From the NCBI GenBank assembly GCA_017856375.1, contig JAFMFC010000007.1, positions 1 through 46,073 of the forward strand: 46,073 nucleotides of DNA, in the 5' to 3' direction. Shown piece after piece: positions 1-46,073 of this stretch. The stretch is from Ilumatobacteraceae bacterium. GTDB taxonomy: Bacteria; Actinomycetota; Acidimicrobiia; Acidimicrobiales; Ilumatobacteraceae. The first letter of the stretch is position 1; each line of letters begins with the position of its first letter. The translations under genes were made by a program, and so were the position numbers. The notes under the pieces are model-generated. The model saw nothing but the letters and a program-made list of their open reading frames with translations. It had not been told where the DNA came from and ran no database searches.

Positions 1-207
1 CACGGTGGTGGTGTCGGTATCGGCCGCAGTATCCACGCCGGCATGGTGTGTCTTGCCGACGGCACCGACCTCGCGGCAGAGAAACTGTCTCGCGTGTTGA
101 AGTCGGATCCGGGTATGGGCGTGATTCGCCATGCCGACGCGGGCTACGAGCATGCCATCAACACCGCCTCTGAGCGCGGGGTGCGCGTACCGATGCGCGA
201 ACAGTGA
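1..207 (+). CDS. hutU: Urocanate hydratase, C-terminal fragment (5' truncated by window edge)
   Basis: Frame ending TGA 205-207 reads [68 protein letters not shown], the conserved urocanase C-terminus; followed by hutF. Confidence 0.9.
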
Positions 208-1541
208 TGCGTCTGCACTGCGAATACGCCTGGCTTGGGGGAGAGTCGGCTGCTCGCAACGTACGCATCACCATCGATGGAGGGAAGATCGTTGATGTCG
301 ATCCCGATGTGGAGCGCACAGTCGACGACGTGGTTGTTGCAGGCGTGGTGATGCCCGGGCTGGTCAACAGCCATAGTCACGCCTTCCACCGAGCTCTGCG
401 TGGACGCACGCATGCAGGTTCCGGTGATTTTTGGTCGTGGCGCAACCCGATGTACACCCTTGCGCAACGGCTCGACCCGGACAATTATCGAGACCTTTCG
501 GCTGCGGTTTACGGCGAGATGGTGTTGGCAGGGATTACCGGTGTCGGTGAGTTTCACTACGTACATCACCAGGTAGATGGAACACCCTATGCAAACAAGA
601 ACGCGATGGGTCTTGCGCTGGTAGACGGCGCAGCACAGGCGGGAATTCGTCTTGCGATGCTCGATACGGCGTATTTGCATGCCGGCCTCGACAAACCCGA
701 GCCACTCGCCGAACAGCGCCGGTTCAGCGACGGTTCGATTTCCAAGTGGCTGGAGCGAGTGAACGAGATGTCGGGTGGCGAGCACTGGACCGTTGGTTTG
801 GCGCCTCACAGCGTTCGTGCCGTGCATCCCGATGAACTGCGTGAAGTTGCCGCTGGGCGCGGATCACGGGTGGTGCATCTGCACGTTTCGGAGCAGTCTG
901 CCGAAAACGAAGTGTGTTTGCGGATGACGGGAAAGACCCCCACCGAGGTGCTGCACGATGCTGGGTTATTGGGCCCGCATCTCACGGCGGTGCATGCCAC
1001 TCATCTGAGCGATCACGATGTATCGCTGCTCGGATCGACGAAGTCGAACATCTGCATGTGTCCGACGACGGAGCGTGATCTTGCGGACGGGATCGGTCCG
1101 GCAAGTCGTCTCGCACAAGGTGGTTGCACTCTCTGCCTCGGCTCTGATTCGCATGCCGTGATCGACCTGTTCGAAGAGGCACGTGCCGTCGAACATGATG
1201 AACGTTTGATCACGGGTAAGCGAGGAATTCACACTCCTGCCAGATTGTTGGAGGCCGCAACTCGTGGCGGAGAGAATTCGCTCGGTTGGAATCCCGCTGC
1301 AGGAGTCGGTGTTCGCGTCGGTGCGCCAGCCGATTTGATTGCGCTCGATCTCGACACCGTGCGCCTCGCAGGTTTCGAGGCGAAGTCGGCCGCGGCGCAC
1401 ATCGTTCACGCCGCTGCACCAGCCGACGTAAGGGACGTCTGGATGGGCGGCAAACAGGTGGTCCGCAGTCGCGAACATCTCGCCTTGGGAGACGTGGCTG
1501 CTCGACTCCGATCCGCAATTGGCGTGCTTGGTACCCTGTAA
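204..1541 (+). CDS. hutF: Formimidoylglutamate deiminase (amidohydrolase superfamily)
   Basis: 445 aa [17 protein letters not shown] and SFWSWR-type motifs typical of HutF; start GTG 204 or ATG 207, overlapping the hutU stop; flanked by hutU and hutI. Confidence 0.88.
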
Positions 1542-1547
1542 TTCGTC

Positions 1548-2123
1548 ATGGCAGTCCTTCCCATCGCCAAAGTGGGGCACCCCGAATTGCGGATCCGCGC
1601 CAAGGAAGTGACCCGGGAGGAACTTGCCTCGGCAAACGTGCAGACCTTCATCGATGACCTCATCGAGACCATGCGCCACGCCAACGGTGCGGGTTTGGCC
1701 GCCACCCAGGTGCTACGCCACCAGCGCATTTGTGCGGTGGAGGTGCGCGACAACCCGCGCTATCCCTACAAGCCCAACATCCCGCTCACGATTCTGGTGA
1801 ACCCCGTGTTGACGCCGCTTGACGACGACAAGTTCGAGAACTACGAAGGCTGCCTCTCGGTTCCCGGCATTCGTGGTTTGGTGTTGCGCAACACTCGCAT
1901 CCGCGTCCAAGCATGGGATCGCCGTGGCAATGAGATCAACGAAGAAGTGCGTGGCTTGAAGGCATGCACATACCAACACGAGGTGGATCACCTCGACGGA
2001 TTGCTGTTTCTCGACCGGGTCCTCGATCCGATGACGCTTGCCACCTGGGAAGCATTCGATGAATTCCACAAGAGTGCCTTTGTCGAGCGAGTAACCGCGC
2101 TCGTCGCCAAACACGGTTCCTGA
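1548..2123 (+). CDS. def: Peptide deformylase family protein
   Basis: All three PDF motifs present: [19 protein letters not shown]. Stop TGA overlaps hutI ATG (TGATG). Confidence 0.92.
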
Positions 2124-3316
2124 TGCTCGCCATCGCGGGTATCGGCCATCTCGTTACCAACGATCCGAATCTTGGCGATGGCAAGCTTGGCGTCATTCGT
2201 GATGCTGCCGTGGTGGTGGGCGACGATGGCTTGATTTCGTGGGTCGGCCAGTCGAGTGATGTCGAGAATCACACATCGACTCGTCCTCTCAACGTCGGCG
2301 GACGTGTAGTCATTCCAGGGTTCGTAGACAGTCACACGCATCTGGTCTTTGCGGGGGATCGCGCGAGTGAGTTTGCGGCTCGAATGGCGGGCGAGCCCTA
2401 CAAGGCCGGTGGAATTCGCACGACGATGGCGGCGACTCGCGCAGCAACGAACGATCAACTGGTGGCGAACGCGCGTCGACTTGCGGCCGAGGCTCTCGCT
2501 TCGGGCACGACGACGATCGAGGTCAAGTCCGGCTATGGGCTCTCGGTTGCCGATGAAGCTCGGTCGCTCGAAGCGGCGCGAGCAGTCACCGACGAGACCA
2601 CGTTCCTCGGAGCCCATGTGGTTCCTCCCGACACCGATCCTGATTCGTATGTCGACCTCGTGTGCGGAGAGATGTTGGGCAGATGCGCACCTCACGCACG
2701 TTGGATTGATGTCTTTTGTGATCGAGGCGCATTCGACGTGGATCAGGCGCGCACGATTCTCGCTGCAGGAGCTAAGGCCGGCTTGGGCACACGTCTACAT
2801 GCCAATCAGCTACAGCATGGCGGCGGTATTGCGCTCGGAGTGGAGATGGGCGTTGCTTCGTGCGACCACTGCACGCACGTGTCGGACCACGACATCGAGT
2901 TGCTCGCCAGCGCACGAGACACCACGGTGGCGACTTTGCTACCCACTGCCGAACTGTGCACGCGTTCGCCGTTTCCCGATGCGCGTCGCCTGATTGACGC
3001 TGGGGTAGCGGTGGCGCTCGCCTCGGACTGCAATCCCGGCTCTTCCTACACCTCGTCGATGCCGCTCGTGGTGGCGCTCGGGGTGATCTCGATGGGGATG
3101 ACCTGTGACGAGGCCTTGTGGTCGGCAACCATGGGTGGAGCGCGGGCACTTCGCCGATCGGACGTCGGTGGCCTCGCCCCGTTCATGCGAGGCGATCTCG
3201 TCATTTTGGATGCTGCAAGCCATGTACATTTGGCCTACCGGCCAGGCGTGAATCTGGTTACAACGGTTGTACGAGCAGGCGAAGTCGTTTCCGGACAATT
3301 AGATTTTCTCGTATGA
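2123..3316 (+). CDS. hutI: Imidazolonepropionase
   Basis: 397 aa; [16 protein letters not shown] motif and amidohydrolase metal ligands; hut context. Confidence 0.92.
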
Positions 3317-4221
3317 CGTCGCAGAGGGGTCCGGTTCTCAACACGAAGGCCGAATGGCGCACCGTGGCCGTCATCGTTGCCGTGTATGCGGGAACGATTG
3401 CCGTGGTGGGCAATCATGAGCGACTCGGGGGGTGGCTCACGGTTCTGTTGCTCGCGTGGTTCGGAGCGTGGCACCTGAGCATGCAGCACGAACTCCTGCA
3501 CGGGCACCCCTTCTCGAAGCCGTGGATGAACGATGCCGTGGCGAGTATTCCCTTGACTTTGTGGATTCCGTTCCTGATGTTCAAGCCCGACCATCTCGAA
3601 CACCACCGGACAGATCTCACGACTCCCGGCATCGACAACGAGTCGTTCTATGTCGACCCGCAGGATTGGGAGAAGATGGGGCGTCTGCGACGGGGCTACT
3701 ACTGGGCCAATCGCACCATCCTGTTTCGGATTTTCGTCAACACCATCGTGAGTACCTGGCAGTATCACGCGTGGAAGTTGCGCATGGTGGCCAAAGGCGA
3801 TCGCCAAACCATCACTGCGTACTTGGCGCATTTCGTTTTGCTCGTTCCGACGATCTGGTTGGTGGTGGGTGTTGCAGGGATGCCGTTGTGGCAGTACGCA
3901 CTGGGTGTCACCTACGGAGGGCGAGTATTGAACGCAATCCGCCCATTCCCCGAGCACAAGTATCAGTCGGGAGTCGAACTACGTACGGCGATGATCATGG
4001 CCGGGCCGGTGATGAGTCTGTTGATGCTGAACAACAACTTGCATGTTCCGCACCACGATGAACCAGCGCAGCCGTGGTACGAGTATCGCAAGGTGGCCAA
4101 GCGGGTGAATGCCGAGCAGAGGGCGCAAGAAGCTGGCTTGATGTATCGAGGCGGATACCTGGAGGTGTTCCGCAAGTACTCGTTTAAGCCGGTCGACGCG
4201 CCCGTTCGTCAGACGGTATAA
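3313..4221 (+). CDS. Fatty acid desaturase-like membrane di-iron protein
   Basis: Three histidine boxes (HELLH, HLEHH, HVPHH) and hydrophobic segments; ATG 3313 overlaps hutI stop (ATGA). Listed ORF start at 3118 is an N-terminal overextension. Confidence 0.85.
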
Positions 4222-4225
4222 ATGC

Positions 4226-4260
4226 AAAAACCCCGCCGGTCTGTGACCGACGGGGTTTTT
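4226..4260. terminator. Hairpin terminator between convergent genes, likely bidirectional
   Basis: AAAAACCCCGCCGGTC-TGT-GACCGACGGGGTTTTT: 11-bp stem with one mismatch, flanked by A-run and T-run. Confidence 0.85.
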
Positions 4261-4270
4261 GACTTGAGAC

Positions 4271-4591
4271 TTAGGCGCGTAGGCCTCTGCTGACCATCGA
4301 GACGACGGCGTCCTTGACCGGAATCATGCCGAGCACGATCGCACCGTTGACGATGTGTCCAAGCCAGCCGCTCCACATTCCAGTGTCGAGACCGCTCATC
4401 CAGGCGCCTACGGCGTTGTAGTCGAGTACGTACATCATCAAGACGGCGATGATGAGGTTCCACAGGGCTCCCACGATCGGGATCTTGCGGATGATGGCAC
4501 TCAGGCCAACGACGCCCAGGACCGTGTCAACCACGTTCTGAACTGCGCCAAGCAGGACTGCCAACAGGAGAAGTGCTCCAAGGGTGTACAT
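4271..4591 (-). CDS. Small multi-pass membrane protein of unknown function
   Basis: 106 aa from ATG 4591 (MYTLGALLLLAVLLGAVQ...); several hydrophobic helices; GAGGAAA SD upstream; ends beside a terminator. Confidence 0.7.
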   Translation of the reverse strand: MYTLGALLLLAVLLGAVQNVVDTVLGVVGLSAIIRKIPIVGALWNLIIAVLMMYVLDYNAVGAWMSGLDTGMWSGWLGHIVNGAIVLGMIPVKDAVVSMVSRGLRA

Positions 4592-4767
4592 ATTGATTTT
4601 CCTCGTTTCTGCGGTCCCCAGGGCCGCACAATCGACCGTAAGCACGCTGAGCGTCCCAGTGGTGGATTTCACGACATTGCAATATGTGAGCCCCGAATGG
4701 TGGGATTTGAGGCGATTGTTACATTCCCGCGACAGGTAATCAACCACATGAATTAGGGTTCTCGTCG

Positions 4768-6240
4768 ATGGAACACGTCGACGTTGTCGTTGTGGGGGCA
4801 GGAATTAGCGGCATTGGCGCGGCCTACCACCTACAGACAATGTCGCCCGATCGAAGCTTCGTGGTGTTGGAGGCTCGCCAAGACATCGGTGGTACCTGGG
4901 ACCTGTTTCGTTACCCCGGAGTGCGCTCGGACAGCGATATGTACACACTCGGCTACCAGTTCAAGCCGTGGACCAATGCAAAGTCGATCGCCGACGGGCC
5001 TTCGATCATGGAGTACCTCCGCGAAACGGTTCGCGAGTACGGAATCGATCGACATATTCGCTTTGGCAGGCGAGTGAGCGCTGCCTCGTGGTCGACCGAG
5101 AAGGGCGCGTGGACCATTTCGATTGCTGATCAACACGGCGATGTCAGTCAGATGACCTGCAATTTCTTGTTCATGTGCGCGGGCTACTACTCCTATCGAT
5201 CGGGATATAAGGCCGAGATTCCCGGCATTGCAGACTTCGACGGCACCGTGTTGCACCCACAGTTCTGGCCTGAACAACTCAACTACGCAGGGAAGCGAGT
5301 GGCGGTCATCGGATCGGGGGCGACAGCGATGACGATCGTGCCGGCGATGGCTCGTGACGCTGCTCATGTGACGATGATTCAGCGATCGCCGACCTATGTC
5401 GTGGCACGTCCAGATGTTGACAAGATCGCCTTGTTCATGCGCAAGTTGCTCCCCGAAAAACTTGCGTATCGACTTATTCGGCTCAAAAACACCACGTTGC
5501 AGCAACTGTTTTACGGGCGAATGCGTAACTATCCAAAGGAGGCTAAACAGCGTCTGATTGATATGGTTCGAGAGCGGGTGGGTGACTCGATCGACGTTGA
5601 CCGTCACTTCACGCCGTCCTACAACCCATGGGATCAGCGCCTATGCCTACTGCCGAACGGCGACTTCTTGGATGCGCTGAAAGAAGGCAAGGCTTCGATT
5701 GTCACCGACACGATTGCAGGGTTCGACGCCCACGCCATTCGATTGAATTCGGGTCAAGTGATCGAGGCTGACATCGTGGTGACCGCCACAGGGTTGCAGC
5801 TCGTCGTCCTGGGTGAGGCGCAATTCGACATTGACGGCAAACCGATCGACTTCGCTAGCACCTTCACGTACAAGGGCCTTGGTTTCTCGGGGGTGCCGAA
5901 TCTCGTCACCTCCTTCGGATACATCAACGCATCTTGGACGTTGAAGTCCGATCTCACCTGTGAGTACGTCTGCCGCCTCCTCAACCACATGAGTGAAACG
6001 GGTACTCAAATTTGCACGCCAACGTTGCGTGCCGGAGAAAAGTCGATGCCGCGTCGGCCTTGGATCGACGGCTTCACCCCTGGCTACATGCTGCGCGACA
6101 TGCATCGGTTCCCCAGTCAAGGGGATCGTGAGCCATGGTTGAATCCACAGAACTTCAAGAAGGATGTCGAGTTGTATCGGCATTCCACTGTCGACGATGG
6201 TGTGATGACCTTCACCAAGGCAATCATCTCGATCCGATGA
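4768..6240 (+). CDS. FAD-dependent monooxygenase, Baeyer-Villiger type
   Basis: GAGISGIGAAYHL and GSGATAM Rossmann motifs; BVMO-like fingerprint FDGTVLHPQFWP. Confidence 0.88.
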   Translation: MEHVDVVVVGAGISGIGAAYHLQTMSPDRSFVVLEARQDIGGTWDLFRYPGVRSDSDMYTLGYQFKPWTNAKSIADGPSIMEYLRETVREYGIDRHIRFGRRVSAASWSTEKGAWTISIADQHGDVSQMTCNFLFMCAGYYSYRSGYKAEIPGIADFDGTVLHPQFWPEQLNYAGKRVAVIGSGATAMTIVPAMARDAAHVTMIQRSPTYVVARPDVDKIALFMRKLLPEKLAYRLIRLKNTTLQQLFYGRMRNYPKEAKQRLIDMVRERVGDSIDVDRHFTPSYNPWDQRLCLLPNGDFLDALKEGKASIVTDTIAGFDAHAIRLNSGQVIEADIVVTATGLQLVVLGEAQFDIDGKPIDFASTFTYKGLGFSGVPNLVTSFGYINASWTLKSDLTCEYVCRLLNHMSETGTQICTPTLRAGEKSMPRRPWIDGFTPGYMLRDMHRFPSQGDREPWLNPQNFKKDVELYRHSTVDDGVMTFTKAIISIR

Positions 6241-7457
6241 ATTCAGGCCAATTGGGGGCATGGTCGCCCTTTCAAGTCAAGATGTATCGCGCATTGTGGT
6301 TTGCCAACCTCGGTATCAACCTTGGCTCCTTCACCCACATCACGGCAGCCGGATGGACGATGACACTGCTCACCGATTCGGCTGTTCTCGTCGGAGCAGT
6401 GCAGACCGTTTGGGCGGTGCCAGGTTTCTTGCTCGCATTGCATTCAGGCGCGATTGCTGACGAGTTCGATCGACGCCGGGTCGTGGCGATTTCACAGAGT
6501 TTCGCCATCGTGTTTGCCGTCGTCATTGCCATCATGCAATGGAACGACATGTTGACGCCAGGGATCTTGCTTGGCGCAACCCTTGCCGAATCGATTGCTC
6601 TCACGATCGGAACTCCCGCGATGATCGCAATGACACCGCTAGTGGTGGGTCGTGAGCGACTACACCAAGCACTCGCCTTGGACTCGACGACTCGTTACTT
6701 GGCGCAGGCGCTCGGCCCTGCGATTGCAGGAGCGGTCATTGCTTTCGTCAACATTGGCGCCGTGTACATGTTGAATGCCTTCGCATTGGTATGGGTGGTG
6801 ATTCTTGCTTCCTCTGGGCGGCTTCCCGAAGCAGAGCGAGGAGAACGTTCTTCGGTGACGAAGTCGATCATCGACGGAGTGAAATTCGTGGTGTCGCGAG
6901 TTGAACTGCGCAACAACTTGATCCGCCTGTTTGTCGCGAGCGCGGTGTCTGCTTCGGTGATCGGGCTATTGCCTTTGATGGCCAAGAACAATCTCGGAAT
7001 GGATGCGAGTGGCTACGGGGCCCTGTATGCATCCGTTGGTGTGGGCGCGGTGATCGTGGTGGCGATGCTGCCGCGGATACGACGCAGCCTGTCAGAAGAG
7101 TCGCTCGTTCAGTTGTCTTCGATCGTGTGGGGCGCCAGTATCGCCGGCGCTGCGACAACGACCAATGCGGGATTGGCGATGATTGCCCTCGGCTTTGCGG
7201 GAGCCGGGTTGATGGCCATGATGAATGTGCTCTTCACTTCGTTTCTGTCGCGCCTCGAAGAGTGGGTACGCGGTCGGGGGTCATCCATTTCGATGTTCGC
7301 AGCGTGGCTCGGAGCCTCAGCGGGTTCGATCTCGTGGGGCGCTCTCGCAGGTGGCACCACGGTGACAACAGCCCTCATGGGCTCTGCCGCAGCGATGGTA
7401 TTGACGACGTGGCTGGGGAAAGCCGCGTTGCCGATGTTTAGAGCTGCAAACTCTTGA
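6237..7457 (+). CDS. MFS transporter
   Basis: Multi-TM protein with [13 protein letters not shown] loop; ATG 6237 overlaps the monooxygenase stop (ATGA). Confidence 0.82.
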
Positions 7458-8865
7458 TCTCGAGGAACTCCTCGAAACCGTGGCGACCTAGTTCGCGGCC
7501 ATAACCGGACTGCTTGTAACCACCGAAGGGTGCATTGACGTTGAAGCGACCATTGTTCACTTCTACCTGACCGGTGCGGAGGCGCTTGGCGATGCCCATG
7601 GCACGGTCCTTGTCGGCGGCCCAAACGCCACCAGCCAGACCGTAGACCGTGTCGTTGGCAATGCGAATGGCATCTTCGTCATCTTTGTAAGGGATGATGC
7701 AGAGCACTGGACCGAAAATTTCTTCCTGGGCGATAGTCATCGAGTTCTTCACGTTGCTGAACACGGTGGGGCGGACGTAGAAGCCCTTGGCCAAACCTTC
7801 GGGAGCGCCGAGGCCACCAGCGATGACGGTCGCGCCTTCGTCAATGCCCTTCTGGATGTATGACTGCACACGGTCGCGTTGTGCCGCCGAGGCAAGCGGA
7901 CCGAGATGTGTACCTTCGGCTTGTGGGTCGCCCACCACCATGCCGCCGGCGGCCATCGCCGCGGCCTTTTCTGCGTCGGCAACCCGGGAGGCAGGAACCA
8001 GCATTCGTGTGAGGGCAGAGCAGGTTTGTCCGCTGTTGAGGAACGCTTTGCCCACTCCTGCCATCACCGCTTGAGCAAATGCATCTCCCTCGAGATCGTC
8101 GCAGATGATGTTTGCCGACTTGCCGCCAAGCTCGAGAGCCACCTTCTTCACGGTTTCGGCCGCCACTTGTGAGACTCTCTTGCCGGCACGTGTGCTGCCG
8201 GTGAATGACACCATGTCGACATTCGGGTGTGCGGCGATTGCTTCGCCGACGACAGGTCCGGTACCGGTGACCATGTTGAAGACGCCCTTCGGAAGACCGA
8301 CACCGTCGATGATCTCGGCAAGCATGAACGCATCAAGTGGTGCCACTTCGCTTGGCTTCAACACGACGGTGCAGCCTGCCGCCATGGCGAACGCCACCTT
8401 GGCGGCGATCTGGTGCAGGGGGTAGTTCCAGGGCGTGATGCATCCGACCACACCGATGGGCTCACGTACGACGAGCGATGAACCAACTTCTTCTTCGTAC
8501 CTGAACGACTGTGCGACCGCGGCAGCTTGCTTGAACGAATTGATCGGCAATCCAACTTGGACGAGCTTGGAGAGCATCGCGCTCATGCCCGTTTCTTTGG
8601 AGATGACGGCGGCGATCTCGTCCATCCGTGCAGCCAGCCCGTCCCCAATCTTGTCGACGTAAGAGGCGCGCTCTGCTGGCGCCAGCGTCGACCACGAGGG
8701 GAACGCTGCGGCAGCGGACTTTGCTGCAGCGTCGACATCCTGCGCATTGCCCTCGGGAATCGAACCCATCACTTCTTCAGTTATCGAATCGAATACCTGG
8801 ATGGTCCCAGTGCCATTCGGCTTTACCCAGGCACCGTTCACGTAGATCTTGTCGTGAGCAATCAT
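7438..8865 (-). CDS. Aldehyde dehydrogenase (NAD(P)+-dependent family)
   Basis: [47 protein letters not shown] catalytic Cys motif; AAGGAG SD upstream. Confidence 0.93.
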
Positions 8866-8981
8866 CGTGCGCTCCTTTGTCGGGACTTCATTGTGGCACA
8901 GCCTCGCCAGGCGGTTCCTGTTCGGGCTGGTCCAGCAGGTTCAGTAATCTTGGTCGCGGCACAAATTCAGGAGGCCCACTG

Positions 8982-9869
8982 ATGAATATGGAACAGTCGA
9001 CCAAGATGCGCTCGGGGAAGGGCTTCATTGCTGCACTCGATCAGAGTGGCGGCAGCACGCCAAAGGCACTCAAGCTCTACGGAATCGAGGAGTCCGAGTA
9101 TTCGGGTGAAGATCAGATGTTCGATCTGATTCATGGCATGCGCACGCGCATCATCAAGAGCAAGTCGTTTGGGGGCGACCGCGTGCTCGGCGCGATTCTT
9201 TTCGAAGGAACCATGGATCGCGCAATCGATGGCATGCCCACCGCGCAGTACCTGTGGGAGAAGAAGAGTGTGATCCCATTCCTCAAGGTGGACAAAGGCT
9301 TGGCTGATGAAGCAGATGGCGTCCAGGTGATGAAGTCGATGCCGGAGTTGGACAAGCTTCTTGCCAAGGCAGTGAAAGCCGGGATCTTCGGCACCAAGAT
9401 GCGCTCAGTAATCAAGCAGGCGAGTGCGAGCGGTATCAAGGCTGTTGTCGCTCAGCAGTTCGAAGTTGGACGCCAGATCCTCGCAGCAGGCTTGGTGCCG
9501 ATCATCGAACCCGAGGTGGACATCAAGTGCCCACAGAAGGCAGAAGCAGAGGAGATCTTGAAGGCAGAAATTCTCGCCGAGTTGGCAAAGCAGCCCGCCG
9601 ATCAACCGATCATGCTCAAGCTCACTCTGCCCGAAGCAGATGGCTTCTATTCCGAACTCGTGAGCCATCCGTCGGTTCTGCGGGTGGTGGCGCTTTCCGG
9701 TGGTTACTCCCGCGACGAATCAAATGCTCGTCTCTCCCGCAACAAGGGAGTCATCGCGAGCTTTTCGCGCGCACTCACCGAGGGGCTTTCGGCGAAGCAG
9801 TCTGAAGCAGAGTTCGATGCAATGCTCGACTCAACGATCGCGAGCATCTGCGCTGCCTCGATCACCTGA
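8982..9869 (+). CDS. fda: Class I fructose-bisphosphate aldolase
   Basis: Start [35 protein letters not shown], typical of bacterial class I FBA; CAGGAGG SD before ATG 8982. Confidence 0.9.
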
Positions 9870-9884
9870 TCGAACGGCAACGAA

Positions 9885-10649
9885 TCAGAATGCGCGCATG
9901 CGCACCGAGAGGCAGGTGACGCATCCCTCGAGTTTGATGTACTCGGAGACGTCCACCTGAATCGTCTCGTAACCGAGACTTTCCAACAGCTCTGCGCTCT
10001 TCGGAGCATCAGCCGCCATCAATAAACGCCCGTTGTCGATGATCACGACATGAGCTCCTGATTCCTCGGGCATGGAGAGATACTTCGGAAAGACCGTGGA
10101 GTCGTCCACCGCCGGATCCCAGCCGATGATCGTGCCATCGGGCAAGGCCGTCACGGCTGATTTCAGGTGAAGCACCTTCGTCACGGGAACGACCACCACG
10201 GTGGCACCCATCGGCTCCAAGATGCTTTCCAATTGCTTGATTCCCTCTTGATTGGTGCGACCACCGAGACCGACATAGATGGTGTCGTTCACCTTGAGAA
10301 CATCGCCGCCATCGAGGGTTCCGGGAGCGACAATTCGCTCCAATCGACATCCGAAGGATGCCACCACAGGTTCTACGGCTTCGACTTCGGGCTTGCGCGC
10401 ATCGTTGCCGGGGCGGGTGATCACCGCCACATCGCGAAACATCACCACGGTGTCCTCGATGAACACGCTGTCGGCACACGAGTCGAGCTCCGGCACCTCA
10501 CGTACTTGCCAACCGACGCCACGAAGGGCGTCGACGTATGACTCCCACTGACGCCTGGCCAGATCGATGTCGACGGGTTGGCGTTCGAGATGGGTGAGCA
10601 GGCCCTCGGCCAGGCGCGAACTGGTGCGACGAACGAGAGCAACCGTCAT
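9885..10649 (-). CDS. Dimethylargininase / DDAH-family amidinotransferase-fold hydrolase
   Basis: FIEDTVVMF, LDGGDVL and EGCVTCLSVR motifs of DDAH-like hydrolases. Confidence 0.85.
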   Translation of the reverse strand: MTVALVRRTSSRLAEGLLTHLERQPVDIDLARRQWESYVDALRGVGWQVREVPELDSCADSVFIEDTVVMFRDVAVITRPGNDARKPEVEAVEPVVASFGCRLERIVAPGTLDGGDVLKVNDTIYVGLGGRTNQEGIKQLESILEPMGATVVVVPVTKVLHLKSAVTALPDGTIIGWDPAVDDSTVFPKYLSMPEESGAHVVIIDNGRLLMAADAPKSAELLESLGYETIQVDVSEYIKLEGCVTCLSVRMRAF

Positions 10650-10674
10650 CGGTTCGAAACCAGATGAACGTTCA

Positions 10675-10749
<75 letters not shown>

Positions 10750-10846
10750 AAATGGCTCTCAGATTTTACTTGACGATGTAACCCTTTGGGGCGTTGACCG
10801 TACGAGCATCCTTGCCCTAGTCGCCGTTGTCTGAAAGGGTGGACTT

Positions 10847-11041
10847 ATGAAACCGATTCAGATTCTCCGTGCCACGATCCTTCTCGCGGCAGCAGCCAGC
10901 CTCGTCTTGAGTGTGTGGCTGTTTTTCGCCAACGATGGGGCCATGGACGACAAACTCAACGGGATCTTCGTGGGCACGTGGGTGCCCTCGATCCTCGCGT
11001 TGGGTGCCTTCCTCGTCTCCTCTCAGCAGAAGAGGAGTTGA
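10847..11041 (+). CDS. Small membrane protein, unknown function
   Basis: 64 aa with two hydrophobic segments; AAAGGGTGG SD-like sequence upstream. Confidence 0.6.
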   Translation: MKPIQILRATILLAAAASLVLSVWLFFANDGAMDDKLNGIFVGTWVPSILALGAFLVSSQQKRS

Positions 11042-11042
11042 G

Positions 11043-11156
11043 ATGAGTCAGGGCGCACTCTTTGCCTTCGGCTGTGTGATCTTCTTCGTGGTCGCCACGG
11101 GAAGTTTCATGTATGCGATGATGACCCTTCGGGAAGCCGCCGACAAAAATCGATGA
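11043..11156 (+). CDS. Very small membrane protein, unknown function
   Basis: MSQGALFAFGCVIFFVVATGSFMYAMMTLREAADKNR; one TM helix; 1 nt after the preceding stop, GAGGAG SD at the end of the upstream ORF. Confidence 0.5.
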   Translation: MSQGALFAFGCVIFFVVATGSFMYAMMTLREAADKNR

Positions 11157-11157
11157 G

Positions 11158-11176
11158 AGCGAGCGGTTCGCTCGCT
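11158..11176. terminator. Hairpin between convergent genes
   Basis: AGCGAGCG-GTT-CGCTCGCT, perfect 8-bp stem. Confidence 0.55.
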
Positions 11177-11178
11177 CG

Positions 11179-12159
11179 TTAGACGCGCGGGTGGTGGCAG
11201 GCGACGAACTGACCTGGGGTCACTTCGCGCAGTTGTGGCTCTTCGGCCGAGCACTTTTCGGATGCGGCAGGGCAGCGTGTGCGGAACCGACAGCCGGACG
11301 GCGGATTCATCGGTGAAGGTGGCTCGCCTTGCAGGGCTACGCCGTCACGTCGCTTCGTTGGATCGGGAAGCGGAACCGAGTCGATGAGTGCTGCGGTGTA
11401 ATGGTGCGCAGGCTTGGAGTAGATCGCATCGGGTGAACCAATCTCACACACCTTGCCGAGGTACATCACCATGATTCGTGAGCTGACGGCCTTGACCACC
11501 GCCAAGTCGTGGCTGATGAAGAGCATCGTGAGGCCGTAGCGCTCCTTCATGTCCTGCAGTAGGTTCAAAATCTGTGCTTGGATGCTCACGTCGAGTGCGC
11601 TCACCGGCTCGTCACAGATCAGCATTCGTGGTTCGAGCGCCAGGCTGCGCGCAATTGACAGGCGCTGACATTGACCACCGGAGAACTCGTACGAGTGACG
11701 CTCCAACACTTGGTCGGGCTCGAGGCCCACATTGTTGAGCAGCTCGCGAACCTTCGCCTCGCGCTCCTCATTATCGCCCTTGTTCCATACCCACAGCGGC
11801 TCGCCGATCAGGTCGCGCACCGTCATGCGCGGATCGAGCGAAGAGATGGGGTCCTGGAAGATCATCTGGATTGCGGTGCGGGCCTTGCGCAGGTCCTCGC
11901 GTTTGAGCGTCGTGAGGTCGGTCCCTTCGAAAGTGACGCTGCCTCCATCGGGTGATGGCAGTTGAAGTACTGCTTTGCCCAAAGTGGTCTTGCCACAACC
12001 GGACTCGCCCACGATGGAGAGGGTCTCGCCCTTCAAGACATCGAAGGACACATCGGAAACGGCCTTGACGACGCCGCCCGGAACCTTGAATTCAACGCGA
12101 AGATCCTTCACCGTGAGCACGGCATCGGGAGAGTTGCGCAGGTGGGCGTAACCGGTCAT
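11179..12159 (-). CDS. Peptide/opine-type ABC transporter ATP-binding protein (DppF/OppF-like), operon 1
   Basis: Walker A GESGCGKTTLGK, signature SGGQCQRLSIARSL, Walker B, oligopeptide C-terminal CRFRTRCP motif. Confidence 0.93.
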   Translation of the reverse strand: MTGYAHLRNSPDAVLTVKDLRVEFKVPGGVVKAVSDVSFDVLKGETLSIVGESGCGKTTLGKAVLQLPSPDGGSVTFEGTDLTTLKREDLRKARTAIQMIFQDPISSLDPRMTVRDLIGEPLWVWNKGDNEEREAKVRELLNNVGLEPDQVLERHSYEFSGGQCQRLSIARSLALEPRMLICDEPVSALDVSIQAQILNLLQDMKERYGLTMLFISHDLAVVKAVSSRIMVMYLGKVCEIGSPDAIYSKPAHHYTAALIDSVPLPDPTKRRDGVALQGEPPSPMNPPSGCRFRTRCPAASEKCSAEEPQLREVTPGQFVACHHPRV

Positions 12160-13148
12160 GACGACTTCCTCGCGATAGTGCTGCCGAGCGGATACCAGCA
12201 GCGATACAAGTGTCCATTGCCGGCGTCTTCGAGCTCGGGGCGATCCTGACGGCACTTGTCCTGTGCGTAGGAACAGCGGCTCGCGAAACCGCAGCCCTCG
12301 GGGCGATCGGTGGGGTTGGGGAGACGACCCTCGATCACGGGTAGACGCTTCTCCGTGGGCGCATCGATCTTCGGGATCGACTTCAGCAGTGCCTCGGTGT
12401 AGGGCATCTTCATGTTGGCGAAGAGCTCCGTTGTCGGAGCCATCTCGACGATCTCTCCCGCGTACATCACTGCCACGAAGTCGGTATTGTTGGCCACCAC
12501 GCCGAGGTCGTGGGTGACGAGCACCATCGACATCCCCAAGTCTTTGCGGAGGTCAGCCAGCAGATTGAGGATCTGCGCCTGCACGGTGACGTCGAGCGCC
12601 GTGGTGGGTTCGTCGGCAAACAGCAACTTCGGGTTGCAAGCGATCGCTGTGGCGATCATCACGCGCTGACGCATACCGCCGGAGAGCTGGTAGGGGAACT
12701 TGCGAAGAACTGCTTCAGGATCGGGAATACGCACCTTGGCCAGCAACTCAGCGCTGCGCTTCATCGCATCCTTCTTGCTCATGCCTAGACGTACGCGCAG
12801 CCCCTCGGAGATCTGGGTGCCAATCCGACGCACAGGGTTGAGGGCGGTCATCGGGTCTTGGAAGATCATCGCCATGCCGGTGCCGAAATACTCGCGCACC
12901 TGCACGCTGTCGAGTGAGGAAAGTTCCTGGCCGTCAAACATCACGGAGCCACTGCGCTCCACATTGCTGCCGCTGAGCAGACCCATCGCTGCGCGCGACA
13001 TGACCGTCTTGCCCGAGCCCGACTCGCCGACGATGCCCACGCTTGCTCCCGCGGGGATGTCGAGATTGACGCCGCGGACGGCTTCAAGTAGGCCACGCGG
13101 GGTGCGGAATCGGACGACAAGATCCTTGATGGAGAGCAGGGCGGTCAA
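12156..13148 (-). CDS. Peptide-type ABC transporter ATP-binding protein (DppD/OppD-like), operon 1
   Basis: [28 protein letters not shown]; probable TTG start 13148 overlapping upstream TGA; ATGA overlap with the next gene. Confidence 0.92.
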
Positions 13149-14008
13149 ATCTTTCCCTCCCTCAAATCGAGACGCGAGCGGAGATGATCTCCCACCTGAT
13201 TGCACGCAATCACCGAGAGGGCGAGGACCGTGACGGGAACGTACATCGAATGCGGCAGGTAGGTGAACTCGCCCGCCACGCGGGCGATCATGGCCCCCCA
13301 CGACACACCGTCAACAACTCCAACTCCCAACAGTGAGAGCGAACCTTCGGCCACGATTACCACACCGATGGCGAGGAAGCCCACCGAATAAATGGCTGGT
13401 AGCACGTTCGGCACGATGTGCTTGAAGATGATGTCCTTGTCGCGCATGCCCATGCTGCGGGCCGCAACCACAAACTCGCGATTGACCCAGGCCAAAGTCG
13501 CACCACGGGCGATGCGACCGAGGATCGGGATGATCACGAAGGTAAGCGACAGCATGATGACGAAGATGCGCCGGTTGGACGAGACCGGGATAGACGGATC
13601 GGGGCTGGTAGCGAGTACCGCCACGAGGGATAGCCCGAGGACGAGATTGGGGATTGAGAGGATGATGTTGAACAGCGTGCTCACGATGCCGTCGAACCGA
13701 CCACGCACGTAGGCCGAAATGATGCCAATAGAGGAGCCGATGAGTCCGCCGACGAGCACAGAAACCAAAGAGATCATCAAGGACACTCGGGTCCCGTTGA
13801 CGACGTTCGACAGCAAGTCGTAGCCGTTCGAATCGGTGCCGAGTAGATGACCTGGCGAAAATGGTTTGACACCTGGCGCAGCAAAGTCTGCTTCTCGCGG
13901 GTCGGGCAGAGGGAGAAACGGTCCGACCACTGCCAGGATCGCGATGATGGCAAGCCAGGTCGAACAGACTTTGGTGAAGAGATCCATCCGTCGGAAGGCG
14001 CTACGCAC
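13145..14008 (-). CDS. Peptide-type ABC transporter permease (DppC-like), operon 1
   Basis: HLLGTDSNGYDLLSNVVNGTRVSL motif; TM segments; GTG 14008 or ATG 13987 start. Confidence 0.9.
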   Translation of the reverse strand: MRSAFRRMDLFTKVCSTWLAIIAILAVVGPFLPLPDPREADFAAPGVKPFSPGHLLGTDSNGYDLLSNVVNGTRVSLMISLVSVLVGGLIGSSIGIISAYVRGRFDGIVSTLFNIILSIPNLVLGLSLVAVLATSPDPSIPVSSNRRIFVIMLSLTFVIIPILGRIARGATLAWVNREFVVAARSMGMRDKDIIFKHIVPNVLPAIYSVGFLAIGVVIVAEGSLSLLGVGVVDGVSWGAMIARVAGEFTYLPHSMYVPVTVLALSVIACNQVGDHLRSRLDLREGKI

Positions 14009-14975
14009 GGCGGCGCTCCCTGGTGCGTGGATCGACAAAACCAACCGCGATGTCCGCAAGCGTATTGAACAATACGAAGCCAACCGCGAGAATCGCCACA
14101 TACGACTGCAGCGCGAAAAACTGTCGTGAGAAGATGGCTATGCCGATCTCCGAACCCAGACCGGGAATAGTGAAGAGTTGTTCAATCACGAGTGTGCCGC
14201 CCATAAGAGCACCCATATTCAGGGCAAAGCTGGTGAAGAGGGTGACGGAGCTCGGTCGCAACACATGCGAGAACAAAATACGCTTGTTGGAGAGCCCCTT
14301 GGAGACTGCCATGGTGACGTAGTCCTCGCGGAGAGTCGCAATCACATCCGCGCGCAGGAGTCGGGTGTAGGTGGCAATAAGTGGGATGGCGAGCGACGCC
14401 ACGGGCAGGATCATCGTACGAAAATGCTCGACGAGGTTTTCACCGGGCGAGACATAACCGAGGGGCGGCAGCCATGCGAGTGTGACACCGAAGAATACGG
14501 CGAGGAGCAGGCCGAAGACGAAGTTGGGAATAGAGGAGGCGGTGAACAGACCGTAGGAAATCGCCTTGTCTGAGCGCTTGCCACTGCGGTAGGCGGTGTA
14601 GATGCCGAGTGGTACGGAGACAACGAGTGCGACGACTTGGACATAAAACATCAGCTGGAGCGAGATGGGAAGTGCCGAGCCCACTTTGTCGGCGACTGGG
14701 GTGGTGCCACCGCCGGGCGACACGATCGGACCGAAGTCGCCCGCCACAAAGTCGCGGAGCCAGAGCAGGTAGAACGTGACGGGATCCTTGTCGAGCCGAA
14801 GTTCTTTCAATCGGGCTGCACGAGAAGCCTCATCAAATCCGCCCGCGTAAATCTCTGCAAGCCCAACAGGAAGGAGGCGCAACAACAGCGAGAGAAAGAG
14901 CGTGGAACCGATGACCACGACGACGGCTTGGCCCAACTGGCGCAGCACAGAACCGAGCGCTCCTAGTCGTTTCAC
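14001..14975 (-). CDS. Peptide-type ABC transporter permease (DppB-like), operon 1
   Basis: N-terminal and C-terminal TM architecture with ARLLRADVIATLREDYVTMAVSKGLSNKRILFSHVLR EAA-type loop. Confidence 0.92.
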   Translation of the reverse strand: MKRLGALGSVLRQLGQAVVVVIGSTLFLSLLLRLLPVGLAEIYAGGFDEASRAARLKELRLDKDPVTFYLLWLRDFVAGDFGPIVSPGGGTTPVADKVGSALPISLQLMFYVQVVALVVSVPLGIYTAYRSGKRSDKAISYGLFTASSIPNFVFGLLLAVFFGVTLAWLPPLGYVSPGENLVEHFRTMILPVASLAIPLIATYTRLLRADVIATLREDYVTMAVSKGLSNKRILFSHVLRPSSVTLFTSFALNMGALMGGTLVIEQLFTIPGLGSEIGIAIFSRQFFALQSYVAILAVGFVLFNTLADIAVGFVDPRTRERRRA

Positions 14976-15029
14976 GTGCTCACCCCCACGAAGATATCCC
15001 CAATTCGAAGTAACCAGAGCATATATGAA

Positions 15030-15063
15030 AATTGCCTGGGGTGGAAATCCACCCCAGGCAATT
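15030..15063 (-). terminator. Intra-operonic hairpin between SBP and permease genes, operon 1 (attenuator/processing stem candidate)
   Basis: AATTGCCTGGGGTGGA-AA-TCCACCCCAGGCAATT, perfect 16-bp inverted repeat. Confidence 0.75.
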
Positions 15064-15084
15064 AATCAACTTACTTGAGGATGA

Positions 15085-16854
15085 TTAGTTCTCGATGTAG
15101 ACGCCAGTCCAGTTGACGCCCGAGTTGGTCATCGCGCGACCACGACCGCCAGAGGCGAGCGTGAACGTGTCGAATCCCTTCATGTTGCTGGTGAAGCCAT
15201 ACACATACTGGATTGTTGGCTGCGGGAGCACCATGGCGTTTTCCTGGATGTACTTGGTGGCGGCTCGCAGTTTGTCGCGACGCGCACTGGTCGTGTCGAA
15301 CTGAGCAGCCCAAACGAGCGCGTCCTGAGTTGGATCGCTGAATCGAGCTGGGTTGATCAGACGTCCGAAACCACCGAGTAGCGGTCCCACCGCAGACTTC
15401 AGCGTGAGGTTGTTTGGAGCTGAATAGCCATTCGATTGCAGGAAGGGCAACGTGAACGACGTGCCCGTGCCCTCGAAGAGGGTGGTTGGGTACATCTGGT
15501 ACGTGTTGACCTTGCCGGATGTCGGTGGGGGGAAGGCTGTCGACGTGATGGTCGCGGTGTCCTGCGTGAGGATATTCACCGTGATGCCGGCCTTCTTCAT
15601 GATTTGGGCAAACGCCTTAGCGCTGGCCTGGGCCTCTGCCGAAGTGTCGGCCGGAAGCTGGAACGCCAGGTCCTTGCCCGTGTCCTTCTTGTAGGCGGCA
15701 ACGGCAGCCTTGGCTTTGGCCAAGTCGTAGCCGATAAAGCCCTGCTTGTTGTACATCACGTTGCGCTTGCCGACGATCGAGTCGTTAATGGTGCCCACAC
15801 ATTTGCCCTGGAAGCAGTTGCGCTGCTTGTAGAACGTCTCGCGGTCCATGGCATAAGACACGGCCAAACGGGCGTTCTTGTTGTTGAACGGCTCGATGGC
15901 GGTATTGAACATGTTCATGGCGTAGTAGTCGTCCGGGCTGGCGATCGTCTTCAAGCTCTTGTTGGCCTGAACGTTGACGATCTGCTTGATTTCACCAGCA
16001 GAGGAAAACATGGCTGCATCCAACGTGCCGGACTTGAGTCCGTTGGCACGCTGAGTGGCCTGGTTGACATACTTGAAGTTGATCGAGTTCAGGTACGGCA
16101 ATACGTTGCCGGCCTTGTCCTTGCGCCAGTAGTTCGGGTTACGCACCACGGTGACGTCGGTCTGCGAGTACTTCGAGACCATGAATGGTCCTGTGCCGCT
16201 GCCCTTGCTTACGCACTTGGATGCCGCACCTGGTGCGAGGTCTCCGCTAGAACGCATAAAGAAGCGACCCGAACCATAGAGGTACTCAGGAAGGTCGATC
16301 TGCGAGTTCCAAAGCTCGATCGCAATCGAGTCTGCGGACACCGGACGTACGTCCTTGATGTTCGCGGTGAAGGGAATTGCAGAACCGGCGGTGTGACCTA
16401 CTGCTGCTGCTCCGGCTGCCTGACCCAATTGCCCGATCACAGAAGCCAAGTAGTAGCCACGCAGTGCCTGAATGTTGAGAATCACGTTGGCGACGTCCAT
16501 GTTCGTGCCGTCGTGATACTTCACACCAGAGCGGAGTTTGATGACCCACGTCTTGTAGTCGGGGGTGGGGGTGGCTGCTGACGCAAGGTGCGGCACGATG
16601 CGGCCGTCCGAACGCTGCTCGAAGAGACCTTCGTATACGGACTTCAATACACCCAGTGCTGCGTTAGACGCGTTACCAAAGCAGAAGCCCTCCAAAGGCA
16701 AGGTGTTGAAGATGCCGACCGTGATGTCGCCACCCTGCTTGGGCGCAGCAACTTTCGCGGCACTCGACATCGAAGCCGGTACAACGGACGCCACCAGCGA
16801 GAGGGCCGCGATCGCGGCAATCTTGCGGGAAGCACCCTTGAACGGATGTTTCAT
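15085..16854 (-). CDS. ABC transporter substrate-binding protein, family 5 (peptide/nickel/opine), operon 1
   Basis: MKHPFKGASRKIAAIAALSLVASVVPASMSSAAK signal peptide; SBP_bac_5-like body. Confidence 0.9.
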   Translation of the reverse strand: MKHPFKGASRKIAAIAALSLVASVVPASMSSAAKVAAPKQGGDITVGIFNTLPLEGFCFGNASNAALGVLKSVYEGLFEQRSDGRIVPHLASAATPTPDYKTWVIKLRSGVKYHDGTNMDVANVILNIQALRGYYLASVIGQLGQAAGAAAVGHTAGSAIPFTANIKDVRPVSADSIAIELWNSQIDLPEYLYGSGRFFMRSSGDLAPGAASKCVSKGSGTGPFMVSKYSQTDVTVVRNPNYWRKDKAGNVLPYLNSINFKYVNQATQRANGLKSGTLDAAMFSSAGEIKQIVNVQANKSLKTIASPDDYYAMNMFNTAIEPFNNKNARLAVSYAMDRETFYKQRNCFQGKCVGTINDSIVGKRNVMYNKQGFIGYDLAKAKAAVAAYKKDTGKDLAFQLPADTSAEAQASAKAFAQIMKKAGITVNILTQDTATITSTAFPPPTSGKVNTYQMYPTTLFEGTGTSFTLPFLQSNGYSAPNNLTLKSAVGPLLGGFGRLINPARFSDPTQDALVWAAQFDTTSARRDKLRAATKYIQENAMVLPQPTIQYVYGFTSNMKGFDTFTLASGGRGRAMTNSGVNWTGVYIEN

Positions 16855-16996
16855 TCTTTCCCCCATTGTGTTGCGGAAGCCCCACTGGCCCCCTGTTGAA
16901 TTGCATTCAGCCTATGGGTGTCTCTCGGAAGCGTCAAGACGGATGTTGCCTTAATTGAGCCCTTGAGAGAGGTTTCTCAAACGCTTACTCTGATGG

Positions 16997-17028
16997 AGGG
17001 TAAACCTAGCGAGCGCTAGGTTTACCCT
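16997..17028 (-). terminator. Terminator hairpin overlapping the stop codon of the fused ATPase gene
   Basis: AGGGTAAACCTAGCG-AG-CGCTAGGTTTACCCT, perfect 15-bp inverted repeat; minus-strand TAA stop (17022-17024) lies in the 5' arm. Confidence 0.7.
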
Positions 17029-19037
17029 TGCATCGTGCGCAATTGCTCCACGGGAATGTGGCAGCGCATGAAGTGGCCGGGGCTCACTTCTCGAAGTTCC
17101 GGCTCTTCCGATGTGCATTTGTGGGCAAGCCCGCTGGCGGCCATACGCGGACAACGGGGGTTGAGCACACAGCCCGTCGGTGGGCTGGCTGGGCTCGGTA
17201 CTTCGCCGCCCAGGCGAATTCGTGCGCGAGGCGAGCCGTCGATGGCGGGAACGCTGGAAACTAGCGCTTCGGTGTACGGGTGGTGTGGCCCATTGAAGAC
17301 CTCCTCGGCTGCGCCGAGTTCCATGATTCGCCCGAGGTACATCACCGCGATGCGGTCGGAGAGATAGCGCACCACGCCGAGGTCGTGGCTAATGAACACG
17401 TAGCTCACGTTTTCATTCGCCTGGAGATCGGCAAGCAAATTGAGAATATTCGCTTGCACACTCACGTCGAGTGCGCTCGTCGGTTCGTCGCACACCACCA
17501 ATTTCGGGCTGCCCGCGAAAGAACGAGCGATTGCTACACGCTGTTTGAGGCCACCGGAAAGTTGAGCCGGGCGAGCGGAGTGCAGCACCGGATCCACGCT
17601 CATCGAATTGAGCAATTCCTGTGCACGGTCTTCCGATTCGCGCTTCGGCTTGCCCGCGAGCTTTTCCACGGCGCGGGCCACGATGCGCGTGACGGAGTGG
17701 CGTCGGTTGAGTGCAGAGTCGGGGTTTTGAAACACGATCTGTACTGAACCCACCTCGTGTGCCGTGCGGTCTGCAATTCCCTTGCCGAGCTGGCGGCCTT
17801 CGAGTGTGACGATGCTTCCCTCATCCGGCTCGAAGATGCCGAGCAGAGTTTTGGCAAGCGTGGTCTTGCCCGAACCGGACTCGCCAACAAGGCCGAGCGT
17901 TTCACCGCGAGCAAGAGACATGGTGACATCAGTGAGCACGCGGACTTCCTGGTCGTCTTGGCTGAACGTCTTCGACAAATGCGCAATGGTGAGCAGTTCT
18001 TTGCTATGGGATGAGTCTGTCTTTTGCTGCAGCGGCGCGGAGCCAACCGTGCGTGGCAGATTGACGGCTTGCTCGTTGAAATGGCAACGCGAAAAGTGGC
18101 CATTGCGCAAATCGACGAGCGGTGGAGGCGTGGTGCGGCAGACGTCTTGGGCAATCGCGCAACGGTCGACGAACACACAGCCCGGAAGTTCGCTGCCGAG
18201 TGGCGGCGGGGTACCGGGGATGGTGTCGAGGTGGGCAAGGCGCTTGTGCAACCCGCCGCGCGGGATGCAGCGCATCAAGCCGACGGTGTAAGGGTGATTG
18301 GGATTCTGCAGGATCGTCTCGGTCTCACCCTCTTCGACGAGCGCACCCGCATACAGCACGCCGACCCGATCGCACATCGAGCGAATCACGCCAAGGTTGT
18401 GGCTGATGAACAAAATCGACGTTCCCGAATCCTTAATCAAACCGCGCACGAGATCGAGGACTTCGGCCTCCACCGTGGCATCCAGGCCCGTGGTGGGCTC
18501 GTCCAGAATGAGGAGTCGCGGGTTGCTAGCAAGTGCCATGGCGATGACCACGCGCTGTGCCATGCCGCCCGAAAGCTGGTGGGGGTAGCGCCGCATCACG
18601 CGCTTGGGGTCGGCGATCTGCACTCTCTTCAGCGCCTCTTCAGCGAGTTCGAGTGCTTCCTTGGAACCGTGACCGAGCATGGTGAACGACTCGGCGACTT
18701 GTTCTCCGATGCGAATGGTGGGGTTCAGTGCCGCGATCGGGTTCTGGTACACCATGCCGATCGCCGAGCGACGCATCTCGCGAATCTCCGCGTCACTCAC
18801 CGACGTCATGTCGCGACCTTCGAACAACACCTGCCCCGAAACGATCTGGCCGTTGCGCGGGAGGTAACGCATCGAGGCATAGGCGGCCGTCGACTTTCCG
18901 CAGCCGGACTCGCCTACGAGACCGTACGACTCGCCCGGCTTGATGGCAAAAGAAATACCGCGCAACACATCACGATCAATACCGCGAACGGTGTAAGTGA
19001 CGCGAAGATCTCGTAGCTCGAGTGTGGGAGTGCTCAT
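17022..19037 (-). CDS. Fused dual-domain peptide-type ABC transporter ATP-binding protein, operon 2
   Basis: Two complete ATPase domains: GESGCGKSTAA / LSGGMAQRVVIAMAL and [12 protein letters not shown] / LSGGLKQRVAIARSF, each with an oligopeptide-type C-terminal Cys motif. Confidence 0.94.
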   Translation of the reverse strand: MSTPTLELRDLRVTYTVRGIDRDVLRGISFAIKPGESYGLVGESGCGKSTAAYASMRYLPRNGQIVSGQVLFEGRDMTSVSDAEIREMRRSAIGMVYQNPIAALNPTIRIGEQVAESFTMLGHGSKEALELAEEALKRVQIADPKRVMRRYPHQLSGGMAQRVVIAMALASNPRLLILDEPTTGLDATVEAEVLDLVRGLIKDSGTSILFISHNLGVIRSMCDRVGVLYAGALVEEGETETILQNPNHPYTVGLMRCIPRGGLHKRLAHLDTIPGTPPPLGSELPGCVFVDRCAIAQDVCRTTPPPLVDLRNGHFSRCHFNEQAVNLPRTVGSAPLQQKTDSSHSKELLTIAHLSKTFSQDDQEVRVLTDVTMSLARGETLGLVGESGSGKTTLAKTLLGIFEPDEGSIVTLEGRQLGKGIADRTAHEVGSVQIVFQNPDSALNRRHSVTRIVARAVEKLAGKPKRESEDRAQELLNSMSVDPVLHSARPAQLSGGLKQRVAIARSFAGSPKLVVCDEPTSALDVSVQANILNLLADLQANENVSYVFISHDLGVVRYLSDRIAVMYLGRIMELGAAEEVFNGPHHPYTEALVSSVPAIDGSPRARIRLGGEVPSPASPPTGCVLNPRCPRMAASGLAHKCTSEEPELREVSPGHFMRCHIPVEQLRTMQG

Positions 19038-19912
19038 ATCTCGAACGCCTCCATGATTGAGTCGGCGATGAGGTTGATGCCGATGGCGAGTGTGGCGATG
19101 GCTCCAGCGGGAAACACTGTGGCCCACCACAAATTGCCGAAGATGCCGCTGTAGTTCTCCGCCACCTGCGAACCCCAGTTAGGGGATCCGAGCTCCACGC
19201 CCACGCCAAGGAACGAGAGCGTGGCGATGGCGAACACGGCGTAGCCGAGGCGGATGGTGAACTCCACGATGATCGGCGGCAAGACGTTGGGGAGAATTTC
19301 CACGAAGAGGATGTGCGGCATTTTCTCGGTGCGCAACTTTGCCGCGGCCACATAATCAAGCTCTGCCTCGTAGAGCACGGCTGCGCGAACCGTGCGAGCA
19401 ATGATCGGCGTGAACACGAAGCCGATGATCAAGACGGTGATCACCTCGGACTGTCCTTCGAGAGCGGCGAGTGCGAGAAGTGCAATCACGATCACGGGAA
19501 GTGCGCTGATGGCATCAAGAATGCGCATCACAATGACGTCGAATCGTCCCTTCATGTAACCCGTGAGAAGCCCGAGGGTCGTGCCGAACAGAGTTCCAAT
19601 CGCCGTGGCACTAAACGCCATGAAGATGATCGGCCTGGTGCCCGCCACAACACGTGAATAGACGTCTCGACCGATGTTGTCGGTGCCGAACCAGAACTCG
19701 TCCGACGGTCGTTTGTTCACGTTGAGGACATCTACGCCACCGGGTTCGAATCTGGTGAGAAAATTGCCGAAGAGCGCCGCGATCAACCACATGCCGAGAA
19801 GCAGTGCGCCAAGGATGAACGCTGGATTGCGGCGCAATTGGGCGAAACGTTCCTTGCGGATGCGCTTGCGCTCGAGCACCGCGGCTGCGCGGAGTGCGGA
19901 GGCCTGGGTCAT
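19034..19912 (-). CDS. Peptide-type ABC transporter permease (DppC-like), operon 2
   Basis: FWFGTDNIGRDVYSRVVAGTRPI motif; ATGA overlaps on both sides. Confidence 0.92.
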   Translation of the reverse strand: MTQASALRAAAVLERKRIRKERFAQLRRNPAFILGALLLGMWLIAALFGNFLTRFEPGGVDVLNVNKRPSDEFWFGTDNIGRDVYSRVVAGTRPIIFMAFSATAIGTLFGTTLGLLTGYMKGRFDVIVMRILDAISALPVIVIALLALAALEGQSEVITVLIIGFVFTPIIARTVRAAVLYEAELDYVAAAKLRTEKMPHILFVEILPNVLPPIIVEFTIRLGYAVFAIATLSFLGVGVELGSPNWGSQVAENYSGIFGNLWWATVFPAGAIATLAIGINLIADSIMEAFEI

Positions 19913-20862
19913 CGTTCGATTCCTTGACGAATTCGCGGATTGAGTACGGCAAACAGAATGTCGGCGATCAACTGTGCGAGCACGATGACCACTGCCACGA
20001 TCAGCACCGATGACTGCAGTACGGGGTAATCGCGGTACTGCACAGCCTTGATCAGGATGGTGCCGAATCCCGGGTAGTTGAACACTCGCTCTACCGCCAC
20101 CAGACCACCAATGAGGTATGGAACCTGACTGGCGATTACGGCGATCGAGGGGAGCAACGCGTTGCGGAGCACGTGCTTGTTGACGACTTTGCGACGTGGC
20201 AGACCTTTTAGTGTCGCCGTGCGCACGTAGTCGGAATCGAAAGCTTCGATAACTCCGGCGCGAGCAATGCGTGAGATGTAGCCGAAGAGCACCAGTACGA
20301 GTGCAATCGACGGCAAAATCAGGTGGTAGACGTACGTCAGCAGACCTTCATCCGGTCCGGGGTATGCGCTCGTGGGCAACCATTTCAACCGCACGCCAAC
20401 GATCAGTACGAGGAGCACTGCCCAGACAAACTCCGGGACCACCGCAGCCGAAAGACCGCCAACCGTGATCACGCGGTCAACCGGCTTGCCTCTCATCACG
20501 CCGGCCGTAATGCCGCCGATGATGCTCAACGGAACCGTGAGCAGGAATGCAATCGCCGCAAGTCGCAATGACAGGCCAATGGCTGGGAGGATGTAATCCA
20601 CGACTGGCACTCGGTGCTGGATCGAATTGCCGAGATCACCCTGCAGTGTGTTTGAGAGCCATGTCCAGTACTGGGCAAGTAGGGGACGATCAAGGCCGAG
20701 ATCCTTGCGCAATTTGGCGACGTTTTCCGGTTCGGCCAAGTTGCCGAGAATGCGCGTCGCGGGGTCGCCGGGGAGGATGTTTGTCATGAAGAAGATCGCC
20801 GTCGTCACCACGAAAACGGTGAGCAACGCAAGTCCGAGGCGCTTGGCGACGTACTTCAGCAC
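19909..20862 (-). CDS. Peptide-type ABC transporter permease (DppB-like), operon 2
   Basis: MLKYVAKRLGLALLTVFVVTTAIFFMTNILPGDPA start; RKVVNKHVLRNALLPSI loop. Confidence 0.93.
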   Translation of the reverse strand: MLKYVAKRLGLALLTVFVVTTAIFFMTNILPGDPATRILGNLAEPENVAKLRKDLGLDRPLLAQYWTWLSNTLQGDLGNSIQHRVPVVDYILPAIGLSLRLAAIAFLLTVPLSIIGGITAGVMRGKPVDRVITVGGLSAAVVPEFVWAVLLVLIVGVRLKWLPTSAYPGPDEGLLTYVYHLILPSIALVLVLFGYISRIARAGVIEAFDSDYVRTATLKGLPRRKVVNKHVLRNALLPSIAVIASQVPYLIGGLVAVERVFNYPGFGTILIKAVQYRDYPVLQSSVLIVAVVIVLAQLIADILFAVLNPRIRQGIER

Positions 20863-20941
20863 GCGGTCATCCTAGGTGACGCATGTCCCATGCAAAAACA
20901 AAAATCATTGTTTCGGAAACATTCACGCGATCGCGAAATGC

Positions 20942-20977
20942 AAAAGAGCCGGTGCACCGAAGTGCACCGGCTCTTTT
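20942..20977 (-). terminator. Intra-operonic hairpin between SBP and permease genes, operon 2
   Basis: AAAAGAGCCGGTGCAC-CGAA-GTGCACCGGCTCTTTT, perfect 16-bp stem; minus-strand transcript carries a C(UUCG)G tetraloop and ends in U4. Confidence 0.85.
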
Positions 20978-20991
20978 AATTACTGAATGGT

Positions 20992-22650
20992 TCAGACGTT
21001 ACGAGCCGAAGCCGATTCGAACTGAGCCATGCCGTTGGCATAGACGCCGGTGAGGCCCTTGCGGACAGCGCCGGTTGCTACGTCGAAGTACAGGAAGATG
21101 TACGGCGAGTCTTCGAGGGCGATTTCTTGGATCGTCTTGGCAGCTGCCTGACGGTCCGCCTCGGTTGCTCCCGTGACGAACGCCGTGATTGCGGCGTCCA
21201 TGTCATCGCTCTTGTACTGGGCGGCATTCCAGTCGCCCGTGGACTTGATCACGCGGTTCAAGACCACGTCCGGCGAACCACGGTGACCGAAGTCGGTGAT
21301 GCCGAAGTTGGACTCGAGCCAGTAGTTGCTCTCCTGCTTCTTCGACTCCTGGGCTGACCAGGGCTCGGTGTAGTAGGAGTCCGCTTGCTTGATCGTCACG
21401 TTGATGCCGATCTCTGCGAGCGAGCTCTTCAGGAACGGTGCCAACAGGTTGATGTCGTCGCGCGAGTAGCTCGACAGATCGACATCGAAACCTTCGCTGC
21501 CGGCTTCCGCCATCAGGGCCTTGGCCGCCTCGAGATCGATCTCGCGCTGAGCCACCGAGGTGTCCTTCAGCGTCGGGTAGGCATCGATGATCGAGTCGTT
21601 ACCGAGGACGCCCTCACCGAGGAGCACACCCGACAGATAGTCGGCACGGGCCAAGGTGAGTGCAGCAGCCTTGCGGATGCGCTTGTCCTGGAACGGACCG
21701 AAGTCGTTACGCATGTGGACCATGAGGTGCGAAGCCGACGGCACACGCACGAGCTCGACGACGTTGGTGTCGACGGCCGCTGCGGTGGACGGGTTGATCT
21801 TCGCGACCACTGCATCGATTTCGCCAGCGGTGAGCTGAGCAACTGCAGCATCGGCCGAGTCGAACTGGATGAGCTCCAGCGAATCGAATGCCGGGATGCG
21901 GTTGGTGTCCCAGTAGGCGTCGTTGCGGGTGAACGTGGTGCGGTCGCCCTCGGTGTAGGTGCCGAGCACCCATGGGCCACAGCTGTTCATCGTGGTCTGC
22001 CAGCCTTCGCCAGCTGCTTCGCCACTCTTGATCATGATCAAGCCGTAGGTGGTGCTGGAGATCAGGTTGGGCAAGGCACCCGTGGGGGCCGAGCACGCAA
22101 TCTGGATCGTTGAGTCATCAACCTTGGTGACACCAGCTGCCTCGAGCACGCCAGCGAAGGTGCCGGCCTGTGTGGAGGCGTTTGCCTCATCGAGGTGCGC
22201 GGTGAGCGAGTAGACGACATCGTCCGCGGTGAGCGGCGAACCATCGTGGAAGGTCACGCCCTGGCGGATCTTGATCGTCCAGGTGGTGCCACCGTCGGTG
22301 GACTCCCAGCTCTCGGCGATGCGCGGTTCGAGCTCGCCCTTGTCGTTGTTCCAGATCAAGTACTCACCCACGCAGCAAAGAACCTGCAGCGAGCCCTGGT
22401 CGTTGGTGGTGAACGGCGTTGGAGCGTTGGCTACCTTGCCGCCACCCACGCGGAGCGTTCCGCCCTGTGCGACTTCGGCAGTGGTCTCCTCAGTGACCGC
22501 TTCCTCGGTGGTGTCATCGCCACCGCATGCGGCAAGACCGAGAAGTCCTGCACCCACGCCGGTTGCGGCAACGCCCTGAATGAAATGACGACGCGACAAG
22601 CCACGCGGTGTGGTTGCAGCATCGAGCTTGTCTTGCTCAATTTCTGACAT
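20992..22650 (-). CDS. ABC transporter substrate-binding protein, family 5, Tat-type lipoprotein, operon 2
   Basis: LSRRHFIQGVAATGVGAGLLGLAACGG: twin-arginine signal plus lipobox; SBP_bac_5-like body. Confidence 0.92.
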   Translation of the reverse strand: MSEIEQDKLDAATTPRGLSRRHFIQGVAATGVGAGLLGLAACGGDDTTEEAVTEETTAEVAQGGTLRVGGGKVANAPTPFTTNDQGSLQVLCCVGEYLIWNNDKGELEPRIAESWESTDGGTTWTIKIRQGVTFHDGSPLTADDVVYSLTAHLDEANASTQAGTFAGVLEAAGVTKVDDSTIQIACSAPTGALPNLISSTTYGLIMIKSGEAAGEGWQTTMNSCGPWVLGTYTEGDRTTFTRNDAYWDTNRIPAFDSLELIQFDSADAAVAQLTAGEIDAVVAKINPSTAAAVDTNVVELVRVPSASHLMVHMRNDFGPFQDKRIRKAAALTLARADYLSGVLLGEGVLGNDSIIDAYPTLKDTSVAQREIDLEAAKALMAEAGSEGFDVDLSSYSRDDINLLAPFLKSSLAEIGINVTIKQADSYYTEPWSAQESKKQESNYWLESNFGITDFGHRGSPDVVLNRVIKSTGDWNAAQYKSDDMDAAITAFVTGATEADRQAAAKTIQEIALEDSPYIFLYFDVATGAVRKGLTGVYANGMAQFESASARNV

Positions 22651-22812
22651 GTATCCCCCTGGTAGTAGTTACCTGCTCCCGACACAGTAGTCATTCCCGG
22701 CAGGGGTTTGGCAAGAACTTTTCCTCAGTTGGCACCGAACACGCACATATGTATGTATGTGCTCCCTGTGAAGATGGGTACCACGGCAGGGCTGAGTCCT
22801 CAGGTGGCGCCA

Positions 22813-22818
22813 TAGTCT
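22813..22818 (+). promoter_or_regulatory. Putative -10 box for leaderless pfkA mRNA
   Basis: TAGTCT, 6 nt before ATG 22825. Confidence 0.55.
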
Positions 22819-22824
22819 CCCCGT

Positions 22825-23856
22825 ATGCGGCTAGGAGTGCTAACAGGCGGAGGGGATTGCCCCGGCACCAATGCGGTATTGCGAGCCATCACCCGCAAGG
22901 CGGCGAGCGATTTGGGCACCACCGTGATCGGCTTTCTGGACGCGTGGGACGGGGTGCTCGAGGGGAGAACGGTCGCGCTGACTACCGATGTGGTTCGGGG
23001 AATCCTGCCGCGTGGCGGCACCATCCTCGGTACCCGGCGGGGGAGCCCGCTCGATTATCCCGACGGGGTCGATCGGGTGAGGCAAGCGCTCGCCGAGCAC
23101 CGGATCGACATGTTGATCGTGATCGGTGGGAACGGTTCGCTGACGGTTGCCTCGATCCTCCACGACGACCACTGCATTCCGATCATTGGTGTGCCGAAGA
23201 CGATCGACAACGACGTGATGGGAACGGAGTACTCGTTTGGTTTCAACACCGCGGTGCAAATCGCCACGGATGCCATTGATCGGCTACACACCACCGCCGA
23301 GAGTCACGACCGAATCATGGTGGTGGAAGTGATGGGTCGAGAGGCGGGATGGATCGCGATGCATGCGGGTCTCGCTGGCGGGGCGACAGCGATCGCAATC
23401 CCTGAACAACCATTCGACATCGAAGAGCTTGCGCGATTGGTTGCGCGACGACACGACCGTGGTCGATACGCGTCGGTGGTGGTACTAGCAGAAGGGGCAA
23501 TGCCGATTCCCGGCTCGCTAGATGTGCCGACGCGAGAGTTGGATGAATTCGGTCATCGTGTTTACGGCGACCTTGCTTTGCATGTCACGCCGAAGTTGGC
23601 GGAGCTGACGGGGTTCGAAGCGCGAGTAACCCAACTTGGTTACGTGCAGCGTGGTGGCACACCAACGAGTTTCGATCGCGTGTTGTCGACGCAATACGGC
23701 CTCGCTGCCGTGGCCGCTGCGATCGACGGAGCTTCCGGGACGATGATCTCGCTCTCGTGCGGTGAGATGACCCGTGTTCCGTTGTCGACGGCGCGTGGTG
23801 TGTTGAAGCGCGTCGACGTCAGTCAGTTCGCCGAACTTGCGCCGCTGCTTGGCTGA
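22825..23856 (+). CDS. pfkA: 6-phosphofructokinase (ATP or PPi dependence unresolved)
   Basis: MRLGVLTGGGDCPGTNAVLRAITRKA, GGNGSLTVA, PKTIDNDVMGT motifs. Confidence 0.92.
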   Translation: MRLGVLTGGGDCPGTNAVLRAITRKAASDLGTTVIGFLDAWDGVLEGRTVALTTDVVRGILPRGGTILGTRRGSPLDYPDGVDRVRQALAEHRIDMLIVIGGNGSLTVASILHDDHCIPIIGVPKTIDNDVMGTEYSFGFNTAVQIATDAIDRLHTTAESHDRIMVVEVMGREAGWIAMHAGLAGGATAIAIPEQPFDIEELARLVARRHDRGRYASVVVLAEGAMPIPGSLDVPTRELDEFGHRVYGDLALHVTPKLAELTGFEARVTQLGYVQRGGTPTSFDRVLSTQYGLAAVAAAIDGASGTMISLSCGEMTRVPLSTARGVLKRVDVSQFAELAPLLG

Positions 23857-23857
23857 T

Positions 23858-23943
23858 CAGTTCGGCGGGCCGAACTGCTGTGTTTCTCGTCAGTTCGGCG
23901 GGCCGAACTGCTGTGTTTCTCGTCAGTTCGGCGGGCCGAACTG
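23858..23943. repeat. Tandem triplicated palindrome between convergent pfkA and upp
   Basis: CAGTTCGGC-GG-GCCGAACTG at 23858-23877, 23891-23910 and 23924-23943, separated by two identical 13-nt spacers CTGTGTTTCTCGT (33-bp period). Confidence 0.93.
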
Positions 23944-24567
23944 ACGGTCACCCGCGTCGCCGAGACCGGGAACGATGAACGCGTTCTCGTTCAGTCGCTC
24001 GTCGACCGAAGCAGTGACGATGTGCAAGTTCATGTCGGACTTCTCAAGATGAGCGATGCCTTCCGGTGCGGCAAGCACGCAGGCAATCGTGATCGGCTGC
24101 GGCGCACCACGCTTGGCAAGAATTCGGCAACCGTGTTCGAGTGAACCACCGGTGGCAAGCATCGGATCAAGTACCACGCAGTGTCGGCCAGCGAGATTGT
24201 GCGGCAGCTTGGCAACATATTCACTCGGCTCGTGGGTGTGCTCATCGCGCTGAACACCGATGACGGCGATATCCGCATCGGGCAGGAGTTCCATCGCGGC
24301 GGGAAGCATGCCGAGTCCTGCGCGGAGAATCGGCACCAACACCGGGCGATTCGAGATCTTCACGCCGTCGGTCTCGGCGAGTGGCGTGGTGACACGGATC
24401 TTGTGTGTCGGTACATCCTTGGTGGCTTCTGCGATCACGATGAGTGAGAGGCGGCGCATCTCGGCACGAAAGAACTGATTCGACGTGTTCTGATCGCGGA
24501 GATGGGTGAGTGCCTCGGCGGCGACGGGATGATTGACGACGGTGACTTGGACGGGCATGGGCTCCAT
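23923..24567 (-). CDS. upp: Uracil phosphoribosyltransferase
   Basis: PILRAGLGM, LDPMLATGGS (PRPP loop) and C-terminal PGLGDAGDRQFG motifs; start at ATG 24567 or 24558. Confidence 0.95.
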   Translation of the reverse strand: MEPMPVQVTVVNHPVAAEALTHLRDQNTSNQFFRAEMRRLSLIVIAEATKDVPTHKIRVTTPLAETDGVKISNRPVLVPILRAGLGMLPAAMELLPDADIAVIGVQRDEHTHEPSEYVAKLPHNLAGRHCVVLDPMLATGGSLEHGCRILAKRGAPQPITIACVLAAPEGIAHLEKSDMNLHIVTASVDERLNENAFIVPGLGDAGDRQFGPPN

Positions 24568-24594
24568 CTTTGCTGATCGGTAGAGTCCACCTCG

Positions 24595-25362
24595 GTGTCG
24601 AAATCCTCCACGAGAAGCGATCAGCCGGCCGAACCAGGCCTTCCACAACTCGACATCCGCCTTGCCCACTCTGCGCAAGATGCCGCGCTGATTTCCGAGC
24701 TCTTCGATCGAATCTGGTCGGTGAGGGGCATGGTTCCGCCAGAGATCATTACTGCCTGCCTGCACAACGGTGGGTACGGATCGGTGGCATGGTGGGGGGA
24801 TCGTCCGGTCGGTGCTGCCTTTGGGCTGGTGGGTGTGCCGCTCCGGGGCTCATCAGGGATAAACCTGCACTCTCATGCCGCAGGCGTGTTGAGCGAGGTC
24901 GGCTCACGGGATTTTGGTCGACTGATCAAGCACCATCAATGGCGATGGGCGAAGGAGCACGGCTTCGCCACCTGCACCTGGACGTTCGATCCACTCGTTA
25001 GACGTAACGCGTGGTTCAACATCGTGAAACTAGGGACGGAGGTGCTCGGCTATCACGTCAACTTCTATGGCGAATTGGTCGACGGAATCAATGCGGGTGA
25101 ACAGAGCGATCGCGTCCTCGTGCGGTGGCAGGTCGAAGGTCTCGATGCCCCGCCCGCGGGCACCGTCGTCGAACCACTAGATGGCGACGACATGATTCCC
25201 ACTCCTGCGGACATCGAATCGTTGCGCAAGGAGAACAGGGCCGAGTCGAGCAGATGGCGTGAGTTGCAGCGAGAGCAGTTCTTGGATTTGCAGGCCGGCG
25301 GCAAGTCTGTGGTCGGTCTGACGCGTGATTATGAATACGTGCTGCGAGGATGTGATCGATGA
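24595..25362 (+). CDS. GNAT-family N-acyltransferase
   Basis: FDRIWSVRGMVPPE and WTFDPLVRRNAWFNIVKLG, matching GNAT proteins that neighbour NSAR/OSBS genes; GTG start. Confidence 0.75.
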   Translation: MSKSSTRSDQPAEPGLPQLDIRLAHSAQDAALISELFDRIWSVRGMVPPEIITACLHNGGYGSVAWWGDRPVGAAFGLVGVPLRGSSGINLHSHAAGVLSEVGSRDFGRLIKHHQWRWAKEHGFATCTWTFDPLVRRNAWFNIVKLGTEVLGYHVNFYGELVDGINAGEQSDRVLVRWQVEGLDAPPAGTVVEPLDGDDMIPTPADIESLRKENRAESSRWRELQREQFLDLQAGGKSVVGLTRDYEYVLRGCDR

Positions 25363-26456
25363 TTCGCGGAATCGAACTGATCGATGCACGGATCGATCTC
25401 GTATCGCCGTTTCGCACGTCGTTCGGGACGCAGACCTACCGCGATCTGCTCTTCGTGAGAGTGCTCGATGATGATGTCGAGGGTTGGGGTGAGTGTGTGG
25501 CGATGTCCGAGCCGGGCTACTCCTCTGAATACATCGATGGATGTCGGGCGATGATCGAACGGTTTCTTCTGCCGTTCGTTGGTCCGCAGACCAGCGCGGA
25601 GCAATTTGTGGAACGAGCAAAGGAAGTGCGTGGCAACTACATGGCGAAAGCTGCAGTAGAAGCTGCATTACTCGATCGCCAGCTTCGACTTGCGGGGCAA
25701 TCGCTCGCCGAGTATCTGGGGGCGACGAAAGACCGTGTGGCGAGCGGAGTGTCGGTGGGGATTCAGTCGTCGATTGACGAGTTGATCAAGGTGGTCGGTG
25801 GATACTTGGCAGACGGGTACCTGCGCATCAAGTTGAAGATCGAGCCTGGTGCGGACATCGAGCAGGTCCGTGCGGTTCGCTCGACGTTCGGAGATGATCT
25901 TCTGCTGCAGGTGGATGCCAATGCTGCCTACTCGGTGGGCGATGCTGCTCATCTCGCCAAACTCGACGAATTCGATCTGCTGTTGATCGAGCAGCCGCTT
26001 CCCGAGGAAGACGTCGTGGGGCACGTGGATCTGGCCCGCGCGGTACGAACCCCGATTTGTCTAGACGAGTCGATCACCTCGTACGAAGTGGCTCGCGGCG
26101 CACTCGACATCGGTGCGTGCTCGATCATCAATATCAAGCCGGGACGCGTGGGCGGATTTATCGAGTCGAAGCGGATTCACGACCTCTGCCTCGATCGCGG
26201 AGTTCCCGTGTGGTGTGGCGGGATGCTCGAAACCGGCGTTGGACGTGCGGCAAACCTTGCTCTCGCGGCGCTGCCTGGCTTCACTCTGCCCGGCGATACG
26301 TCTGCTTCCAGTCGCTATTTCGCCGAGGACGTCACCGAGCCATTCGTGCTAGAGGGCGGACACTTGGGTGTGCCTACTGAACCCGGCGCTTCGCGTCACC
26401 CATTGGCGGCGCAACTTGAGAAAATGGAAGTCAGACGGACGAGTCACCACCTTTAA
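25359..26456 (+). CDS. Enolase-superfamily N-acyl/N-succinylamino acid racemase or o-succinylbenzoate synthase-like
   Basis: IKLKIEPG, VDANAAY, CLDESI and IKPGRVGG motifs; ATGA overlap with the GNAT gene. Confidence 0.85.
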   Translation: MIRGIELIDARIDLVSPFRTSFGTQTYRDLLFVRVLDDDVEGWGECVAMSEPGYSSEYIDGCRAMIERFLLPFVGPQTSAEQFVERAKEVRGNYMAKAAVEAALLDRQLRLAGQSLAEYLGATKDRVASGVSVGIQSSIDELIKVVGGYLADGYLRIKLKIEPGADIEQVRAVRSTFGDDLLLQVDANAAYSVGDAAHLAKLDEFDLLLIEQPLPEEDVVGHVDLARAVRTPICLDESITSYEVARGALDIGACSIINIKPGRVGGFIESKRIHDLCLDRGVPVWCGGMLETGVGRAANLALAALPGFTLPGDTSASSRYFAEDVTEPFVLEGGHLGVPTEPGASRHPLAAQLEKMEVRRTSHHL

Positions 26457-26457
26457 T

Positions 26458-26489
26458 TCGTCTGACTACCTACTCGTCTGTCTACCTAG
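26458..26489. repeat. 16-nt imperfect tandem duplication downstream of the racemase gene
   Basis: TCGTCTGACTACCTAC / TCGTCTGTCTACCTAG, two mismatches. Confidence 0.8.
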
Positions 26490-26497
26490 ATATTGAG

Positions 26498-26570
26498 TCG
26501 GGGAGGGGGGACTTGAACCCCCGGCCTCCTGGTCCCAAACCAGGCGCGCTACCAACTGCGCCACCCCCCG
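26498..26570 (-). tRNA. tRNA-Pro (anticodon TGG)
   Basis: Minus strand CGGGGGGTGGCGCAGTTGGTAGCGCGCCTGGTTTGGGACCAGGAGGCCGGGGGTTCAAGTCCCCCCTCCCCGA; complete cloverleaf. Confidence 0.95.
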
Positions 26571-26608
26571 GGTGATGATCAGCCTAGGAGTTGTCTAGGC
26601 GTGAACCT

Positions 26609-26881
26609 TCAGGACGCCCGCTTGGCTTGTTTGGCGATGCGCTTTGCTGCCTTGCCCAATGGAGTCAAATGGCGGTGATCGAGATCGCCAAGCTCGACAC
26701 CGTTGTCGAACAACACGCGATAACGCAACCAATTGAAACCATTCGAAAGGATGACCTTGCCCTGGGTGCCTTGCGGCGCACCTTCAAGGTCGACCGATGA
26801 CTCAACGCGATCGCCGATGGCGAGGTTGATCTGCCCCTCGTGCGGCTTGGCCAATGCATGGGGTTTCCACGAGGCTGTCAC
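26609..26881 (-). CDS. Small basic protein of unknown function, divergent from tig
   Basis: From GTG 26881: VTASWKPHALAKPHEGQINLAIGDRVESSVDLEGAPQGTQGKVILSNGFNWLRYRVLFDNGVELGDLDHRHLTPLGKAAKRIAKQAKRAS. Protein-like composition and a -10-like TACCCT 8 nt before the GTG. Confidence 0.65.
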   Translation of the reverse strand: MTASWKPHALAKPHEGQINLAIGDRVESSVDLEGAPQGTQGKVILSNGFNWLRYRVLFDNGVELGDLDHRHLTPLGKAAKRIAKQAKRAS

Positions 26882-26889
26882 GAACGCCA

Positions 26890-26899
26890 AGGGTACACT
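26890..26899. promoter_or_regulatory. Putative overlapping bidirectional -10 element (tig / small ORF)
   Basis: AGGGTACACT: plus TACACT (26894-26899), 9 nt before GTG 26909; minus TACCCT (26895-26890), 8 nt before GTG 26881; they share the central TA. Confidence 0.55.
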
Positions 26900-26908
26900 T
26901 TGCGCCCT

Positions 26909-28240
26909 GTGAAAAGCACGATTGAGAACCTCGAAGGCAACAAAGTCAAGCTCGTAGTCGAGATTGACGAGGCGGAATTCGACCGCAACATCGACGAAGC
27001 GTTTCGCAAGATCGCCAAGCAGGTGCGCATCCCCGGCTTCCGTCAAGGCAAGGCGCCGCGCCAATTGCTTCAAGCTCAGATCGGCTTGGACGCCGCCCGC
27101 TCGCAGGCTCTGCAGGACTCGATTCCCGAGTACCTGGCAATGGCCGTGCGTGAACACAACGTCGACTTGATCGCCACCCCCGATGTGCAGGTCACTAAAG
27201 GTGAGACGGCCGGCCCCATCGGTTTTGATGCCACCTGTGAGGTGCGCCCAGAGATTCAGGTGCCGGGGTACAAAGGTTTGCGCGTCGAGTTGCCCTCGCT
27301 CGAAGTCAGCGACGCCGAGATTGTCGAGGCCGTGGATTCAGAGCGCAAGCGCCATGGAAAACTCGTCGATGCAGATCGAGCCATCCAACAAGGCGACCAT
27401 GTTGCACTCGACCTCACGGGTGTTCGTGAAGGTAATCCCGTGCCGGGATTGAACGTCGATGACTGGTTGTATGAAGTGGGCAAGGGATGGGTGTCGCCCA
27501 GTTTCGACTCGAAGTTGATCGGTGCAACCCTTGGTCAAAAAATTGAATTCAGTGAGGCGCCGAACGGCACGACCGACGAAGCGGAATTGACGATCACCGT
27601 GAAGAAGATTCAAGAAATGGTGCTCGACGAGTTGACCGACGAGTGGGTCTCCTCAAACGTTGCCGAATTCGACACAGTTGATGCGTGGAAATCTTCTCTG
27701 CGCGAGCGAATTGGCGAGCTGAAGTTGAACCAGGCGCGCAGCGTCTTTGTTGAGCGCACCACTGCAGCGTTGGCGACTCTCGTCGAGATCGAACTTCCTG
27801 AGGCGATGGTGACGAAAGACCTCCAGGTCCGAGTGCGCAACATGGTGGAGCAGTTCCAGAGTCAGGGAATCGCGCTCGACCAATGGCTTTCCGCCACCGG
27901 TCAATCAACGCAATCGTTCATCGATGCAATGCGCGAGGATTCGGTCCGCGCAGTGAAGATCGATCTTGCGCTGCGAGCAGTTGCCAAGGCCGAGTCGATC
28001 GACGCCCTTCAGGAAGACATCGACAAGGAGATTGACCGAATCGCGATGCAACTCGGACGCAAGCGAGATCAGGTACGAAAGGCTTACGAGCAGAACGACG
28101 CGATCGAGGAGCTCGCCGCGCAGATTCGCAAGTCGAAAGCCGTCGATTGGTTACTGCGCAACTCGCAACTCGTTGATGCCGAAGGCAAGGCCGTCGACTC
28201 ACAGACATTGTTCGGCGACGAGCAGGACTCTGAGTCATAG
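26909..28240 (+). CDS. tig: Trigger factor
   Basis: [54 protein letters not shown], the trigger factor ribosome-binding signature; upstream of clpP and clpX. Confidence 0.95.
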
Positions 28241-28278
28241 GCCCAAACGCGACTAGATTCGCGGGGGGAGATGATCTG

Positions 28279-28917
28279 ATGAAGCCTGAGCAACTGATTC
28301 GCAACTATTACGTCCCGAACGTCACGGAACAGACCAGCCGCGGTGAGCGCGTCTACGACCTCTACTCGCGTTTGCTCAAGGAGAACATCATTTTCCTCGG
28401 CACTCCGATCGATGACACGATTGCCAACCTGATTTGCGCTCAGTTGATTCACCTGGAGAGCGAGAATCCAGACAAGGACATCAACATCTACATCAACAGT
28501 CCGGGCGGCGACATCACGGCTTTGTTCGCCATTTACGACACGATGCAGTTCATCAAAAACGACATCGCGACGATTTGTCTTGGACAGGCAGCATCAGCGG
28601 CTGCCGTGTTGCTTGCAGCAGGAACAAAGGGCAAGCGACTCGCTTTGCCGCACTCCAGAGTGTTGCTGCACCAGCCCTATGGGCAGGTGGGCTACTCACA
28701 AGTCACCGACCTGGAGATAGCTGCCCGAGAAATCCTGCGGATGCGCGAATTGCTCGAAGGGATCCTCGCTAAGCACACGGGGCAGACAATCGACCGTGTT
28801 CACCAGGACACCGATCGCGACTTCGTGATGGAGGCCCCGGCGGCTCTCGAATATGGCGTGATTGATGAAATCATCAGTACCCGTCAGATGGTGGATCGCA
28901 CAGGTCCCATCCGCTGA
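28279..28917 (+). CDS. clpP: ATP-dependent Clp protease proteolytic subunit (ClpP2-like)
   Basis: [33 protein letters not shown] (Ser) and HSRVLLHQP (His) motifs. Confidence 0.95.
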
Positions 28918-28935
28918 TCGCCTAGTTTTGAAGGC

Positions 28936-30207
28936 GTGGCGAAATTCGGAGACACAGCCGAACTGGTGAAATGCTCCTTCTGCGGTAAGTCGCAGAAGCA
29001 GGTTAAAAAGTTGATTGCCGGTCCCGGCGTGTACATCTGCGACGAGTGCATCGACCTGTGTAACGAGATCATCGACGAGGAGTTCACTCAGCAGGGTGAC
29101 CCCAGCATTGACCAACTCCCGGTGCCGCGAGACATCCGCGCATTCCTCGACGAGTACGTCGTTGGTCAAGATCAGGCCAAGAAAGTGCTCGCAGTTGCCG
29201 TGTTCAATCATTACCGACGAATCAAGCATCGCGGTGGAGTGAAGCGAGACGACGTCGAATTGCAGAAGAGCAACGTGTTGCTTCTCGGCCCGACTGGTTG
29301 CGGCAAAACGCACATGGCTCAGACGCTTGCTCGATTATTGAATGTGCCCTTCGCGATTGCCGATGCAACCGCACTCACCGAAGCGGGTTACGTGGGCGAA
29401 GATGTCGAAAACATCCTGCTCAAGTTGCTGCAAGCAGCAGATTTTGATGTCAAGCGCGCCGAGACGGGCATCGTCTACATCGACGAGATCGACAAGGTGG
29501 CACGCAAGAGCGAGAACCCGTCGATCACTCGGGATGTCTCAGGTGAGGGTGTGCAGCAGGCATTGCTGAAGATTCTCGAGGGAACGGTGGCGTCAGTGCC
29601 GCCGCAGGGTGGTCGCAAGCATCCGCATCAAGAATTCATCCAGATCGACACAACGAACGTGTTGTTCATCGTTGGCGGTGCATTCGCAGGACTCGAACAG
29701 ATCATCGAGTCGCGAATCGGTCACAAGGGCGTTGGGTTCCATGCCAACGTGTTGTCCAAGCACGAGAAGGATCCAGGTGAGTTGTTTGCCCAAGTTCTGC
29801 CGGAAGATCTCCTGAAGTTCGGCATGATTCCCGAATTTGTCGGACGTTTGCCGATGATCGGCGCGGTTCACAGCCTCGACCGCGCAGCGCTGATCAAGAT
29901 CCTGACCGAGCCGAAGAACGCCTTGCTCAAGCAGTACCAGAAGTTCTTCGAATTCGAAGACATCGAACTTGAGGTGACCCAGGCTGCGATGGATGCGATC
30001 GCTGATCAGGCGCTCGTGCGTGCCACGGGGGCACGCGGTCTGCGGGCGATCCTCGAGGAAGTGCTGTTGAACGTGATGTATGAGATGCCGGGGCGAACAG
30101 ATGTCGCCAAGGTGGTAGTCGATGTAGACGCCGTGACCGGAGCGGGAGCTCCGACGGTCGTGCCGCGATCAGCCCGCGCCACTCGTCAGCGTCGCGCTGC
30201 TTCTTGA
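28936..30207 (+). CDS. clpX: ATP-dependent Clp protease ATP-binding subunit ClpX
   Basis: Zn finger [42 protein letters not shown] Walker A; GTG start with TAGTTT 7 nt upstream. Confidence 0.97.
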
Positions 30208-30227
30208 CCCAATAGCGTTCTCCTTCC

Positions 30228-31520
30228 ATGAATTTCGAAGAGGCACTTCGCTACCTCGACGAGCACGCGAGCTACGACAAGACGGGGCGCGTCGACGAAC
30301 CGTCGCTCGCCAACATCCGTGCATTGATGAGTGTCATGGACAACCCGCAAGAGTCGTTCCCGGTAATTCACGTGACGGGAACGAACGGCAAGGGTTCGAC
30401 CACGCAGATCGTGAGCAAGTTGTTGATGGCTCACGGATTGAAAGTTGGTACCTACACGAGCCCACACCTCGAAGATCTGACCGAACGTATTTCCCGCAAC
30501 GGAGAGCCGATTGCTCATGAAGACTTTGCGGAGGTAGTCGCAGCAGTGGCCCGCGTCGAGGGGTTGGCGGGAGTTCGACCGACTTATTTCGAGATCATGA
30601 CTGCGGCTGCATTTCGGTACTTCGCGGACGAGGCAGTGGATGTCGGCGTCATCGAGGTCGGAATGCTCGGACGATGGGATGCCACCAATGTCGTTCGGTC
30701 GGAAATTGCGGTGATTACGAACATCGCACTCGATCACACGGAATTCGCTGGGCCGACTCTGCAGGACATTGCTCGCGAGAAGGTAGGCATCTCCAAGCCG
30801 GCAAGTTCACTGGTGGTGGGTGATGAAAACCCTGCGCTCGATCACATTTGGAGTTCGGCAGAGCGGACCAAGTTGCTGAAGCGCGGCTATGACTTCGAAC
30901 TCATGGACAACCAATTAGCGGTTGGTGGGCGCTTGATCGACGTGCGGACGTCCCGTCGTTTCTACGAACAACTGCACGTTCCATTGCATGGTCGACACCA
31001 GGGAGACAACGCATCGATTGCGCTGATGGCGGTGGAAGAGTTCTTCGATGCGCCACTCTCCGACGCTGTCGTCAACGAGGGAATGTCGTCGGTTGAAATG
31101 CCGGGTCGTTTCGAGGTGATGGGACATCAGCCACTCGTGATCATCGACGGCGCCCATAACCCCGCTGGAGCAGACGTTTGTGCACAGGTCTTCTTCGAGG
31201 ACTTCACGATTGCGGGCCGACGAACTCTGGTGGTGGGCTCATTGCGTGGGCGAGAGCCAATCGACATGTTGTCCGCATTGCGAGCTGATGAATTCGATCG
31301 GGTGATCTGCTGCACGGCGCCGTCCCCGCGAGCAGTGTCGGCAGCGGAGTTGGCGGCAACCGCACGAACGATGGGCTGTGAGCGAGTCGATGTGGTGGAA
31401 GATGTGGCGGAGGCTTGTCGTCGCGCGACTGCAGAGTCGGGTGAGGATGACGCGGTCTTGATTGCCGGTTCGCTCTACGTCGTAGGTAGTGCGCGTGCCT
31501 ATCTGCGCCGTAGCCTGTGA
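30228..31520 (+). CDS. folC: Folylpolyglutamate synthase / dihydrofolate synthase family
   Basis: VTGTNGKGSTTQIVSKLL, SPHLEDLTERI and DGAHNPAGA motifs. Confidence 0.93.
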   Translation: MNFEEALRYLDEHASYDKTGRVDEPSLANIRALMSVMDNPQESFPVIHVTGTNGKGSTTQIVSKLLMAHGLKVGTYTSPHLEDLTERISRNGEPIAHEDFAEVVAAVARVEGLAGVRPTYFEIMTAAAFRYFADEAVDVGVIEVGMLGRWDATNVVRSEIAVITNIALDHTEFAGPTLQDIAREKVGISKPASSLVVGDENPALDHIWSSAERTKLLKRGYDFELMDNQLAVGGRLIDVRTSRRFYEQLHVPLHGRHQGDNASIALMAVEEFFDAPLSDAVVNEGMSSVEMPGRFEVMGHQPLVIIDGAHNPAGADVCAQVFFEDFTIAGRRTLVVGSLRGREPIDMLSALRADEFDRVICCTAPSPRAVSAAELAATARTMGCERVDVVEDVAEACRRATAESGEDDAVLIAGSLYVVGSARAYLRRSL

Positions 31521-31524
31521 CCTC

Positions 31525-31938
31525 GTGAGCAACAGAACCCTCGTCCTTCTCAAGCCTGACGCCGTCGAACGCGGACTGGTCGGCAACATCATCAACCGAT
31601 TCGAAACCAAGGGACTGCGCCTCGCAGCCATGGAGTTGCGAACACTCGACGAGGCGACGCTCGAGCGTCACTACGAGGAACACAAGGGCAAGGGCTTCTA
31701 CGCCGAACTCGTCAAGTTCATGTCGCGTGGTCCCGTGGTCGCAATGGCTGTCGAGGGTCCGGAAGACACGTGGGAGATCGTGCGCGGAATGATGGGAGCC
31801 ACCAATCCGCGTCAGGCAGCACCCGGCACGATTCGCGGTGATCTCGGCACCATCTTCACCGAGAACTTGGTGCACGGTAGCGACTCCGCTGAATCGGCGA
31901 AGCGCGAACTCGGCATTTTCTTCCCGACGCTCAAGTAA
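31525..31938 (+). CDS. ndk: Nucleoside diphosphate kinase
   Basis: RTLVLLKPDAVERGLVGNIINRFE and NLVHGSDSAESAKREL active-site His motif; GTG start 31525, 137 aa. Confidence 0.96.
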   Translation: MSNRTLVLLKPDAVERGLVGNIINRFETKGLRLAAMELRTLDEATLERHYEEHKGKGFYAELVKFMSRGPVVAMAVEGPEDTWEIVRGMMGATNPRQAAPGTIRGDLGTIFTENLVHGSDSAESAKRELGIFFPTLK

Positions 31939-32028
31939 CGGCTTTGCGAGAGGCGCCCCCTTGAGAAGGGGCTCGCTCGGTAGCATTTTGGGCTATTCAG
32001 GCGTGGAACACGCCGAGGAGATCTATTC

Positions 32029-33060
32029 ATGGCTGGTGGTTCACTGACGCTCGGGCGAGACATCGCCATCGACCTCGGAACTGCCAACACGCTCATCTAT
32101 GTGCGTGGAGCGGGGGTCGTATTGGATGAGCCGTCTACGGCGGCCGTCGACGCCAAGTCTGGGCAATTGGTGGCGGTGGGCTGGGAAGCAAAACGAATGT
32201 GGGGAAGAGCGCCGAAGAACATTCGTCTGGTGCGCCCATTGAAGGACGGGGTGATCGCTGATTTCGATGTCTGCGAGAAGATGTTGCGCCAGTTCATTCA
32301 GATGGTCAATCCGAATCGCTGGAACAAGCCGCGGATGATCATTGCCGTACCGTCCGATGTCACCGGAGTGGAACGCCGAGCGGTGCAGGATGCGGCTGAG
32401 TTTGCCGGTGCTCGTCGTCCCGTTTACATCATTGAAGAGCCGATGGCCGCAGCAATCGGTGCCGGCCTACCCGTGCACTTGCCGAGCGCAAATCTGATCG
32501 TGGACATTGGAGGTGGCACTACCGAAGTGGCCGTCATCTCGATGGGTGGCATTGTGACGGCGCACTCGGCGCGTGTGGCCGGTGACGAATTGAACGAATC
32601 GGTCATCGCAATGTTCCGCCGCGAGTTCGGTCTCGACATCGGTGAGAACACGGCGGAAGAGATCAAGATTCAAATTGGTTCGGCATGGCCATTGGCAGAC
32701 GAACTCACGGCCGATGTCGGGGGGCGCGACGCTCGAACAGGATTGCCTCGCACCCAGGCGGTGACGAGCGAGCAGATTCGATCAGCGATGGAGGAGCCGA
32801 TCCAGCTGATCATTGATGCCATCAAGACCACACTCGAGCGAACGCCACCTGAACTGGCCGCCGACATCATCAACAACGGGTTGATGCTTTCTGGCGGTGG
32901 AGCGTTGTTGACCGGTTTGCCGGAGCGGGTGGCTGCGGATACCGGAATTGAGGCGCACGTTGCCGAGGATCCGTTGTTGTCGGTGGTGTATGGCTGTGGC
33001 ATGACGCTCGACAACCTGGATGCGATGAAGGACATCGCCCGAACCTCGCACCTGGAATAG
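32029..33060 (+). CDS. mreB: Rod shape-determining protein MreB
   Basis: DIAIDLGTANTLIYVRGAGVVLDEPS; actin-fold phosphate loops VDIGGGTTEVAVIS; GAGGAG SD. Confidence 0.97.
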   Translation: MAGGSLTLGRDIAIDLGTANTLIYVRGAGVVLDEPSTAAVDAKSGQLVAVGWEAKRMWGRAPKNIRLVRPLKDGVIADFDVCEKMLRQFIQMVNPNRWNKPRMIIAVPSDVTGVERRAVQDAAEFAGARRPVYIIEEPMAAAIGAGLPVHLPSANLIVDIGGGTTEVAVISMGGIVTAHSARVAGDELNESVIAMFRREFGLDIGENTAEEIKIQIGSAWPLADELTADVGGRDARTGLPRTQAVTSEQIRSAMEEPIQLIIDAIKTTLERTPPELAADIINNGLMLSGGGALLTGLPERVAADTGIEAHVAEDPLLSVVYGCGMTLDNLDAMKDIARTSHLE

Positions 33061-33079
33061 GAAACCCGGAACTCGCCGC

Positions 33080-34159
33080 GTGGCCACCTACTCGAGCAGT
33101 CGTAAACGTGCGGTGGTGTTGCTGGCGCTCACCACGGTGATTCTGATCACTCTCGACGTTCGAGGAAGCTCGAGCACGTCGGTAACGAGGGGCATCTTCT
33201 CCACCCTGTATCGGCCCGTCGAGGGTGTTGCGCGCGTGGTCACACGACCAATCGGCAATGCGTGGAATGGCATCACTCAGTTCGACGATCTGTCGAAGGA
33301 GAACGAGATTCTTCGGGAAAAAGTGGCTCAACAGGAAGGTGCTTCGGTGGCGGCTGCGGCATCGGTGCGTACCGCGCAGGAGTTGCTCGCGCTGAACGGT
33401 TTGCCGACACTCGCGGGAATTAACTCGGTGACTGCACAGGTAATCGGCGATTCACCGTCGAATTTTGCGCAGACGGTGGAAATCAATCAGGGCAGTGACG
33501 ATGGGATCAAGGTGGGGATGCCCGTACTCAATGCAGCCGGACTTGTGGGCAAAATCACCCGCGTTTATCCGAATCGTTCTGTGTTGATGTTGATCACCGA
33601 CCCCGAATATGCATTGTCCGTAAAGATCGTCCGTCTGCCGGAAGAGTCGCGGCCCGTGGAGGTGGATGCGGGTGACACCACGACGACGACTACGACCACG
33701 ATTGCGGCGCCACCAACGACTTTGATCCCCGGCTTCACGCCAGGCACGACGACAATTCCCAACCTTGTGCAGCGACCGGTGGTGTCCGTACCGTCGTTGA
33801 CGGTGCCGCCGAGCAATGTGGAGTCCGTACGCGAAACGGGTGTGCTCGAAGGTCGAGGTCCGACCCGAACGCCGGTCGTTCGCTTCATCGACTCGTCGCA
33901 GCGATTCGGATCGGTGGAAGTGGGTTCGCCGGTCGTTACGTCGGGTGGGTCACTCAGTTTGGCTCCGCCCGACATCGTGGTGGGAACAGTGTCGCGAATC
34001 AACGAGCGACTTGGGACGGCGGGACCGGTGCTCGAGGTTTCCCTCGTAGCGGATCTCTCGAACCTCTCGTTCGTGCGCGTGCTGCTTTATCAGCCGTCCA
34101 CCGAACAGCAACAAGCAGGTGGTGCTGCCTCCGTGACGACCACCACGGTGGCTCCATGA
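33080..34159 (+). CDS. mreC: Rod shape-determining protein MreC
   Basis: N-terminal TM, coiled coil and MreC beta domain (INQGSDDGIKVGMPVLNAAGLVGKI); follows mreB. Confidence 0.93.
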   Translation: MATYSSSRKRAVVLLALTTVILITLDVRGSSSTSVTRGIFSTLYRPVEGVARVVTRPIGNAWNGITQFDDLSKENEILREKVAQQEGASVAAAASVRTAQELLALNGLPTLAGINSVTAQVIGDSPSNFAQTVEINQGSDDGIKVGMPVLNAAGLVGKITRVYPNRSVLMLITDPEYALSVKIVRLPEESRPVEVDAGDTTTTTTTTIAAPPTTLIPGFTPGTTTIPNLVQRPVVSVPSLTVPPSNVESVRETGVLEGRGPTRTPVVRFIDSSQRFGSVEVGSPVVTSGGSLSLAPPDIVVGTVSRINERLGTAGPVLEVSLVADLSNLSFVRVLLYQPSTEQQQAGGAASVTTTTVAP

Positions 34160-34674
34160 TCCTTCGTCTGATCGCGTTCGTTTCGAACCGATGGACGAGG
34201 CTCGTCCTCGTCACACTGCTGTTACTTGGCATTCAAACGACGCTGCTCAACGACATGCGACCGTTTGGCGTGATGATCCAGGCGATGTTGCTTCTCGTTG
34301 CGGCTGCGGGCGTGGTGTACGGGTCAGAAGTTGGTGCGATTGCCGGCTTCGTCGTTGGCTTGATGTACGACGGTGTGCTTGCAACTCCACTTGGATTGAG
34401 TGGATTAGTGCTCGGGGTGACTGGTGCACTTGCGGGGACGTTGCTGTATTTCTTGCGTGAACCCACCTGGTGGAGCCGGGTGCTCGCCGTTGGCGTGGTG
34501 AGTGTGGCGGGGGAGTTGTTGTTCCCGCTGTTCCAAGCATTGATCGGCTTCGAGGGGTGGTTGCAGCCTCGAGCCATTCGCGTTGCCTTCGTGGTTGGTC
34601 TGTTCAATCTTCTGCTCGCGCCCTTGGCGATCGGGCTTTCAAGATGGACACTGAGAGAGAACTCAGGTAACTGA
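34156..34674 (+). CDS. mreD: Rod shape-determining protein MreD
   Basis: Small multi-TM protein overlapping mreC stop (ATGA), upstream of PBP2. Confidence 0.85.
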   Translation: MILRLIAFVSNRWTRLVLVTLLLLGIQTTLLNDMRPFGVMIQAMLLLVAAAGVVYGSEVGAIAGFVVGLMYDGVLATPLGLSGLVLGVTGALAGTLLYFLREPTWWSRVLAVGVVSVAGELLFPLFQALIGFEGWLQPRAIRVAFVVGLFNLLLAPLAIGLSRWTLRENSGN

Positions 34675-34676
34675 CG

Positions 34677-36851
34677 ATGGCGACACAGCGCTCGCGAATT
34701 CCTCGAATCACGGTGCTCGGTCTCGTGGCGGTAATTCTCCTCAGTGGTTTGGCCACCCGAATGTGGTTCCTTCAGGCAGTCCAGGCCTCGGAGGATGAGC
34801 AAACGGTGTTGGCGGTACGCACCCGCACGATTCGGTTGTTGCCCGAGCGAGGTCGCATCTTTGACGTGCGGGGCAGGGTGGTGGCAGACAATCGTCGACT
34901 CCTCACTGTGACGATCGACCGTGAGGTGTTGAAGGATCCCGAGGACCGGCTCGAGATGTTCCGCAGATTGTCGGGGCCACTCGAGATGACGGTGGAGCAG
35001 TTGTTCAAGCGCTACGACGACAAGCGTTATGGACCGCTCGAAGCGTTGCCGTTGAAAGATGGCGTCTCGGAGGAAGTGGCGCTGTACCTCTCGGAGCGGG
35101 CAGAGGATTATCCGGGCGTGTTCATCCGTGAGGATTGGCGACGGAACTATCCGTACGGTGCCATAGGAAGTCACATCATCGGTTACCTGGGTGCGATTCT
35201 CGAACGAGATCTCGCCTACTACCGCAGTATCGACTACGAACCCAATGAACGAGTCGGTGGTTATGGGGTCGAGCAAACGTACGAAACGTGGATGCGCGGC
35301 ACTCCCGGTTATGTGCGATACGAGGTAAATGCGCAGGGCAAATTGTTGCGTCTACTTGAGCGAGTAGAACCGATCGTTGGCAACGATCTTTGGTTGTCCA
35401 TAGATATGGACATGCAGAAGTTCACGGAACAGGCGCTCGAATCGCAGTTGATCCTGCGGCGACGAGTTGAAGCGGGCAACTACCGACTCGAGGACGGAAC
35501 GATCGACCCCGCGCGTCCAGATCCGGTTTTATACAAGTCGCCAGCTGGTGCGGCCGTCATGCTGAACCACGACACCGGACAGGTGGTGGCGATGGCCTCG
35601 TATCCGCGGTTTGATCTTCGGTGGTTTAACTCGGGAATTTCGAGTGACAAGTTTGCACAACTGTTTCCAGTAACGGAGGATCCCGACCTCTCGATCCTCG
35701 TCAACAGAGCAGTATCCGGCCGGTACAACCTTGGATCTTCGTTCAAGCCATTCGTCGCGTACGCAGGCCTAAACACGGGACAATTGATTGGCGGCGCAGA
35801 GTACGAGTATTTGGATCGTGGCACCTACACCTTGGAGAGCATCCCAAGTAGCCGCTGCCAGGACGGTGTGAAGTGCGTCTTTCGTAATGCTGTGTGTCGC
35901 GCCACGGGTGCACCCTGTCGGTACGGCCCCGTAAACGTCGAAGATGCGCTAGCCGTTTCATCCGACACGTTTTTCTACAAGTTGGGTGAGCAAATTTTGA
36001 CGGAGCGGGGTTACCAGCCGATCCTCGAGCAACAAATACGACTGTTTGGGTTCGGTTCGCCAACCAACATCGACCTGCCCAACGAGTTCGCCGGCACCGT
36101 GCCAAGTAAAGCGTTAAAGCAGCGGATGGCGGAAACCGGGGCGATCACCAAAGAAGAGGGCGAGGCGTATTACGTCGGTGACCAAATCCTTTTTTCGATC
36201 GGCCAGGGCCTCATGTCTGCCACGCCGCTGCAGATGGCAAATGCCTACGGGGTGATCGGCAACGGCGGAAAGCTGATGCAACCCCATGTGGTGAAGGCGA
36301 TCCTCGAGCCAGGCACGCCGGACAAGTCGCCTGGACTTGCCGACCTGACTAAGATTGACGTCGTTCAGCGTTTCGACAATCTCGAGCCACAGTCCACCCT
36401 GAACATGCCGCCCGAAATTCGTGACCCCTTGGTTCGCGGAATGCAGCGTGTGATTCGTGGTCCTGGCGTGAATTACGATTTTTATCACAAGGCAACCGGA
36501 GAACTGCTCTTCAAGGGCTACCCGTATGGCGACATACCGATTGCTGGCAAGACCGGAACCGCGCAGGGCTTTGGCAACTTTCCGTGGAATGACTCGTCTG
36601 CATTTGGCGCATTCAGTCTCGATGCATCACAGCCGTATTCAGCTTTCGCATACTTGGAAAAGGCTGGCTACGGATCGCAGGCAGCAGCTCCAGTGGTCAA
36701 GTGCATGTTCGTAGCCGTATCTGGCAACTACCGATTCGACGACATGACGCCAGCGGATCCACTCAACTTGGCGAGCACCCTCGTGGCACCGCCGGCTGGT
36801 TTGCGAAATCCGTTGTGCCTTGCCGGCGGACGATCGGACAATAGGGACTGA
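34677..36851 (+). CDS. mrdA: Penicillin-binding protein 2 (elongasome transpeptidase)
   Basis: SSFK (SxxK), SSD and KTGTAQG motifs; dimerisation domain; mre context. Confidence 0.94.
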   Translation: MATQRSRIPRITVLGLVAVILLSGLATRMWFLQAVQASEDEQTVLAVRTRTIRLLPERGRIFDVRGRVVADNRRLLTVTIDREVLKDPEDRLEMFRRLSGPLEMTVEQLFKRYDDKRYGPLEALPLKDGVSEEVALYLSERAEDYPGVFIREDWRRNYPYGAIGSHIIGYLGAILERDLAYYRSIDYEPNERVGGYGVEQTYETWMRGTPGYVRYEVNAQGKLLRLLERVEPIVGNDLWLSIDMDMQKFTEQALESQLILRRRVEAGNYRLEDGTIDPARPDPVLYKSPAGAAVMLNHDTGQVVAMASYPRFDLRWFNSGISSDKFAQLFPVTEDPDLSILVNRAVSGRYNLGSSFKPFVAYAGLNTGQLIGGAEYEYLDRGTYTLESIPSSRCQDGVKCVFRNAVCRATGAPCRYGPVNVEDALAVSSDTFFYKLGEQILTERGYQPILEQQIRLFGFGSPTNIDLPNEFAGTVPSKALKQRMAETGAITKEEGEAYYVGDQILFSIGQGLMSATPLQMANAYGVIGNGGKLMQPHVVKAILEPGTPDKSPGLADLTKIDVVQRFDNLEPQSTLNMPPEIRDPLVRGMQRVIRGPGVNYDFYHKATGELLFKGYPYGDIPIAGKTGTAQGFGNFPWNDSSAFGAFSLDASQPYSAFAYLEKAGYGSQAAAPVVKCMFVAVSGNYRFDDMTPADPLNLASTLVAPPAGLRNPLCLAGGRSDNRD

Positions 36852-38032
36852 TGCCCACCTTCGAGAGGTTCCGCAGCACGTCCATCAGCAGGTCGAGTGC
36901 TCAACGCATCGGGGAGAGTCTTGCCGACCCGGTTCGCAACATCGATTGGGCTTTGATGGGGGCAGTAATCGCGCAGGCGGTGATCGGTCTGTTCATCGTC
37001 TATTCGACCACTCACCTGCGTCTCATCGACCAAAACTTCGATCCATTCGTGTACACCCAGCGCCAAGTGGTGTTCGTCATCCTTGCGGCCGTGGTGATGG
37101 CCGTGGTGATGACGATCGGACATGACTGGGTTCGTTCTCAGGCCGCATTGCTCTACGCGGGAGTGTTGGTGTTGCTCGTCTTGGTGCTCGTAGCCGGGGC
37201 GGTTCGAGGCGGCGCACGTCTCTCGTTCGACTTGGGCCCGATTTCCCTGCAACCTGCCGAGCTGGCCAAACCGATAGTCCTGGTCGTGGTGGCGGCGTAC
37301 ATTGCCGATGCTCAGCCCGACTCGTTGGATTGGCATCACTTCGTGATGTCGCTTTATGTCGTGTTGATTCCGGTGGGCCTGATGTTGATCCAGCCGGACT
37401 TGGGGAGCGCCACCGTGTTGCTCGCAGGAATCGCGGGAATGATGTATGTGGCGAATGCCCGGCGGCGCTATTTGCTACTCGTGCTCGGCCTCTCGGTGTT
37501 CACGGTGGCCTCCACAGTTCTTGCCATTCCGCGCCTTCGTTACCAGCTGCGTCGATTCGATGCGTGGTTGAATCAGAACTCGTTACGCGAAGATCTTCAG
37601 GAGATCGTGCTGCAAGTGCGCTTTGCCAAGCGAGCAGTTTCAACAGGGGGCTTTTTCGGTAAGGGTTATCTGGATGGTCCGTTAACGAACGGCAAGTACA
37701 TCCCGGTGCAGTTCACCGACTTCCCGTTCTCGGCGATCGGTGAACAGTTCGGGATGATCGGTGGGGGCATCGTGATTGCCTTGTTCGGGTTCATCCTGTG
37801 GAGAATGTGGAAGATCTCCCGCGGTGCCCGCGATCGCTACAGCCAACTATTGGCAACCGGAATCTTTGCGATGATGAGCTTTCAGGTGTTCCAGAACATC
37901 GGCATGACCCTCGGTCTGGTGCCCGTGAGTGGATTGCCCCTGCCATTCATCTCCTATGGCGGCTCCCACTTGGTGTCATCGGCGGTCATGGTGGGCTTGG
38001 CCCAAAGCGTCCACATGCGCAGATTGGGCTAG
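36851..38032 (+). CDS. rodA: SEDS-family peptidoglycan glycosyltransferase RodA
   Basis: LIQPDLGSATVLL, VPVSGLPLPFISYGGSHL SEDS motifs; TGATG overlap with PBP2. Confidence 0.95.
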   Translation: MPTFERFRSTSISRSSAQRIGESLADPVRNIDWALMGAVIAQAVIGLFIVYSTTHLRLIDQNFDPFVYTQRQVVFVILAAVVMAVVMTIGHDWVRSQAALLYAGVLVLLVLVLVAGAVRGGARLSFDLGPISLQPAELAKPIVLVVVAAYIADAQPDSLDWHHFVMSLYVVLIPVGLMLIQPDLGSATVLLAGIAGMMYVANARRRYLLLVLGLSVFTVASTVLAIPRLRYQLRRFDAWLNQNSLREDLQEIVLQVRFAKRAVSTGGFFGKGYLDGPLTNGKYIPVQFTDFPFSAIGEQFGMIGGGIVIALFGFILWRMWKISRGARDRYSQLLATGIFAMMSFQVFQNIGMTLGLVPVSGLPLPFISYGGSHLVSSAVMVGLAQSVHMRRLG

Positions 38033-38064
38033 GGAGGGTCAGCCCCCGCGGGCGACCCCGCCGA

Positions 38065-38070
38065 TAGCCT
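38065..38070 (+). promoter_or_regulatory. Putative -10 box upstream of the RNase E/G gene
   Basis: TAGCCT, 8 nt before GTG 38079 and about 140 nt before ATG 38217. Confidence 0.5.
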
Positions 38071-38216
38071 GAGGGGAAGTGATCGGGCGATTAGTCCGAT
38101 CGAAGGTCGATCACGCGATGGCGATTCGGTCCCGAGGGGCCTTGGCGCCGAGGCGCGTTGATGCCGAGAGCAAGGCCGTTGGCGGCGCTCGGCATGAGAG
38201 AAGGAACGAGCACAAC

Positions 38217-39941
38217 ATGAGCGAAGAGCACGCGGGGACCACAGGTCCCGAGCGTCAGGGCACGCCCGAACGGTCGTCGGGTCCGGTCAAAAAGCGTCGT
38301 CGTGGACGCCGTGGCGGGCGTAACCGAAATAAGTCGGGGGCAGCCAAGCAGTCAGTCAATTCTGCCGAGCAGTCCACGGCAGAGATTCCCGAACCACCGC
38401 GCGAGGGTCGGATGGTGTCGCCACAGGCTGCGAGCGACGCGCTCGTTCGCAAGCCGCAAATTGGTGACGTTCGTCCTGCACCGGTGATGGCTGCCGCTGC
38501 GAAGTCGGAGAGGCCTGCCGACAGGGAAAAACCGGGTGGTGAGGGCAAGAAGAAGAATCGGCGAGGAGGACGACGCAATCGTTCCCGTCGCTCGGGTCGA
38601 AGCGATACCCCCGCGGATTCCGATGCCGAACTGATGGAGCGCCGTCGTGGCAAGGAGCGCAACGGCAAGGCGGTTGGTCGCTACCTGATGTGCGTACAGG
38701 TGCGTCCAGAATTCACGCAAGTTGCAGTGCTCGAAGGGCGAAGCTTGATCGAGCACTACGTTTCGCGTCCTGCGGATGACGAGACCCAGATCCACGGAAA
38801 CATCTACCTCGGCCGGGTGCAAAACGTTCTGCCGGGAATGGAAGCAGCTTTTGTCGACATTGGTACGACAAAGAATGCGGTGCTGTACCGCGGTGACGTG
38901 CAGTTCGACAAAGAAGACGTCGTCGAGCAAGGTCCAAGCCCACGAATCGAGCAAGTTCTTCGTTCTCGCCAATTGATCCTGTGTCAGGTGACAAAGAATC
39001 CAATCGGCGCTAAGGGCGGTCGTCTCACGCAGGAAATTTCGTTGCCGGGACGCTTCGTGGTGCTCATTCCGGATTCCCGGACATACGGAATCTCGAAGCG
39101 TTTGCCCGATTCGGAACGTCGTCGGTTGCGCTCGATTCTCGATCGAATCAAACCCGAGGAGCACGGCATCATCGTGCGCACCGCGGCGGAGAATGCAACC
39201 GAGCACGAACTCACCACTGACCTCACTCGACTCATCGAACAGTGGGAGCAGATTCGCCAAGCGGCAACCAAGGCTTCGAGCCCCACGCTGTTGTACCGCG
39301 AACCGCCACTTGCTGTACGAGTGATCCGCGAGGAGTTCAGCAGCGAGTACCGCGGAATCGTGATCGACGATTCTCAGTTGCACCGAGAGGTGCAGGACTA
39401 TGTGCAGGCGTTCAACCCCGAGTTCGCCGATCGTGTCGAGCTCTACGATCCTGCCGATCAGGGTCTGTCATTGTTCGAGCAGCACCGCGTGCACGAACAG
39501 GTGCACAAGGCACTCGATCGCAAGGTTTGGTTGCCTTCCGGCGGTTCATTGATCATTGAACACACCGAGGCGCTCACGGTGATCGACGTGAACACCGGTA
39601 AGAACGTGGGCAAGTCGAACCTGGAAGAGACGGTGTTCCACAACAACCTCGAAGCCGCTGACGAAATCGCCCGCCAACTTCGCCTACGGGATATCGGCGG
39701 AATCATCGTCATCGATTTCATCGACATGGAAGTCAAGGAGAACCGTCGACGGGTGGTGGAGGCGTTCAAGGACGCCCTTGCCCGGGACAAGACTCGCACC
39801 CAGGTGTTCGAGATTTCCGAACTCGGTCTCGTGGAGATGACGCGCAAGCGCATCGGAGAGGGGCTATTGACGAGCTTCGCCAGCACGTGCCCCGAATGCG
39901 AGGGCCGAGGAATCACCCTCGACCTGTCGATGTTGGACTAG
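38217..39941 (+). CDS. rne: Ribonuclease E/G family protein
   Basis: S1-like YLGRVQNVLPGMEAAFVDIG, TVIDVNTGKNVG catalytic motif, CPECEGRG Zn-link; Arg-rich N-terminus. Alternative in-frame GTG start at 38079. Confidence 0.93.
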   Translation: MSEEHAGTTGPERQGTPERSSGPVKKRRRGRRGGRNRNKSGAAKQSVNSAEQSTAEIPEPPREGRMVSPQAASDALVRKPQIGDVRPAPVMAAAAKSERPADREKPGGEGKKKNRRGGRRNRSRRSGRSDTPADSDAELMERRRGKERNGKAVGRYLMCVQVRPEFTQVAVLEGRSLIEHYVSRPADDETQIHGNIYLGRVQNVLPGMEAAFVDIGTTKNAVLYRGDVQFDKEDVVEQGPSPRIEQVLRSRQLILCQVTKNPIGAKGGRLTQEISLPGRFVVLIPDSRTYGISKRLPDSERRRLRSILDRIKPEEHGIIVRTAAENATEHELTTDLTRLIEQWEQIRQAATKASSPTLLYREPPLAVRVIREEFSSEYRGIVIDDSQLHREVQDYVQAFNPEFADRVELYDPADQGLSLFEQHRVHEQVHKALDRKVWLPSGGSLIIEHTEALTVIDVNTGKNVGKSNLEETVFHNNLEAADEIARQLRLRDIGGIIVIDFIDMEVKENRRRVVEAFKDALARDKTRTQVFEISELGLVEMTRKRIGEGLLTSFASTCPECEGRGITLDLSMLD

Positions 39942-40019
39942 GGGCATGATGTCTGGAGTCGTGAATCAGCCGTTTGCGGTTGGATGCCCCCGGGCCGCCC
40001 GTTAGGCTCATCAACCGTT

Positions 40020-40331
40020 ATGTACGCAGTCATTGACGCCGGTTCGAAGCAGCAGAAGGTGGCCCAGGGCCAGCAGGTTCGTGTCGAATTGCTCGACGCA
40101 GCCGAAGGTCAGGAAGTCAACCTCACTCCGTTGCTCCTCGTCGATGGCGCCACGGTGTTGTCGACGCCTGCAGAACTCTCCAAGGTGAAGGTGACCGCCA
40201 AGGTGGTGGGGATGACCGCTGGTCCGAAGATCAACGGTTTCACCTATAAGCGCCGCACCAATCAGCGTCGCCGCTTCGGGCACCGCCAGAAGTACTCGCT
40301 CGTCGAAATCACCAAGATCGCGAAAGGCTGA
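40020..40331 (+). CDS. rplU: 50S ribosomal protein L21
   Basis: MYAVIDAGSKQQKVAQGQ and YKRRTNQRRRFGHRQKYSLVEITKI. Confidence 0.96.
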   Translation: MYAVIDAGSKQQKVAQGQQVRVELLDAAEGQEVNLTPLLLVDGATVLSTPAELSKVKVTAKVVGMTAGPKINGFTYKRRTNQRRRFGHRQKYSLVEITKIAKG

Positions 40332-40334
40332 ACG

Positions 40335-40589
40335 ATGTCAAAGACCAAGGGTGGCGGTTCAACCAAGAACGGTCGTGACTCCAATGCGCAGCGTCTCGGC
40401 GTCAAGGTATTCGATGGCACGAGCATCACTGCCGGCACGATCCTCGTGCGTCAGCGTGGCACCAAGGTGCATCCTGGTGTCAACGTCGGCAAGGGTAAGG
40501 ACGACACACTGTTTGCTCTTGAAGCAGGGAGCGTGAAGTTCGGTCAGCGTCGCGGCCGCAAGGTCGTTGACGTTCTTCCCGCCAACTGA
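40335..40589 (+). CDS. rpmA: 50S ribosomal protein L27
   Basis: [48 protein letters not shown]. Confidence 0.97.
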
Positions 40590-40594
40590 TCACC

Positions 40595-40609
40595 GGCCGC
40601 GAGGCGGCC
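40595..40609. terminator. Short GC hairpin in the 19-bp gap between convergent rpmA and dgt
   Basis: GGCCGC-GAG-GCGGCC. Confidence 0.45.
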
Positions 40610-41745
40610 TAGTTGACGCCGATTCCTTTGGGCAATCGATCTACGCCCCAACCGAGCAGTAGCTCGCCTTGTCGACACGCGAATCGATCGGTCATTCCCG
40701 CAACGTAGGCGACTGCAGCATGCAGTGCGGCTGGACTTTCGACAACGAGTCCGCTCTGGTCGGGAAGGAGTCGTGGCGACTTCACGTAGTGCTCGACGAG
40801 AGCTTGGAGCAGATCGATCACTGACTTTGCCTGTTTGCGGGACGCATCGCGCATGTAAATGCGCTCGTAGTTGAATTGGCGAAAGTTGGCGAGTGCCTCC
40901 GCGACGTCAGCCTCCATGCTGATACGTCCTGAGCGTGAACTCGCAGAAACCATGGCTCCGATGAATGCACGTAATTGACTCGAGCGGGATGTGCCGCAGC
41001 GCGCCTTCACGGAATCGGGAAGCATGTCGGGGGTCACGATTGAGGCGGCAACTGCGTCTTCGAAATCGTGACAGACGTATGCGATGCGATCGGCCCACGA
41101 CACCACCTCGCCTTCGGGCGTTTGCGGCGCTGGCCGCGACCAGGAGTGATTGCGAATGCCATCGAGCGTTTCAGTGCAGAGATTCAGCGGTGCGAGGGTG
41201 ACGTCTGCGCCCCATGAAGCGTGGTCAAAGCCATCTTGCACATAGGGACTGAGCGCATCTTCGCTGGCGTGGCCGCCGGGGCCATGGCCACAGTCATGGC
41301 CGAGTGCAATGGCTTCGGTGAGAGTTTGGTTGAGGCCGAGAGCGCGAGCAATGGCGACGGCAACCTGTGCAACCTCGAGTGCATGAGTGAGGCGGGTGCG
41401 CTGATGATCCTCCGGGAATACAAACACCTGGGTTTTTCCAGCCAGACGCCGAAATGCACTGGCGTGGAGAATGCGATCGCGATCTCGTTCGAAGCAGGTG
41501 CGGAAGGGGTCGGCCTCTTCTTCGATGGCGCGGTTTCCTGCACCGAACGAACGGGTGGCTAGAGGCGCAAGTTGCTCGTGCTCGATGGCTTCGCGTCGTT
41601 CGCGGTCGACGACATCATTCGTGCCCGAACCCGCCCACGAGTCGCGATGTGCGAAACGAACCCCAGCCTCGTGCTCGTGCCCATGCATGGTGCTGGCCCA
41701 CGAGACAGCGCGGCTCTGGTTGGTGCCAGGGTTGGTCGATGACAT
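40609..41745 (-). CDS. dgt: Deoxyguanosinetriphosphate triphosphohydrolase-like HD-domain protein
   Basis: RRLAGKTQVF, RTRLTHALEVAQVA, ALGHDCGHGPGGHASE, SWADRIAYVCHDFEDAV HD motifs. Confidence 0.92.
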   Translation of the reverse strand: MSSTNPGTNQSRAVSWASTMHGHEHEAGVRFAHRDSWAGSGTNDVVDRERREAIEHEQLAPLATRSFGAGNRAIEEEADPFRTCFERDRDRILHASAFRRLAGKTQVFVFPEDHQRTRLTHALEVAQVAVAIARALGLNQTLTEAIALGHDCGHGPGGHASEDALSPYVQDGFDHASWGADVTLAPLNLCTETLDGIRNHSWSRPAPQTPEGEVVSWADRIAYVCHDFEDAVAASIVTPDMLPDSVKARCGTSRSSQLRAFIGAMVSASSRSGRISMEADVAEALANFRQFNYERIYMRDASRKQAKSVIDLLQALVEHYVKSPRLLPDQSGLVVESPAALHAAVAYVAGMTDRFACRQGELLLGWGVDRLPKGIGVN

Positions 41746-41791
41746 GTCTCCAAGTTAGGTGTGGGGTGCAGCAGTAGCCTGACAAGCCCCT

Positions 41792-43060
41792 ATGAGTGCA
41801 TTCGTCGACGAAGCCCAACTCAACGTTCGCGGTGGCGACGGCGGATTTGGCTGCGTCAGCTTTCGCCGTGAGGGCCCGGTTGCCTTTGGTGGGCCCAATG
41901 GGGGTGACGGCGGCGACGGAGGTTCGGTGTGGCTGGTTGCCGATCACAACGTTGCCTCGCTGCTGGCTTTTCGCGACCACCCCCACCGGCGTGCAGGCGA
42001 CGGCGTGAACGGAATGGGTAAAGACCTCCACGGTCGGCGCGGCGAGGATTTGCTGGTGGCGGTTCCCGAGGGCACCGTCGTAAAGGACATGTACACGGGC
42101 GAGGTGTTGGCTGATCTTTCCGCCCACGGTGCGCGTTACTGCGCTGCGCCGGGTGGACGGGGCGGACGAGGCAACGCCCGCTTTTTGTCCAACCGTCGAC
42201 GTGCGCCGAAGTTTGCCGAGCAGGGCGAGCACGGCTCCGAGCGTTGGCTGAAGTTGGAACTGAAGTTGATGGCCGATGTCGCACTCGTCGGATTTCCGAA
42301 TGCCGGTAAGAGCACGTTCATCAGCGCGGTGTCGGCTGCCAAGCCAAAGATTGCCAACTATCCCTTCACCACGCTCGAACCGCACCTCGGAGTCGTGCGA
42401 TTGGATGATGCGACGGAATTCGTGATTGCCGACATTCCGGGGATCATCGAGGGAGCGAGCGAGGGTAAGGGTCTGGGGCACCAGTTCTTGCGTCATATCG
42501 AGCGAGCCCGCGTGTTGTGCATTCTGATCGACCTTGCACCGATGGACGAAATGTCTGCGGATGAACAGGAACGTGTGCTCTTGCGTGAACTCGGTCAGTA
42601 TCAGCCGGAGTTGTTGGAGCGTCCGCGGGTGACGGTGGGCACGAAGATCGATGTGGCGACCGCGGAGACCAAAGCAGCGTGGTCGAGTCGAGCATCGAAT
42701 TCACTGGTCATGTCCGCCGTGACGGGAGAAAGCGTACGGCCCGTGCTCGGCGAATTGGCTCGCAAAGTGGCAGAAGCCCGAAGTCTCGTGAAGACCGTGC
42801 CGTCGACGGTGGTGTTGCGTCCCGTGCCTGAAGGAACGCAAGTGGAGAAGCTGGCGTTGAATGAGTTCCGTCTGCACGGTCGCGAGGTGATGCGTGCCGT
42901 GGCATTGAACGACGTCACCACGCCAGATGCGCTCAATTACATCGAAGAGCGACTCAAGCACCTGGGCGTCCTGCGTTTGCTGGCCAAAGCCGGTGCCGTT
43001 GAGGGGGCCACCGTTCACATCGGCGAGTTCAGTTTCGATTATGTGCCGGAGGCCTCATGA
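41792..43060 (+). CDS. obg: GTPase Obg/CgtA
   Basis: FVDEAQLNVRGGDGGFGCVSFRRE Obg fold; GFPNAGKSTF G1 motif; DIPGIIEGASEGKGLGHQFLRH. Confidence 0.97.
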   Translation: MSAFVDEAQLNVRGGDGGFGCVSFRREGPVAFGGPNGGDGGDGGSVWLVADHNVASLLAFRDHPHRRAGDGVNGMGKDLHGRRGEDLLVAVPEGTVVKDMYTGEVLADLSAHGARYCAAPGGRGGRGNARFLSNRRRAPKFAEQGEHGSERWLKLELKLMADVALVGFPNAGKSTFISAVSAAKPKIANYPFTTLEPHLGVVRLDDATEFVIADIPGIIEGASEGKGLGHQFLRHIERARVLCILIDLAPMDEMSADEQERVLLRELGQYQPELLERPRVTVGTKIDVATAETKAAWSSRASNSLVMSAVTGESVRPVLGELARKVAEARSLVKTVPSTVVLRPVPEGTQVEKLALNEFRLHGREVMRAVALNDVTTPDALNYIEERLKHLGVLRLLAKAGAVEGATVHIGEFSFDYVPEAS

Positions 43061-43070
43061 AAGTGGTGAC

Positions 43071-44171
43071 GTGGTGAGAGTCGTCGTGAAGATTGGCACG
43101 TCGTCGGTGACTTCGGAGACGGGTGCGATCAAGGAGAGCGCAATCGCCTCGCTGTGCGCGCAGGTGGCCGGATTGCGACGAGAGGGCCATGAGGTGTTGG
43201 TGGTGTCGAGTGGTGCGGTTGCAGGAGGCGTGGATGCACTCGGCATGAAGGAGCGTCCGAGCGACACTCTGACCTTGCAAGCACTCGCTGCAGTTGGGCA
43301 GAGCCGATTAATGGAGCGCTACAACACGCAGTTTCGCGACCATGGATTGATCGCCGCGCAGGTGTTGCTCACGCCGAACGACTTCATTGACCGTCGCCAG
43401 TATCTGCATGCTCGCGAGACCGTCGATCGTTTGCTCTCCTTGGGCTGCATACCGGTGATCAATGAAAACGACGCCATCGCCGCAGACGAGATTCGATTCG
43501 GCGACAACGATCGAATTGCGGCACTGTTGGCGCACAGTGTGCAAGCCGACTTGCTCCTACTGCTCACCGACATCGATGGTTTGTACACCGACGATCCCAC
43601 GAAGAATCCCGATGCTCAGCTCGTAGAGGTCGTCGCCGCGGATGACCCCTTGCTTTCGGTGAATGCCGGTGCATCGGGTACGGCTCGTGGTAGCGGGGGA
43701 ATGGCGAGCAAACTTTCCGCAGCCCGGATTGCTTCATGGTCGGGTGTGCGCACCGTGATTGCCGAGGCGCGTAAACCCGATGTGCTTGCTCTTGCAGTTG
43801 CGGGTAATCGCTCGGTGGGAACGCAGTTCCTTCCTCATGATCGTCAGTTGTCTGCGCGCAAATTGTGGATTGCTTTTGCAGCGCAAACTGCCGGTGCGGT
43901 GTTGGTCGACGAAGGTGCACGCCACGCATTGGTGCAACGCAACACGTCGTTGTTGCACGCTGGCGTTACTGAAGTGCACGGTGACTTTGTCGCTGGTGAC
44001 ACGGTGGAGATTCGCAATGAAGATTCGGGCGAAGTCATCGCGCGGGGAATGGTCTCGGTAGATGCAGTTCAGGCCGGCGCAGCCGCCGGACTACAGAGCG
44101 TCGATCTGCCCGAGGGTGTGCCGAGCGAGCTCATTCACCGCGACGATTTGGTGGTCTTTCTCTCCAAGTAG
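43071..44171 (+). CDS. proB: Glutamate 5-kinase with C-terminal PUA domain
   Basis: VVKIGTSSVTSETG, ALAAVGQSRLMERYN, FGDNDRIAALLAHSVQADLLLLLTDIDGLY; GTG start 43071 or 43074. Confidence 0.95.
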   Translation: MVRVVVKIGTSSVTSETGAIKESAIASLCAQVAGLRREGHEVLVVSSGAVAGGVDALGMKERPSDTLTLQALAAVGQSRLMERYNTQFRDHGLIAAQVLLTPNDFIDRRQYLHARETVDRLLSLGCIPVINENDAIAADEIRFGDNDRIAALLAHSVQADLLLLLTDIDGLYTDDPTKNPDAQLVEVVAADDPLLSVNAGASGTARGSGGMASKLSAARIASWSGVRTVIAEARKPDVLALAVAGNRSVGTQFLPHDRQLSARKLWIAFAAQTAGAVLVDEGARHALVQRNTSLLHAGVTEVHGDFVAGDTVEIRNEDSGEVIARGMVSVDAVQAGAAAGLQSVDLPEGVPSELIHRDDLVVFLSK

Positions 44172-45739
44172 AGACGTGCCACATTGCGCAAGTCTTGATC
44201 GCGTATCACGACTAGAACGACGAGGTACGCGGCGATTCCAGGTACTCCTGCGAGAAGCACCGTGGCGAGCGATTGCAGGGCGCCCTCAGCGGAGAGCGAT
44301 TGCGACGTCACCCACGTGACAAGAGACATCGCCGATCCCGCCATGACGTATCGTCCAAGTGGTCGCGCCAGGTGAGTGATCGACCACAATGGCGTGGTCG
44401 CTGCGAGAACCACTGCTGCGATCACTGCACCGAAGAGATAGGCGATGGCGAAGGCGATGCCGAGGCCGAACACATCAAGTGAATCGACGAGTGCAATTGC
44501 CAATGCGATATTGATGGCATTCTCGGCGAGGTTGATGAAAAAGGGCGTGCGAGTGTCGCCTTTGGCGTAGAAGCCGCGAAGGACGAACAGGTATGTGGAG
44601 AATCCGACGAGACCGATGGCGAGCCCACTCAGCGCGCGCGAAGTTGACTCGATTGCAGTGAGATTGAAGTTTCCGTGGCCAAGGAGCAGGGAGACGAGCG
44701 GCTCAGCCAATACCACCGCACCGATTGACGCGGGAAGCGTGAGCAGAATCGTGGCTCGAATGCCCTGGGAGATGCGGCCTGCGAACTCCTCGCTTCTTCC
44801 GGCCCGATGCATCTCGGCAAGGCGCGGCAGGAAGGTAGTGGCGATGGACACAGCCAGGAGACCATGGGGCAGTTGAAAGATCACGTACGCCTTCGTGTAC
44901 GCATCGACGAGTCCACTGCCGGGAGAGGCCAAATTCTTGATCACCACGAGAGCCAATTGGTTGGCCAACACGTAGCCAACCGACCATGTGGAAAGACGAA
45001 GTAGTTCGCCTACCGATTCGTTTCTGAAGCTTGGTCTGAACGAGATGCGGATACCTGCGCGGTGGATCGTCGCCCACTGCACAAAACCCATTACGGCGAT
45101 GCCCAATGTGGTGGACAGCCCGAGGGTCCATGTCGTCGCGCTCATGGTGGAGATGTTGGCGATCGATGGGGGGTTGTCGGCACCGGTTAACGGCACAAGG
45201 AACAGAATGCCGATGGTGATGAGATTCGCCAGGGCAGGTGACCATGCGCCCATCGTGAATCGTCCACGTGCGTTGAGCACGGCAGAGCTCAGTGCAGTCA
45301 TTCCGTAGAAGAAGATCTGGACGACGAAGATACGAGTCAACAACGTGCCGGCAGAGCGAAACGCTGCCACATCGACTTCTGCTGACGGCGACAAGGTAAA
45401 GATTCGAAAGATCCATCCAGCGCCGAGTACGGCCACTGCGGTGATCGCGGCGAGCAGAACCAGGGAGGTGGAATACACCGCGTCGAGGTCGCGATGGCTG
45501 GAGGCGGTCGAGTCGCGGCGCACTATCGAGACGACAAGTGGGACCAGTGATGCAGAGAGGACGCCACCGATTAACAGCTCGTACACGGCATTTGGCGCAT
45601 TGTTGGCGATCTCGAAGATGTCGGCCACGGCGGTTTGCCCGACTATCGAGGCAAAGACGATGATTCGTGCAAGACCAGTGATGCGCGAGGTGGCAGTGCC
45701 GCTCGCGACCAAGAGGTTCGACCGCACGAGCCCACTCAT
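44135..45739 (-). CDS. murJ: Murein biosynthesis integral membrane protein MurJ (MviN-like lipid II flippase)
   Basis: MSGLVRSNLLVASGTATSRITGLARIIVFASIVGQTAVADIFEIANNAPNAVYELLIGGVLSASLVP; multi-TM MOP-superfamily pattern. Confidence 0.93.
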   Translation of the reverse strand: MSGLVRSNLLVASGTATSRITGLARIIVFASIVGQTAVADIFEIANNAPNAVYELLIGGVLSASLVPLVVSIVRRDSTASSHRDLDAVYSTSLVLLAAITAVAVLGAGWIFRIFTLSPSAEVDVAAFRSAGTLLTRIFVVQIFFYGMTALSSAVLNARGRFTMGAWSPALANLITIGILFLVPLTGADNPPSIANISTMSATTWTLGLSTTLGIAVMGFVQWATIHRAGIRISFRPSFRNESVGELLRLSTWSVGYVLANQLALVVIKNLASPGSGLVDAYTKAYVIFQLPHGLLAVSIATTFLPRLAEMHRAGRSEEFAGRISQGIRATILLTLPASIGAVVLAEPLVSLLLGHGNFNLTAIESTSRALSGLAIGLVGFSTYLFVLRGFYAKGDTRTPFFINLAENAINIALAIALVDSLDVFGLGIAFAIAYLFGAVIAAVVLAATTPLWSITHLARPLGRYVMAGSAMSLVTWVTSQSLSAEGALQSLATVLLAGVPGIAAYLVVLVVIRDQDLRNVARLYLERKTTKSSR

Positions 45740-45785
45740 CGACGCATCATCGTAGGTCCCTGGGCGACTGGAGTAGGTCAAGGGG

Positions 45786-45791
45786 TAGGGT
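45786..45791 (+). promoter_or_regulatory. Putative -10 box for leaderless moxR-like mRNA
   Basis: TAGGGT, 7 nt before ATG 45799. Confidence 0.5.
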
Positions 45792-45798
45792 TGTCCAA

Positions 45799-46073
45799 AT
45801 GGATAATCGCTTCGAGTCGGTGCAGCAAGTTCGTGATGGATTGAAAAAGGTCAACTACTTGGCCGACGAAGGCATCGCTGGCGTGGTGTATCTGGCACAG
45901 CGTCTGGGCAAGCCCATCCTCGTCGAGGGGCCCGCCGGAACGGGAAAGACCCAGTTGGCCAAGAGCGTCGCCGAAATGACGAATGCGCGGCTCATTCGAT
46001 TGCAGTGTTACGAAGGCTTGGACGAGTCGAAGGCGCTGTACGAGTGGAACTACAAGAAGCAGTTGCTGCGCAT
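45799..46073 (+). CDS. MoxR-family AAA+ ATPase, N-terminal fragment (3' truncated by window edge)
   Basis: MDNRFESVQQVRDGLKKVNYLADEGIAGVVYLAQRLGKPILVEGPAGTGKTQLAKSVAEMTNARLIRLQCYEGLDESKALYEWNYKKQLLR. Walker A GPAGTGKT. Missing from the ORF track because it runs off the window. Confidence 0.92.
   Translation, partial: MDNRFESVQQVRDGLKKVNYLADEGIAGVVYLAQRLGKPILVEGPAGTGKTQLAKSVAEMTNARLIRLQCYEGLDESKALYEWNYKKQLLR

Follow-up and report, generated by a model that had tools for sequence, protein, structure and literature searches.

The presence of hutF in an operon for histidine breakdown raises the question of which enzyme removes the formyl group from N-formylglutamate, the product delivered by HutF. 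This question was addressed for a hut operon located at the start of a 46,073-nucleotide stretch of DNA from an Ilumatobacteraceae bacterium, hereafter the window, which is the whole of C60, one of 130 contigs in an assembly of 1.67 Mb with a completeness of 86.9%. The nearest named relatives of this genome are metagenome-assembled genomes of the Ilumatobacteraceae and of other Acidimicrobiia. A sequence-only reading of the window had pointed to a gene of the peptide deformylase (PDF) family, located between hutF and hutI, as a candidate replacement for the missing HutG.

The hut operon and its PDF-family gene

The open reading frame occupying positions 1548-2123 of the + strand is intact, starts with ATG and encodes a class I type b PDF of 191 residues. 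In a Pfam scan, PF01327 (Pep_deformylase) was the sole match of this protein, with 151.7 bits for a cut-off of 22.8, and NCBIfam NF001159/TIGR00079 were also matched, each above cut-off; membership of the FGase family (TIGR02017/PF05013) was not found. Together with hutU, hutF and hutI, all on the + strand, the gene forms a tight operon in which successive genes overlap or lie a few bases apart: the GTG start of hutF at 204 overlaps the stop codon of hutU (205-207), 6 bases separate the end of hutF (1541) from the PDF start (1548), and the TGA of the PDF gene shares one base with the ATG of hutI (TGATG, 2121-2125). A fatty-acid-desaturase-like gene on the same strand continues the operon after hutI. 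The position of the gene between hutF and hutI (both with profiles above cut-off), the overlap of its stop with the hutI start and the occurrence of all three PDF motifs (Table 1), as claimed in the sequence-only reading, were thus confirmed.

Exactly two PF01327 genes occur in the window genome, the hut-linked copy and a copy on another contig (C38), which immediately precedes an fmt-like gene, has a gene resembling a primosomal helicase in its vicinity (both neighbours named by eye) and is likely the housekeeping def. The search for a second def near fmt, suggested earlier, was therefore successful and the hut-linked PDF is not the sole def. The alternative of a housekeeping def placed beside the hut genes by chance is ruled out by this separate def-fmt copy and by the conserved synteny described below. 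The lack of hutG noticed in the window extends to the whole assembly (86.9% complete), in which a PF05013 search gave no match.

Table 1. Coordinates of the operon genes and of the motifs and pocket residues of the PDF-family protein.
Feature	Position	Strand	Basis
hutU (urocanate hydratase), C-terminal 68 aa, cut by contig start	1..207	+	TIGR01228 E 2.4e-27; Urocanase_C E 4.2e-20
hutF, N-formimidoyl-L-glutamate deiminase, product N-formylglutamate	204..1541	+	TIGR02022 446.7 bits (cut-off 413); NF006681 571 bits
PDF-family gene, predicted N-formylglutamate deformylase	1548..2123	+	PF01327, AF2 model, Foldseek, synteny
Motif 1, GAGLAATQ, aa 47-54; Ala48 at the E. coli PDF Ile44 position (S1' pocket)	1686..1709	+	alignment
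CD-loop signature, NPRYPYKP, aa 69-76	1752..1775	+	alignment
Motif 2, EGCLS, aa 100-104; metal ligand Cys102	1845..1859	+	invariant
Thr141, at the S1' pocket Cys129 position (E. coli numbering)	1968..1970	+	alignment
Motif 3, QHEVDH, aa 143-148; metal ligands His144 and His148, catalytic Glu145	1974..1991	+	Q143, H144, E145, H148 invariant
hutI (imidazolonepropionase)	2123..3316	+	TIGR01224 370.2 bits (cut-off 298)

Linkage to hut genes and co-occurrence with HutF

Among 61 relatives, 25 genomes possess a homologue at 56-100% identity (one of them a contig-end fragment), separated by a clean gap from the next PDFs, which reach at most 43%; another, distant PDF is also present in these carriers. 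All 25 homologues adjoin hut genes, as against none of the five next-best PDF loci inspected. The subfamily occurs in 34 of the 246 genomes of the class, and sampling of the phylum added nine further Actinomycetota genomes (a tenth hit, at 38% identity, was left out of the count). The synteny survey proposed earlier found the PDF gene adjacent to hutF, hutU, hutI or hutH in 63 of the 65 sampled Actinomycetota genomes that carry it, G157 and G420 being the two unlinked carriers, and a scan of GTDB contigs placed the PDF inside the hut operon at 38 of 38 loci of the window-genus type, a set which overlaps with the 65 genomes. At least five gene orders were encountered, namely hutU-hutF-PDF-hutI in the window genus, hutU-PDF-hutF-hutI, hutF-PDF, hutF-hutI-PDF and hutI-PDF-hutH, and the PDF is retained beside hut genes across many families. 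Rearrangements would have broken up this linkage in the absence of selection; the arrangement is not a matter of local chance. Other genes, named by eye, also occur in these loci: a phytanoyl-CoA-dioxygenase-like gene separates hutU from the PDF in three genomes (L066, ~8161-9020; L067, ~3230-4130; L074, 7726-8583; all on the - strand), and in L061 these two genes are separated by one that resembles the trimethylamine methyltransferase MttB (~5700-7120, + strand).

Within the class, HutF is present in all 34 carriers of the PDF subfamily, and the subfamily is found in none of the 196 HutF-negative genomes (Fisher p 8e-30, shared ancestry ignored), which is the dependence on HutF looked for in an N-formylglutamate deformylase (EC 3.5.1.68). 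FGase-family genes are scarce, with 12 of 246 genomes; as to the relation with hutG, whose survey the sequence-only reading had proposed, 31 of the 34 carriers are devoid of any FGase homologue and the remaining three possess one on another contig. The class FGases were considered as a possible hidden HutG and rejected, since the scores of those scanned lie far under the 278.75 bits required by TIGR02017: six class FGases reach 16-47 bits, among them those of G031 and G105, two of the three carriers (the third is G205), with 30-47 bits. The Acidimicrobiia FGase-family (PF05013) proteins at loci L105-L117 represent subfamilies far from HutG.

Sixteen class genomes possess HutF without the PDF. 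In seven of them, two of which also have an FGase, an M20 amidohydrolase matching NF006770 ("allantoate amidohydrolase") is located directly beside hutF (L118, L121, L123, L124, L130, L131 and L132), so that the slot appears functionally defined. In the nine others neither PDF nor M20 adjoins hutF, and an unlinked or different deformylase must exist somewhere. A SAM-dependent methyltransferase gene lies between hutI and hutF in one PDF-less genome (L127, 3995-5044, + strand), with a similar gap in L126. The occupant label (PDF, M20 or none) switches repeatedly along the HutF tree, as expected for a refillable slot. The picture is not simply one of a PDF instead of HutG, because the M20 amidohydrolase fills the slot in some relatives and the PDF subfamily is unlinked to hut genes in Myxococcota.

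Fold, catalytic residues and substrate pocket

An AlphaFold2 (AF2) model built with 29 hut-PDFs (pLDDT 95.1, pTM 0.91) displays the PDF fold. Its top Foldseek match in the PDB is the Leptospira PDF 1sv2, with an rmsd of 0.9 A, 44% identity and TM-scores of 0.87 (query) and 0.97 (target). Other PDFs come next, many of them labelled class I type b. Residues were compared between 144 members of the subfamily, some of which correspond to the same gene reached twice and hence not to 144 independent species, and 27 other PDFs. The E. coli equivalents of the positions follow from the alignment with the E. coli PDF sequence, in which the known residues G43, C90, H132, E133 and H136 fall in register.

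The catalytic and metal-binding residues of the motifs GxGxAAxQ, EGCLS and QHExDH are invariant in the 144 members. At position 48 (E. coli Ile44), 136 members have Ala and the other eight Ser or Gly, as against V, I or L in 27 of 27 comparison PDFs; all 144 have Thr at position 141 (E. coli Cys129), where the comparison PDFs have A, V, L, I or C; and position 140 (E. coli Ile128) is occupied by Cys, Gly, Ala or Ser. N69, R71, Y72, P73, Y74, K75 and P76 of the CD loop, as well as P79 and L80, are invariant (144/144), Y74 and K75 being absent from the 27 comparison PDFs, and the C-terminal Trp167 occurs in 143 members. The insertion RYP was at first a candidate for a feature unique to hut-PDFs and was rejected, since class I type b PDFs such as the Leptospira enzyme LiPDF share NERYP; only the YKP part of the CD loop, T141, A48 and W167 are specific to the subfamily.

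In PDFs, Ile44 (numbered Ile42 in the Arabidopsis enzyme) gives the S1' pocket its shape for formyl-Met together with a residue close to the HExxH motif, and its equivalent belongs to the set of residues that wrap around formyl-Met; the LiPDF CD loop is mobile (PMC3101196). The hydrophobic pocket formed by Ile44 and residues 128-129 is replaced in the hut-linked protein by A48, C/G140 and T141, as mapped by alignment. These changes weaken the case for a peptide deformylase function (EC 3.5.1.88), although some activity on peptides may persist, and we infer that the altered pocket binds glutamate.

Taken with the synteny, the co-occurrence with HutF and the scarcity of FGases, these features make the earlier proposal, a PDF paralogue recruited as a non-orthologous replacement of HutG to complete the HutF branch, a strong hypothesis. 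The product of the gene is quite probably a PDF-derived N-formyl-L-glutamate deformylase replacing HutG; most likely it acts like HutG, while belonging by membership to the PDF family. In the proposed mechanism, histidine would be converted into N-formylglutamate by HutH, HutU, HutI and HutF, and a PDF-fold metalloenzyme of class I type b peptide deformylase ancestry would then cleave the formamide by the usual PDF chemistry to yield glutamate and formate. Cys102, His144 and His148 would serve as metal ligands and Glu145 as the general base, the formyl group would be positioned by Gln54 and the backbone of Leu103, and the S1' pocket, reshaped and made more polar (Ala for Ile44, Gly/Cys for Ile128, Thr for Cys129), would, together with Arg71, Tyr72, Tyr74 and Lys75 of the CD loop, hold the side chain and the alpha-carboxylate of glutamate. 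The candidate PDF would thereby probably supply the otherwise missing last step of the pathway, from N-formylglutamate to glutamate, in a group of freshwater and soil bacteria.

Competing explanations and known systems

The PDF subfamily also occurs in Myxococcota, including cultured Polyangium, with 61-70% identity to the window protein and the same signature. There it is a stand-alone second PDF surrounded by unrelated genes, away from the hut genes, which are scattered or clustered without HutF. HutF was detected in 21 of 30 Myxococcota carriers, in one of them weakly, and was missing from the other nine, and FGase homologues occur in 28 of 29 carrier genomes, the two scanned (129-143 bits) also falling under the TIGR02017 cut-off. 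A contig filed as "Phycisphaerales" (L182) has a PDF identical to that of a Myxococcales (L180) and is probably mis-binned. The PDF of the window genus groups with Myxococcota (100/97) and its HutF with Acidimicrobiia, which suggests that the PDF gene moved independently of the hut operon. An independent double recruitment into hut operons is likewise suggested but not claimed, as a single hut-PDF clade is not rejected (p-AU 0.233).

Since these copies combine the signature with FGase homologues and a location away from hut genes, the signature alone is no proof of a hut role. They bear chiefly on the possibility that the protein is a broad deformylase of N-formyl-amino acids, or of small N-formyl-peptides, with a main substrate depending on the lineage, N-formylglutamate in the hut operons of Actinomycetota and another one in Myxococcota. 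The identical signature in hut-linked and unlinked members and the occurrence of isolated copies in some HutF-negative genomes speak for it, but nearly all Myxococcota carriers (27 of 28) possess HutU, and the scatter of hut genes in their genomes makes the missing linkage weak evidence either way, and the association in Actinomycetota is with hut alone; such a broad activity is considered unlikely. An ordinary accessory class I type b PDF acting on nascent proteins and merely riding in the hut operon would agree with a fold and catalytic residues like those of active PDFs, and accessory PDFs, often mobile, are present in nearly half of bacterial genomes (PMC12690207). The retention of the gene next to hut genes across many families and in varied gene orders, the strict dependence on HutF in the class and the loss of the hydrophobic residues of the Met pocket argue against such a passenger, which seems quite improbable. 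A third possibility is that another enzyme consumes N-formylglutamate, e.g., an FtcD-like transferase with tetrahydrofolate as acceptor of the formyl group, the PDF having an unrelated role. It is favoured by the presence of an FtcD-like glutamate formimidoyltransferase gene in the window genome (L295, 1042-1839, G000:C66; TIGR02024 155 bits, below the 221-bit family cut-off), but this gene lies on another contig than the PDF and PF02971 is matched in only 5 of 34 carriers; such a role of another enzyme is very improbable.

The reading preferred here, namely a PDF converted into a metabolic N-formylglutamate deformylase by a rewritten formyl-Met pocket and an added Lys/Arg/Tyr CD loop, is a likely one; as a non-orthologous replacement of HutG, the enzyme would complete the HutF branch in Acidimicrobiia as well as in other Actinomycetota; in Myxococcota it may play this part in trans. 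A caution on guilt by association comes from a comparative genomics study of 2011, in which a COG0624 (M20) protein of Streptomyces avermitilis was proposed as an alternative N-formylglutamate deformylase and no activity was detected (PMC3223725). In many Actinomycetota, no enzyme appears to have been assigned to the deformylation step that ends the HutF route, and this M20 protein, the one published guess found, tested negative; the hut-PDF offers a specific and easily purified candidate. A search of open-licence papers returned none linking a peptide deformylase to N-formylglutamate, a prior description elsewhere being possible, and the main text of a 2025 survey of accessory PDFs, which are currently treated as inhibitor-resistance genes, mentions neither hut nor formylglutamate (PMC12690207). 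A metabolic class of PDFs should be set apart from the accessory PDFs associated with resistance. If the proposal holds true, it would represent a clear example of a metabolic enzyme arising from an essential enzyme of protein maturation, and the automatic annotation "peptide deformylase" would be wrong for the hut-linked genes.

With respect to known systems, the hut-PDF takes the same place in the pathway as HutG (PF05013/TIGR02017, COG3741), following HutF, and by inference catalyzes the same reaction, but belongs to an unrelated family, PF05013 having no match in the window genome. HutG2, or formimidoylglutamase (COG0010), catalyzes an alternative last step of histidine breakdown (PMC5343134) with N-formimidoylglutamate as a substrate and makes no use of HutF, whereas HutF is present in the window operon. 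The M20 amidohydrolase (NF006770, COG0624), again of an unrelated family, occupies the same hutF-adjacent slot in seven relatives of the class. The closest resemblance in structure is to the class I type b PDFs of Leptospira (LiPDF, 1sv2) and P. aeruginosa (6jf9/6jfa), known to act on formyl-Met peptides, which share the fold, the catalytic motifs and the enlarged CD loop with Arg-Tyr-Pro; the hut-PDF differs from them by the replacement of Ile/Val44 by Ala and of residue 129 by Thr, by Tyr74-Lys75 in the CD loop, by the conserved C-terminal Trp167 and by its location in a hut operon.
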